A DNA stretch of 64,000 nt from Tolypeutes matacus (Eukaryota; Chordata; Mammalia; Cingulata; Chlamyphoridae). The notes below the pieces were generated by a model. The model saw only the letters and a program-made list of their open reading frames with translations. It searched no databases and was not told where the DNA came from. Positions 1 to 64,000 of the stretch are shown here, piece by piece. The stretch covers positions 12,870,107-12,934,106 of the forward strand of contig JAKSZT010054396.1 of NCBI GenBank assembly GCA_026826555.1, in the 5' to 3' direction. Both the position numbers and the translations under genes were made by a program. Numbering within the stretch: the stretch's first letter is position 1; each line of letters opens with the position of its first letter.

Positions 1-1547
1 TGAAATCTCAATTCTTTACTGTTGGCTTCTAAAGCTATGGGAAAAGTATTTAAAATTATTAATATTCTAATATATATTATTTTGGCACCAAAGCATGTGT
101 ATACCAAAATAATAATATTTAGCACGCATTATTTAATTTCTCCTTTAAAAACACACTAAAAAAGAAAACATTAGAGGCTTCTAAGTTTGAATAATATTAA
201 CATACCAAATAATTTCACTGAAATTCACTACCAAATACATTCAAAACCTAAACTTCTATAGATGTATGGAAAAATACTCATAAACATAAGCTACATTATC
301 AGACTCAGTAATAAGATTTCTCAAGAAAAACAATGAGAGGCTTTAAACAAACAAACAAACAAACAAAATTAATCATTCCATTAAGCAGAAAAGCACACTC
401 TGGAAGATGATTTTTTTTAAAATACCAAAAGTATGATAAATATCAGAAATAACTTCAGAAATCTTTCTTAAATTGGTCAAGGAAAGACAGAAATTTATTT
501 AATCTATCTTGAGTCACTAAACAAGCTAAACTTTGTATTCTTTCCTTTTGATAGTAATTACAAGCAGATATATCAAATGTGACTCTCATTTAGACTTTGG
601 TTTGTAAGAACAAAAGTTATTATCAGAGCCAATTACTGTTTTACCTACATGGCTGAACAGAAGCAGGGAGCTCAATTTTCATCTCATCAGTGATTTTGTG
701 GTATTTATTTTATCACTATGCCCACAAAGCTATATAAGAAGGAAATAGCTTATGCTATTAAAGCTAGGGTTTGAATATAGGCAGCCAAGGTTTCTTTTAG
801 AAGAACTTCTGAATTAAAAACACTAGGCAGCATGTAATGCCAACTCCCCAGACATGGGCAGACCATAAAATGATACACATCTGAGCAGTAGATCCCACAC
901 AGAGTAATCAAAATTGAAATGCTTCACAAACAAAGTTGAAGCAGGGTATTTACTAAGTTGCAGTATTATTGGCATAACATTATTCTCAACAGTGTTTGCT
1001 ACAAGTAATGCCTTCCAAAGTGGATATTGCTTAATATCATATTCCCACTGGTTAAAGATACCTGCTATTTAATCTCAAAACCAGAGAAATTTAAAAAAAA
1101 GAAAAAAGAGCAGAAAAACTTAGTCACTTTTAACACTCTGATCCCCTCATCCATTATTATATTTAATGGAAAGAACAATAGATATCAAGTCCTAGTGTTC
1201 CACTTTCAAGCCATATATGATCTTGGTTGAGTCATTTCACCACTGGGGCTTCAGATTTCTCATTTATCACTCTGAGTAATAATACCTACCCTCACAGGAT
1301 TGTTGGTGAGCTTTAAATGACTAATATAAAAGTATCTTGCAAATTATAAAGTACCATTCAGAACCTAACTAACCAAAAAATAATATCTGCAATGGATTGA
1401 AACACCTCAAATATATAAAAATCCATTAGTTCCTTGAAGAGGCTCGCCTTATTAGGAAGGTGGATGCTTCTTCCATTATAACAAGGGAGAAGACAGAAAA
1501 CAATTCAGATGTAGAGAGATTGATGGATTTGGTAATGGGAAGGTTAG
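1..1547. other. IQCH intron, mostly unique AT-rich sequence
   Basis: No exon is supported here. A short (AAAC)n run lies at 345-367. An old MIR-like piece (+) at about 1220-1350 contains the typical 'tcatttatcactctgagtaat...acctaccctcacagg' core in degraded form. The open frame on the + strand at about 1424-1617 runs into the LTR that follows and has no splice context, so I do not call it a gene. Confidence 0.5.
345..367. repeat. (AAAC)n simple repeat
   Basis: About five AAAC units in a row, read directly. Confidence 0.85.
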
Positions 1548-2062
1548 CATGGCAGTTTGAAGCTTTTGTAGACCCAGAAAATCCTATTCTTAAAGTTAAT
1601 CCATTCCTATCCATGTAAACTTATTGTAGGTGGGACCTTTTGATTAAATCGCTTCAGTTAAGGGCCTTTGATTAAATTGTGTGACCCTGGGTGGGTCATA
1701 ATCCTCTTACAGGAATCCTTTATAAACAGAGGAATAAAAAACCATAGACACAAAAGGAGGCCACAGAGACAGAGAGAAAAGTCCTAGAGGCTGAGACAGG
1801 AAGCCAGAAGCTGAAGTAACAAGACCCAGAGAAGCTGGAGATAGCCAGAAACTGAAAGGAATGGAGCCTGAAGGAGAAGGCAGAGACTGGGAGACACCAC
1901 CATTATGCCTTGCCATGTGCCTGAGCACCACAGCTGCAGCTTGGTGAGAAAGCCTCTCTAATGATGCCTTGATATGGACACTTTCATGGCCTCAGAACTG
2001 CAAGCTTTTACCATTTCTGGGCTGAGGTTAGCAACCACTTGAATTTTTGGGTCATAAAATTA
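1548..2062 (+). mobile_element. LTR, MaLR/ERVL-like family A, copy 1
   Basis: The block is colinear with the LTR-like elements at 36757-37209 and about 52060-52465. All share a leading segment with 'ttaatccatt' and 'tgtaaac', 'tcctttataa' as a TATA-like site, a purine-rich centre with 'gagagaaa' and 'agaagctga', 'tgatgccttgat', and an 'actgcaagctt' stretch near the 3' end. No confident target duplication was found. Assignment to the ERVL/MaLR class is inferred from the internal layout. Confidence 0.6.
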
Positions 2063-3534
2063 AAGGAAGATCATTCGGCACTGTTGTGAGATGTACTACA
2101 GCCATAATCAGCTGCTCAGGTGCAAACATCAAGCAAATGGATGGTTAGGTTTAACTAGGTTTGAGTTTGCCTCCTAAGCACAATGGAGGGCAATAGGTAA
2201 AAAGGTGATAAACCACTGGGTCAGTTCTGAGAGATATGACAAGACAACAGAAAACCATCTTGGTATCTAATCATCTATTCTCACATGCCAGAGTAGACAG
2301 TTGCTGGCATTGGTTCAGCTGCTCAGAGATGCCATCAGGGACCCAGTTCTCTCCCTTCCTTATAGTGGTGCCTTTTGTTCTTATGCTTCTCACCTCATGA
2401 CTGCAAAATAATTGCTGCAGCTCCAGATATCATGTCTGTGTTCAAGGCAAAAAGAAAGGGAAAGGGGAGAAGGGGAAAAAAGACATGCCAGCTGTGACTA
2501 ACCCTGTTTATCAGGTTGGCTTCCCAGAACCAATCCCCAGTAGACTTCTACTTAGGTCAGAAGTGGAACACATGGCTACACTTAGTTACAAGGAAGGCTC
2601 AGAAATGAGGAATCTTATTCCTCATGGCATGAGCCACATCGAATAAAATTACAGTCCTGTTTGTAATTCAGATGGGGGGATGGATATTGGGTAGGAAACC
2701 AACAATTTCTGCTACAATCATGGAAAATAGCTAAGGAGGAAAAGGACAAAAGTCAAAAGTGATAGTGAATTAATGAGAGGTTAATGGATTGATGGTAGTT
2801 ATATGGCTGAAGAACTTTTAGAATAATATACTTAAGTATGTGAGCTGGAAGAATGGGATGTGGAGGTCACAGACTGGTGTGCTTTAAATGGATATTAGAG
2901 ATGATGCAGTTACTGGTTATGACAAAGCCCAGGCATTAGTCACAGCCCCCCAGCTCTACCAGAGCATTTTTTCAAACCTCTATTATAGCACTCATCACAC
3001 TGTCTACAGAATGCCTGTCTACAGACTGCAAGCATCTACAACACTGAGTTTTGCATCTCCAGCATCTAGTACATTAAAATAAAAATATTTGAGGAAATGA
3101 AGTAACATACCAGTGATGGAAGACATATTAAAGTTTTATTATGTTTGTATTAGTCTTACAATATGCTACAATGACACAATCATCAGCTTACAGTAGTAGT
3201 GTGTCAAAACGGACTTGCTATCCAATTTTTAGGGCACATGGGCCAATTGCTAACCCCATGACCTCCCTTCCCTTGCCGCAGCTACTCTCAGGAGTTGGTG
3301 GCCAGGGAATGATGGCTTTCCTGCAAAATTAGGAGTCAGCACCGCCTGGTAAGCCAGAAAGAAAGGCATTAGAAACCACTTTTGAAATGTTGCCAAACCA
3401 TGGAATACCATATAATAAAATTCAGGTAACTTTGCAGTTGTAGTAGCTTATATTTCTGGAAAACATGTTATGAGTCAATATATGTAGCTAATTGAATCTT
3501 CTTATACAATCAATGCAATTAAGGAATCTAGTCT
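2063..3534. other. IQCH intron with an ancient repeat
   Basis: About 2330-2640 (+) matches by eye an old mammalian repeat with the 'ctcacctcatgactgcaaaataattgctgc' type segment and 'gaaccaatccccagtagacttc'. The rest looks unique. No splice-flanked open frame was seen. Confidence 0.4.
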
Positions 3535-3748
3535 TAAGGGTCCAGCGATTGAGTGCCTGCCTCCCACATGGGAGGCCCGGGTTCAGTTCCCCATGCCTCC
3601 TAAAAACAATAAATACAAAACAAGTGAACAAATGAAAAAAAAAACCCAACTCAGGGGAGCTGATGTGGCTCAGTAGTTGAGTGCCAGCTTCCCACATACA
3701 GGGTTCTGGGTTCAATCCCTGGTCCTGGTACCTCAAAAAAAAAAAAAA
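3535..3748 (+). mobile_element. DAS-type SINE, two tRNA-like heads in tandem
   Basis: The first head (3540-3605) has 'gattgagtgcctgcctccc' and 'gggttcagttcc'. The second (3656-3735) has 'gatgtggctcagtagttgag' and 'gggttcaatccctgg' and ends in poly(A). The second head is the better tRNA match. The layout is either a dimer or one SINE inserted into the A-rich tail of another. Confidence 0.75.
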
Positions 3749-5317
3749 GTCACTTTATCAGGAGCATTGCACTGAGAATTTTCTTTGGGCAGATTGAAAA
3801 AGACATCAGGAAAATTTGGGGATTCTGGAGCCATTTGTGAACAAAATTGGAATTTATTCTGCTGCCTTTTTTTTTTTTTTTTTTTTTCTGGTCGTAAGTT
3901 TCCCTGTGACAAACACAGGGGGGAGCTCAAGTTTTTATATTTTGAACAGTGGTGAGGAAAAGCCAGAGCTTTGGGGTCAAATAGACCTGAATGTGAATTC
4001 TAGCTCTGCCATTTCTTGGCTTTAATTTACTATCCTCCCTTAGCATCAGTTTCTTCATCTGTAAAATGGGGATAATAATATTTTCATCCCTCCAAATATT
4101 GTGAGAATGAGATATGATGTCATCATTATGGCTAACACAGGCTCCTAAATGTTTCCTTGCTTCTGCCCCAATCTTCTAAATTATGTTCTCAATATGGTAG
4201 CCAGAGTGACCCTTTCAAATTGCAAATTACATCATATCAATCCTTCGCTGAAAAGCCTCCAATGGCTACCCATCTTGCTCAGAGTAATATCCCAAATCCT
4301 CACAATGATCTACAAGATCTGGTTCCCTACTGCTTTTCCTACCTCTCCCCCCCTTGCACATTCCTCTCCAGTCTCCTTGCTGTTCACACTCCTAATTCAG
4401 GATCTTCACATATGCTCTTTCCTCTGCCGGATGCTCTTCTTCCACATATGCAAATGACTTACTCCCTCACTTCGGTCAGGCTTCTGCTCAAATGTCACCA
4501 TCCCAACACTCCCTCTGTTCCTTCCCCAGCTTTACAGCTCACCAACTAACATTCTCTATAGTTACTTTTCAAATTGTCTTTTGTCTGTGGGAGCAGAGAA
4601 ATCTGATGCCTAAAGCCTAAAATACTGCCTGGCACTTATATTTGGTACATAATAGAGACTGGTCAGTAGTTATCAACAAATAAGAACTTGTTGATGTTTA
4701 TATAGTACTCATCATGTACCAGACTGTTAAAATTTTTTTTTTTATATATTAACTCATTTATCCTTTCAACAGCCCTATGAGGTAAGTTCTATAATTACAC
4801 TCATTTCACAGAGGAGGAACTGAAGCAAGAGAGGTTAAATAACTTGCCAAGGTATAGGTAGTAAGTGGAGAAGCCAGGATGCTGTAACCTATTGAGAGCC
4901 TACTCCAAGCAAGGTACTGTCTAGGCACTGGTTACGACAATGAATTAAACAGAGCCCTGTTCCTTTAGATTAATAGAGACTTCAGAAATAAGATAACCAA
5001 ATGAAATGGATGAACCTCAACAGATCTTGGTTTGAATAAAAGAATAATAAAACTCATTTGGGGCATAACTGAGGAAATCTGAATATGAACTGGGAATTTG
5101 TTATATTAAGGAATTTTTTTAAAAAAAATGACTAGAAAGGAGAAGATGTCATGTGACCTGAAAGACATGGAACCAATCAGAATGCTACCCACCCTGGGAG
5201 GAAGCAAACCTTCTGCCTCTGAAACCACTTTAGTTCAGAAGTAACTTCTAAAAAAAATTTCATTGATCGCACCCCACCCAACCTTCATTTCTGAGCTCAG
5301 TGCATTAAGAATTCAAA
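3749..5317. other. IQCH intron with MIR and L2 relics
   Basis: A MIR (+) lies at about 3945-4115 and contains 'tcttcatctgtaaaatgggg'. An L2 3' segment (+) lies at about 4180-4510, with 'gccagagtgaccctttcaaa' and 'tgctcaaatgtcacc' motifs. A MIR-type repeat (- orientation) lies at 4740-4960, with 'cagaggaggaactgaag' and 'cttgccaaggt'. The overlapping + strand open frames at 4149-4549 are the L2 relic, not a gene. Confidence 0.6.
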
Positions 5318-5889
5318 GTACTAGAGAAGGGCAAGATGGCAGCAGAGTAAGGAGAGCCAAGGGTCAGCTCCTCCTACAGTGCAGTTAGTAATCATCCAGA
5401 GCTATGTAAATCATCATTTTGGGGGGCCCAGGAGACCAGAAGAGCATCCTGCAACATCCTTGGAAGAACAGGAGGAGACTGTCCATCTGCAGTGAAGATT
5501 TGTGAGTAGAACACTCTACGTCCCAGAGGCCAGAGCCCATCCCCGACTGGCAGCACATGCTGCCTCGTGAGCTATTCCTTGGCTGGAGTTGGAAGCTACA
5601 GCCCCCAAAAACGGAGGAGGAAGACACAGTCAAGCACCGGCTTCAGCTACTGATTAGTAAATTCAGCTGGCTAAAGGCAAATCCAAAGAACAGCTAAAGT
5701 TTGAACCTGTTCAAATTAGAAAGACACTAGTAGCCTCCATTTTAAACTCTGCCGCCAACATGAGGGGAAGTAAGGCTCATTGAAAATCACACTGATGGTG
5801 GCAACCAGCTTCTCTCCACCAAAGTCAGATTGCAGCCATAGCTAGGCTCCAGCCCCACTTTCAGCAGGGAGGAAGCTGGGGAACCTGCA

Positions 5890-6620
5890 TCAGACTCTCC
5901 AGGCAACTGTAGTAGCTTTTGGTCCATGCAGACTGGATTGTTGGACACCTGTGGATCCATCCCCATCCCCCAACAGGATAGAGCAGGGCAGTATTTCCCC
6001 AGCCTCTCTAGGCAACTGGAGGTGCTTTTCAGCCTGCACGGACTGGACTATTGGATGCCTGTGACTCCATCCCCACCCCCAATAGGACAGGAGGCAGACC
6101 CATGTTTCTTCAACCTCTCCAGGTAATTGCAAGCCCTTTTGGCCCTCATAGACTAGATTTTGGGGCTCCTGTGGTTCCATCCCTGCTCCTGAAAGGGCAG
6201 AAGGGACAGTGCTCCTTCAGCTTCTCAGGGAAACTGCAAGTGCTTTCAGCCCACACGGATAGATTCTTGGGCACTCCTGAGGCTCTAGCTCCACCCCTGG
6301 CAGGGGATGAGGGGGACCTGTGCTTCCTCAGTCTACCTGGGCAACTATGGTCAGTTTTGACACACATGGCTTAGTTTGCTGCCCATACCTGTGTCTCCAT
6401 CCCCACCCCAGGCAGGAAAGGAAGGGGAGTGAAGCTTCATCAGTCTCTCTGGGCAACTACAAATCGGTGTTGGATTACTACACATGGTGTGGCTCCATCC
6501 CTACCCCTGCTAGGGGAGAAAGGTGGGAGAAGCTTCATCAGTTCCTGGGGCAATGTGGGCAGCTTTGGCCTCCATGGCTTACAGAACCAACTGCATTCTT
6601 GGCTCCTACTATGCAACCAG
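5890..6620 (+). repeat. About seven ~110-bp monomers in the L1 5' UTR
   Basis: The landmark 'gg(g)caact' recurs at about 5903, 6012, 6123 (gtaatt), 6230 (gaaact), 6341, 6453 and 6550 (gcaatg). The spacings are 109, 111, 107, 111, 112 and 97. Each unit also carries a 'ctttnggcc..ca..gact' block and a 'ctccatccccacccc' block. The divergent tandem array sits immediately before ORF1, where rodent L1 families carry promoter monomers. The open frames on both strands here are by-products of the array. Confidence 0.8.
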
Positions 6621-6859
6621 CAAGGGGAAAAGGGCAAAAGACAGATGAAAAAGGGCTGAAAAAACTCAGACTGGCTAAACATGACCACCATAAAGTTATA
6701 AATTAAGTTGAACCAAGTATCAAAGAGGGGCTGTAGCACAAAGCCAATCAAATAGAAAGCCCTAGACTAAAGACAGAAAATGCACCCAGAATAAATACAT
6801 CTAGTAAACCAGATCCAAGACTCAAACAAAAAATTACAATCTATACCAAGAAACAGGAT

Positions 6860-7554
6860 ATGGCCCTATCAAGTGAAAGACATAAGCCTCCAGATAACAT
6901 AAAGGAGTTGAGACAGCTAATTATAGACGCTCAAACAAATCTCCTTAGTAAATTCAATGAGATGGTTAAAGAGATTAAGGATATTAAGATGACACTGGAT
7001 GAGCACAAAGAAGTATTTGAAAGCATACATAGAAAAACAGCAGATCTTTTGGGAATGAAAGGCACAATAAATGAAATTAGAAATACACTGGAATAAAAAA
7101 AAAAAAAAAAAGAAATACACTGGAGGCATGTAACAGCAGATTTGAGGAGGCAGAAGAAAGGATCGGTAAGCTGGAAGATATGGCCTCCAAGAGCAAACAC
7201 ACAAAAGAACAGATAAAGAAAAGAATGGAAAAAATTGAACAATGTCTCAGGAAACTAAATGATGGCAACAGACATGCAAACATATGTGTCCTGGGTGTCC
7301 CAGAAGGAGAAGAGAAGGGGAAAGGGGCAGAAGGAATATTTGAAGAAATAATGGTAGAAAATTTCCCAACCTTATTGAAAGACATAGATACCCATGTCCA
7401 AGAAGCACAATATACTCTCATCCAAATAAATCCAAATAGACCTACTCCAAGACACATACTAATCAGAATGTCAAATGCCAAAGACAAAAAGAGGATTCTG
7501 AGAGCAGCAAGAGAAAAGCGAAGCATCACATACAAGGGACACCCAATAAGATGA
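6860..7554 (+). pseudogene. L1 ORF1p pseudogene (copy A)
   Basis: L1 ORF1p is an RNA-binding trimeric chaperone of the L1 particle. The first segment (6860-7094) has heptad-like coiled coil residues (LLSKFNEMVKEIKDIK) and stops just after a poly(A) insertion. The second (7125-7554) continues with GKLEDMASK, then the RRM-type stretch ICVLGVPEGEEKGKGAE and the C-terminal domain with RPTPRHILIRMSNAKDK. The insertion adds 32 nt and so both shifts the frame and introduces a stop. The remaining frame is well kept for an old L1. Confidence 0.8.
7079..7124 (+). mobile_element. Poly(A)-only insertion with 14-bp target duplication
   Basis: The 14-mer agaaatacactgga occurs at 7079-7092 and again at 7111-7124, with only 'at' plus a run of A between them. 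This is what target-primed reverse transcription leaves when it copies little more than a poly(A) tail. Confidence 0.75.
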
Positions 7555-7924
7555 AGTGCTGATTTCTCATCAGAAACCATGGAGGGAAGACGGCAGTGGT
7601 GTGAGATATATTTAAGATACTGCAAAAGAAAATCTGCCTGTCAAGAATCTTATATCTGGCAAGATTGTCTTTCAAAAATGAGGGTGAGTTTAGAATATTC
7701 ACAAATAAACAGAAACTGAGAGAGTTTGTTTTGCAGGAAATATTAAAGGGAGTACTCCAGCTTGAAAAGAAAAAACAGGAGAGACAGGTTTGGAAGAGAT
7801 TAGAAATGAAGATTATATCAGTAAAAGTAACTAAAAGTGTAAAAAGAGTGGTGAAAATAAAATATGACAGAGGAAACCCAAAGGTCAAAATGGGTAAAGT
7901 AAAAACTGCCTTTACAATAATTCA

Positions 7925-8620
7925 ATATTAGTGGATTAAACTCCCCAATCAAAAGACACAGACTAGCAGAATGGATAAGAAAATATAAGCCACCTACAGG
8001 CTGTCTACAAGAGACTCACCTTACACCCAAGCATAGCAGGTTGAAAATGAAAGGCTGAAAAAAACATGCATGCAGTAACCAAAAAAAAAAAAAAAAGCTG
8101 GAGTAGCTATACTTATATCAGGTGAAATAAACTTTAAAAGCAAAACTGTTATTAGGGACAAGGAAGGACATTACATATTAATAAAAGGGGCAATTCACCA
8201 GGAAGAAATAACTATAAAAAATGCATATACATTTAACCAGGAAGCCCCAAATTAGATGAGGCAAACATTGGAAAAACTGAAAGGAAATATAGATGTTTGT
8301 ACAAAAACAGTTGGAAACTTCAATACAACAGTCACAGCATTGGATAGAACATTTGGGCAGAGGATCAATAAAGAAACAGAGAACTTGAATAATACGATAA
8401 ATGAACCAAACCTAATAGACATATATAGAACATTGCACCCCAAAACAGCAGGATATACAAGTGTTCATGGATCTTTCTCCAGGATAGACCATATGTTGGG
8501 TCACAAAGCAGATCTCAATAAATTTAACAAGATTGAAATTATTACAGAGCACCTTCTTTGGTCATATGGAATAAAGCTGGAAATCAACAACAGGCATAAA
8601 ATATACTGAGATTAAACAAA
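7925..8620 (+). pseudogene. L1 ORF2 endonuclease remnant (copy A)
   Basis: The 8256-8609 frame ends in the L1 endonuclease C-terminal signature SRIDHMLGHK, followed by the EIITEHLLWSYG-type segment. Upstream, 7960-8100 in another frame encodes the 'CLQETHLTPKH' region. Frameshifts and stops between these prevent function. Confidence 0.75.
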
Positions 8621-8789
8621 CTCTTAAGTAATCACTGGGTCAAAGAAGAAATTGCGAGAGAAATCAATACATATCTCGAGACAAATGAAAATGAGAAGAC
8701 AACATATCAGAACCTATGGGATGCAGCAAAGGCAGTGTTGAGAGGGAAATATATAGCACTCAATGCTTACATTAAAAAAGAAGAAAGAG

Positions 8790-9449
8790 TCTTTCTGGCA
8801 CTACCATGAAAATGACCATTCTTAGCAACCAGACTGTCGACATTCCAGGAAATGTCGACATCACACTGAAAGGACAGTTATTGTGAAGGTCCCCAGAGGA
8901 ACCCTGCAGAGGGACTTCAATCACATCAATGTAGAACTACTTGGGAAGAAAAAGAAGAGGTTTTGGGTTGACAAATGGTGGGGAAATAGAAAGGAACTGG
9001 CTACAGTTCGTACTATCTGTAGTTTCGTACAGAATGTGATCCAGGGTGTTACACTTGGCTTCTGTTACAAGATGAGGTCTGTGTATGCTCAGTTCCCCAT
9101 CAACATCCTTATTCAGGAGAATGGGTCTCTGGTTGAAATCCAAAATTTCTTGGGTGAAAAATACATTCACAGGGTTTGGATGAGGGAAGGTGTTGCTTGT
9201 TCATTATTTCAAGCCCAGAAAGATGAGTTAATTGTTGAAGGAAACTATATTGAACTTTGATTTAACAAGCCACAACAGTTAAAAACAAGGATATAAGAAA
9301 AATTTTGGATGATATCTATGTCCCTGAAAAAGGAACAATTCAGCAGGCTGATGAATAAAATCTAAGAATTGTGAAGCAGTGAAAACAGTAAGATGCCAGA
9401 CCTATTTATGATATTTTAAACATGCAATAAAATTCATGTTTAAAAAAAA
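8790..9449 (+). pseudogene. RPL9: RPL9 (60S ribosomal protein L9) processed pseudogene
   Basis: The sequence is an intronless mRNA copy. A start codon at 8806 precedes [14 protein letters not shown] coding. 8883-9260 then reads [38 protein letters not shown] and [19 protein letters not shown], all hallmarks of RPL9. A premature stop follows 'GNYIEL' at about 9258. The original C-terminus (QQADE, stop) is recognisable at about 9340-9358 after further damage. An AATAAA signal (about 9426) and poly(A) (9442-9449) follow. It sits in L1 copy A ORF2, with an A-rich 'aaaaaagaagaaagag' target repeated at 8775-8789 and, after a later insertion, at 10155-10170. Confidence 0.9.
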
Positions 9450-9453
9450 GAAG

Positions 9454-10154
9454 ATGCGAATATTCTCACTGTCCTGATTCTGTGATAATCAGGGTGGGCT
9501 AAACATTCGCTATATTAGAAACCATGCATGTGTCCCCAGACCTCGTTTTCCTCCCTAGGTCTGGTTTTTAGAATGCTGGTGATAAACTAAGCCTGATTTA
9601 TTATATGTCCATCCTGTATGGGAAAAGACTGTAACTCTAGGTATCTCTGGTCAACCTTAAGAGATATAGCAGGGGGCTATATCTGGTTGGCGTCCATCTC
9701 CCATATGGAGGGACCTGGGTTCGATCCCCGGGACCTCCTGGTAAAAATTTAAAAAATATATAGAAGGTGCGTGGGCCGCCAGGCCCTGTGCGCGGGCGCA
9801 CCACCAGTTCCCGCGAGCCACACAGCAAGATGATGACATAATAGGAGAGTGACACAAGGGAGAGGCAAGATGAGACGCACCGAAAAACCAGCAACTAAGG
9901 TTGCGCGGGCAGGATGCCTCTCTCCTACATCAGAGATTCCAAGGATTGAATCCCAGCGAAGACAGGAGGAGAAGGATGAGAAGAGAGGGCAGAAAATGGA
10001 CACAGAGTTGCCCAGCGAATGGACACAGAAACAGCAAAAATGGGGGGGGAGGGGGAAGGGGTGTAAAAATGGATAAAAGTAAATAAATAAATAAATCCTT
10101 AAAAAAGAAAATAAATAAATAAATAATTAAAGAAGTTGCCTTAAAAAAAAAAAA
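9454..10154 (+). mobile_element. Composite retroposon: unique 5' unit plus DAS dimer (copy 1, no L1 tail)
   Basis: 9454-9670 is a ~215-bp non-SINE unit ('atgcgaatattctc' ... 'agagatatagcaggggg'). It matches 54953-55172 with the same 5' end and the same junction into a DAS head. The DAS part (9671-10150) has a head with 'gggttcgatcccc', a short GC-rich repeat stretch ('gggccgccaggccc'), a second SINE-like half, and an AAATAAATAAAT tail. Unlike the 55 kb copy it ends after the A-rich SINE tail. It lies in the poly(A)/target-repeat zone of the RPL9 pseudogene, so it came later than that pseudogene. Confidence 0.75.
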
Positions 10155-10169
10155 AAAAAAGAAGAAAGA

Positions 10170-11740
10170 GTTAAAATCAATGACCTAACTACACAGTTGG
10201 AGAAACTAGAAAAAGAACAGCAAACTATTCCCAAAACAAGCAGAAGGAATGAAATAAAAAAGATCAGAGCAGAAGTAAATGAAACAAACTAGACAATGTA
10301 GATGAAATGGAAAAAATCCTAGGAACATACAAACAACCTACACTAACCATAGAAGAAATAGAAGACCTCAACAAACCAATCATAAATAAAGAGACTGAAC
10401 AGTCATCAAACAACTCCCCAAAATGAAAAGTCTAAGACCAGATCGCTTCACAGGTGAATTCTACCAAGCATTCAAAGAAGATTTAATCCCAATCTTACTC
10501 AAACTCTTCCAAAAAATTGAACAAGAAGGAATGCTACCAAACTCATTCTATGAAGCCAATATCATCCTAATACCCAAACCAGATAGATACTACAAAAAAA
10601 AGCAAATTACAGATCCATTTCCCTAATGAATACAGATGCAAGAATCCTCAACAAAATACTTGCTAATCAAATCCAACAACACATTAAAAGAATTATTCAC
10701 CATGATCAAGTGGGTTTTAGACCAGGCATGCAAGGATGATTCAACGCAAGAAAATCAATCAGTGAAATACACAACATTAATAAATCAAAGAAGAAAAATC
10801 ACATGATCATCTTGATTGATGCAGAAAAGGCATTTGACAAAATACAGCATCCTTTCTTGATAAAAATATTCTGATAGAAATTTAAGGAAACTTTCTCAAC
10901 ATAATAAAGGGCATATGTGAAAAACCCACAGCTAACATTGTACTCAATGGTGAAAGACTGAAAGCTTTCCTATTGAGATCAGGAATAAGATAAGGATGCC
11001 CACTGTCACCAGTTGTTATTCAATATTGTGCTAGAAGTTCTAGCTAGAGCAGTTGACCAATGGAACCGAATCGAGAACTCATAAGTAGACCCTTGCATCT
11101 TCAGTCAAGTGGTTTTTTGACAAGGCTGTCTAGCTACCCAGCTGGGGCCCAACAGTCTATTCAACAAATGGTGCTGGGAGGACTGGAAATCCATATTCAA
11201 AAGAAAGAAAGAGGACTCCTATCTCACACCTTTTACAAAAATTAACTCAAAAAGGATCAAAGACCTAAATATAAAAGCTAGAACCATAAAATTCTTAGAA
11301 GAAAAGGTAGGGAAACATCTTCAAGATCTGTTGGTAGGTGGTGGATTCTTAAACCTTACACCAAAAGCATGAGCAACAAAAGAAAAAAAAATGGATAAAT
11401 AGGACCTCCTCAAATTTAAACACTTCTGTGATTCAAAGGACTTTCTCAAGAAGGTGAAAAGACAGCCCACTTAATGGGACAGAATATTTAGAAACCACAT
11501 ATCTGATAAGGGTTTTGATGTCCATGCTATATAAAGAGACCATACAACTCAACAATAATAGAGCAAGCAATCCAATTTAAAAATGGGCAAAAGACTTAAA
11601 TAGCCATTTCTCCCAACAGGAAATGCAAATGGCAAAAAAGCACATTAAAAAAAGTGTTCAATATCACTAGCTATTAGGGAAATGCAGATCAAAACGACAA
11701 TGAGATATCATCTCTCACCTCATAGAATGACCATTATTAA
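10170..11740 (+). pseudogene. L1 ORF2 reverse transcriptase / C-terminal remnant (copy A)
   Basis: The frame at 10423-10626 has [20 protein letters not shown] and [10 protein letters not shown]. '[18 protein letters not shown]' follows at about 10810-10868 and 'LEVLARAV' near 11030. Sequence then jumps at 11055 to the C-terminal region ('gaccaatggaaccgaa'). The FADD motif is gone with the missing block. Several stops are present. Confidence 0.8.
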
Positions 11741-12875
11741 TACACAGAAAACAGTAAGTGCTGGAGAGGATGTGGAGAAATAGGAACATTCCTTTGCTGT
11801 TGGTGGGAGTGTAAAATGGTGCAGCCTCTGTGGAAGACAGTTTGGCAGTTCCTCAGGTAGCTAAATGTACTGCCATATGATCCAGCAATCCCCCTACTTG
11901 AAATATATCCAGAAGAACTGAAAACAGTGACACAAGCAGACATTTATACACTGATGTTCATAGTGGCGTTATCACAATTGCCCAAAGATGGAAATAACCC
12001 AAGTGTCCATCAACTGAGGAATGGATAAACAAAATGTGGTATATACATAAGATGGAATACTATGCTGCTGTAAGAAGAAATGAAATTGGGATACATATCA
12101 TAACATGGATGAACCTTGAAGACATTATGCTGAATGAAAAAATCTAGACACAAATGGACAAATAGTGTATGGTCTCACTAACTATGAACTAAATACAAAG
12201 AATAAACACACAGAGCTAAAACCTAGAATATAGGTTACTAGGAGATAGGATGAGGGCTAAGAAGCAGTACTGATGCTTAATGTATATAGAATTTTTAATT
12301 AGCTTGACCGTAAAAGTGTGGAAATGGATAGAGTTGATGGTAACACATTATAAAGAGTATTAACTAACACAGCTGGTTTATAAATGGGATTGTGACTGAA
12401 AGGGGTAGTCTAGGGATGTAAATGTCAATTGAAAGAAAGCTAGAGAATAATCTAGGGACTGAAAAACATAATGAACCCAGAGGTGGATGAGGATTGTAGT
12501 TAATAGTACAAATACAAGAATATTCTTCTATGAACTAGAACAAAGGTATATCACTATTACAAGGTGGTAAGAATAAGGAGAAGCATGGAGAATAATTGTA
12601 TTTTCATTTATTATGGACTATAGTTAACAGCAATATTGTAATATTCTTGCATCAATGTCAAAGAAGGGGGGATATGGAAAAAAATATAACCAAATGTAGG
12701 TGATAGACCATAGTTAGTGCTAATAGTCTGATGATGTTCTCTCATAATCTGTAATAAATGTTCCACAACAATGTAAAGTGTTGGTGGATGGGTGTTGTAT
12801 GGGAATTCTGCATATTATGCATGATTGTTTTGTAAATTCACAACTTCTCTAATAAAATATGTATAACAGTGAATA

Positions 12876-13494
12876 GAAACTATTGGCTCATATAACCCAA
12901 AAATCAAGAACGAGGGCGGGCATTAGGTATTGTGTGATCAGGGCCCTAGCTCATCTTCCTGCAGTTTTCTCAGCTCTGCCTTTCCCTCTCTCCCATGTGT
13001 AATACAGGATGGAGCCCTAATGGAAGTAAAATTGGTAAGCAATCCCAGGACTCTTATCTGTAGCCTGCATTTTCCAGAGTAAAAGCAAGGTCTTCTCTTC
13101 TCTTGACAAGAGTCTTACACTTCACTTGTAGCATTCAAAGCTCCACAGTTTCAAGACATTTCAAGTGAAAAGCCCTTATAACCGCTCACTGCTGCAGCTA
13201 TGAGTACTTCAGTGTAGGGAATAATCCCTGCGACAGCCCTTTTCTATGCTGTGTCACTGTGGTTACTGATCCCACATAGGTTTCCAATCTCTGCTTTCCA
13301 TCCCTAATGCCCTAGAGCCATACTCCAGATCACACATTACCATCTCCCACCAGAACTACTGCAACTGTCTCCAAATGGTCTCCTTTGTCCCAAGATCTTC
13401 CCTTTCCAATCATCCCTTACACAGCTGCCCGAGTGAGCCACTGTCCTGCTGAAAACCTCTTACTGGCTTCCCCTTATTTAAACACTAAACTTAC
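12876..13494. other. IQCH intron with L2 relic
   Basis: 13290-13480 (+) has the L2 3'-end pattern ('ccaccagaactactgcaactgtctcc', 'agctgcccgagtgagccactg'). 12880-13290 looks unique, with no supported exon. Confidence 0.5.
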
Positions 13495-13704
13495 ATTCCT
13501 GGGAGCTATGTGGGCTGTGTGGTTTGCTAGGATATAAGGCACCTGGCCTCGAATGTTGGTCTTAATGCTCAGATAGTTCTCTGGGTCAAGTCCCTCAGCA
13601 GATTGTGTGATATGAATCCTCTTCTGTCCTGGGTGGGAAATAACTTCCATTTCATGGATGAAGGAAACACCAGTGAGGCTGAAGACATTCTCTGAGCTGG
13701 TTAA
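13495..13704 (-). CDS. Exon-like block, G2F-like peptide; possible IQCH exon or orphan exon
   Basis: On the - strand an acceptor (ctattttcctag) ends at 13705, followed by 210 nt open in one frame (70 codons) and a perfect gtaagt donor starting at 13494. The phase is 0-0. The acceptor side is compatible with IQCH exon 4, which ends in phase 0 at 25929, so this could be the next IQCH exon. The peptide begins [15 protein letters not shown] and contains [19 protein letters not shown] and HIAPRN. By eye this resembles part of the nidogen/hemicentin G2F beta-barrel (aromatic-rich strand, GLD, alternating hydrophobics, G-VP). I do not know a G2F domain in IQCH, so an exon of another, perhaps lost or unannotated, gene or a duplicated exon is possible. 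No neighbouring exon of a G2F gene was recognised. Confidence 0.5.
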
Positions 13705-13810
13705 CTAGGAAAATAGTCTATTTATTCTATTTATTAAAGATGCATCATGTCTGTACTTTATTTTTAAATACTTCAACAAAAAAACCACAGTAAAATATGT
13801 GAAAGGCTAG

Positions 13811-14465
13811 TGTAGCAGTTTGATATTATTTATGAATTTCAAAAAGAGATATAGATTATGTTTGTAAACTGGTTTGTTCCTCTGGGCATGATACCCTTTA
13901 ATTGTATTATATTCAGAGGTTTCACTTTTACTTTATTAAATCAAGATTAGGGCTTTGATTTGACCACGTCATTAGGGCATGCAGGGTTTGAGTCCCCGCC
14001 CCCTTGCTGGGCTATATAAACAGACACTCAATCAAGAACACAGAAGTAGATACATAGAAGAACACAGAGGAAGAGAGACAGCTCCATAGACACGGCAGAG
14101 GCCCTGGGAAGAGAAATGAGCAATTTGCCTGACAGTTTACAGATGACCTTGTAAAGAGAACAGAACAGCTGAGCCCAGAAAGAAACGAGCCCTGGGAGGA
14201 GAGATGAATCTTATGCCAGCCTACAGCTGAGACTGGAAGAAGCTGGGCCAATGGAGCCTTAAGAGGTAAGAGGAAGGCTGAACCCTCACAGATATTGGCA
14301 ACTGTCTCACTTCAACACATGCAACAGAATTTGGTAAGGAAGTAACCTTGCATTGGACTCTTTAGGGCCTTGTAACTGTAAGCTTTTACTCCAAATAAAT
14401 ACCCTTTATAAAAGCCAACAGATTTCTGGTACTGTGCATCAGCACCCCTTTGGCTGACTAATACA
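13811..14465 (+). mobile_element. Solo LTR (ERVL/MaLR-type) with 5-bp target duplication
   Basis: The element runs from TGTAGCAG to CTAATACA and is flanked by GCTAG on both sides (13806-13810, 14466-14470). A 'gctatataaa' TATA box lies at about 14010 and an 'aataaa' signal at about 14395. TG...CA ends with a 5-bp duplication fit the ERVL/MaLR class. It is antisense to IQCH and lies 106 bp upstream, in gene sense, of the exon-like block at 13495-13704. No internal viral genes are present. Confidence 0.8.
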
Positions 14466-14470
14466 GCTAG

Positions 14471-16535
14471 CAATTGTAAAATCTAGGTAATGCAGAAACA
14501 ACGGTTGTTCATATACTATTCCTGGTATATTTAAATATTTTCACAATTAAAAGGTTTTTAAAAAATCACAGAAAAGGAAAAAAAAAAAAGTCCCTGCTGT
14601 CATGGAGTTTACATTCTAAGGAAAAGACAGGGTTCATTCTAAAAAAAATTTCCACCCTGATATTAAGTGAGATACAATTCACAGCAAAAATCTGTGAAGC
14701 AACCTTACTTGCTCTGACTTATCTCTCACCGCATTATTCCTCATAATGTCACAAATCCTCAAAACTTTAGTTTTGGTCAAATTTTGAAAATCACTTTCTC
14801 AATTAGATTCAAATTCACAAATTGAAGATTCTGCACATCTTAGTCACAAAGGCTGCATATTGCTTCATCATACTAGATCACAATGTGTTTTTTATATTTG
14901 CTTGTTAAAGGATCCATTTTAAGGAATAACTCAAGTAATGAGATGGGTTTATTTTCCCTGTTCCACAAACATACCAAATATATCATGCTTCTAAGTGGTC
15001 CTTTGATCTAAACAATTTAGGAATTTCTATTTTGAAATTGCCTTCGGACTTAGCTTGCCAGACACAACAAGTAAATCAAACACTTTCTTGGCCTATAAAC
15101 TTTTTCTCCTCTTCCTATCTCCTCCTTATCTTTTACTGTTTTCATTTCTAACTCTTTCCTTGACAATATGCATGCCTATAGCCCCAGGTGCCCCAAAGAG
15201 GTGTTTGGCTAATATTGATCTGGAGCTAAGATTTATTATAAAGAAAAGCCATCATAATATAGCTGAGAAGGAATGGGGGAGAGCAAAAGGGGAAGCAAAA
15301 TATTGGTGTGGCAGGTTGGTGGAGGCACAAGAACCAGGGCTCAAATTCAACTCCATCATAACTAGTTAGTTGACCTTGGAACAGTCATCTTCAATCTCTG
15401 AGCCATAGTTTCCTGGTCTGTAAAATATGGGGGCTGCGCTGGCTATATTTAAGCTTTAAGAATCTTAGGTTATTAGGGACAAGTCCCAGTGAATCTGAGA
15501 AGGAGGCAGATCTGAACAGATATTATTTTGGAGCTATCTCCTAGTTCTATGATCTAAGACAAGTACAGATTACCTATCCTCCTGTGACTCACTAGAAATA
15601 CCCAATGGTTCCTTAATAATGAGTCTAAAAATTTGCCGCATTTGAAGAGTACAAAGTGAAACTAGCTACCTCTAGTGACTGTTCTTTGTCATTAGAAGTA
15701 TCTAAAATGAAGCCAATGACCACTTATTGAAGATGAGGCTGAAGGGACTCAAGTATCAGATAGTGAGTTGAATTAGATGACACTTAAGGTCCCTTCTAAA
15801 TTTGAGATTCTAGGATATTCTAGAATTAGGTTAATAAGAATAGTAGCCAAAGTTGAGCTCTTTAGTATGTGCCAGATATTGTGCTATTTGGGAAACTGAA
15901 CATATTCCAATTTTTGAAATCTGTCTTTTGGAACTGTCAGGGCCTACATCACATTTTTGGAACAGTTTCACCCTTCGCCTTTGCCAGAAGTTATTCTGAG
16001 TTATATCTGGTGACAGGTAGGTAGCCAAGATGACAATAGGTACTATCTAGGATGAAACAATAACGACACAAAAATATCGTGTCCCTTCCATGGTAGCTGG
16101 TATTGGTGTGAATAATGACTGTCTTTTCTGTGGTATTTTTCAATGTGGCTGCTACTGATATTTTGAGAGATACAGTTCTTCACTGTGCAGAGTGTCCTAC
16201 TCATTGCAGAAAGTTTAGTATCCCTGAGTCAGTGTCCCAAAACATGTGACAACTCCAAAAGTTCTTTCTCCCTCCACATCCCAATGCTCCTAAGGAGGAT
16301 TGCTATACTAAGTTCTATGTGCAAAGGAATCATACCTGTATCTGGCATCTCTGCATCCCAGAGCCTGGTCCAGTGACTGACATGATTGGCACTCAATATT
16401 TTTTTCATAGCTGGATTAATGTCTCACAAACTGCCTGTAAAGGCAATTACAAAAGAAAAACTCCAAGAATGCTTTCAACACTGAAATTATTAGATTAAGC
16501 ATAAGCCTCTTTATGATATTTGCTGTATTTCTTTT
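14471..16535. other. IQCH intron, largely unique with MIR relics
   Basis: A MIR (+) lies at about 15310-15480 ('ctctgagccatagtttcc', 'ctgtaaaat'). A MIR fragment lies at about 15690-15900. The open frames at 15055-15369 (+) and 15831-16028 (-) show no splice-site context and overlap MIR-like sequence. Confidence 0.45.
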
Positions 16536-16630
16536 TTTTTTTTTTTTTTACTGGGAGGTACCGGGGATCGAACCCCGGTCTCTCCATATGGTAGACGGAC
16601 GCCGAACCTCTTGAGCCACATCCGTTTCCC
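16536..16630 (-). mobile_element. DAS-type SINE, short monomer
   Basis: Reverse orientation: poly(T), then the complement of the B box (ggatcgaaccccgg) and A box (cttgagccacatccg). It is flanked by the direct repeat tgctgtatttctttt at about 16521-16535 and 16631-16645. Only the tRNA-like head and tail are present. Confidence 0.9.
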
Positions 16631-16689
16631 TGCTGTATTTCTTTTATTCAAAGAAAAATATGGTGGTTTTTTTTTTTTAATCTTTTAAA

Positions 16690-16796
16690 AAAAATGTTGA
16701 ACGCTTCACGAATTTGCATGTCATCCTTGCATAGGGGCCATGCTAATCTTCTCTGTATTGTTCTAATTTTAGTATATGTGCTGTTGAAACAAGCAC
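16690..16796 (-). pseudogene. U6 snRNA pseudogene
   Basis: The reverse complement matches U6 along its length: gtgcttgtttcaacagcac, then 'acatatactaaaatt', 'gagaagattagcatgg', 'caaggatgaca' and 'aaattcgtgaagcgtt', ending in a U/T-rich tail. Several substitutions (for example in the 5' stem loop and the ACAGAG neighbourhood) mark it as a retrocopy rather than an active gene. No U6-type upstream promoter was recognised. Confidence 0.92.
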
Positions 16797-17043
16797 AAGA
16801 CAGATGTGTTTTAAGGTAAGAAGATGGAGAGAGATTTAGGAGGTAGCATCAATAGTATCTGAGGATAAAGAGAAAGAGAGAAGTCAAGGATAATGCTAAT
16901 ATTTTGACTCAAGCAACTAGGCGTGTGTGTGGTAGTACTATTCACTAAAAATAGGGAACAGAGGATTTACAAATTTTTGCTTATATGTGGGCTTATTTTT
17001 ATATGAAATCATACAAGGAAATTAGTTTTTCACAGACGCAATT

Positions 17044-17236
17044 AAGACCTCAGCTCAAGCAATTGAGTACCTCTCTCCCACATGGGAGGTCCCAGGTTCA
17101 GTTCCCAGTGTCTCCTAAAGAGAGGATGAGCAGACACAGAGAGCACACAGCAAATGGACAGAGAGAACAGGCAGCAAGCACAAGCAGTGAGGCAGGAAGG
17201 AATAAATAAATAAATCTGAAAAAAAAAAAAAAAGTC
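17044..17236 (+). mobile_element. DAS-type SINE
   Basis: The head has 'cagctcaagcaattgag' and 'aggttcagttccc'. It is followed by the 'cagacacagagagcacacagc' body, an AAATAAATAAATCT tail and poly(A). The 5' end is slightly degraded. Confidence 0.85.
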
Positions 17237-18629
17237 TGGGCCATTAACTGCATAGGGTATTAGGGTTTGGACAGGAAGTAGATGGTTCAAATTAAGTAAT
17301 TTGAGAAGAATTTCATAAAAGAAATATTTCCCAGGCTGACAGCAGGATGTAGGGAAATAAGAGACAGTACAGAACCCTTGGGAATAGCAATAACAGGACA
17401 CACTGCCAACTCTAGGTCTGAAGTGTCAAGGAGAGAGAATGGTGTAGTAGATGCTGTAGGGTGCTTCCCAGATCCCTCCTTCAGGACTGAAGCACTTATT
17501 CCCCCAACTGCCAGGAATGTTAGCTGGTGGCTCACAGCTGAATCCCTCCCTGGGTTAGGTCCCCCCAGGGCAGCCACATCTAATGGCTAGTTGATGCAGG
17601 GTACAAAGCTTAGCCCCTTTCCTCAATTTGGACAATGCTGAAGGTCATCCCAGCTCCAGAGCTCCCCAACGGATCAGCTGAGGACTTTGTTGTGATAAAA
17701 TCTGTTTCAGTAAAACAAAAACATTTACAACAAACTTAGACCCTATATATCTGCATATGTGACCATTCTATATACGTATTACCAACAAAGAGAAATGTGT
17801 GGAATAACAAAAACCAGGCTCTCAACACTGGCTATGTCATGGGATTAAACAGTGAAAGAGCATGGGGATGAAACGATTAACTTTGTCTTTTACATCTTCA
17901 TATTATATTTTTCAATTACTACAGATAGCATGTATTACTGTGGATAAAATGGAGAAAATATCAAATGAGTATTTTTAAAGCAAAATTGGATTCTATAATG
18001 GTATTGTTCATAGTTATCTGCAAATATTGAAAATGACACTTTTTATTCTAATATATTTTACCACCAATTCTTTTTTTTAAAGGAAACTCTCAAAAATTGA
18101 GATTTACATAAACTTTCTTTTTAAAATTATAAATGTCTCTGGGTATACTTTTTCAAATGTAAAAGAAACTTAATAATAAATTCTTTTGTGGTTCTTAATT
18201 ACAATTAGGCAACTTCTAATTGCTTGCCATTTAAGCTTTTTGGTGTGAAATGGAATTTTGGGGAGAGAGAGTTTAAAGAAGCAACTGGGGTTTACCTAGT
18301 TTAAAAGGTTGTAAGTGTGCAATTAAAGGTGGTAATATCCCAGTTGGATTTCACAACTACTTAATAATACAAGCTTTTATGTCAGGGTACCAGGCATGCA
18401 GAACAGCTGGCAAAACAGCTCTGTTTGTCATTGACATTACAATGCAAAATTAGAGTTTTTTGTGTGTCAGTGGATATGCATTTTTAAGCAGATGTCACTG
18501 ATATCAGAGATAAAACAACAATAGGGATCCAGTCCCCTGAGGTAAAGTAAGGGTGGGAAATAGTCCATGCTCCTTTCTAAAGGAAGCTTTCCCATGCTTA
18601 CAACATTTACAGCATTTAAAAGAACACAG
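17237..18629. other. IQCH intron, no gene seen
   Basis: Mostly unique AT-rich sequence. The - strand open frame at 17287-17577 and the + frame at 17378-17590 overlap each other, lack splice sites and show no family I recognise. Confidence 0.4.
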
Positions 18630-18940
18630 GTGGGAAGCGGATGTGGCTCAAGTGGTTGGACATCTGTCTACCATATGGGAGGACCGGGGTTTGATCCCCA
18701 GGACCTCCTGGTAAAAAAAAAAAAAAGGCAAGCAGGCGAGCCAGGCCTGTATGGTGAACCACACAGCAAGATGATGACGCAACAAATAAGAGACCCAGGG
18801 GAGAGTCAAGGCGAGAAGTGCCAGAAACCAGGAACTGAGGTGGCACAAGTGACAGAGTGCCTCTTGACCACATTGGAGGTCCCTAGGATTGAATCTCGGT
18901 GAAGCCTGGAGAAGAAAAATGAGAAAAGAAGGCAAGATAC
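18630..18940 (+). mobile_element. DAS-type SINE, dimeric form, 3' end interrupted
   Basis: The first half has the head ('gcggatgtggctcaagtgg', 'gggtttgatcccc'). The second half has 'caggaactgaggtggcac' and 'ggattgaatctcgg'. It stops at 'agaaggcaagatac', where the next SINE begins, so its tail is probably displaced or lost. Confidence 0.85.
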
Positions 18941-19122
18941 TGGGAAGCGGCTGTGGCTCAATCAGTAGGGCTCCCGTTTACCATATGGGAGGCCCCGGGT
19001 TCGGTTCCCGGGGCCTCCTGGTGAAGGCAAGCCCGCCCGCATGGCGTGGTTAGCTGACCCAGCGAGCACAAGCAGCAAGGGGGGGATAAATGAATAAATA
19101 AATAAAAATCTTTTTAAAAAAA
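18941..19122 (+). mobile_element. DAS-type SINE, young monomer
   Basis: Clean head with 'gcggctgtggctcaatcag' and 'ccgggttcggttcccgg', the 'gctgacccagcgagcacaag' body, and a TAAATGAATAAATAAATAAA tail. It closely matches copies at 39887 (-), 51527 and 53378, which suggests recent activity of this subfamily. Confidence 0.92.
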
Positions 19123-20481
19123 GCATACAGTGTGTAAGCATAAAGAATTTGAAAGATTAGAAAGAAACATAACAAATTATGGGGATGAAAGGCACAACAA
19201 TGGAGATTAAAAATACGCTAGAGTCATACAACAACAGATTTGAACAGGCAGAAGAAAGAATCCAGTGAACTAGAAGACAGGACAATCAAAATCATACAGT
19301 CTGAAGAACAGATAGAGAAAAGAATAGGGAAAAAATGAGCAGTGTCTCAGGGATTTGAGTGACAGCATGCAGTGCACAAACATACACATCATGGGTGTCC
19401 CAGAATGAGAACATTAGGGAAAAGGGGTAGAAAAAATATTTGAGGAAATAATGGCAGAAAATTTCCAAACTCTTATGAAAGACAAATATAATAGATCTAC
19501 TCTAAGACACATACTAATCAGAATATCAAATGTCTAAGATAAAAAGAGAACTCTGAAATCAGCACAAGAAAAGTAATTTGTCACATACAAGGGATTCTCA
19601 TCAGAAACCATGGCTGTGAGAAAGCAGTGGCATGACATATTTAAGGTATCAAAAGAGAGAAACTGCCAGTCAAAAATACTTTATCCAGCAAAACTGACCC
19701 TCCAAAATGAGGACAGCTGAAAATATTCACAAACAGAAACTGAGAGAGTCTGTCAACAAGAGATTTGCTCTACAAGAATTACTAAAGGGAGTTCTGCAGG
19801 TTGAAAGAAAAAGACAGGAGAGAGTGATTTAGAGTAGTGTGAAGAATTGAAAATCTTCAGTAAAGGTAATTTTAAAAGGGTAAGTGCAAAACCCAATAAT
19901 ACTGTATCTTCAATATACAACTCTACCCTTTAATTCCTATAAGAATCAGAAAAACAATTGAACAAGAAAAAGGCATATTTCTTCATAATGGACACACAAA
20001 ATATAAAGAGGTAATGTGGGATAACATACTACATAAAGAAAGGAAACAGGGATATAAGGGTATAGAATGTGTATGCTATTAAACCTAAGTTGGTATCTTT
20101 TAAAATTAGTAGGTTATATATGTAGGCTGTGTAATACAAACCTTATGGTAACCACAAAAAAGAAATTTAAAAATATCTAGAAACAGAAATGAGAAAGGGA
20201 TCAGTCAGAACATCACAAAAATCAACTATACAGAAAAGGAGCTTTCAATAAAGGAAAAGAAAGGCAAAAAAATATGATATATAAAAAACAAAGGACAAAA
20301 TGGCTGATGTGAGTACTGCCTATGTAGTAATAACAGTCTAAGGAGAAGTTACAAGGGAAATCAGTAAATATCTTGAGTTGAATGAGAATGAGAATACAAC
20401 ATATCAAAACTTATGGGATGCAGCAAAGGCAGTGCTGAGAGTGAAATTTATAGCCCTAAATGCTTACATTGAAAAAGATGA

Positions 20482-20924
20482 GGGGGCAGATGTGGCTCAA
20501 GCGATTGGGCTCCCATCTACCATACAGGAGGTCCAGGGTTTGATTCCAGAGGCCCCATGGTGAAGGCAAGCTGGCCCACATGGCAAGCTGGCCCAAGCAG
20601 AGAACTGGCCCACATGTAGTGCTGGCCCACGCAGGAGTGCTGGCCCAAGTGGAAAGCTGGTACAGCAAGATGATGCAACAAAAAGAGACACAGAGGAGAG
20701 ACAATAAAAGACACAGCAGACCAAGGAGCTGAGGTGGCACAAGAGATTGAGCGCCTCTCTCCCACTCCAGATGGTCCCAGGATCTGTTCCCAGTGTTACC
20801 TAAAGAGAAGACAAGCAGACACAGAAGAACACACAGCAAACGGACACAGAGAGCAGACAGTGAGCACAAAAACAAAGGGGGGGTGGAGATAAATAAATAA
20901 ATAAATCTTAAAAAAAAAAAAAAA
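20482..20924 (+). mobile_element. DAS-type dimeric SINE with expanded internal repeat
   Basis: The head has 'gcagatgtggctcaagcg' and 'agggtttgattcc'. An internal block of about five 'gctggcccac/a' units follows at 20568-20665, then the second half and an AAATAAATAAATCTT tail. The direct repeat aaaaagatga flanks it (20472-20481 and about 20924-20933). Confidence 0.88.
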
Positions 20925-20931
20925 AAGATGA

Positions 20932-21020
20932 AGGGAGTGGATGTAGCTTAGTGGTTGAGTGCTTCCCATGTACAATGTTCTGGGTTCAAAATCCAGTACC
21001 TCCATAGAAAAAAAAAAAAA
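20932..21020 (+). mobile_element. DAS-related SINE head, short
   Basis: 'gtggatgtagcttagtggttgag' and 'tgggttcaaaatcc' give a degraded tRNA-like head with a poly(A) tail. It is the second of three insertions at the same 'aaaagatgaa' site. Confidence 0.75.
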
Positions 21021-21030
21021 GATGAAAGAG

Positions 21031-21130
21031 TAGAGAAGGTATAGATCAGTGGTTGAATGTACACTTCACAAGTATGAGGTCCTGGGTTCAATCCCTCGTA
21101 CCTCCTTAAAAAAAAAGAAAGAAAGAAAGA
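21031..21130 (+). mobile_element. DAS-related SINE head, third in the stack
   Basis: 'tatagatcagtggttgaatg' and 'cctgggttcaatccctcg' are followed by an A-rich (GAAA)n tail. The repeat aaaaagatgaaagag follows, and L1 ORF2 then resumes with 'ctaaaaatcaaagatc'. Confidence 0.75.
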
Positions 21131-24100
21131 AAAAAGATGAAAGAGCTAAAAATCAAAGATCTAATTGCACACCTGGAGGAATTAGGAAAGAACAGCAAAC
21201 GAAACCAAAGCAAGCAGAAGGAAAGAAATAACAAAGATTAGAGCAGAAATAAATGCAATAGAGAATTTAAAAAAAACAACAGAAAGCATTAACAAAACCA
21301 AAATTTGCTTCTTTAAAAAGAACAATAAAATTGACAAAGCCTTTGCTAAAATGACAGAGAAAGAAGAAGATGCAAATAAATAAAATCAGAAATGAGAGGG
21401 AGAACATTACTACTGTCCCCACAGAAATAAAAAGGATCATAAGAGGATGCTATGAACAACCATATGCCAACAAGTTAGACAACCTAGATGAAATGGACAA
21501 ATTCTAGAAACACACAAACAACCTATACTGACTCTGGAAGAAATAGAAGATTTCAACAGACCAATTACAAGTAAAGAGATTTATTCAGTCATCAAAAACC
21601 TCCCATCAAAGAAAAGCCCAGGACCAGATGGCTTCACGGATGAATTCTACCAAACATTCCAAGAAGAATTAACACAATCCTGCTCAAATTCTACCAAAAA
21701 TTTGAAAAGAAGGGAACACTACATAACTCATTCTATGAGGCCAATATCGCCCTCATACCAAAACCAGATAAAGATACTATAAGAAAACTACAGACTAATT
21801 TCTCTATTGAATATAGATGCAAAAATCCTCAACAAAATATTTGCAAATCTAATCCAAAAGCACATTAAATTATACATGATGATCAAGTGGATTTTGTCCC
21901 AGGTATGCAAAGGTGATCCAACCCAAGAAAATCAATTAATGTAATACGCACTACATTAACAGAATGAAGGGGAAAAAAAACACATGATCATCTCAATTGA
22001 TGCAGAGAAGACATTTGACAAAATCCAGCATCCTTTCTTGATAAAAAAAAACACTTAGAAAAATAGGAATAATAGGAAACTTCTTCAACATGATAAAGTG
22101 CATATATTAAAAACCCACAATTAACATCAAACTTAATGGTGAAAGACTGAAAGCTTTCCCTCTAAGATAGGAACAGGACAAGGATGCCCACTGGTCACCA
22201 CTGTTATTCAACATCGTACTGGAAGTTCTAGCCAGAGCAGTTAGGCAAGAAGAAGAAAAAGATATCCAAATTGGAAAGGAAGAAGAAAAGCATTCACTGT
22301 TTGCAGATGACATGATCCTATATATAGAAAATCCCCCCAAAAACCTAAAACAAAATTACTAGAACTAACAAACAAATTCAGCAAAGTGGTGGGGTACAAG
22401 ATCAACATGCAAAAATCAGTAGTGCTTCTATACACTACTAATGAGCAATCTGAGGAAGAAATCTAGAAAAAAATTCCACTTACCATAGCAACTAAAGGAA
22501 TCAAATATCTAGGAATAAATTTAACCAAGGATATAAAGGACTTATACACAGAAAACTATAAAACTTTGTTAAAAGAAAGCAAAGATCTAAACAAATGGAA
22601 GGACATTCCGTGCTCATGGATTAGAAGACTAAATATTGTTAAGATGTCAATTCTACCCAAAATGATTTACAGATTCAATGCAATCCCAATCAAAATTCTA
22701 ACAGCCTACTTTGCAGAAAGGAAAAGGTAACAATGAAATATATTTGGAAGGATAAGGGGCCCTGAATGGCTAAAACCATCTTGAAAAAGAATGAAGTTGG
22801 AAGACTCACACTTCCTGACTTTAAAGCTTATTACAAACTACAGTGGTCAAAAAAGCATGGTACTGGCATAACGATAGATAGATAGACCAATGCAATCAAA
22901 TTGAGAGTTCATAAATAGACCTTCACATTTATGGCCAACTGATTTTTGACAGGCTGCCAAATCTTGAAGACAGTGAGTGGAATAAGTCAGACACAAATGG
23001 GAAAGAATAGTCTCTTTAACAAATGGTGCTGGGAGAACTGGATATCCATATCCAAAAGAATGAGCGAATACTCCTATCTCATACCATATACAAAAATCAA
23101 CTCAAAGTGGATCAAAGATGTAAATATAAGAGCCAAGACAATAAAACTCCTAGAAGCAAATATAGGGAGGCATCTTCAGGGTCCTGTGGGTAGGTAATAG
23201 TTTCTTAGACTTTATACTGAAAGCACAAGCAACAAAAGAAAAAATAGATAAATGGGATCTCACCAAAATAAACAATTTTTTTTTTTTGCATCAAAGGATT
23301 TTATCATGAAAGTAAAAAGACAACCTACTCAATGGGAGAAAATATTTGGAAACCACATATCCAATAAGGTTTTAATATCTAGAATATATAACAAAATCCT
23401 ACAAATCAACAATAAAAAGACAAACAACCCAATTTAAAAGTGGGCAAAAGAATTGATTAGGCATTTCTCCAAAGAGGTTATACAAATGGCTAAAAAAGCA
23501 TGTGAAAAAGATGCTCAATATCATTAGCAATTAGGGAAATGCAAATCAAAACCATATTGAGATACTATTTCATACCCACTGGAATGGCTACTATTAAAAA
23601 AAAAAAAAAAAAAAAACAGAAAATTACAAATGTTGGAGAGGATGTGGAGAAATAGGAACACTCATTCATCGTTGGGGGGAATGTAAAATGGTGCAGCTGC
23701 TGTGGAAGATATTTTGGCAGTTCTCAGAAAGCCAAGTATAGAATTACTATATGACCCTGCAATCCTTCTACTAGGTTTATACCCCAAAGAATTGAAAGCA
23801 GGAACTTGAACAGATATTTGCACACTGATGTTCATAATGGCATTATTCACAATTACCAAAAGATGGAAGCAACCCAAGTGTCCATCAGCTGATGAAAGGA
23901 TAAACAAACAAAACGTGGTATATACATACAATGGAATATTATTCAGCATTACATAGGAATGAAGTCCCGATACATGTGATAATATGGTGAACTTTGAAGA
24001 CACTGACTGAAATAAGCCAGACGCAAAAGGACAAATACTGTATGATCTCACTAATTTGAAACACATAGAATAAGCAAACTCAGAGAGTTAGAATCTAGAA

Positions 24101-24596
24101 TATAGGTTACCAGGGGCTGGGTTGGGGGTAGGGAAAAGGGAGTTAATGCTTAATTTGTACAGAATTTCTATTTGGGTTGATTGCAAAGTTTTGAAAATGA
24201 ATGGTGGTGATGTTAGCACAACATTGTGAGTGTAATTAACAGCACTGAAATATATGTGTATGTGTATGTGTGAATGTTGTTAAAAGGGGAAATTTAAGGT
24301 CGGACATATGTTACTAGAAAAAAAATTAAAAAATAAAACATGACTGCACCACTTTTATAAATGATGGACTATACAGTTAATAGTAAAATTATTAAAATAT
24401 TCTTTGATGAATTGTAACAAATGTATTACACTAATGCAAGGTGTTAATAATAGGGGGTATATGGGAACACTGTATTTTTTACATGCTTTTTCTATAAACC
24501 TACAACTTCTCTAATTAAAAACAATTTTTAATGTATATATTAGCTACTGAAAAAAAAAGGAAACCACATGGTGGTTGAACACTTTAAAAGGGTGAA

Positions 24597-25045
24597 CAAC
24601 TTTTTTTCATTAAAAAATCTTATTGAAGTATATCATTCGTATATGAACATACATAAATAATAAATGGAGAGTAAAAGTTGTGAACTTATAAAACAAACAT
24701 GCGTATCATCATACAGGGCTCCCATACATCACCCCACCATCAACACAGTGCTTGTTGTGAAACATTTGTTACAAACTATGGAACAGCATCATCAAAATAT
24801 TACTACTAACTATAGCCCATATCTTACATTTGGTATACTTTTCCTCCAACTCACCTGGTTATTAATACTCTGTATTAGAATTATTATTTTTTATAGTTCA
24901 TTAGAGAACATTCTCATATTTGTTCTGTTAACCACAGTCCATCTACCACCATAGAATTCACTGTATTATATAGTCCTATGCTTTATACGATCCATGTGTA
25001 CACTCAGTGGGTCTCATTTTCATCACAGGGTTGTGCTGTCATCAT
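24597..25045 (-). mobile_element. L1 3' end, reverse insertion with 11-bp target duplication
   Basis: The flanking direct repeat aaaagggtgaa sits at 24586-24596 and 25046-25056. The insert starts with a T-rich run and the complement of an L1 3' end ('ttattgaagtatatcatt', 'gaacatacat'). The sequence split by it is the 3' end of an older + strand L1 ('ggtgaatttcatggtatgc', 'caataaagc', to about 25100). Confidence 0.85.
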
Positions 25046-25099
25046 AAAAGGGTGAATTTCATGGTATGCAAATTATCTCTCAATAAAGCTATTATTTAA

Positions 25100-25640
25100 A
25101 AATGGGTACCACACTAGTGAAGAGCACTGCTCTGGTCCCCTAGTCTCTGGGTTATAATCCTGGCTCTGACATTTACTAGCCTTGTTCCCTTGGACAACTT
25201 ATTTGACATATTTGTACATTGATTTTTTTTCACCAACAAAATGAAGATAACAACATCTCCTTCTAGGGTTATTCTGAAGGTTAAATAAATTAATAGTCGC
25301 CAAACACTAAGAACATTATCTGGTACCCAAAAGAGGTGAGCTATTATTACTACTGGGAATTCCAGGAAGGAACAGGATCCAAATTGAGAGAACCCCCAAT
25401 GGTGGCAAAGTTCAAAGCCCCTTGTGCTTTATTTCTTACTACATGGGAACTTTTCTTCTGGGGCTCTGTTCAAAAATTTTGAAGGCATTATGTTTGTTTT
25501 ACATTGCTTTTTGAAGAAAGCTCTTTTGTGATAGAAATTGACCATGCCATGATCATCTCTAACCCAACAATTTTATGAAATTGTAGAAACAAACGTATAT
25601 GTTCATATTTATTTTTTAATTTAGAACATAAAGCAAATTT
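25100..25640. other. IQCH intron with MIR
   Basis: A MIR (+) lies at about 25105-25350 ('tataatcctggctctgacat', 'aacatctccttctagggtt'). The remainder is unique. Confidence 0.55.
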
Positions 25641-25659
25641 CCTACCTTTATTCTTAAAA

Positions 25660-25925
25660 AATTTTATAACAGCTTTATTGACATAATAATTCACATGCCA
25701 TAAAATTCACCTTTTAAATTTTACAATTCAGTGTATTTTAGTATAATCAGAGTTGTACACCAACCTGCTTCTTGATAATTTTAGAACATTTTCATCATAC
25801 CCAAAAAGAAACTTCAGACCCACTAGGAGCTATTCTCCATTCCCCCCTCCTCCCAGGATGGCAACTACTAATCCACTTTCTGCTTCTACGGATTTCTCTA
25901 TTCCTTCCACAGATTTCTCTATTCC
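25660..25925 (-). mobile_element. Old L1 3' UTR fragment abutting an IQCH splice donor
   Basis: Reverse-strand L1M-type sequence: 'cataaaattcacctttt', 'ttttagaacattttcatca', 'aaagaaacttcagaccca', 'ggatggcaactactaatcc'. It runs to a ~21-bp tandem duplication ('gatttctctattcc' twice, about 25889-25925), a few bases from the exon 4 donor at 25928. Confidence 0.7.
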
Positions 25926-25928
25926 TAC

Positions 25929-26046
25929 CTTTACTCTTGGAAAGGAATGTGGAAACGAACTCTTCTGCCTTTGGGGTTGCCAAAGTTTATCTCCAGATTG
26001 TAGAGGGAAAATAAATGATTTCTGATCAATTACATTTGGAAGTAAC
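25929..26046 (-). CDS. IQCH: IQCH exon 4 (coding, 118 nt)
   Basis: On the - strand an acceptor (tttctttttacttag) ends at 26047 and the donor gtagga starts at 25928. The first base G completes the Trp codon split by the previous exon (TG|G). The next 39 codons read [20 protein letters not shown] and on to FPHSFPRVK, ending in phase 0. The peptide matches my recollection of the IQCH N-terminal region ([21 protein letters not shown]). The exact phase fit with exon 3, 23 kb away, is strong independent support. Reading past the donor gives [14 protein letters not shown], an artefact of the duplicated L1 sequence. Confidence 0.88.
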
Positions 26047-26875
26047 CTAAGTAAAAAGAAATAAAATTTAAAATACAAATTTGCTATTCTTAAAGTCTTC
26101 TCAAATTGTAATTTTAAAACAGTGCTTCTTAGTTAAGATTATGCTTTATAGGAAATATTCTATTGGTAATTATATAAATTAGGCCAATCTTCAGCATTTT
26201 TGCCACTATAAAACTACAGTTATTTTATTAAGCATAAGAACTTCCAAGTCTGATAAGATCATTATAGCATGAATATAAAGCTCTATCTCTGGCTGAATTT
26301 ATATGACTAACAATTGACAGAATTACTGCACTGTAAGAAAATTTCTTGGTAAAGAATAATATATAATGCTGCATTTGGTTTAATAAAATCAAATCACAGG
26401 ATTTGATTTTAATGTTAAGTATATTCAAAATAATGGTCCCTAGGCAATTCGTACTTAGATTATTTAAACCTTTTCTAATTTATATAATTGCAAAGACTTC
26501 AGGATCAAAGGTAGTTAAAGGTCTTCCTTATTGGCAGTGGCCAGTTTCATGGGGCAGAGCAATGTAAAACCAAATAAAGTTGCAAGAATGTGTATAGGTA
26601 TACAATAATGTGTCTAAAAATCTAATTTGGAAGCAGGTTCCAGCTCTTTAAAATGCTCTACAGAATTATGATTAATAAAACTCAACCACCAATAACTCAG
26701 TCCCTTGATTTTACTATGATGCCCACTATAGTAAAATTATCATTAAAAAGCAACTTATCACAACCTGTTGACTTGTGTGCATTTCCTGCATTATCATATG
26801 TACAACATGCGTGCGTATTCCATATCATCCTATGTCTAATATTCTGGTTTAGCTTCTCCTGAATTATGGCTATTT
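26047..26875. other. IQCH intron, unique AT-rich
   Basis: No repeat or exon recognised apart from the acceptor tract of exon 4 at its left edge. Confidence 0.45.
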
Positions 26876-26885
26876 TCATCTTTCT

Positions 26886-27629
26886 TTTTAAAAATTTTTT
26901 AAAAGATACTTAGATTCCGTAAATGTTATACAAAAATTATAGGGATTCCCATATGCCCCACCTCCCACACCTCCCACACCCTCCCACATAACATCCTTCA
27001 TTAGTGTGGCACATCACCTGCAATGGATATACACATCCTGGGGCTTTGCCACTAAACATGGACCATAGTTCACATTGTAGACCACACTCTCTCCCACACA
27101 GTTCTGCATGTTATATGATGATGTAAAATGGCCTATATCTGTCATTGCAATGTCACTCAGGATAATTCCCAAGTCCCGAAAAAGCCCCTGTATTACAATT
27201 GCTTTTCCCTCTCCCTGTCCCCAAAGCATCCAGTGGCCACTGGCTCCACTTTAATGTTGTAATTTCTTCCATTACTTGAATCACAATATGTCTATAACAG
27301 AATACCAGTTAGTATTCTGTCCACTCTAGTCCACAGCTCTTCCCCCCATCCTGAGGAGTCTGGGATGGTTATGTCCACTCCACCTCCAAGTGAGAGGGGG
27401 CTTGTATCCCATGGATAAGATGGATGGGATTATCCTGCCTGCAGCTGCATTCTCTCTCCATTCCCTGGGATGGCCGTTGTCCATCATCATCTCCCTGCCA
27501 GGTGTCCTGGGTGAGACCATTGAGCTGTAGAGTAGGAGTTGCAGCTGCACTGAAATTCTGGGCCCAGCTGGCACATGGGCAGGCCAAAGACTCCAGTCTC
27601 TGGAAGTATACTTACAAACTCCAGCACCA
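26886..27629 (-). mobile_element. L1-like 3' end, reverse insertion with 10-bp target duplication
   Basis: The direct repeat tcatctttct lies at 26876-26885 and 27630-27639. The T/A-rich left end is the complement of a poly(A) tail. The body ('agggattcccatatgcccc', 'tgcaatggatatacacatcc', 'gtccactctagtccacag') resembles L1 3' UTR in reverse. Subfamily unknown. The + and - open frames at 27326-27660 lie within this repeat. Confidence 0.7.
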
Positions 27630-27639
27630 TCATCTTTCT

Positions 27640-28850
27640 AACTATCAACTAGTTTGCTAGTTAACTAGCTAACTTTTAATAATCTTTTGATTATGATTAT
27701 AAAGGTACTGTATTTATTCTGTAAACAATTTAGGAAATAGAAAATTCTGAAGAAAAACATCATCTCTAATCCCACCACTCACATTATGCAAAGTTTAAAT
27801 AGTGATTTGGATATTAATAAAGCATACTTTATGCAAAAAGCGTGAATTTCCCATAATTAAAATATTGACCAAAAAAACACTTAAAGCTAGCAGACTGAGA
27901 AATTTGCAAACATTTTTTCTAATGCTATTGCCCACATGGTGACACCCCTTCAGCTGGAAAATAGAAATACCAGCCAGCCTTTTTCAGGACAAACCATATA
28001 GTATGTACCTTTTGAACTATATGAAATATACAGATTATGTAAATCTTTCACATAAGATGCAACTGTCCAGTGTGTACCAGTGGCCTTGGGTTCATGTGTT
28101 TGTGTGTGTATGTGTATGAGTGTGTAGGGAGAGTATGTGGGTGTGTACGTGCATGTATGTGTGTGAGAAAGGGATAGCGAATGTGTGTGTGTGTGTGTTT
28201 ACACAGACATATATATACTATCCTTCTGGAAACCCTTAGTAAAATACAAATTCTAGGCATTTAATAATTTTTCCTCAACTCTTTTGGGGAACAGATAGTA
28301 TCTTGAAAAATCTGATACCATGGAAATCATACATATTGTAGAAAAACATATAATGTTTTCAAAATCCTGTGAAATTTTCCCTTGTCCAGAAATTGAGGCT
28401 TGCAATTTAATATTTATATTGGAATATTTAGAAGAGACTATAGAGGGACTTGACCACCACTGAACCTATCACAAATGAGATAATAGAATAATGACCAAAT
28501 GTCACCATGGCCCATATCCTTGCTTCCCCAAATGAAGTAACAAAAGGGGTGAAAGCATCATATGAAACTGCCACCTGGTCCTTCTCACAGAGCTTGGCTG
28601 TGAGTTGTTAGTAAAGCCCTCAGGAAAAGTAAGCCATGATAGCTTAGCAGTTCTGGATTGCTTGAAAACAATCCTAACTTTAGCTAGTGCCTGGAAATTG
28701 TGGGTACTATAGGACTTTTACTTAGCATTATTTACAAAAAAGGAAATAAAAGGACAGTAAAAACAAACAAGCAAAAACATAATCACTTTTGTGATAATCA
28801 TTTTCTTGTTTATCCTTCCCTAGAAAAAAATAGTTTTATCTATTAATTTT
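27640..28850. other. IQCH intron with (TG)n tract
   Basis: 27690-27790 resembles an old repeat also seen at 61020-61180 ('atctctaatcccaccact'). An imperfect TG/TATG tract lies at 28095-28200. The rest looks unique. Confidence 0.5.
28095..28200. repeat. Imperfect (TG)n microsatellite
   Basis: Runs of tg with interspersed ta, ga and gg units, ending in a pure (TG)9 stretch. The - strand open frame here is a by-product. Confidence 0.85.
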
Positions 28851-28859
28851 CAATTCTGT

Positions 28860-29560
28860 ATGAATTTTTAAATGTGAGAAATGTGTATTTTTCATATCTT
28901 ATATCTTCACTCAGCATTACATTCCTGTGATTCATCCATGTTACTGTGTGAAGTTTGTTCAGATTCACTGCCGTATATATGCTAACATATTATATGGATA
29001 AACCATGATTTATTTATCCATTCTACACAAGATGGACATTTGAGTTAGTTCCCATTTTTTGTTATTACAAACAATGCTACCATAAACATTCTGCAGTCAC
29101 GTTCTGGTGCACATGTGCATGAGTTTCTCTAGAGCTATCCAACACAGTAGCCACTGCCACATGTGGCTATTTAAATTTACATTTAAATTAATTAAAATTA
29201 AATAAAATTAACTCAGTTTTCAGTCACACTAGCCACATTTCAAGGGCTTAATAGCCATATGTGGCTAGTGGCTACTGTATTGGATGGTACAGTTGTAGAA
29301 CATTTCTATCACTGCACAAAGATCTATTGGACAGTGTTGCTCTAAGGAAGACACCTGTAAGTGGAATTGTTGGGTCAAAGAGTGCATGCAGCTTTAATTT
29401 CACTATATAATAATGAACACCTTTTCAAAATGGGTATTCCAGTTTACACTCCCACCAGCTATAAGTGAAAGTTCCCAATACACCAAATCTCTCTGACATT
29501 TTGTATTGTCAAATTGTTTAATCTTTTTCAATCAGGTGGGTATATAATTTTTGGTTTCTT
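28860..29560 (-). mobile_element. Old L1 3' UTR, reverse, split by a DNA transposon
   Basis: 'gattcatccatgtt', 'tttatccattctac', 'gatggacatttgagttagtt', then, after the nested element, 'gtggaattgttgggtcaaag' and 'acactcccaccagc'. This is the usual reverse L1 3' UTR order. Confidence 0.8.
29135..29339 (+). mobile_element. hAT-type non-autonomous DNA transposon (MER-like)
   Basis: 'tagccactgccacatgtggc' and 'ccatatgtggctagtggctac' form inverted arms around an AT-rich centre. The 8-bp flanks ctctagag (29127-29134) and ctctaagg (29340-29347) are near-identical, as expected for hAT elements. Confidence 0.75.
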
Positions 29561-32500
29561 TTTTGGCTTATAACTTTGGGCCAAACCCTGGAATGTTTAA
29601 GAAGTAAATTTTTATTCTACCTCCCACTTATATACTTTTCAAAATATATATTTGATCATTTCAATTCTTAACACACTTTATTTTTCCAGTATGAATGCAT
29701 AGTATCACAGAGAGTAATCATAAAGTCATTGTGCCATTTCTTCATATAAAAATTTTAATAACATAAACTATAGGTAGGCAGTACAGCTTAATGGTTAAGA
29801 GTACTGGATTTGAATATCAGCTCCACCATTTATTAGCTATTCAACCTTGGGGAAGTCACTTAATTTTTAAAATCTGCAATAAATGTTGACTTTTATTAAA
29901 TGTCTCTTCATCACTGATCGAAACAATTATATGTTTTTTTCTCTTTGAACTTTTAATATGTGAATTATATTACGAGATTTCTCATAGTGGGCCATGTTGC
30001 ATTTATTGGTCTTTGTGCATTATTCTATTAATGTGCTGTTGGATTCTCTTTGCTAATATACATGATTTCAACAGTAGAATTAAAAGTGGAATTGATCTGT
30101 AGTTATATTGGGTGCTTTCTTTGTCAGGTCTGAATATCAATTATTCAACAAATTCTTGTTGAGCAGCTGGCTATGTACCAAGCAATGTGCTAGATACTGA
30201 GTAGGGAATGATAAAAATCACATAATCAATCAAAATAAAGCAAAAACAGTTAAGATGACTACCTTCATGGAAGTTACAATTTATTAGAGGATACAAACTT
30301 TAAACAAATGAACTCACAAGTAAATTTATCATTATATAGTATAACAAGTTACTAAGAAGTCCTGAGTACTTTAAGAGATTAGGGGAGAAGCATAATTTAG
30401 ATCGGGGTAGCCAGAGAGTGTATCTCTGGGGAAGTGACATTAAAGGCTAAGAACAATGAGAGAAAGTAGGGAGTAATAACCAACAACGTGAAGCAAGAGG
30501 TGAACACAGGGTTAAGAACAGCAGAAGCATTTCTGTCCTGTATTTGGGAAAGGGATTTCATTTTGATGTTCTCTTTATGACTTTTGGAAATAAAGTGAAA
30601 TCCATTATTTGGAGGTAGGTAATCTGATGAATGCTCTGCAGAAAGAGCCTTACCCATAAACATTATCTAGTTTGTCCCCTCCTTGTGATAAAAAAAAAAA
30701 AATTGTCATAGCCACAAAGGATTTGTTGTTCTTTAGAAAGTTGACTTGTCTGTGCCAAAGTACATAGGTTTTTCTCAACCACGGGATACAGCATAGGTTT
30801 CACATTAAGGAAACTGCTTAAAGGAGCTCAGATTTTCACAAGTTGTGTGTTCATTTTAAGAAAAACTCTTATGAATCAGGTGTGGAGTATAAAGTGTTCA
30901 AATTTCCAGTGGTACCTAAGGGAGGCTTTTCACACAGCTGTACATGGCCTCACCATAGGAGAATTTCACTGTGCTTTGCTTGAAAATGTATTCTCTTTTT
31001 TTTCCTCTTCATTTTAAAGATATAGATTTGGAGTTTAAATAAAACCTTGTCCAAATCAACCCCAACCAAACACTTCGTCCTTTGTTTAGGACCTAGACCC
31101 TAGGAATCTTATAACTTGTACACACATTTCTACTTTGATAAAATAAGTTATAGGTGGAACAGTAACAATCTGAAAATATAATTTAATATCAAATTTTAAA
31201 AACACAAACAATAATTATGCACAATCTATTATTTTTATAACCACAATAATTTTTTTTCTCATTCATGTCACAGTCCAGTAAGGACCTCTTTCTGGTAGCA
31301 ATGCCACAGGGGAGCTACTTCCTTCCAATGTCACCACATACACACTGGAGGATTTCACAGGAAGTTTTTAACGTGCAGGCTGGAGGTGGCTTACATTACT
31401 TCCACCCCACATCATAGGCTAGAAGGCAGTCATGAGATACCCAAACTAACTTCAAGGAAAGCTGGGAAATACAACCTTCCCAAGTGCCCAGGATGAGGAA
31501 ATGGGGAGGTGAACACATAACTGCCCCTGTGACAGTGCTCAAACATGCTGTGCCACTTTCTGCCCTATGTCTTGCCTGTGCTCATGCTTATTGTTCAAAT
31601 TCCGAGATAAAATTTACTTATAGTGAAGTGCAAAGATCTTAAGAGTACAATTTGATGAGATATAGAGCATTTTCTTCTCCCTCAGAAAATTCTCTCATGA
31701 TCCCTTCTAGTCAATCCCCACCTCCATAAGCAACCACTGTTTAGATTTCTATCACAATACTTTATCTTTTTATTTTATGCTTTCTAAGAAAAGTTATTTT
31801 TTTTGTTTGTTTTAAAAATCTCAAATGCAAAATAATTGGGGGAAGAGTTAGCATCTAGACATCTCTCTCCTAGATTACCAAGTGTCAACATTTTACTACC
31901 TGTTTTTCATCTCTCTCTGTGACTAGGATATAGTCATATATATATATATGACTGGGATTTGTGTACTGCATTGTAACAACCCAGAATAGATTATATCCAT
32001 GGTGCGTCAGTAAATGAATGAAAATGTACCTTTTAATCTACATTAACCATTCAACAGAAACTATTTTTTCCCCTCTCATTTCTTCTCACTGTCATTTATT
32101 TGCTTTGTTCTAGTTTTTCCCCCCCTCAAATACCAGTACCCTAGAGTATAAAATGAAGGTTTCTGTACAGTTCTGATAGTACTGGTAGAGATGGTAGTCA
32201 CCCTCCTAGTGTCAATAGCAAAACATGGTTAAGAATAGTGTGAGCAGATATCACAAGCAATAAAATCCATGAAAGCCAACAATGAAAGAACCACACTTTG
32301 ATGTAGAAGAATCATTGCTAGAGTGGGGATAATAGTATACCACCCTACTTCACAAACCTATTTTGAAAGCAACACAAAAGCACTTTGAACTCTTTGGAGA
32401 AAACATTCCACTTTTGGTAATGCTATTATCATTGTTTTCTGAGTGACTGCTGGGAAAATCTGGCTTTTGTGGTCATCCATTATTATCAGTCTGTGTACCT

Positions 32501-32620
32501 ACTGGGTTTTTATCTTAACTAGACAAAACTACCAGGTTTTCACTTGTGCAATACTTGCTAAAAGGAAATCACCTTCTGTGAAAATCAGGTTTACTTGTTT
32601 TCAGGCAGCTACAGTGTAGG
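29561..32620. other. IQCH intron with old MIR, L1 and L2 relics
   Basis: A MIR (+) lies at 29770-29875 ('ctccaccatttattagctat'). Reverse L1 ORF2 lies at about 29925-30140 ('atgtgctgttggattc'). An old repeat with MIR/L2 features lies at 30140-30480. A reverse L1 3' UTR relic lies at about 31600-31770. A short (TA)n sits at 31940-31950. No exon recognised on either strand. Confidence 0.5.
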
Positions 32621-32624
32621 AGAG

Positions 32625-32800
32625 GATTATTAGTTTGCAGACATTCGAACTGGACTGGAGTCTGGGCTTCACCACTGACGGCCTGTGTAACCTGAGACTG
32701 GTTTGCTTAACCTCTCTGAGCCTCAGTGACCATATCTATAAAAGGAAGAGGGTAAAAATCTACCTCAAAAGGTTAAAAAAAAATTTTTTTTTACATTTGC
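32625..32800 (+). mobile_element. MIR
   Basis: 'tctgggcttcaccactgac', 'cctgtgtaacctgagact', 'aacctctctgagcctcagt' are the core of a mammalian MIR. Confidence 0.8.
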
Positions 32801-32914
32801 AAGCTAAGAGTTATGAAAATATTGATGATCATGATTATGACAATGAATATGATGACCATTGTATATCTGTTTTCCTATTTACATAAAATAAGGAAAACAC
32901 AAAATAAGAAATAA

Positions 32915-33529
32915 ATAGCATGGGTGTGCCACCAGGCCCCACGTGTGGGTGAGCCGCCAGGCCCCGCGAGCAGGTGAGCCGCCAGACCCCACAAGCCACA
33001 CAGCAAGATGGTGACATAACAGGAGAGTGACACAAGGGAGAGCCAAGATGAGATGCACTGAAAAACCAGGAACTAAGGTGGCGCAGGCAGTAGGATGCCT
33101 CTCTTCCACATTGGAGGTTCCGAGGATCAAAACCCAGTGAAGACAGGAGGAGGAGGATGAGAAGAGAGGGCAGGAAATGGACACAGAGAGTTGCCCAGTG
33201 AATGGACACAGAAACAGCAAAAACGGGGGGCGGGGGGGTGTAAAAATGGATAGAAGTAAATAAATAAATAAATCCTTTTAAAAAATGTATAGGGGAAGAA
33301 GATACGGGCTATAGTTAGTAGTTATACTTTGACGATGCTCTTTCATAATTTGTTAACAGATGCTTCACAACAATGCAGGGTGTTTATGGAGGGAGATGTG
33401 TGGGAGCCCTGCATGATGTTATACATGTTTGTTTTGTAAGTTCACGATGTTTACTGAACACTTATAGTTTATGTATGTTCATGTAAGAATGATATACTTC
33501 AATAAATTGTTTAAAATTTTTAAAAAAGA
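32915..33529 (+). mobile_element. Composite retroposon: DAS SINE plus L1-type 3' tail (copy 2, 5'-truncated)
   Basis: It begins inside the GC-rich repeat part of a DAS element (three 'gtgagccgccaggcccc'-like units), continues through the second SINE half and A-rich tail (to about 33284), then an L1 3'-UTR-like tail: 'gctatagttagtagtta', 'gatgctctttcataatttg', 'cacaacaatgcagggtg', 'gatatacttcaataaa'. The same tail follows the SINE at 55612-55850. The direct repeat aagaaataa flanks it (32906-32914, 33530-33538). Confidence 0.8.
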
Positions 33530-33945
33530 AAGAAATAATAAGAAACTGCTCTGTACTATTATTTAATATGCAGATTGTCACTGGAGCCCTCACATGGTCA
33601 TGCCACCCACAGTTCTGGAGACATCTTCAGAGTGGAAGCTCCATACCAAAAGGGGTGAACAGTGGGGCCAGAACTGGTACCTTTGCTTTCAAAACATTAG
33701 AACATACTACAGTTTACTTGTGCATGAGAAAGTGGTTTATGGATTATATTATTTAGTTTTAACTAAATTAAGCCTGAAAAAATCGACAGTGTCTTAAAGA
33801 GGCTCCTTCAAAAATACTCAGTGCATTTTGAAATAATGATGACAAGTATAAGTGAACAACAGGAAAAAGGCAGGGCTTACACTTTTACCACTAGCATGAG
33901 CACTTCATCATTTACATTAGAAAGTAAATATGAAGATCTAGCCCC
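33530..33945. other. IQCH intron, nothing recognised
   Basis: Unique-looking sequence. The two overlapping + frames at 33568-33797 have no splice context. Confidence 0.4.
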
Positions 33946-36350
33946 TGGTAGAGAAAGTTGGCAGTATAAGATGCTCCAGGGTGCCATACCCACATAGGAT
34001 CTTCAAACAACTAGCAAAAACTAGCAGAGCCATCTTTCTCAAAACTCTGGAAATACAGTTAAAGGGCTGCAGTAACTGGGCTAGTGCCAAATCAAGAAAA
34101 CACAGCTTTAAAAACAAATAGAAGGGAAAGCGGATGTGACGCAAGTGATTGAATTAGCACTTACCACATGGGAGGTCCTGGTTCGGTTCCCAGTGCCTCC
34201 TAAAGAAGACGAGCAAGACAGCGAGCTAATGCAATGGGCTGGCATGGTAAGCTGACGCAACAAGAGACACATGGAGGAAAACATAATGAGAGACACAACA
34301 AAGCAGGGAGTGGAGGTGGCTCAGCGATTAGGCACTTCCCTTCCATATGGGAGGTCCCAGGTTCAATTCCCGGTGCCTCCTAAAAAAGCAAGACCAGCAC
34401 ACAACAAACAGACACAGCAAATGCAAACAATGAGGGGGTAGGGAGAAATAAATAAATAAAATAAATCTTTAAAAAAACCAAAACAGTAGAAGCTCATGGC
34501 ATCCTGGAAGGCTTCTTCCCCACCCTCTCCCTGATGCAGTATGGAGCCAGCCTGTGCTCTCATTGTGGGCCCCTGGCTTGGTTCCAGAGGGATCAGAGTA
34601 ACCCATACTGGGGTGCCAGTATGTTTCTGCCAGTCTAATGGTAGGCAGCCTGAAAGATTGAATAAGAAAATTTGTGTCTGGCTCGCCCTCACAAGAACTT
34701 GCCTGGCAGGCAAAAGCAGCTTGCAGATGCTAAAGCAGTGTAAGAAACAATTAGGTCAAATCAGACAGGGATAGGATTACCTGCTTTAAGAAATACAATA
34801 GCAATCTCTGGGAGGGGGGTGTCTATTTCATAGGGAATAAAGGGGGCATCGGAATTCCTATAAAGGGAGGAATTCCTAAGACCACAAATGAGCATATCCC
34901 AGGAAAAGACACAGACTCAGAAAAGACAGAGAGGACCCTACCTAGACTTCACTTTCTCCTCAGGCTGATCTTCTTGATAGGAGGGCTAACCTCTGAAGTA
35001 GAGCCCAGCCAATGCAGATCCCATTTGCAAAGACTGTGAAAGGTGTTTTTATACTTTGGTTTCTTTGTTGTAGTTAGTTCCTGACACTCAAGGAAATCTC
35101 TATCATATCACTAGCTGGATAAAACTTAAGGAATAGAGAGCTCAGGGACTAAATCTCAGAGTTCATGATTTAAAATATTAAAATGTACAGTGTACAACAA
35201 AAAATTATAAGACAAAGATAGGAAATGATGACCCATCCAAAAGAATAAGGTAAAAATCCAGAAGCCATCAATGAAGAACACCAGACTTTGGACACGCCAG
35301 ACAAAGCAATCTTTGATAAATCACTCTGATCATCAATATGCTCAAGGAGATAAAAAGGAAACACGGAGAAAGAACTAAAGGGTATCAGGAAAATGATGAA
35401 TGGACAACATGAGAACTTCAATAAAGAGATAGTAACTTTAAAAAGGAACCCTGCAGAAATAATAATATTTCTGAATATTATTTTAACAGCATTGATTAAA
35501 GCTGGCAGAAGAAAGAATCTGTGAACTCAAAGACAAGATAATTGAAATGACTCAGACTGAGGAGCAGAAAGATAAAAGGATGTAAAAAATGCACAGAGCC
35601 TAAGGACCTGTAGGATACTACCAAGCATACCACTATATGCATTATGGGAGTCCTAGAAGGATAAATAAGAGAGAAAGGGGCAGAGAAAATATTCAAAGAA
35701 ATAATGGCAGAAAACTTCTCAAATTTGTATGATCTCACTAATATGAACTAAATATAAGGAAGAAACTCATGGAGCTAGTTTGCCACCAGATGTCAGAATG
35801 AGGATAGAGAATGGAGAGCCAAGGCTTAATTTGTACAGAATTTGTAATAAGGTTGATTGTAAATGTTTGAAAATGGATAGAGATGATGAGAGCAGATTAT
35901 AATGAGTATATTTAATAGGGCTAATATATGGGTATGATAGTGGTTGAGGGAAAGTTTGGGGTTGTGTACGTCACTAGAAGAAAAGCTAAAGTATGAAACA
36001 TAGGACTATATTGCATATTGAACCCTTGTGGACAATGAGTGTGGTTAATAGTACAAATATAAGAATTTTTTCCCATGAATCAGAACAAATGTATGTTAAT
36101 GCTGTAAGATGTTAGTAATAATGTAGCATTTGGGCAAAAATATGCCTAAAGCCAAACTATGGACTGTAGGGAATAGGAATATATTAATGTTTTTCTATCA
36201 ATTGTGAAAAAAAAGAACTATGCTAAGTGAAAGAAACCAGACACAAAGTAATATATATTGTTTGACTTCATTTATACAAAATATAAATATAAATAAATTT
36301 ATAGAGATGGAGTTAGATTAGCAGTTATGTATGGCAGGGGAAGGATAGAG
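33946..36350 (+). mobile_element. HAL1/L1-type element, degraded, SINE-interrupted
   Basis: 5' UTR-like sequence (33946-34123, resumed 34490-34960) is followed by ORF1-type sequence at 35190-35730 ('gggtatcaggaaaatgatga', 'gaatctgtgaactcaaagac', 'gcagagaaaatattcaaag'). Around 35728 it jumps directly to 3' UTR sequence ('tatgatctcactaatatgaac', '...ggatagagatgatg'). ORF1 joined to 3' UTR without ORF2 is the layout of half-L1 (HAL1) elements, although deletion of a full L1 would look the same. Confidence 0.6.
34124..34478 (+). mobile_element. DAS-type SINE, dimeric
   Basis: The first head has 'gcggatgtgacgcaagtg' and 'ctggttcggttccc'. The second has 'ggaggtggctcagcgatt' and 'caggttcaattccc'. 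An AAATAAATAAAATAAATCTT tail follows. Imperfect flanking repeats 'aaaacaaatagaag' / 'aaaacagtagaag'. Confidence 0.88.
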
Positions 36351-36756
36351 GGGAAAAAAGAGAGAGAAAGGAGCAGAGAGAATATTCAAAGAAATAATGG
36401 CAGAAAACTTCCAAAATTTAATGAAGACATGAATATAAGCATTCAAGAAGAACAATGAACTCCAAACAGGATTAACTCAAAGAGAACCAGGCCCAGAAAC
36501 ATACTAGCAGAAAAACTGTTGAATGCCAAGGACAAGGAAAGAGTTCTAAAAGTTGCAAGAGAAAAGCAATCTGTTATCTACAGAAGAACCCTGATAAGAT
36601 GAAATGCAAAAAAAAAAAAAAAAAAAAGGAAAGAAAAGAAAAGAAAGAAACCCAGGATTAAATGCTGATTTCTTATCAGAAATCATGGAGGCAAGAAGGC
36701 AGAAAGATTTCTTTCTATGAAAGAAAATAATTGCCAGCCAAGAATTTTATATATGG

Positions 36757-37209
36757 TGTGGTAGTTTGAAACTGTATGTACCTCAGAAAATCATGTTCTT
36801 AAAACTAATCCATTTCTGTGGATGTAAACCTATTGTAAGTAAGACCTTTTGTTAAGGTTATTTCAGTTCAGGAATGGCCCAGAGTGTGTCTTAATCCTCA
36901 TACAGGAGTCCTTTATAAGAGAATGAAATTCAGACAGAGAGAGAGAAAGCCACAGAAGCAAGAAGCTGAAAGCAAGGAGACCCAGAAGAGAAGGGAAAGA
37001 CCAGCAGTGCTGCCATGTGCCTTTCCATGTGACAGAGGAATCCAGGACTACTGGCAGCTGGTTTTGGGGACAAAAGGATGGCCTGATGATGCCTTGATTT
37101 GAATATTTTTCTCTCCTAAAAACTGTAAGCTTGTAAGCTAATAAATTCCCATTGTTCAAGCCAATGCATTTCATTATATCTGCTTTGAGCAGCTTAGCAA
37201 ACTAAAACT
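36757..37209 (+). mobile_element. LTR, MaLR/ERVL-like family A, copy 2
   Basis: It starts TGTGGTAGTTTG and ends near CTAAAACT. It interrupts L1 ORF1 sequence, and the L1 'tatctgg' site appears on both sides in mutated form (tatgg at 36752-36756, tctga at 37210-37214), giving a 5-bp duplication. 'tcctttataaga' is TATA-like and 'ctaataaattcc' provides a poly(A) signal. Confidence 0.75.
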
Positions 37210-38019
37210 TCTGACAAGAGTCTCTTTCAAAAATGAGGGAGAAAACTACAGAACACTGTGAAAAAAAATTAAAGACCTAAATAAATGGAACAACATTCCA
37301 TGTTCATGAATTGTTAGACAAAATATTGTTAAAATGTCAAGTCTACCTAAAGTGATTTACAGATTCAATGCATTCCTAATCACATTACAACAGAAATACA
37401 GAAATGGAAGAGTCAATTATTGCATTTACAGGGAATAGTAACGTGCTCCAAATAGCCAAAACCATCTTGAAAAAGAAGAATGAAGTTAGAGGAACACACA
37501 CATCCCAATATTAAAACATATTTACAAAGCTACCAATAATCAGAACAACAGGGCACTGGCACAAGGACAGACATACAGACCAATGGAATTGAACTGAAAG
37601 TTCAGAAATCATATCTATGGCCTATTGATTTAGACAAAGGTACCAAGACCACTCGTAGGGAAAGAATAGTTCCTCAACAAATTGTGCTGGGAAAACTGGA
37701 TATCCATATGGAAAAGAATGAAGGTGGATTCCTACCTCACACAGTACACAAAATTAACTCAAAATGGCTCAAAGACCTAAATATAAGAACCAAACTATAA
37801 AATTCATAGAAGAAAATGTACGAAAGCATCTTCAGGACCTTGTGTTAGGCAACAGTTTCTTAGAATTTACACCAAAAGCATGAGCCACAAAAGAAAAAAT
37901 AGACAAATGTGACTTCTTCAAAATTAAAAACATTTGTGCATCAAATAAATTCACCATAAAAATAAAATGACAACCTACATAATTGGAGAAAATATTTGGA
38001 AACCACATATCTGGTAAAA

Positions 38020-38165
38020 TATATGTATATATATATATATATAAATAACATTTTTGTAAGCAAATACACATATATGCATATATATTTATATATCATTTTG
38101 CAAATGTTTGTATGTATTGTGAGAATTTTGATTTTTACCCATAATAAAAAAAAATATATATATAT
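38020..38165 (+). mobile_element. Short HAL1/L1 3'-end insertion in (TA)n
   Basis: 'caaatgtttgtatgtattgt', 'gagaattttgatttttaccc' and 'aataaaaaaaaa' match the complement of 63785-63835. AT dinucleotide runs lie on both sides. The L1 copy C text is continuous across it ('accacatatctgg' ... 'tatccagaatata'). Confidence 0.65.
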
Positions 38166-39329
38166 CCAGAATATAAAAAGGAATCTGACAACTCAATGAC
38201 AAAAAGATAAACAACCCAATTTAAATAATGGACAAAAGACTTGAATCTTTCCAAAGATGTACAAATGGCCAGGAAGCACATGAAAAGATGTTCAACATCA
38301 TTAGCCATTAGGGAAATGCAAATCATAACCTCAATGATATATCATATCACATACAATAGAATGGCTCCTTTTGAAAAATAGAAAAGAAAAAATGTTGGAG
38401 ATAATTTGGAAAAATAGGAACACTTATTCATCGTTAGTGGGAATATAAAATGGATGCAGCCACTGTGAAAAACAGTTTGGTAGTTCCTCAGAATGTTAAG
38501 TATAGAATTATCATATGACCTATCAATCCCACTTCTTGGTATATACCCAAAAGAATTGAAAGCAGGGACTCAAACAGATTATTTGTACACCAGTGTTCAC
38601 AGAGGTATTATTCACAACAGCCAAAAGATGTAAGCAACCCAAGTGCCCATCAACAGATGAATGGGTAAACAAAGTGTTGTGTGTGTGTATATATATATAT
38701 ATAAAATACAATATTATTCAGCTATAAAAAGGAATGAAGGTATACATGTGACTACATGGATGAACCTTAAAGACATCATGTTGAGTGAAATAAGTCAGAC
38801 ACAAAAAGATAATATTGGTATGAAATAATTAGAATAAGTAAATTCACAGAGTCAGAAACTAGACTATTGTATGCCTGGGGCCAGGAAGGGGTAGGGAATG
38901 GGGAGTTAATGCTTAAGTAGTCCAGAATTTCTGTTTGGGGTGATAGAAAAGTGTTGGTAATGGATTGTGGTGATGGTAGTACCCTCATTGTGAATGTAAT
39001 TAACTCCAATGAACTATATATTAGAATGTAGTTAAAGGGAAAATTTTAGGTTATATATATGTTATTAGAATACCTTTTTTAAAAAACATAAGACTGTACA
39101 ACACAAAGAGTGAATCCAAATGTAAACTATGGACTATAGTTAATCATATAATTATAATATTATTGTTTCATCAATTGTAACAAAGTTTCCACATTAATAC
39201 AAAGTGTTTCTGATACTTTGTAACTGTATGTGTAAGGAAGGCGGTATATGGGAATTCTGTACTGTTTGCATTTTTCTGTAAAAGTACAACTTTTGCAATA
39301 AAATATTTTTTAAAAAAGACAAACAAGTT

Positions 39330-39873
39330 TAAAAAGATGAGCCAAATAAGTATGAGTATACAGAAAGTCAGCAAAACAAAACAAAACAAACAAACAAAAA
39401 TGCAAAACTTAAAAACTATCCAGAAGCCTAACTAAAATATGGACTTAAATCTGAGCTAAATCTCACCTAAGTGAAGAGTGTGCCTTGGGATATTAGTTAT
39501 AGCCAGTACAAAGCCATCATAATTAATACAATTAAACAACCATAATATCATAATTAATAACATTTTTAGCAAGAGCAAAAAGTTTTGTGTTGTTAATAAG
39601 GTAAAAAAAATATTTATTTCACCTTTATTTCACTATTTAAAATTTCTATGTTAGTCTATTTTTATAATGTATTCACTATATTAGTACAGGAATACAAGGT
39701 AAATAATAAATTTAAAAATACACATAGTAGGGGTACATGCTCAAATTCTTTGATGGCTGTGTGGGATAAAAGACCATATCCAACTTCTGTCCCAGTTCTG
39801 AATTTTCATAAAATTATGACTCCGTTCTAACTTCTGGATCAATGTTGTGACTAAACAATGTACTCCTCAGAGA
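39330..39873. other. IQCH intron, AT-rich
   Basis: A short (AAAC)n lies near 39375-39397. Nothing else is recognised. Confidence 0.45.
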
Positions 39874-39886
39874 GTTATGCCATCTT

Positions 39887-40080
39887 TTTTTTTTTTTTTT
39901 TTTTTTTAAAGATTTTATTTATTTATTCATTTATCCCCCCCTTGCTGCTTGTGCTCGCTGGGTCAGCTAACCACGCTGTGCGGGCGGACTTGCCTTCACC
40001 AGGAGGCCCCGGGAACCGAACCCGGGGCCTCCCATATGGTAAACGGGAGCCCTACTGATTGAGCCACAGCCGCTTCCCGC
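39887..40080 (-). mobile_element. DAS-type SINE, young monomer, reverse
   Basis: Poly(T), the complement of the AAATAAATAAAT tail, body and head (complement of 'ccgggttcggttcccgg'). The perfect direct repeat gttatgccatctt sits at 39874-39886 and 40081-40093. Confidence 0.95.
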
Positions 40081-40093
40081 GTTATGCCATCTT

Positions 40094-41788
40094 GTAAGTG
40101 AAAAAACACCTTTGTACTTGGGTAATATAAGGATGTCATCATAAAACATCAGAAGAAAAATGCAATAAATTGGCCAGTCCCTTTCCTTCTAGACATAAGA
40201 ACCTGAAGGAATTCTGGGCTCTGTAAGCTACTTTGTAATAATTTCCCAGCAGGCCATGCCAGACTCAGAAGGCAAGTTTGTACTGGGGGCATCCCTGCAA
40301 GTGCAGGACCAGTTGTGACTATTAACTTGGATGGAGAGAAAATGTTAGTTACAGGCACTAGTCTCTGATTTCCCGGATTATCCTATTTTCCATTTCTATC
40401 CACTGCTGATGCTTCTTTTCCTCCCTGAACCATTCTCTGTGACTCATGCTTTGGCTCCCAGGAACTGCTGCAGGCCTCCTTACTTTGAAGGCCTTGTTTG
40501 GGCTTTTCTCCAGTTTTCTGACCTTGGCCTATCTCATTTCATTCTCAACTTCCATGCCTCTTTAGCACCACACATCCACAGCTATGACTGAGAGATGCTC
40601 CTACCATCTGCTCGCAGGACCTATACAAACTTGGCAGGCTTCCAGTGATTATACTATTGTATTGACTCAGAAAAATATGCTCCAAGAACCACTCCTGGGA
40701 TCTGACTCAGTGCCCCAGTCAATGTCTTCCTTCACTCTTCCAGACTCCTATATAAAGGCGCAAGGCTACTCTTTGGTAAGGGAGAAGAACTATATGAGAA
40801 AAGGTCTCTGCCAGAAAGTTTATTCTCTGTTGCTACCTAATTAGCTCTTTTCAAATTTCATAACCTGCAGACCTACAAGCCAGACTCCCTATTTTTTGTC
40901 AAGATGAGAGGACAAAGAAAAAGCTGGGGATGGGAGACAGGAGAACCTAAGTATTGGGCTCTTTAATTACATGTGGAGACAGACATCTCTTCTGTTTAGT
41001 TTTCCCCCACTCCCTCCATTCTTAGGCTTTCTTACTTGCTGCTTATATGCTTGAATTTTTGACCACTCAGTTTCTCCACCTACCACAGATCTGGTTGCCA
41101 TCTATAAAGCGTCCCCATTTTAACCTGCTTGGCTCTCCTGATTTCTAATTAAGAATCATAGGAGTCAATATAAGTTGGTATGCTACCTCCAATATTTTCT
41201 TCTCCAATAATTCCTTTTATTATTTTCCATACAGAGTCCTTGTTTTAAAAGTATGTATATTAACCTATTTTGCAAGTCATATTTTGTTCCTAAATTTAAA
41301 ACTCAAATATATAAATGCTAAAAACTAGAACATTTAATCAATGTGGGCTAGCATGTTTTATCTCATTGAATTGTTTAATTCAAGTCAAGAGCATATTTTT
41401 AAAATTTCATAGGGTGATGATGATTCTTTAAAGAATTTTGAAATCCTAAAAAAACTTAGAAACACCATCTTCCATTAGTATAACAGAAAAGGTAATGGAT
41501 TTATAACCAGAATATAAAATTTTATTAGAATTCCTGCAGACTCCTTGGCAATGTGACCTGGGGCAATATACTCAAAATAGTTTCTTCTTCTATAAAATGT
41601 GAATAATAACAACACTAACTTCACAGTGTTGTCGTAAGGATTATTTATGAAAACATATATAGGAGCTTTATGAAGAGCAACATTCTATACACATGTACAT
41701 TTTCTTACCTGACTTCTATTCTCGTTGCTTCTGAGATTTTTTCAAGTTTGGTATGTGCCCTGTTTCCCTGGTCTTGTCTCTCATCTCA
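40094..41788. other. IQCH intron, mostly unique, MIR at the right end
   Basis: A MIR (+) lies at about 41520-41660 ('tgtgacctggggcaatata', 'ttcttctataaaatgtg'). The + frames at 40409-40591 and 40584-40844 lack splice sites and recognisable domains. Confidence 0.45.
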
Positions 41789-42448
41789 AAGTGGATTATA
41801 CACCATGACCAAGTGGGATTTATCTCAGAAATGCAAGGGTAGTTCAACATATGAAAATCAATCAGCAAAATACATCACTTAATAGAATAAAGGGAAAAAA
41901 CACATGATCATCTCAATTGAGGCAGAAAAAGGATTTCACAAAATCCAGCACCCTTTCATGACAAAATTCTCAGATTACTAGGAATGTAAGGGTACTTTCT
42001 CAACATGGTAAAGTGCATTTATGAAAAACCCACAACTAGCATCATAATGCTGGAATACAGGAAGCTTTCTCCTTGAGATCAAGAACAAAACAAGGATGCC
42101 CACTTTTACCACTGCTCTCAAATTTGTCCTGGAAGTTCTAGCCAGAGCAGCTAGACAAGAAAAAGAAATAAAAGGCATTCAAATTGGAAAGGAAGAAATA
42201 AAACTACCTCTATTTGCAGATGACATGATGATATATTTAGAAAATCCCAAAGAATCCACAGGAAAGCTATTGGAACTAATATACATATTTGGCAAAGTGG
42301 CAGGGTACAAGATAACACAAAAATCAATTGTGTTTCTATACACGGGTAATGAACAATCTGAAAAGGGAATTAAGAAAACAATTCCATTTACAATAGCATC
42401 TAAAATAATCAAGTAATAAATTTAGCCAATGGAAACTACAAAACATTG

Positions 42449-42519
42449 TAATGAATTTCCATGTGAACCCAGGATGAGCTTCTACAATTGATAAATACAT
42501 GGATGTGTTGAAGGTGATG
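42449..42519 (+). repeat. 71-bp patch copied from the LTR at 43700-43771
   Basis: The patch ('taatgaatttccatgtgaac' ... 'gttgaaggtgatg') differs from LTR bases 43700-43771 by one substitution and one missing G. On both sides L1 sequence is contiguous ('actacaaaacattg' | 'agagaaatcagagacc'). Confidence 0.85.
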
Positions 42520-43365
42520 AGAGAAATCAGAGACCTAAATAAATGGCAAGACACCCCATGTCCATGGAATGGAAAACTTAATATTGTTAAGATTACAATA
42601 CTACCAAAGTGATTTACAGAATCAACACAATGTTTATCAAAATCCCAAGAGCTTTTTTGGAAGAAATGGAAAAGTTGATCTTCAAATTTATATGGAATTT
42701 TAAGGGGCCCTGAATAGCCAAAATAATCTTGAAAAAGAACAAAGTTGGAGGATTTATACTGACCAATTTCAAAACAATACTACAAACATTAATCAAAATA
42801 GTATGGTACTGGCATAAGGATAGACATATAGACCAATGAAGTAGAATTGAGAGTACAGAAATGAACCCACATATCTATGGCCAACAGATCTTCGACAAGA
42901 GTGCCCAGTACATTAATGAGGAAAGAATAGTCTCTTCAAGAAATGTTACTGGGAAAACTGGATATCTACATAGAAAAGAATGAAAATGGACCCCTACCTC
43001 ACACCATATACAAAAATTAACTCAAGATGGGCCAATGACCTAAGTGTAAGAGCTAAAACCAAAAAGTTTCTCTTAGGAGAAAAGATAGGAATAAATCTTC
43101 ACGACCTTACATTTGGCAGTGGATTCTTAGATATGACAAGAAAAATGCAGGCAACAAAAGAAATATTAGACATAAGGGACAAAATTTAAAACTCTTATGC
43201 ATAAGAGGATATTATCAAGAGAGTAAAAAGACAGCTTACAAAGTGGGAGAAAATCATTGCAAGTCATATATCTGATAAGGATTTAATATCCAGATTACAT
43301 AAAGAACTCCTACAGTTCAACAACAAAAAGACAAGTATCCCAATTAAAGAATGGGCAAAGGACTT

Positions 43366-44218
43366 ATAAATAATAAAATTTTGGGTGGTCTTTGTTCCCA
43401 GTTCCTGGGGAGGTAACCTCTACATTCTTGAATTTCCTTTGATAGGAATGTATTGTTATTCCTGGTAGGCTCAGGAGCACATTTGATAGTTCATATGCTA
43501 ATGAAATGACTGGGTGGGACCATCCACACCTGCAGTCTTAGGGTGGGGGGTGGTCACAGCAGAAAGACCAACATATGACTAGGGGGTTGGGGCTTTGAGC
43601 CACGTCATGTCACCTGAACCTCCCCAACCTCTGGAAATGGAGGGAGGCTGGAGATTGAGTCCAACCACATGAGCATTGATTCCATCAATCATGCCTATGT
43701 AATGAATTCCCATGTGAACCCAGGATGAGCTTCTACAATTGATAAATACATGGATGTGTTGGAAGGTGATGCATTCTGGCTCCAGAATGCACAACTTGGC
43801 ATTCTGCATTCAAGGTTCCACAGAACCTTGTATTTGAGTCTTTCCCAGACTTCACCCTATGCATCTCTACTTTTGGCTTCTTATTTGTATCCTTTTACTA
43901 TAAGACAACTATAATCATAAGTACAATGATTTCAATGAGTTCTATAAGTTTTTCTAGGAAATTATTGAACCTGAGGGGGTGGTGGGAACCCTTGAATTTG
44001 TAGCTTGTTGGTCAGAAGTGTGGGCAGCCTGGACCCCTGAAGTCAAGAGTGATGCCTGGAAGGCAATCTTGTAGAGGATTGCCCTTAACCTGTGAAGTCC
44101 AGCCTTACTCTGGGTAGTTATAGAATCAGAATTGAATTGCAAGTGATTTAAGTTACAGCAGTATTAGTAGTTGGTCACAGAAGTGACAGATGTTGTAAAA
44201 GTTTCTGTAGTCTTTATA
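43366..44218 (+). mobile_element. ERV LTR inserted in L1 copy D
   Basis: The L1 site gactt is duplicated at 43361-43365 and 44219-44223. L1 reads 'gggcaaagGACTT' then 'GACTTgaatagacatttc' across the element. Internal LTR features include 'catgcctatgtaatgaatt', 'gaacctgagggggtggtggg' and 'cccttaacctgtgaagtcc', typical of an old mammalian ERV LTR. Termini are eroded. No internal viral genes are present. Confidence 0.75.
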
Positions 44219-45065
44219 GACTTGAATAGACATTTCTCTAAAGAAGATATACAGATGGCCAATAAGCACATGAAAAGATGTTCAACATCATTAATCATTA
44301 GGAAAATGCAAATCAAAACCACTTCAAACACATTGGATGGCTATTAAAAAAACAAAACGTAAAATAACAAGAGTTGGTAAGGATATAGAGAAATTGGAAC
44401 TCTCACACTTAGCTTGTGGGGATGTAAAATGGTGCAGCCTCTGTGGAAAATAGTTTGGAGGTACCTCAAAAAGTTAAGCAGAATTACTATATGATTCAGC
44501 AATTACACTCCTAAGTATATTACCCCTAAAGAATTAAAAGCAAGGTCTCAAACAGGTACTTGTTTGCCAATGTTCATAGCAGCATTATTCACAATAGCCA
44601 AAAAGTAGAAAGCATCCAAGTGTATACTGACAGATGAATGAATGAATAAAATGTTGTATATACATACAGTGGAATATTATTCATCTATAAAAAAGAATAA
44701 AATTCTGATACATGATACAACATGGATGAACCTTGAAAACATTACACCAAGTGAAAGAAGTCAGACACAAAAGGACAAATATTGTGTGATTCCACTTACA
44801 TGCGATATCTAGAATAAGCAAATTCATATACAGGAAAGTAGATTAGAGGTTACCAGAGGCTGGGGGAAGGGGAATGAGGAGCTATTGCTTAATGAGTACA
44901 GAGTTCCTATTGGGGATGATGAAAATGTTCTGGAAATAAATAATGGTGAAGGTTATACAACATTGTAAATGTACTTAATGCCACTGAACCATACACTTAA
45001 AAATGGCTAAAATGTTAAATTTTACATTATGTATATTTTACCACAATAAAAAAAGGGAAAAAACC

Positions 45066-47091
45066 TAATGTAATAAAACCCTGTATCTCTTGCTCTGTCT
45101 CCCCAAAACCCAATCCCATCTCTACTAGAAAGTTCCAAGTAAACTCAAACTCAAAGTCAAAAACAAAATTAGCTCTTCTCTCCTCAAGCTGACTTCTCCT
45201 CTAAGTTACTTTAGACCAATGGTTCCTCTACCTTCTCAGCGGCCAGGCTCAAAATCTTGTGGCTATTCTTAAGTTTCACTCATTCTATTTATACCCAATT
45301 TCATGTTCATTGAGGGTCTTTCCAAATATCTCAAATTTATCTTTTCCTTTTACTCCCTCTGCCATAAACTTTGTCCAAGTCTATGTACCTCAGGCGAGAC
45401 TTTGAGTTGCAAGGCAAGGTTCATGTCTAAATTCCCCTGTATCTAGCACAGTGCTCAGTAAATAGAATCTGTTCAACAAATATTTGTTGAATAAATGATA
45501 AATAAATGAGTAAATGAATGCTTGGATAATTACAGAAATTATCCACTGGTTTCTTCCCTTTAGACTATACTCTTTCCAATGTACACTATACAGTGTTTCC
45601 AGATTAATCTTTATAAAATTTCAATCTCATCATGTTGCAACTTGACACAAAAACCTTCAATGGCTTTGAAGATAATTTAAACTGTACTATCTAGAATAAA
45701 CTCTAGCCCAATATACACCAACTTAAACTATTCCATTTTTTTCCAATTTCTCTCTTCCAGGCACAATGGTCTTTCCTTCACAGTTGGAAAAAAAACCTGC
45801 CTTGTTTATTTCCTGTGTGATTCTTCATTCATGCTATTTTTTTTTTTCCTTCTTGGAAAGCTCTTCTTTTCTTTTCTGCATGCCTGAGCCCAAGTGCTAC
45901 TTTTCCCTTTATGCCTTTCCAGACTACAGTAGCCCTTATGAATCTCTCAATGTTATGATTCCCTATCATGTTTTAATCATGTGCCATCATGCAATGTAAT
46001 TTGGCTCATTTGATGCATAGAGTTTGTCTCTCTGTCTAGACTCTAAGACCCTTGAGCAAGGGACCTTTTTTGAATTCTATAGCACACTAGCCATGGTGCT
46101 AGCACATAGTACAAAATGATTTAATACATTCTGATTTGAATTAAATATGAGCTGAAAAGATCTAATTCAGGATGCCAAAGTAGGGAACAAAGTGGAAGGG
46201 AAGAGTATGAGTTTTAGATTAGCCATACTCCCAGAATTTGATAGAGCTCTGGAGAGTCAGTGTGCTGACACCAAAAATAAATAATGATGACAAATATTAT
46301 CCCTGTATCAAAATATCCATGACATGGACATACCAGACCTTCCTGTTTCTCCAGGTTTCCAGCTCAAGATCAGCACTCTGGAATGAATTTTTCCCCATTT
46401 CCCCAAGGAAAACATATCATCTGATCACATGCCAATAATGTGCCAGGAAGATGGAGGTTAGTTATTTATAATTCTCCCCATTTTTCTAAGAGAGACAAGA
46501 GTATTAAGTCACACATAACACATTCCTATCTTTTGGGCCTCAAATACAGGCACAAGTTTAATCCATTGATTTTGGCTAATTATTCTAATATGCACAAAGA
46601 GGATTACAATTAGTGAAGAGAACACTGGGAGTTGAGGGATCTGGATTCTAGTGTTGGCTCTATTCACCAACTTTAAGATTTTGGTCAAGTTCTTTAAGCT
46701 CTATGACCTCATTTTACACATTTATAAAATACAATGGGGGATAATACTTAACAAATCTATGAGATGGTTACTTTAAGGATCAAATGAGGTAATATAGATA
46801 AATCTGCTTCATATACCACACATGGAAAAGATAAAGTATTATCATCAAGAGCAAACATTTATTGAGGCCCTAATATGTGCAAAACACTTTGGTAAACTGA
46901 GATTACCTAGAAGTATGCCCATCTAGGACAGTGAAAAAGTAATCACCAATATAAGGCAGTAAATGCTGTATGCCAAATAAATTTTATAGATATTGAACGC
47001 TATGAAATTCAGAAATAGCTTAAGAAGGTAAGGGAAAGCCTGATAATCAAGAAAATAGACCCAAGCTGGACCATGAAGATAAGCAGAAGGC
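45066..47091. other. IQCH intron with L2 and MIR relics
   Basis: An L2 3' segment (+) lies at about 45620-45990 ('accttcaatggctttgaag', 'gagcccaagtgctac'). A MIR (+) lies at about 46605-46870. Pieces around 45430-45520 resemble MIR 3' ends ('gctcagtaaatagaatc'). No exon is seen. Confidence 0.5.
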
Positions 47092-47604
47092 TGCTGTGGT
47101 AGGCAGTCTCCAGGACAGCTCCCAATAAGTCCCACCCCCTCGTATTCAAGCCCTTCTCTAGTGCCTTCCCCTTGAATGTGAGCTGGACCTAGTGACTCAC
47201 TTCTAATGAACAGAATAGATAGAATATCACTTCTGAGATTAAAAAGATTGGTTTCCATCAGGGGAGCTCTCTTTTACTCTCTGGCTCTCTCAGATCACCA
47301 GCTGCCATAATGTGAAGAAGATACTCAGGCAGCCTAAGAGAGACTCTCAAAGCCTGCCAATAAAAATGAGAGTGGTCTTGGAAGCAGATCGCTATCCTCT
47401 CTCTTGCCCAACTTGAACCTTCAGATGAGATCATCCCTACTAACACTTAGGTTTCAACCTTGTGAGAGACCCTGAGTCAGAGGCATTTATATAAGCTGTG
47501 TCCAGATTCCTGGCCCACAGAAACTATGAAGTATTAAGTATCTATTGTTTTAAGTTAATAAGTTTTGGGTACTTTGTTATGCAGCAATAGATAACTAATA
47601 CAAG
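47092..47604 (+). mobile_element. MLT-type (ERVL-MaLR) LTR
   Basis: 'gtgagagaccctgagtcaga', 'agattcctggcccacagaaa', 'gttttaagttaataagtttt' and 'gcagcaatagataactaata' match the 3' half of ancient mammalian MLT LTRs. Confidence 0.75.
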
Positions 47605-47666
47605 TGTCATCTAGGCAGTAGGAATGGAACTGTTGAAGCAGGCTAGCTAGGGAATCAATAGATGGA

Positions 47667-48229
47667 TGTGGAACCTGGCAGAAAAATCGCCACTTAACAC
47701 GTGGACATCGGTACCCCTAAGATGGCTGCTGGAGGACCCCTGTGAAATTCCCCCATTTGGAATGAGATTTCCTCCAGAAGCCAGGAGAAGCCCCAGATAT
47801 TCTTTTTATCATTGGGCCCTCCTGGGAGATTGATGGGTGGGGTAATCAATCAAAACAGCAAACAGCTGAGACTCCTCCCCTGTCATTAGCAAAGGGGCGG
47901 AATAATTAATGATTCAAAAAGCAAGTGCAAAGGCCAAACTGGCCCTGCTCTTGCCTTTTGACCCATGCTCTCGCCTCCCCCCCACCCCCGGCCATGATGA
48001 ACATGCAAGTAGACCTAGGGATTTATAATCTATAATGGGGAATTGTAGTCTGTAAATTGGCCCTCTTTATCACTCTTCAGTCCCTTTCTCTCCACCTGGG
48101 ATGCACGATCTGTTATTTTATCTCATTTCTCTTTTCACCATTCCTTAATAAATTACTGGCCTAACCTGGCTTGCTCCCAAAATTAATTTCTCGTACCTTA
48201 GCAAAGAACCTCGAGAAAATCTGGCTACA
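47667..48229 (+). mobile_element. ERV1-like LTR
   Basis: It begins TGTGGAACCTGG and ends near CTGGCTACA. A C-rich U3 segment precedes 'ggatttataatctataatgg'. An AATAAA signal lies at 48147-48152, followed by 'gcaaagaacctcgag'. Target duplication not resolved, so the class is inferred. Confidence 0.55.
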
Positions 48230-49098
48230 CTCTGATGAACAGAGTAGCCTGAGATGGCAGAGTTTTGTTTGCAAAAAGTCCAGGTAGAAGTGGGAAAACC
48301 AAGAAAGGATTACCGATACTAAGGCACAATGGATGCCTCTGGCACTGTCTTCGGATGGGGTTATGAGAGGCGGGTATAATAATATGCATAAGGCTCTGCT
48401 TCCCTATACTGAGTACTGGGACTTGGCTGAGTCTTTAGCTTTCCATGATTACTTATGGATTATTTCTGAAACATGACCTCAGTGCCTGATATTTTTCACT
48501 TATGCTGGGTATATACACATATAACACGAATAAGGGTCACAAGATTTTTAAGCTTAATACATAAACTTAACTTACATTCACTCAAATGAAGGAAGCCCAT
48601 AAGTAAGAAGGTCCAAAGTGAGGTAAGAGGTCACTTCATTTTAACTCATCTAATTTTAATAAATAATCTTTTAGCACATATTATATGAATAATATTTCAA
48701 GCAAATTTTATTATTTTTATTTTATGTTTTGTTTACCCTAGATACCAAAATCATCTTTACAACAAAGCACATATGAAATTCCAAAAACTAGAAATGAAGT
48801 AGTATAAACTGATTTGCTTTAAAATATTCCCTTTAGGAGCTGAATTTTGAATACTTTTAACTTTAAAAAAGTAACATCAAACTTAGGATCCTGAAATAAT
48901 TGTCATATATTAGAACTCACTAGAATAAACTTCATTAAAGTCCAAATAATGCCATTTAACTTTTTTTTCAAGACTTCCACTGAAATTAGTAGAAGGGATG
49001 TGAACAAAGTAAAGAAAATTTTGCCCTTACAGTCATTTTACCTGAGTGAGAAAAGTTATTTTTTATAGTTTGGGCTCAAAAACAGGTATTTTGCTTAC
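48230..49098. other. IQCH intron 3, unique
   Basis: No repeat recognised. It adjoins the exon 3 donor at its right edge. Confidence 0.5.
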
Positions 49099-49193
49099 CA
49101 TTTGGAAGCTGGAGGAGGAAATAAGTTCTCATCATTAACAGGAGTCGTTAACACATGTTGGTTTACAACACTTAAATACTTTTCGATGTGAAT
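49099..49193 (-). CDS. IQCH: IQCH exon 3 (coding, 95 nt)
   Basis: On the - strand the acceptor (cttttctgtaacag) ends at 49194 and the donor gtaagc starts at 49098. It translates as [20 protein letters not shown] and on to PPPASK plus TG, leaving phase 2. The split TG|G codon is completed by exon 4. The peptide fits the IQCH N-terminal helical region as I recall it (HIEKYL.VVNQ). Entry phase 0 agrees with exon 2. Confidence 0.92.
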
Positions 49194-50405
49194 CTGTTAC
49201 AGAAAAGTCAAGGTTTAGGCCATTATAGTGGACTTAAGATACTCAGCTAATTTATTCCATTTCATTAGGTTAACACCCTGAATCGTGTAATTAAGCCAAA
49301 AGACACAACATGCGATGTGTTTATTGCATGCCTAAGGTCTCATTAGGCATCTCAAGGCCAAATTACTTTAGCTATCCCAAAAAGTATAAACAACTGAGAC
49401 TCAAAGCTTAGGTGACCTATAGCACTCACTCTTCACAAGTGACACAGTGTATAATAGTCAGTAAATTGCTTATTCAGGTAAATTTACTAGGTGATACAGA
49501 CATGGAATAATGTCTTTCTCTTACAGGGACATCAAGCAAGCATCTGAGGAAAGAATTTGGCCTTTAGGTAAGAGATTCTTTAAAATGGCCACTACAAAGA
49601 CTCCAGCTGGGTTTAGTCCTCTCACCATCAGGTAAAATAGGGCAATGATATGCTACTTTGATGAGGCTACAAAATACCTTGTATTTCTCACAGCCTCAGG
49701 AGTGGAGAAATGAAGCTGATTAACACAGTAGACTGAAAGTCAGAAGCAAGAGCAGAGACACTTGACAGTAAGAGGCCTGGAAGATGGAGATGGACCTTAT
49801 TTGGAAGATGGACCTCATTAGCTAATGCATCCTTGTTTCATAAGTGAATATTATTCTAGTCTGAAGATTGCATTCTCCCTTAGAGATCCATCTATAATGA
49901 TGACGTTTCTATTGACTTTATTTCTCTGTTCCAAAATTGGTGTATTTCTTTAGTTTTACCTACTTGATTACAATATTAAAAGAATGAATAATCTCAAAAT
50001 ATTTAAGCTATTAGGCAAAAGTCAATTTTTATATTTTTAAAATCCAGGTGAAGCTGGGAGATACACACTGCAGTATATTTTGCTTAGTATTTTGTTGGAC
50101 TAATAGTAATTACTCTTTAAATTCTAAGACCTTTTCATCAAACCACATGTTAGGGATTATCAGTGCATAAATTTACATTATCAACATTTCAAATTCTTTA
50201 TGGACTGTGACAGGATGTAAGTCAATTAATCAGTAATAATTATCATTATTATTTCAAAAGGAACAGAATGAGAATGTTAATGACTATCCTAAGTCCATCT
50301 CAGTTACAGAATAACACAAGGCCTTATGAGAACCACAATTTTTTTCTTTTAAAGGAATCTTCGTCTACTTCCAGTATCTTATTTGATATCTAAAGCTCTA
50401 CTTAC
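49194..50405. other. IQCH intron 2 (1,212 bp)
   Basis: Unique sequence with no transposon recognised, unlike the very repeat-rich introns on either side. Confidence 0.6.
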
Positions 50406-50528
50406 TCTTAACCCCATTTCAGTCCTTTTGATTGCTGTTTCAAGATTCTGAATGTCTAGTGTGTCTCCTTTTTCTGCAAGTGGGAAGTTTGTTAATTTCT
50501 CCTTTAACTGATGAAGGTCTTCATGGAC
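50406..50528 (-). CDS. IQCH: IQCH exon 2 (coding, 123 nt)
   Basis: On the - strand the acceptor (tttatacctacag) ends at 50529 and the perfect donor gtaagt starts at 50405. The 41 codons read [20 protein letters not shown] and on to [18 protein letters not shown], phase 0-0. This joins exon 1 (...SILVQ) directly. The segment is predicted to be helical and matches the IQCH N-terminus as I recall it ([20 protein letters not shown]). Confidence 0.93.
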
Positions 50529-51513
50529 CTGTAGGTATAAAATATAAAATATCGAAAGAATACATATATAAATAGCCCCCTATAACATTTGTTTTACAGG
50601 CTTGCAATGTGTTTGAATTGCTAAAGATAATAAAGATTTTATGCATTCATTGATAAGGACTGTCTCTTTGGTTCTAAGAGGCAAGAAAAGAGGAAACTTC
50701 CAGCAAAGAGAGGTTCCTAAGGGAAGCAGTACCTTCCAAAAGAATATTCTAAATATGTTGGTAGGACCTGTTAGTTTTCCAATCCTAGCTGTATCTTCCC
50801 TGGTTTCTGTTTTGAAGAAGCAGTGCTGGGTGCTGTGGCCTTGTTGTTGTTTCATGTAGTCAAAAATGAATGATTCATGAAGAAAAAGCAACAGATATTA
50901 CTATTTTAACATTTTCCTTCAATTTATATTTTTCCAAGAAATGAACATCTCTCCAATGTCAAGCACCCTCAGAATAAAATGGACATTATGAAACTAAACA
51001 GTGTAAGATTTTCTGAATTCATATTAGAAAATAAATTTCAACAGATAAATACAGATGGCACCAATTATTATGTGGGTTGCTGCCACAAAAAAAAAGAAAA
51101 ACATTTTGTTATGCAAATTTATGAATCCAACACCTGTTTCAGCAATAGTCACACCAATAACTATCTGCAGACTGGGTTGATAAAGGCATTTTGAAATGGT
51201 TACCTTTTCTCTATTAGTAATGCTGGACCCAAACATTGATCCAGCCTATGTTATTGATTACTCTCGAAATTTTCCATGGAGCCAAGTATTCAAAATATCA
51301 GAATTTGCATCTTTTCACTGATGGGCATTACAGACTGGCAGACACATCTTGTCGTTTGTACTCTGCACAAATTGTCATGTAAAGCCTTCAGGGCTCACAG
51401 ATTGAAATCTGAACACACCTACTGCTTTCTTGTAGACACTAAGGATGAAGATGTATTTCTTTCCATTATTTTGTCCTAATTATTGCTGCCAGCTGATTTA
51501 CTATCTATCATCT
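50529..51513. other. IQCH intron 1, unique part
   Basis: No repeat or exon recognised. The - frame at 50580-50891 and the + frame at 50979-51194 have no splice context. Confidence 0.5.
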
Positions 51514-51526
51514 AAAGACATTTGAA

Positions 51527-51753
51527 GGGAAGCGGCTGTGGTTCACTCAGTAGGGCTCCCGTTTACCATATGGGAGGCCCCGGGTTCGGTTCCTGGGGCC
51601 TCCTGGTGAAGGCAAGCCAGCCCACACGGCGTGGTGAGCTGACGCAGCAGGACGACCCAGCAAGGGGAGACAAGCAGACACAGAAAAACGCACAGCAAAT
51701 GGACACAGCGAGCACAAGCAGCAAGGGGGGATAAATGAATAAATAAATAAAAT

Positions 51754-51787
<34 letters not shown>

Positions 51788-51823
51788 ACCATTCTTTAAA
51801 AAACTAAAAAAATTTAAAAAAAT
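51527..51823 (+). mobile_element. DAS-type SINE, young, full length
   Basis: Head 'gcggctgtggttcactcag' and 'cgggttcggttcctgg', body with 'gctgacgcagcagg' and 'cagacacagaaaaacgc', tail TAAATGAATAAATAAATAAA plus (AAAC)n. The perfect repeat aaagacatttgaa sits at 51514-51526 and 51824-51836. Confidence 0.95.
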
Positions 51824-52059
51824 AAAGACATTTGAAAAATAAAAAGTTTCAGTTCCAGGGCAAGTCCCACTTCTAGGCCCATATTTTGGTTCCTTCTTTG
51901 AATGCAATGAATTTTCCTTTTCCAGTATTTGTAACTCCATGTGTCATTCTATAATTACACCTGTAAACTGCTGGGAGAGTGAAAACAGCATTGTATTACT
52001 CATCAGAGAACTGAAGATTTGTATTCTTCAACTGCCTTGTGTGGAAAATAACACTTTTT

Positions 52060-52465
52060 CAAAGAGTTTTGACTCTTTGAAGTATTTCACTTAAGGTGTG
52101 GCCCAACCCCAGTCAGGATGGGTCTTAATCCTATTTCTAGAGTCCTTTATAAGCAGAATGAAATTCACACACACACACACAGAGAGAAAGCCAGAGAAGC
52201 AAGAACTGAATTTCAGTGGAACCAAGAAGATAACAGAGAGGTCAGGAGAGGCCACCATGTGCATTGCCTTGTGACAGAGAAGCCCAGGACCAAGGATCAC
52301 TGGCAGCCAGCCCCAGAACACCAGCCTTTGGGAAGAGAGCATTGCTTTGATGACACCTTGATTTGGACTTTCATTTAGCCTCAAAACCATGAGGGAATAA
52401 ATTCTCATTATTTAATCTAATCCATTTTGTGGTATTTGCTTGAGCAGCCTCGGAAACTAAAACAG
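52060..52465 (+). mobile_element. LTR, MaLR/ERVL-like family A, copy 3
   Basis: Colinear with 36800-37209: 'gatgggtcttaatcc', 'tcctttataagcagaatgaa', 'gacaccttgatttgg', 'gagcagcctcggaaactaaa'. It contains a (CA)n run at 52167-52182. The 5' part is truncated or diverged. Confidence 0.7.
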
Positions 52466-52626
52466 TTACTTAACCTTAGAGGCTTAGCTTTCTCATCTGT
52501 AAAATGGGATAATTAATAGCTATCTCAGAATGGTGGTAAGAATAAAATGAGTTAGAGTATGTAAAGTGCTAGCCACATAGATGGACACTCAACAAATATT
52601 AATTCTCCTTTCCTGAATTATAAAAC
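52466..52626 (+). mobile_element. MIR
   Basis: 'cttagctttctcatctgtaa', 'gtgctagccacatagatgg', 'actcaacaaatatt' are MIR 3' core sequences. The right end is split by the next SINE. Confidence 0.75.
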
Positions 52627-52641
52627 CCAGTGAAACTTCTT

Positions 52642-52750
52642 CTTTTTTTTTTTTTTTTTTTTTTTTTTACCAGGAGGTCCCGGGGATCGAACCCAGGTCC
52701 CTCCATATGGCAGTCGGACGCCTAACCATTTGAGCCACATCCGCCCCCAA
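52642..52750 (-). mobile_element. DAS-type SINE, short monomer, reverse
   Basis: Poly(T), then complement of head and B box ('ggatcgaacccagg', 'tttgagccacatccg'). The perfect repeat ccagtgaaacttctt sits at 52627-52641 and 52751-52765. Confidence 0.95.
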
Positions 52751-53377
52751 CCAGTGAAACTTCTTGCACAGAACTGGCACTCAGTAAAATGTTCATTGAA
52801 TTGAATTTCTCCTTTAATCTTTCTGAAGAACTTTTTACTTTACCTGCCAGATATATTCTCCTCCCCTCTTAATAACTACCCATCTGTCTATATAATTGCA
52901 ATAAAAGCAAATACTGCAGAAAATGTTTCACGAGTCTTGTATAGCAGAAGAGATGTTAAATTCCAAATCATTGTTCTTTCTTCAAATAGATCCAATTTAC
53001 CATATCAAAATTTTACATGTCACCTATCATCTCCATGATCATTAAACACATGGCTTTCCATACATTTCCTACTTGGAGGAAGATTATTATTTTGACAGTT
53101 TGGGGACAGGGCTACTTAATAAGGAAGTTGAAAAGATTTAATGCAGCAAAGATTTGCTCTGGAATTTAAAAGCACCACAAAAGCAAACTCCTTATTGTCA
53201 GAAGCAGTCTCATAATTCCACTTTATTCATCTCTGCTAAAGATAGTTTGACTGAGTCATTCTCATCACTTCTAGTTATCTTTATTCCCATTTATTTTTAT
53301 ATTGTATGCTACAGGCAAACCAGGCAGAGGAACTGATAAGAAAGATAGTAATAATATAAAATTAAATTGTCAATTAG

Positions 53378-53534
53378 GGGAAGCGGCTGTGGCTCAATCA
53401 GTAGGGCTCCCGTTTACCATATGGGAGGCCCCGGCAAGCCCGCCCGCACGGCGTGGTTAGCTGACCCAGCGAGCACAAGCAGCAAGGGGGGGATAAATGA
53501 ATAAATAAATAAAATCTTTAAAAAAAAAAAAAAA
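53378..53534 (+). mobile_element. DAS-type SINE lacking its B box
   Basis: Same subfamily as 18941 and 39887, but about 27 bp are missing between 'gaggccccgg' and 'caagcccgcc', including the internal B-box promoter. The repeat tgtcaattag sits at 53368-53377 and 53535-53544. Confidence 0.92.
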
Positions 53535-53544
53535 TGTCAATTAG

Positions 53545-54473
53545 ATCCACTATTTCCAAGGTTGGTATTAACCTACAACTTGGATTTTTGAAATATGATT
53601 TCCAAAACTAAGTAATAAGCTAATTTTGATTGCAAGACTATGTAATCCTTTTTGTACCAACATATATTTAATAGTTGGAACAAGCAAGCATTTGTAAAGA
53701 TATATTTAAAAGACACCACATTACTATTAATGAAGCCTAAAAATAAAGCTTCTAAGGGTCATTAATAAAATAAAGCATCTAGGAACATCCCTGAGAACAC
53801 CATCACACTTCTTCAAGATTGTTACACAAATGCCATAACCTGTTTAAGGATCAACACACACTGGTTGTATGACCTTGGGCAAGTTTCGCTACCTCTTTGT
53901 ATTTTAGTTTTTTCTTCTGTCAATTGGGGCTAAAAATCATTCCTGCCTGATAGGATTATTGTCAAGATTTAATGAAATAATCTAAAGCTCTCAGCAGTAT
54001 CTGGCTCTTAACAATGTCGGCTACTATTTTACTTATAATGATGACTATTATAACTATAATAAAGCCTTGCTATTCTAATTAGTTGAGGAAACATCCAGGT
54101 AAAATTGTGAAAAGTCTGATTTATAGTCTTGAAAGTGATAGAAGTTAAGTAGTTAACAAAATGCTGCCTAGTAGAACTCTATATAAAGAGGGTAATCCCA
54201 TTTTCTAAACCAAAATGAAAACATGTACTTTTAGACACAATATAACAATGAGACAGAATATTGACAATCAGAACTATCCTGGAAAATCCAAACATAAGGA
54301 ACATGTTTTCATAAGTCCCAATAAAAGAGCCTATAAACAGAGCACTGATGATTTATAATTAAAGATTTTCACTCAAGTATTTTAGGTATTTTCTCAAAAT
54401 AGTGCTTTTACAATTAATTTGTTCCATCTATGAAAAAAAAGATTTTCTAAATAATGGTAAATGTTAGTATAGG
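53545..54473. other. IQCH intron 1 with MIR
   Basis: A MIR (+) lies at about 53850-54040 ('gtatgaccttgggcaagttt', 'gctcttaacaatgtcgg'). The remainder is unique. Confidence 0.55.
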
Positions 54474-54484
54474 TCCATTCATTT

Positions 54485-54705
54485 CTTTTTATTTATTTAT
54501 TTTTTAGGTACCAGGGCTGGGGATTGAATACCAGACCTTGTATGTGGAAAGCGGGCACTCAACCACTGAGCCACATTGGCTCCCCTGAGTTGGTTTTTTT
54601 GTTTGCTGTTTGCTTTTTGTTTGTTTTTAGGAGGCCCCTGGGACCGAACCCGGAACTTCCTATGTGGGAAGTAGGAGCTCAACTGCTTAAGCCACATCTG
54701 CTCCC
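54485..54705 (-). mobile_element. DAS-type SINE, two heads, reverse
   Basis: Two complement heads ('ggggattgaataccag' and 'gggaccgaacccgg'), each ending in 'gagccacat' or 'aagccacatctg', are joined by a T/G-rich linker. The repeat tccattcattt sits at 54474-54484 and 54706-54716. Confidence 0.85.
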
Positions 54706-54952
54706 TCCATTCATTTTTGAACCTAACAAATTACTGCAGACTAAATTAATGAGTAGATCATTATCCAATCATCCAGTATTTATTGGCTCAATCCTGTGCT
54801 GGATATAATAGGATATCCAAAGATTCAGTATTTATTGTTTTATATTTATGTGTTAGGCTATATTTTAATCCTTAAAAGACTCCAATGAGGGATTTAATAT
54901 TATTATCTTCATTTTATACATGAGAGAACCTGAGATTTAAAGGGGTTAAGTG

Positions 54953-55870
54953 ATGCGAATATTCTCGCTGATCTGATTTTGTGATAAGCAGGGTAGGCCA
55001 AACATTCACTATATTAGAAACCATGCATGAGTCCCCAGACCTCATTTTTCTCCCTAGGTCTGGTTTTTAGAATGCTGGTGATAAACTATGCCTGATTTAT
55101 TATATGACCATCCTGTATGGGAAAAGACTGTAACTTTGGGTATCTTTGGTCAACCTTAAGAGATATAGCAGGGGGACAGATGTGGCTCGGGTCGATGGGC
55201 ATCCATCTCCCATATGGAGGGACCTAGGTTTGATCCCTGGGACCTAGCGGTAAAAATAAAAAAAAGAAAAATATAGAAGGCGTGTGGGCCACCAGGCCCC
55301 ATCAGCGGGTGCGCCATCAGGCCCTGCGAGCCACGCGGGAAGATGATGCTGTAACAGGAGAGTGACACAAGGGAGAGCCAAGATGAGACACACTGGAAAA
55401 CCAAGAACTAAGGTGGCGTAGGTAGCAGGATGCCTCTCTCCCACATCAGAGATTCCGAGGATCGAATCCCAGTGAAGACAGGAGGAGGAGGATGAGAAGA
55501 GAGGGCAGGAAATGGACACAGAGAGTTGCCCAGTGAATGGACACAGAAACAGCAAAAAAGGGGGGGAGGGATAAAAATGGAAAAAAGTGAATAAATAAAT
55601 CAATTCTTAAAAAAATGTATAGGGGAGGAAGATACAGACTATAGTTGGTAGTAATACTTTGACGATGCTCTTTCATGATTTGTTAACAAATGTTTCACAA
55701 CAATGCAGGGTGTTTGTGTGTGTGGGGTGATATGTGGGAGCCCTGTATGATGTTATACATGTTTGTTTTGTAAATTCACGATGTTTACTCAACACTTATA
55801 GTTTATGTATGTTCATGTATGAATGATATACTTCAATAAATTATTTAAAATAATAATAATAATAATAAAA
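54953..55870 (+). mobile_element. Composite retroposon, full copy: 5' unit + DAS dimer + L1-type tail
   Basis: The 15-bp perfect repeat taaaggggttaagtg (54938-54952, 55871-55885) bounds a single 918-bp insertion. It holds a 5' unit of unknown origin (54953-55172), a DAS dimer (about 55173-55611, with 'gggacctaggtttgatccctgg'), and an L1-3'-UTR-like tail (55612-55850: 'actatagttggtagtaa', 'cacaacaatgcagggtg', 'gatatacttcaataaat') with an A-rich end. The 5' unit recurs at 9454 and the tail at 33285. A shared outer target duplication shows the three parts moved as one RNA. Confidence 0.88.
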
Positions 55871-55885
55871 TAAAGGGGTTAAGTG

Positions 55886-57897
55886 CAAGGTAACACATTT
55901 GGCCACTTGGTAGAACTATTCAAATCCAGGCAGTCTGACTCCAGAACCTTCATGCTTAACCATTATGCTCTTTCTCAGACTAAAGATGTCTAATGCTAAT
56001 AAGCACCTTATAAAGTTAAATTGGTGAAAATTCAATGGAAAAGGCAGAGTTCAGATATCTAGAGTAGTATAAATTGGCAAAGGGAAACTTTCTTTTTATA
56101 CCAAGAATGAAGAATTTAAAGGGTTTGAGAAGACTACTTGAATTTTCTATGTATGTTGGCCTACTCAAAATATTCATGAAAGGCAGTGGGTGAAAGCACA
56201 GATCCTAGAGCCTTCTGTCTTGGGTCAAATCCTAGCTCTACTATTTACTAGCTGTGTTACCCTGAACTAGAAACTTAATATCTCTGATCAGTTTCCTTTC
56301 CATAACATGCAGATAATACTATTACTTACCTGGGGGTCTTGTTGTAATTGTTAAATGAGTTAAAATATATATAACATTTGTGGCAGTGCATGATACATAC
56401 TAAATGCTATGTTAGCTTTGTTATAATTTTTCTTTGAAATCATATAATTATTTTTATTTAACTATATGATCTGAAGTAATGACTCTCAAACTTGAGCATG
56501 CATCAGAATTATCTGAAGGGTTTAAAAAAACAAATTGCTGGGCTCCACCCTCAAATTTTCTGATTCATTCCGTCTAGATTGGGTCTAAGAATTTGCATTT
56601 CTCACAAGGTCCCTGGTGGTACCAGTGATGCTGGTCCAGGGACCACTTTGAGAACCACTGGTCTAAAGAGTTGCCTAATGTATCTGATTGAGACACAGCT
56701 ATATGCCATATTAGGGTGAAACAAGTAGACAAAGTATTTCTGCTTTATAGTCAATTATACACACACACACAAACACACACATAATTGCCAGAAACAATTT
56801 GATTGCCTAGGCTAATAGTGAAGGAAGTCCACTTTACAGTAAAGAGAAATCATGTAGCTTTGGGAAAATTGAGTCAATTTAGAGTCAGAATGGATCTAAT
56901 CCAAGCTATGCATCCTACAGAAGAGGAAACTGAGGCCCAGAGAGGTGAAATGACTAGCCCAAAGTTATCCACCTGGGGGAATATTAGAACTTGGCATTCT
57001 GATTCCTAACTAAGTGTTCTTTCCACTAGATATACTGATTGCTGGTAGCCTGCTTGAAGGAAATAAATCACAGCTCCAGGGAGAAGTGGAATGAATCTAT
57101 GTTGGCATGTCTGAGAGTGGTGCTGTATGCTCACAAATACTGAGGATTCGTTGGGAAAGGGAAGGTCTTCCAAATTTCCTCATTACACATATTCTACATA
57201 TTACCACCGAGTATTTTACATTATATGCAGAGGTCAGCCTCAATCGGGTTAACATGTAGGCTCTCTTTCTCTACACAGCTCCACTTAGTGGTTTCAGAGT
57301 AATCCTTTCAACCAGTGGGAGGTGCTGCCTAGCATGAACATGACTATTTTTAGCTCTTCTGGTACATTTCACAATTCAGTGTCAACAGGCATCAATTAAT
57401 GTTTCATCCTAGGTTGACAAAACTGTTCCCTCTGGATCCCGCTCTGAAGTGAAAAGGTTTCTTCTAGATATTCAGTTAATACTGTTTTACACTATACCAA
57501 ATCACAATGGGAGCAGTCTTGGGATATAGAATTATTTCAAGGAAAGGTGTGAAATTGGGTACAAGGAGGCCCCAGATTCTGGACTCTTTTTTAAAGATGT
57601 TGTACATCTGAAGAAATAGAGGAAACTAAAGAGAAACTTGTTCCTGTAGAAGCGTGAGGTATATACTGTGGGGAAGAACTGGCTGTTTCTGGGTAGGAGT
57701 TGACATTAACGTTTTAATTTTGGGGGGTCTGTGAAAAGGGGCCCTAGATTTGGAGGGTGGGGAGTGAAAGAGAGGATGATAAAGGGTGAGGTAAAATCTG
57801 AGTAAGATTCATAATGGGGATAAAATAGGTGAGTGTAAGGGCTTGAGTTTTGGAAAAGGTGAATTTAGGGAAGTCTCTCCCAGTGGGAGGTAAGAGA
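55886..57897. other. IQCH intron 1 with MIR and MER5A relics
   Basis: A MIR (+) lies at about 56180-56430. A MER5A-like element lies at 56473-56665. An (AC)n lies at 56758-56780. A MIR-like reverse piece lies at about 56900-57030 ('gaggaaactgaggcccag'). The rest is unique, with no exon recognised. Confidence 0.55.
56473..56665 (+). mobile_element. MER5A-like hAT transposon
   Basis: 'tctcaaacttgagcatgcat', 'gctgggctccaccctc', 'aagaatttgcatttctcaca' and 'tggtccagggaccactttga' follow the MER5A order, ending in 'gagaaccactgg'. Confidence 0.9.
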
Positions 57898-58292
57898 TGT
57901 TGTACCCTAAATTAGCCTATTCATAGGCCTTTATGGCAACCAGAGTAACGTAGAGAAGAAAATTTTCCACTGTCCCCTAAGTGTCCTATCTGAAAAGCAC
58001 ACAACCTCCCCTCCCTTGAACAATCTTGCAAGAACATATCAACCCTGCAGCTATGCCCCAGACTATCAGGACGTTCTGTGCAAAAGCTAGCTAACTGCCA
58101 AAATCCGCTTCTGTACATCCTGCTTGCTTGCAAACTGCATCTGCAACCCCCTATAAAAGGGAGCCATTTTAGAACCTCGGGGCTGCAGTTCTCTCCTGCA
58201 TGAGAGGTGCTACAGACACCCGCCGGCTTAGCTCAATAAACTTCATAAAAGTGGTTAAAGTCTGAGTGTGGTCGATCTCCTGGGTTACAACA
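57898..58292 (+). mobile_element. ERV1-type solo LTR with 4-bp target duplication
   Basis: Ends TGTTGTACCC and GGGTTACAACA are near-perfect inverted repeats. Flanks GAGA at 57894-57897 and 58293-58296. TATA box ctataaaagg (58151-58160) and AATAAA (58235-58240) are intact. A 4-bp duplication is typical of gamma/ERV1 elements. It lies in IQCH intron 1, antisense to IQCH and in the same direction as AAGAB, about 1.1 kb upstream of the AAGAB start codon. Confidence 0.88.
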
Positions 58293-58899
58293 GAGACCAA
58301 AATTCTGACCTAAAGAACAATTAGACCCATTGAAGACCTGGGTGAGTGTCCTGCTAAAGTGACCTTAGCTAAATCACTTCAAGCCTTAGTCAATAGAATT
58401 ATAAGAGTTAAGTGATAACATTTAAAAATTACAATATATAAATGTGAAAACAACAAAATGCCTTACTTAACCATTTCAGAAAATGTTGCAAAATTGAGTT
58501 ACAATGGAGAATTCAGGACTTTCTTGATATTTTCCCCCTCAGGTTTGAAAAATGTTATTTCCCTGAGTTTTAAAAATTTATAACATTTCAATATTATAAA
58601 CGTTAACTTGATTTGCCATCCAAGTTATGGTTAATGTACTTTCTTATGTGTGTGCTCCCAAGAAGGGGACTCCCGCCGACCTCCATTCTGTCTGATTTGT
58701 CTCCTCCACCCCTGAACCCAGTTACTTAAGGTTTTTCAAAACATAACATTTTAAAATGGTGCCTCAGAGCAAGATGTATTTTTCTGAAGTAAAAGTTCTG
58801 GAGTGAGGGTGAGGTCTTAGGAGTTTTACCAGAATCAGGATGGTCGTGCTTTGGGGAGCACAACCTCCAGGGTAAGACAGGGCGGTGAGAGTGTGTATG
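58293..58899. other. IQCH intron 1, promoter-proximal
   Basis: Unique sequence. GC content rises toward the right edge. No repeat recognised. Confidence 0.5.
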
Positions 58900-59067
58900 T
58901 GGGCGGGCTGTTGGGGCCTGTTATGTAGTTCTCTGGGTCAGAGTCCCTTGTTTGCTGGAGCAGTCTTGGTGCGGCGCCCCAAATCGGCGGGCGCGAGGGA
59001 ACTGACGCTCCTGGGCCTCGCTGAGAAGTGTTAAGCTGGGCAGGGCTGTAGGAGGTCCGTTTCCCAC

Positions 59068-59118
59068 CTGGACTAAGATGGATCCGATGGGGTCGTAGTT
59101 TTCAGTCTCCTCTGCCAT
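59068..59118 (-). CDS. IQCH: IQCH exon 1, coding part (51 nt)
   Basis: IQCH is a calmodulin-binding, IQ-motif protein expressed mainly in testis and linked to sperm formation (established knowledge). On the - strand the ATG is at 59118-59116 and 17 codons give MAEETENYDPIGSILVQ. The donor gtggga starts at 59067. Phase 0 joins exon 2 (VHEDL...). The peptide matches the IQCH N-terminus as I recall it. Reading on into the intron gives an unrelated 65-residue frame, which is not coding. The IQ motif itself would be encoded beyond the left edge of the window. Confidence 0.93.
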
Positions 59119-59348
59119 GGTAAAGGCCAGAGAAATTTACCTCCCGCTCGGAGGCGCTGTCTTCTGGCACCGAAGCCGTCTAGTTGGGGTGCTGGTCCCC
59201 ATGACAACATGACGCGCGGCCCGGCGGGTTCTAAGCCGGGAGCGGAAAAGAGGGATGAGGGAGGAGTCTGGGCAGCCGCTGCATTCGGAGAACGTGCTCT
59301 GGCTTGCGTGTGTCCCCCGCGCGGCGGCGGCCGTGGTGCAGCCCAAGG

Positions 59349-59356
59349 CGGAAGTG
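59349..59356 (+). promoter_or_regulatory. ETS/GABP-type motif
   Basis: cggaagtg, 34 bp upstream of the AAGAB start codon. Common in CpG-island housekeeping promoters. Motif match only. Confidence 0.45.
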
Positions 59357-59389
59357 GCTCCCAGACCGAACCGGCTTGCTAGCGCAGCG

Positions 59390-59462
59390 ATGGCTGCGGG
59401 CGTCCCTTGTGCGCTTGTCACCAGCTGCTCCTCCACCTTCACCGGGGACCGGCTGGTTCAAC
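59390..59462 (+). CDS. AAGAB: AAGAB exon 1, coding part (p34, adaptin-binding protein)
   Basis: AAGAB is a cytosolic chaperone-like protein that binds gamma- and alpha-adaptin and helps assemble the AP-1 and AP-2 clathrin adaptor complexes. Loss of one copy in humans causes punctate palmoplantar keratoderma (established knowledge). The exon encodes [15 protein letters not shown], then TFTGDRLVQ and the first base of the next codon (phase 1, compatible with the His that follows in AAGAB). The donor gtgagt starts at 59463. The start lies in good context (gcgatgg). This is the beginning of the Rab-like pseudo-GTPase domain. The next exon was not found before the window ends, so intron 1 is longer than 4.5 kb. 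Confidence 0.93.
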
Positions 59463-62335
59463 GTGAGTAGCGAGGGACCTGGATACACCTCCAAAGCTTT
59501 CGATCCTCGGCGGGCGACAGCCCCAGGACCAAGGCCTCTGCCTGGGCCTTGTCCGGTCGCGGACTTTGGGCTCTTTCTCCCCTCGGCGGTGGCCTGAGGC
59601 TAACCGGGTGGAGGTCCCTAGCCACCCCACCCCCACCCCAGGTTAAGTCTTAATCTGGTTGCTTTTCTGCCTGCCCGGTCCACTACTGCGTTAGTTCCAG
59701 TTCCTTTTGTAAAGTGGAGCTATTCCCCGCCCAGTACACCCAACTCCACGGGTTTTTGCAAGGATCCAGTGAGATAAAGAACCGTAGGGCGCTCTGGAAA
59801 CTGTACTGAGCTACATGAGTGTAAGGTGCAGAAATTTATGATACTGTGATTTTTACTAATGTCCAGACTCTCAGGGTAGAGTATGTTTTCTCTGAATTTC
59901 GTGTGTATTCAGTTACTTGGCCACCTCTTAATGTATATAAGACTTCTTGTTAGTCTTGTCCTCTTCTCTCTGTAGTTATTCCTTGCCCTCCTTCTGAGGC
60001 ATAAACTCATCCCCAATATTCTTTTTTTTTGGAATCACTAAGCCTAGTTCCTTTGCCTCTGGACCATCATAGTGGCTGTCAAACTTGGTAACCCTTAAAA
60101 CAGGTTCTAAGGTCCGAGGAAGGATTTCAGGGGATCCATGAACTTGAATTGAAAAAAAAATCAAATTATTATCTTTATTTTCTCTGACGTCTAACTGAAA
60201 TCTAGCATTTCTTTCACTAATGAATGTATGCAATAAATTACAGTAGTGTTCATTTCATATCACATTACAGTTGTTGCATATCTCAAAAAATTGCTTACGC
60301 TCATCCATACTTAGAAATTATGGTAGTTATTAGACCTGACACTAGTTAAGTGTCATAAAACTATCTGCCGCTACATTCTGAGAAGGGGTCTGTGGTTTTC
60401 ACCTGACTGGCAAAAGGGTCCGTGGAACAAAAAAGGTTAAGAACCCCTGCCTTAAAAGAAGCCCTAGATGACACTGTTGTAGAGAGAGCATGGGCCTGAA
60501 TCCTAGGCTCGACTCTGTCATTAAAGAGCTCTATGAAGTTGATTATAACTCAGGACTTCTGTTTTAAATGCATGGCTTTGAGTTAGAGCAGTGAGTCTTA
60601 GCTGGTATGATTGCGGGAAAGTCAACCTCTGCCTTTTGGTTTTCTTAACCTTAAAATGGGAACCATCCATCCTTGTGCTTAACCCAGAGGCTGGCACATA
60701 GTAAGCATTTGATAAGTAGTAAATATTAAAGCACATTCTTTCTCTGATCCTCAGTAGGTGATGTGATATTTGTGAAAGCCATTTGAAAACTGTAAAGCAT
60801 CATACAACTATGTTTTTTTCTACACCTATCAAATGACAGAATTAGGCATGATATCCCTCCAGCACAAATATTCTATGACTTAGTTATCATGTGTGGTCAC
60901 TTAGAAAATTCCTTGCTAGGGTAAAAATTTAATTACAGTACTTACTAAATAATAACTAACTGCTCTAATTATGCATTTCCTTACCTCTAAGCAGTGCTTG
61001 TTGCTTTTTTTTTTTTTTTTAAACTAGTGTTTCTTTGTAAAAGTAGTGCATCCTCATTAGGTAAAATTTAGCATGTGGAGAAAAGAAAATGTCACCCATA
61101 GTCTCATTACCCATGCACAAATACTGCTGACATTTCAGTGCATTTCCTTTCTAATGCATAGTTTTTTAAATGTATAGTTTTTAAAAAGTGTTACATTTAA
61201 TATATAATTTTTTTCTTGATTTTCACTTAACATTACATCATGAAATTAGTTTCCATCATAAATTACATCTAGTGAACATACCTGAATTTGTTCAAGGTTC
61301 TTAAAACTCTTCATATATTTAAAAGACCCATTTCCCTTAAGTTCCCCTATGCTACATGAAAGTCCTTTCAATGCCAGTCTTCAAGAAACATGATGGCCAT
61401 GGTACTAGATCATGTGGTTTTAGGAGCAGAATTGGCAGTAGCCTTGGAGGTGCTGTTTACCTGCAGTTGGCAAATAGAAACACTATACTTCTCTCAAATA
61501 TTAGAATCATTAAGGGTTCAATTAATTCTTTAAGATAAGCCACTTTATCCCTGTATTTCTTAGATAACTTAAAAAGCCAACTCAGGTTAAACTTAGATGA
61601 CTTTTTCTTTGCTATTTTATTAGTGTTATGTGATTTAAAAAAAAAATTGGTTGAACAGATTTGAGTAAGGAAAAATGAACCCTAAAAGAGAGCTTTCTTC
61701 CAAGGTTAAAGAGTAGGGTATAGGTGGGAAGCATTAGAATGAAGTATTTGCTGAGTATTCACTCTGCTTTACCATCATTAAAGATTGAATTAAGTAAATC
61801 ATTGATTTGAATCTAATTTTGGGATAAGGGATGGAAATTGGCCGAGACTTTTACTTTCTCTTGACCAAGCTGTGGCTCTGCTGCTCACCTGCCCCTATGC
61901 ATATCCTCCCTGGCCCTGTCTACCTTGACACTAATATTGCAGCTATGGGACTGTAGAGAAAAACTCAGATGGGGAGGTGACAATATACAGAATTCAGATA
62001 CTAGCTATTCCAAGTTATTAACCTCACCTGCCCCCCCAACCCTCTTCCTCTTTCCCAGTCTTTATTGGCTCCAGGTGGCCTAATTATCACAAAGGAAAAC
62101 ATTCTGAACCATGTGGTCCTAATTGTACCCTCAGTAAATCACTAACACCTCCCATTCACCCCCATCCACCAACCCATTCCTAGTCTTTTTTAAGACTTGC
62201 TGTCCTTTGTTTCCAGTAGAGTTGAGTTCTCGCTCTCCCCTATATGGTAGCTATGAATCAAATCATCCTTGCCTGTTTCACATTGTCCAGTTCAGTTTTT
62301 CCTTTGAGAAGACTACCATAATAAATGACTTTTGT
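59463..62335. other. AAGAB intron 1 with old repeats
   Basis: 60120-60450 looks like an old DNA-transposon-type repeat: 'ggggatccatgaacttga' at one side, 'gggtccgtggaac' and 'ggttaagaacccctg' at the other. A MIR (+) lies at about 60580-60735. An old repeat with a poly(T) start lies at 61003-61260. The + open frames just after the exon (to 59597) and the - frames at 59137-59636 are GC-rich shadows of the CpG island. Confidence 0.5.
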
Positions 62336-62441
62336 CGAGGGGGCAGATGTGGCTCAAATGGTTGGGCGTCCGTCTCCCATATGGAGAGACCTGGGTTCGA
62401 TCCCTGGTACCTCTCGGTAAAATTAAAAAAAAAAAAAAAAA
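62336..62441 (+). mobile_element. DAS-type SINE, short monomer
   Basis: 'gcagatgtggctcaaatgg' and 'tgggttcgatccctgg', then 'taaaatt' and poly(A). Target duplication unclear ('gacttttgtc' / 'gacttgtc'). Confidence 0.9.
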
Positions 62442-63630
62442 GAAGACTTGTCAAGTATTCAGTAATAGGTCATAGTATGGTTTTGGATTAAGTCAGATCT
62501 ACCTTTTTGAAAAGGCTTGGTTCCATTGCATATAGCAGGAAGAGAAGCTGGTTTTTCCAGTTTCTCTTTTCTTCTAATATCTGATCTATTTTGCTGCTTT
62601 TAACCAATAATGGGAAATATTTCATACCCAGATAACTAAGTTTGTTAGAATATACATAAAATAAAAACCAATAGGCCTAACCTAAGGATAAAGTGCATGG
62701 ATGGCCTTTGTGAGAAACTTTTAAAATTCTTTTTGCCACTCAAAGGCCTTACTTGCAGTATTCTGGGTAGATGTCTGTCATCAAAAAAAAAAAGGACATT
62801 ACTAACTTACAGTGTAGACTTTTAAAGGAAAATGAAATGAAAGCTAAGGAAACTTAAGGGACTTGTGCAATGCTTTATATATAACATGTGAGCAAGTCTC
62901 CAGAACCTTTTTCTACTTCACATATCTGATATTAACATTTTACTTTTATTCTGGGAAAGTGTATTCTGAAAAGTAATTTTTAAGCTCAGAGCTAGGTCTC
63001 TGTGCCATTAACCACAGCTACAATGATGACTTAAGATACTATTCCTGCCTTCAGGGGATGTAGTGAAAATAGATGTATGTGCCACCTGTGAAAATATTAA
63101 AATGTATATATGTAAGTTTTAACATCTTATTCTGCTTGCCTAGATGGAAAAGCCCCTGGAGACTAGTTTGGGTCTAAAGTGTCTAAAGTATATAATGCCA
63201 ACTCAGCAACTATAAACCATTCAATTTTGACATCTGAATAATTTGGAGCAAAATTCTTTTCGTAAAATATGGGAATTTGGAAATCTATAACCATAATAGG
63301 TATTTATATGTATATCAGTACTCTTCCAAAACATGTTTTCACATCATTTAATTTTATCCTAAAATCCCTGTAAAGGGAGGTTATCTCCAGAACTTGCGGC
63401 TTAGAAATAATATTTGACTTGCTAGAGGTACTCAGCTAGTAAGCAAACACAGGAGCTAATGTACAAATTCAGAATTTGTAGGCATGTGAGTGAAATGTGT
63501 TAAAAATTTGTTAGCAATCAGAACTATTTAAATTTAAGGTGGTGGGATTGGTGCAAGAAACAATAGATTATCTCTTAAAAGAAGGTTTTAAAACATGCTC
63601 ACTTCATTTCCATTTCAAGATGATTAAAAT
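62442..63630. other. AAGAB intron 1, unique with a MIR relic
   Basis: A MIR-like reverse piece lies at about 63370-63470 ('ccctgtaaagggaggttat', 'actcagctagtaagc'). No AAGAB exon 2 is recognised. Confidence 0.5.
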
Positions 63631-63767
63631 CTTTTTTTTTTTTTTTTTTTTATATTTCATTGTATTTTTTATTTGTATTTCCGTATTGACTAATAATGAT
63701 GAGCTATTTTTCAACCGTATGTCTTCTTTGGTAAGTGCCTATTCAAATCATGTGAACATTTTTTAAT
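63631..63767 (-). mobile_element. L1 ORF2/3' fragment, reverse
   Basis: Poly(T) at 63632-63651, then 'gatgagctatttttcaaccg', 'tatgtcttctttgg' and 'cctattcaaatca', the reverse of the usual L1 C-terminal segment. Confidence 0.65.
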
Positions 63768-64000
63768 TGGATTTTTTTTTTTTTTTTTTTTATTATTGGT
63801 AAAAATCAAAATTCTCACAATACATACAAACATTTGGTCATACAGGTCTTTCATCTGCCATTTGCTATTTAACCTTTGTAAGTCTTATACCATTTTTGTC
63901 CCTCACTTCCACTAAAACCTGTTTGGTTCCTTTATAAATTTTCTAGCTCTTCGCTTAGACTCTCATGTTGTTCATTCATTGTTTTCCTGATATCCTTTAG
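63768..64000 (-). mobile_element. Half-L1-like short element, reverse, cut by window end
   Basis: The poly(T) start is followed by the complement of a 3' end also seen at 38090-38150. At the window edge the complement of L1/HAL1 ORF1 appears ('ttcattgttttcctgatatc', compare 35378-35400). ORF1 sequence lies within about 150 bp of the poly(A) end, so ORF2 is absent. Confidence 0.6.

What the first reader, a model, noticed from the sequence alone, without database searches (positions are those of the whole stretch)
54953..55870. SVA-like composite retroposon: unknown 5' unit + DAS dimer + L1 3' tail
A single 15-bp target duplication encloses three parts of different origin, so they were retroposed as one transcript. 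The 5' unit with the same start recurs at 9454-9670 and the SINE-to-tail junction recurs at 33285. The L1-like tail would give L1 machinery a strong 3' recognition site. This parallels hominoid SVA elements, built independently in a xenarthran. I do not know a published description.
Basis: partly seen in the sequence, partly recalled or inferred. Interest (0 to 1): 0.75.

Follow-up and report, generated by a model that had tools for sequence, protein, structure and literature searches.

The report
snoRNA-headed, SVA-like armadillo composite retroposon
A mobile DNA element built from a small nucleolar RNA, a tRNA-type repeat pair with a variable GC-rich spacer, and the end of a LINE-1 element has copied itself as one unit thousands of times in this armadillo-like genome, repeating independently the kind of construction seen in the ape SVA elements.

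Summary
Confirmed and extended. 54953-55870 is one insertion with a 15-bp target duplication. The "unknown 5' unit" is a complete H/ACA snoRNA, SNORA72 (Rfam model 1-132), plus 84 nt of unknown origin (X). A DAS-type tRNA SINE dimer and an L1 3' end follow. The whole genome (3.63 Gb) shows a family: the 40 scored matches (of 10,635 candidates) are all nearly complete composites. The SNORA72/X junction occurs 13,813 times and the SINE/L1-tail junction 7,162 times; reversed-pattern controls gave 0. Of 40 copies, 24 have exact duplications of 9 bp or more (controls 4 of 193). In 200 kb taken without regard to repeats, all 3 SNORA72 matches sit in full composites. Likely mechanism (inferred): Pol II RNA with a snoRNP-defined 5' end and polyadenylated 3' end, inserted by L1. 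snoRNA-headed retroposons are known from platypus (snoRTE). X's origin, transcripts and Dfam status are untested.

The parts
54938..54952 (.). 5' copy of the 15-bp target-site duplication (TAAAGGGGTTAAGTG)
   Evidence: only two occurrences in the window
54953..55086 (+). Head: complete H/ACA snoRNA SNORA72, from first to last model position; H box ATATTA and terminal GATAAAC present (that AUA plus 3 nt is the ACA-type box is my reading)
   Evidence: RF00139, 120.0 bits, model 1-132/132; for the motifs
55087..55170 (+). X: 84 nt of unknown origin between the snoRNA 3' end and the SINE 5' end, shared by the family
   Evidence: no Rfam match up to E 5 on this stretch
55171..55255 (+). First tRNA-like SINE unit (DAS-type), B-box-like GGTTTGATCCC; its first base equals the 5' end of the headless copy at 20482
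   Evidence: Rfam tRNA matches on this unit in L015 and L053
55279..55335 (+). GC-rich tandem array of 25-bp units, 2 units here (2 to about 8 in the copies read)
   Evidence: TRF itself did not report the 2-unit array here
55336..55615 (+). Second SINE unit with GGATCGAATCC (B-box-like, my reading) and A-rich end; junction with the L1 tail in its A run
55616..55850 (+). L1 3' end (3' UTR) with AATAAA at 55835
   Evidence: homologous in-window stretch 12678-12841 lies downstream of L1 ORF2 C-terminal coding sequence
55851..55870 (+). A-rich 3' end of the element
55871..55885 (.). 3' copy of the target-site duplication
9442..9453 (.). 5' copy of the 12-bp duplication AAAAAAAAGAAG of the second headed copy (3' copy 10153-10164); A-rich, so its left limit is uncertain; a 7-bp alternative ends at 10135
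9454..10152 (+). Second headed copy, without L1 tail: SNORA72 9454-9587, X 9588-9671, SINE 9672 to about 10106, then about 36 nt beyond the SINE end and poly(A)
32912..33536 (+). Third member: 5'-truncated inside the SINE, 3 GC-rich units, same SINE/L1 junction at 33286; tentative 9-bp duplication 32903-32911 / 33537-33545 (an equal 9-bp match starts at 32915)
20482..20921 (+). Older headless SINE dimer that begins where the head ends in the composite; 10-bp duplication AAAAAGATGA at 20472 and 20922 (the same 10-mer also occurs at 21016, 21131 and 39331)

Best explanation
It is a member of a genome-wide family of non-autonomous, L1-mobilised composite retrotransposons: SNORA72 + X + tRNA-SINE unit + 25-bp GC-rich VNTR + second SINE unit + L1 3' end. 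Shown: the parts move as one unit in this order, beginning at (or within a nt of) the first nucleotide of the mature snoRNA and ending at an A-rich tail, with target duplications. Inferred origin: a DAS-type SINE RNA and SNORA72 were joined once, either by a SINE insertion 84 nt downstream of SNORA72 in its host intron (X would then be intron) or by template switching; the L1 end was added by a switch from the L1 3' UTR onto the SINE A tail. Inferred mechanism of spread: copies in transcribed DNA are read by RNA polymerase II; 5' trimming stops at the H/ACA snoRNP, which fixes the 5' end at snoRNA nt 1; the 3' end is polyadenylated at the AATAAA of the L1 tail (or of the SINE end in tailless copies); L1 proteins insert this 5'-snoRNA-ended, 3'-polyadenylated (SPA-like) RNA by target-primed reverse transcription.
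For: Family and unit: 40 of 40 scored matches cover nearly the whole query. 38 of the other 39 start at query nt 1-5, and 34 of the 34 loci given to Rfam (of 39), including the odd one L039, hold SNORA72 from model position 1 to 132. Exact duplications of 9 bp or more in 24 of 40 against 4 of 193 mispaired controls, 21 of the 24 within 1 nt of the snoRNA start. 13,813 head junctions and 7,162 tail junctions, controls 0. A non-CpG transversion (T19A) in 18 of 40 copies points to at least two source lineages of the complete composite. Unselected sample: 3 of 3 heads in full composites, 2 of 3 with duplications (14 bp; 17 bp with one mismatch). VNTR: 7.8, 4.8 and 4.5 copies of a 25-bp unit; 1080 exact matches in the 2-unit length class, 369 in the 5-unit class. 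Pol II rather than Pol III: runs of 4 or more T (a Pol III stop, recalled) in the head of 40 of 40 copies, 5 or more in 39; the Pol III boxes lie downstream of the head. AATAAA near the 3' end in 36 of 40. The SPA pathway accepts an H/ACA snoRNA: SNORA5C replaced SNORD107 (PMC11028025, passages).
Against: No transcript was seen, so the Pol II/snoRNP step is inference. snoRNA sites diverge no less than X (3.4% against 3.0%, non-CpG), so nothing shows constraint on the snoRNA after insertion; constraint on source copies was not tested. The uniform 5' end would also fit an internal Pol II promoter. Tail junctions are about half as many as head junctions (thresholds differ), so many copies may lack the tail (as at 9454), or indels in the A run hide it. 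Only 6 of 20 exact tail junctions on C3 have an exact head junction upstream (35-40% expected if all are headed at 3.0-3.4% divergence). The best-40 sample is biased to well-kept, 2-unit copies. The three in-window members do not group by tail (sites AC|B 18, BC|A 23, AB|C 22). 16 of 40 copies gave no duplication of 9 bp, nor did L062.
Confidence: 0.72

Rival explanations
1. The composite has its own internal RNA polymerase II promoter in the head/X or at the SINE, as supposed for SVA (recalled), and the snoRNA is a passenger; the 5' end at nt 1 is the transcription start.
For: Uniform 5' ends; no lower divergence of the snoRNA than of X.
Against: The start falls on the snoRNA processing end, which a promoter would have to match by chance; first base is A 27, C 6, T 5, G 2 of 40 (L039's is uncertain because of an indel), without the extra G expected from cap-copying (recalled expectation).
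Confidence: 0.2
2. Pol III transcription from the tRNA-like boxes drives the family (ordinary SINE); the head is carried by starts far upstream.
For: B-box-like motif in 30 of 40 copies; only 5 of 40 have a T4 run in SINE positions 219-600.
Against: Pol III on such boxes starts close to the unit, about 220 nt downstream of the observed 5' end (recalled rule), and the head holds T runs of 4 or more in 40 of 40 copies. The 9454 copy lacks 10 nt in the A-box region relative to 54953.
Confidence: 0.08
3. Each copy is an independent L1 template-switch chimera of separate SNORA72, SINE and L1 RNAs, as for U6/L1.
For: U6/L1 and U3/L1 chimeras recur independently (PMC13174262 and PMC4476161, passages).
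Against: The same snoRNA/X junction, with 20 nt of X, in 13,813 places at up to 3 mismatches, the same whole X in the 40 aligned copies, and one fixed SINE/L1 junction in 7,162 places; a shared subfamily site.
Confidence: 0.02
4. The whole composite is already a named Repbase/Dfam repeat of armadillo (for example a DAS-III subfamily), so only the identification of its parts is new. This can hold together with the best explanation.
For: Such an abundant family is hard to miss; DAS-III was described as a tRNA-Ala unit fused to about 180 nt of unidentified origin (Churakov 2005 abstract, recalled; the paper is not held).
Against: The listings of 10 literature searches (2 to 25 rows each, often of many more papers) showed no account of a SNORA72-headed or SVA-like armadillo element; the headless dimers at 18 and 20 kb fit the recalled DAS-III at least as well.
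Confidence: 0.45

Closest known systems
SVA elements of hominoids (and gibbon LAVA)
   Same: Composite, non-autonomous, moved as one unit with target duplications and poly(A), with a GC-rich VNTR between modules; thousands of copies (about 6,000 SVA in human, PMC13174262, passage). SVA anatomy otherwise recalled.
   Different: Different modules: snoRNA head, tRNA SINE and L1 3' end in place of CCCTCT hexamers, Alu-like and SINE-R parts; VNTR unit 25 bp; independent origin.
Platypus snoRTE / PlatSINE1
   Same: Retroposon family with a snoRNA (H/ACA per PMC4233971) at its 5' end, amplified as one unit (PMC7245038, PMC4233971, PMC3511168, passages).
   Different: Partner is an RTE-type LINE in platypus; here L1, with a tRNA-SINE dimer and VNTR between. 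The snoRNA here is SNORA72.
DAS-SINEs of armadillo (Churakov 2005)
   Same: The SINE body: tRNA-like units, dimer; headless relatives in the same window.
   Different: Head, X and L1 tail are added; the DAS assignment rests on recall, since the paper is not held.
U6/L1 and U3/L1 chimeric insertions
   Same: Structured nuclear RNA joined 5' of an L1 3' piece within one duplication.
   Different: U6/L1 chimeras usually do not spread further (PMC13174262, passage); this one amplified.
SPA lncRNAs (5' snoRNA-ended, 3' polyadenylated)
   Same: Proposed RNA form: snoRNP-blocked 5' end, poly(A) 3' end; works with an H/ACA snoRNA (PMC11028025, passages).
   Different: Not mobile elements; the link to this family is inferred.

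Membership tests
SVA | Moved as one unit by L1 with target duplication and A-rich tail | tested here: met
   that L1 is the mover is inferred from the L1 tail and the form of the duplications
SVA | GC-rich VNTR between modules | tested here: met
   25-bp unit, 2 to about 8 copies; 83% GC in consensus
SVA | CCCTCT hexamer 5' end | tested here: not met
   5' end is SNORA72
SVA | Alu-like and SINE-R (HERV-K derived) modules | not tested
   The modules found are snoRNA, tRNA-like SINE and L1 3' end; Alu and HERV-K sequences were not compared. With the 5' end not met, SVA-like only, not an SVA
snoRTE / snoRNA-headed retroposon | Full H/ACA snoRNA at the 5' end of an amplified family | tested here: met
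   34 of 34 loci given (of 39) model 1-132; 13,813 junctions
snoRTE / snoRNA-headed retroposon | RTE-type LINE 3' end | tested here: not met
   3' end is L1: homologous in-window stretch follows L1 ORF2 C-terminus (alignment). Hence not snoRTE itself
DAS-SINE | tRNA-Ala-derived unit | tested here: inconclusive
   Rfam tRNA match on the unit in L015 and L053 (29.2 and 30.0 bits, gathering 29), not on this unit in most loci scanned; ARAGORN calls tRNA-Gly on related copies; Ala origin not shown
DAS-SINE | Match to published DAS-I/II/III consensus | not testable with these tools
   Paper not held; no Repbase/Dfam
SINE with internal Pol III promoter | A and B boxes close to the 5' end of the transcribed unit | tested here: not met
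   B box lies at consensus nt 275, and the head holds T4+ runs in 40 of 40
SPA-type RNA as template | Uncapped 5' snoRNP end, polyadenylated RNA observed | not testable with these tools
   No RNA data held; only DNA signs

The most novel reading that the evidence does not exclude
A retrotransposon class whose RNA is defined at its 5' end by a snoRNP instead of a cap or a Pol III start: the H/ACA head is a working module that blocks 5' decay and makes most insertions full length, and the SVA layout (structured 5' part, GC-rich VNTR, SINE, poly(A) end) was reached independently in a xenarthran.
Probability: 0.4. Interest if true: 0.82.

Novelty: new variant of a known kind. Interest (0 to 1): 0.66.

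Why it matters
SVA and its gibbon kin have stood nearly alone as amplified composites with a VNTR (recalled view), and why their parts are arranged so is unclear. A second, independent case with other modules lets one ask which features recur (structured or RNP-bound 5' end, GC-rich VNTR, SINE, LINE-type poly(A) end) and so matter for L1 trans-mobilisation. It also offers a natural test of whether a snoRNP can serve as the 5' end of a retrotransposon RNA. Practically, thousands of SNORA72-like loci would inflate snoRNA annotation in this genome.

Tried and rejected
Rejected: chance juxtaposition of three repeats (one duplication, thousands of like junctions); Pol III origin of full-length RNA (T runs in the head); independent chimeras (same X and junctions); SVA membership; an L1 tail as a requirement for movement (9454 copy lacks it); strong folding as such (the RNA folds of the two heads with X are not clearly better than shuffles: z -0.48 and -1.04, with 63 and 36 of 200 shuffles as good); a duplication left by an earlier SINE insertion after X (best match CCTTAA, equalled by 765 of 2000 shuffles); free recombination between source copies (most two-allele sites look like decayed CpGs by eye; best linkage p 0.0037 over 361 pairs); a single duplication around the 9454 copy plus the L1 that follows (best 3 bp); lower divergence of head plus X than of the SINE between the two in-window copies (13/208 against 33/359 non-CpG, Fisher p 0.26).

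Not resolved: origin of X and the parental SNORA72 gene (no letters left to read loci; the RF00139 genome search never got an answer; one viral-contig scan for X found 0); share of tailless copies; the 3-, 4- and 6-or-more-unit VNTR classes (the 4-unit count did not complete, the others not asked); Dfam/Repbase status; organism name (3.63 Gb genome and DAS-type repeats fit Dasypus, but the label comes from recall, not from a call).

Full report
1. Observation. The stretch 54953-55870 is one insertion. The duplication TAAAGGGGTTAAGTG flanks it at 54938-54952 and 55871-55885 and occurs nowhere else in the window; in 3000 random tests of the same kind in the window one match reached 16 bp and one 10 bp, the rest 9 or less.

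2. The 5' unit is SNORA72. Rfam matches the first 134 nt of both heads to the H/ACA snoRNA SNORA72 from model position 1 to 132 (120.0 and 136.9 bits, gathering score 43). The element's first base, as fixed by the duplication, is the snoRNA's first base. After the snoRNA come 84 nt (X) with no Rfam match up to E 5. The SINE then starts at 55171. An older, headless SINE dimer at 20482 with a 10-bp duplication starts at the equivalent base (that 10-mer occurs at three further places in the window). So head plus X is most simply a module added to a pre-existing SINE.

3. The 3' tail is an L1 end. The tail aligns with two in-window L1-type ends. One of them (12678-12841) lies downstream of coding sequence that matches the C-terminal end of human L1 ORF2p (E 1.1e-10). 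Both tails (at 54953 and 33 kb) join the SINE in its A run at the same base.

4. Genome-wide family. In the window's own assembly (3,625,713,217 bases, 5002 contigs) the first look gave 10,635 candidates, of which the 40 best were scored; all 40 cover nearly the whole 918 nt (one of them is the window itself). I fetched the other 39 with flanks. Of these, 38 begin at query nt 1-5; the exception (L039) still has SNORA72 end to end. Rfam was given 34 of the 39 (L009-L042): 34 of 34 hold model 1-132. Exact duplications of at least 9 bp were found in 24 of 40 copies (39 plus the window copy) against 4 of 193 mispaired controls; 12 of the 24 lie exactly at nt 1 and 21 within 1 nt.

5. Counts. The 30-nt SNORA72/X junction (10 nt of snoRNA, 20 of X) with up to 3 mismatches occurs 13,813 times (6913 + 6900), the reversed control 0. 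The 25-nt SINE/L1 junction with up to 2 mismatches occurs 7,162 times (3582 + 3580), control 0. On contig C3, 6 of 20 exact tail junctions have one of the first 100 listed exact head junctions 532-666 nt upstream on the same strand; 35-40% would be expected if every tailed copy had a head at the measured divergence. Three further exact tail junctions listed on C3 lie beyond the reach of the head list (54.5 Mb) and were dropped.

6. Unselected sample. Twenty 10-kb stretches of contig C4322 at 5-Mb steps (200 kb, 6641 N) hold three SNORA72 matches and no others. All three are full composites: L062:592-1623, L065:3157-4148, L066:7082-8039. L065 has a 14-bp duplication, L066 one of 7 bp (17 bp with one mismatch), L062 none. 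Three in 193 kb extrapolates to about 56,000 (12,000-164,000), which is loose; the low end is near the junction count.

7. VNTR. The SINE holds a GC-rich 25-bp tandem array (83% GC in the consensus): 2 units at 54953 and 9454, 3 in the truncated copy, and 7.8, 4.8 and 4.5 copies in L062, L065 and L066 (my own counter found 5, 5 and 5 cores, the L062 spacing showing gaps). In the best-40 sample the counter measured 31 copies: 26 with 2 units and 5 with 1; a second measure gave the same length in 26 of 26. That sample was picked by likeness to a 2-unit query. Genome-wide, with exact anchors, 1080 copies fall in the 2-unit length class and 369 in the 5-unit class, controls 0; other classes did not complete or not asked. 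So the array does vary.

8. Age and constraint. Non-CpG divergence from the consensus in the best 40: snoRNA 3.4%, X 3.0%, second SINE part 4.2%, L1 tail 4.1%. X, with no expected function, is no more diverged than the snoRNA, so the insertions seem to decay neutrally. At a recalled rate of 2.2e-9 per site and year this is roughly 14-19 million years, a rough figure and, for well-kept copies, on the low side. The most abundant full-length L1 family in Dasypus has a Kimura divergence near 5.2% (PMC13251070, passages), a possible partner. A T/A transversion at position 19 splits the copies 19 to 18 (of 40), so more than one complete composite was a source.

9. How it most likely works. Pol III cannot easily make the RNA: the B box lies at consensus nt 275 and the head holds runs of at least four T in 40 of 40 copies. 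The 5' end equals the processed snoRNA end, with a variable first base, as exonuclease trimming up to a bound snoRNP would give. AATAAA is near the 3' end in 36 of 40. In the tailless 9454 copy AATAAA lies 19 nt before the poly(A), which begins 36 nt beyond the SINE end; this looks like 3' readthrough to a poly(A) site. This is the form of SPA RNAs, and an H/ACA snoRNA can replace the usual C/D snoRNA there (PMC11028025, passages). L1 insertion is supported by A-rich target starts (7 of 24 duplications begin AAAA), duplication lengths and the L1 tail. The RNA steps are inference.

10. The 9454 copy can be placed in a nest of insertions. L1 ORF2 sequence is broken after 8790 by an RPL9 processed pseudogene with a 17-bp duplication at 8774-8790 and 10155-10171; the copy sits in that pseudogene's poly(A)/duplication, and L1 sequence resumes after it (RT match at 10399-10623). 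The pseudogene's upstream duplication shows the site without the element.

11. Known relatives. snoRNA-headed retroposons are known: platypus snoRTE/PlatSINE1, with an RTE tail (PMC7245038, PMC4233971, passages), one platypus snoRNA family with over 40,000 copies (PMC3511168, passage). SVA is the known composite with VNTR. U6/L1 and U3/L1 chimeras show how such joints arise (PMC13174262, PMC4476161, passages). The listings of ten library searches showed no account of a SNORA72-headed or SVA-like armadillo element; I saw titles and abstract openings of the listed rows and passages of nine papers. That library lacks most subscription papers, including Churakov 2005 and Schmitz 2008. A family this large is probably in repeat libraries in some form. 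Hence 'new variant of a known kind'.

Noticed in passing
8256-10171: L1 ORF2 interrupted by an RPL9 processed pseudogene (17-bp duplication AAAAAAGAAGAAAGAGT at 8774-8790 and 10155-10171), which in turn holds the headed SINE copy at 9454.
   Followed up: yes
10107-10142: 36 nt between the SINE end and the poly(A) of the 9454 copy, with AATAAA 19 nt before the poly(A): possible 3' transduction.
   Followed up: partly
16690-16796: Full-length U6 snRNA match on the minus strand (105.1 bits), probably a retrocopy.
   Followed up: no
L009-L047, first base of each element: The first base of the family is variable (A 27, C 6, T 5, G 2 of 40 with the window copy): possibly 1-nt heterogeneity of the RNA 5' end.
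   Followed up: partly
G000:C3304:2410-2673 and G000:C3324:2410-2673: Two contigs give a match at identical coordinates, perhaps duplicated contigs in the assembly.
   Followed up: no
L059:4156-4257: U6 match (82.2 bits) in the unselected 200 kb sample.
   Followed up: no
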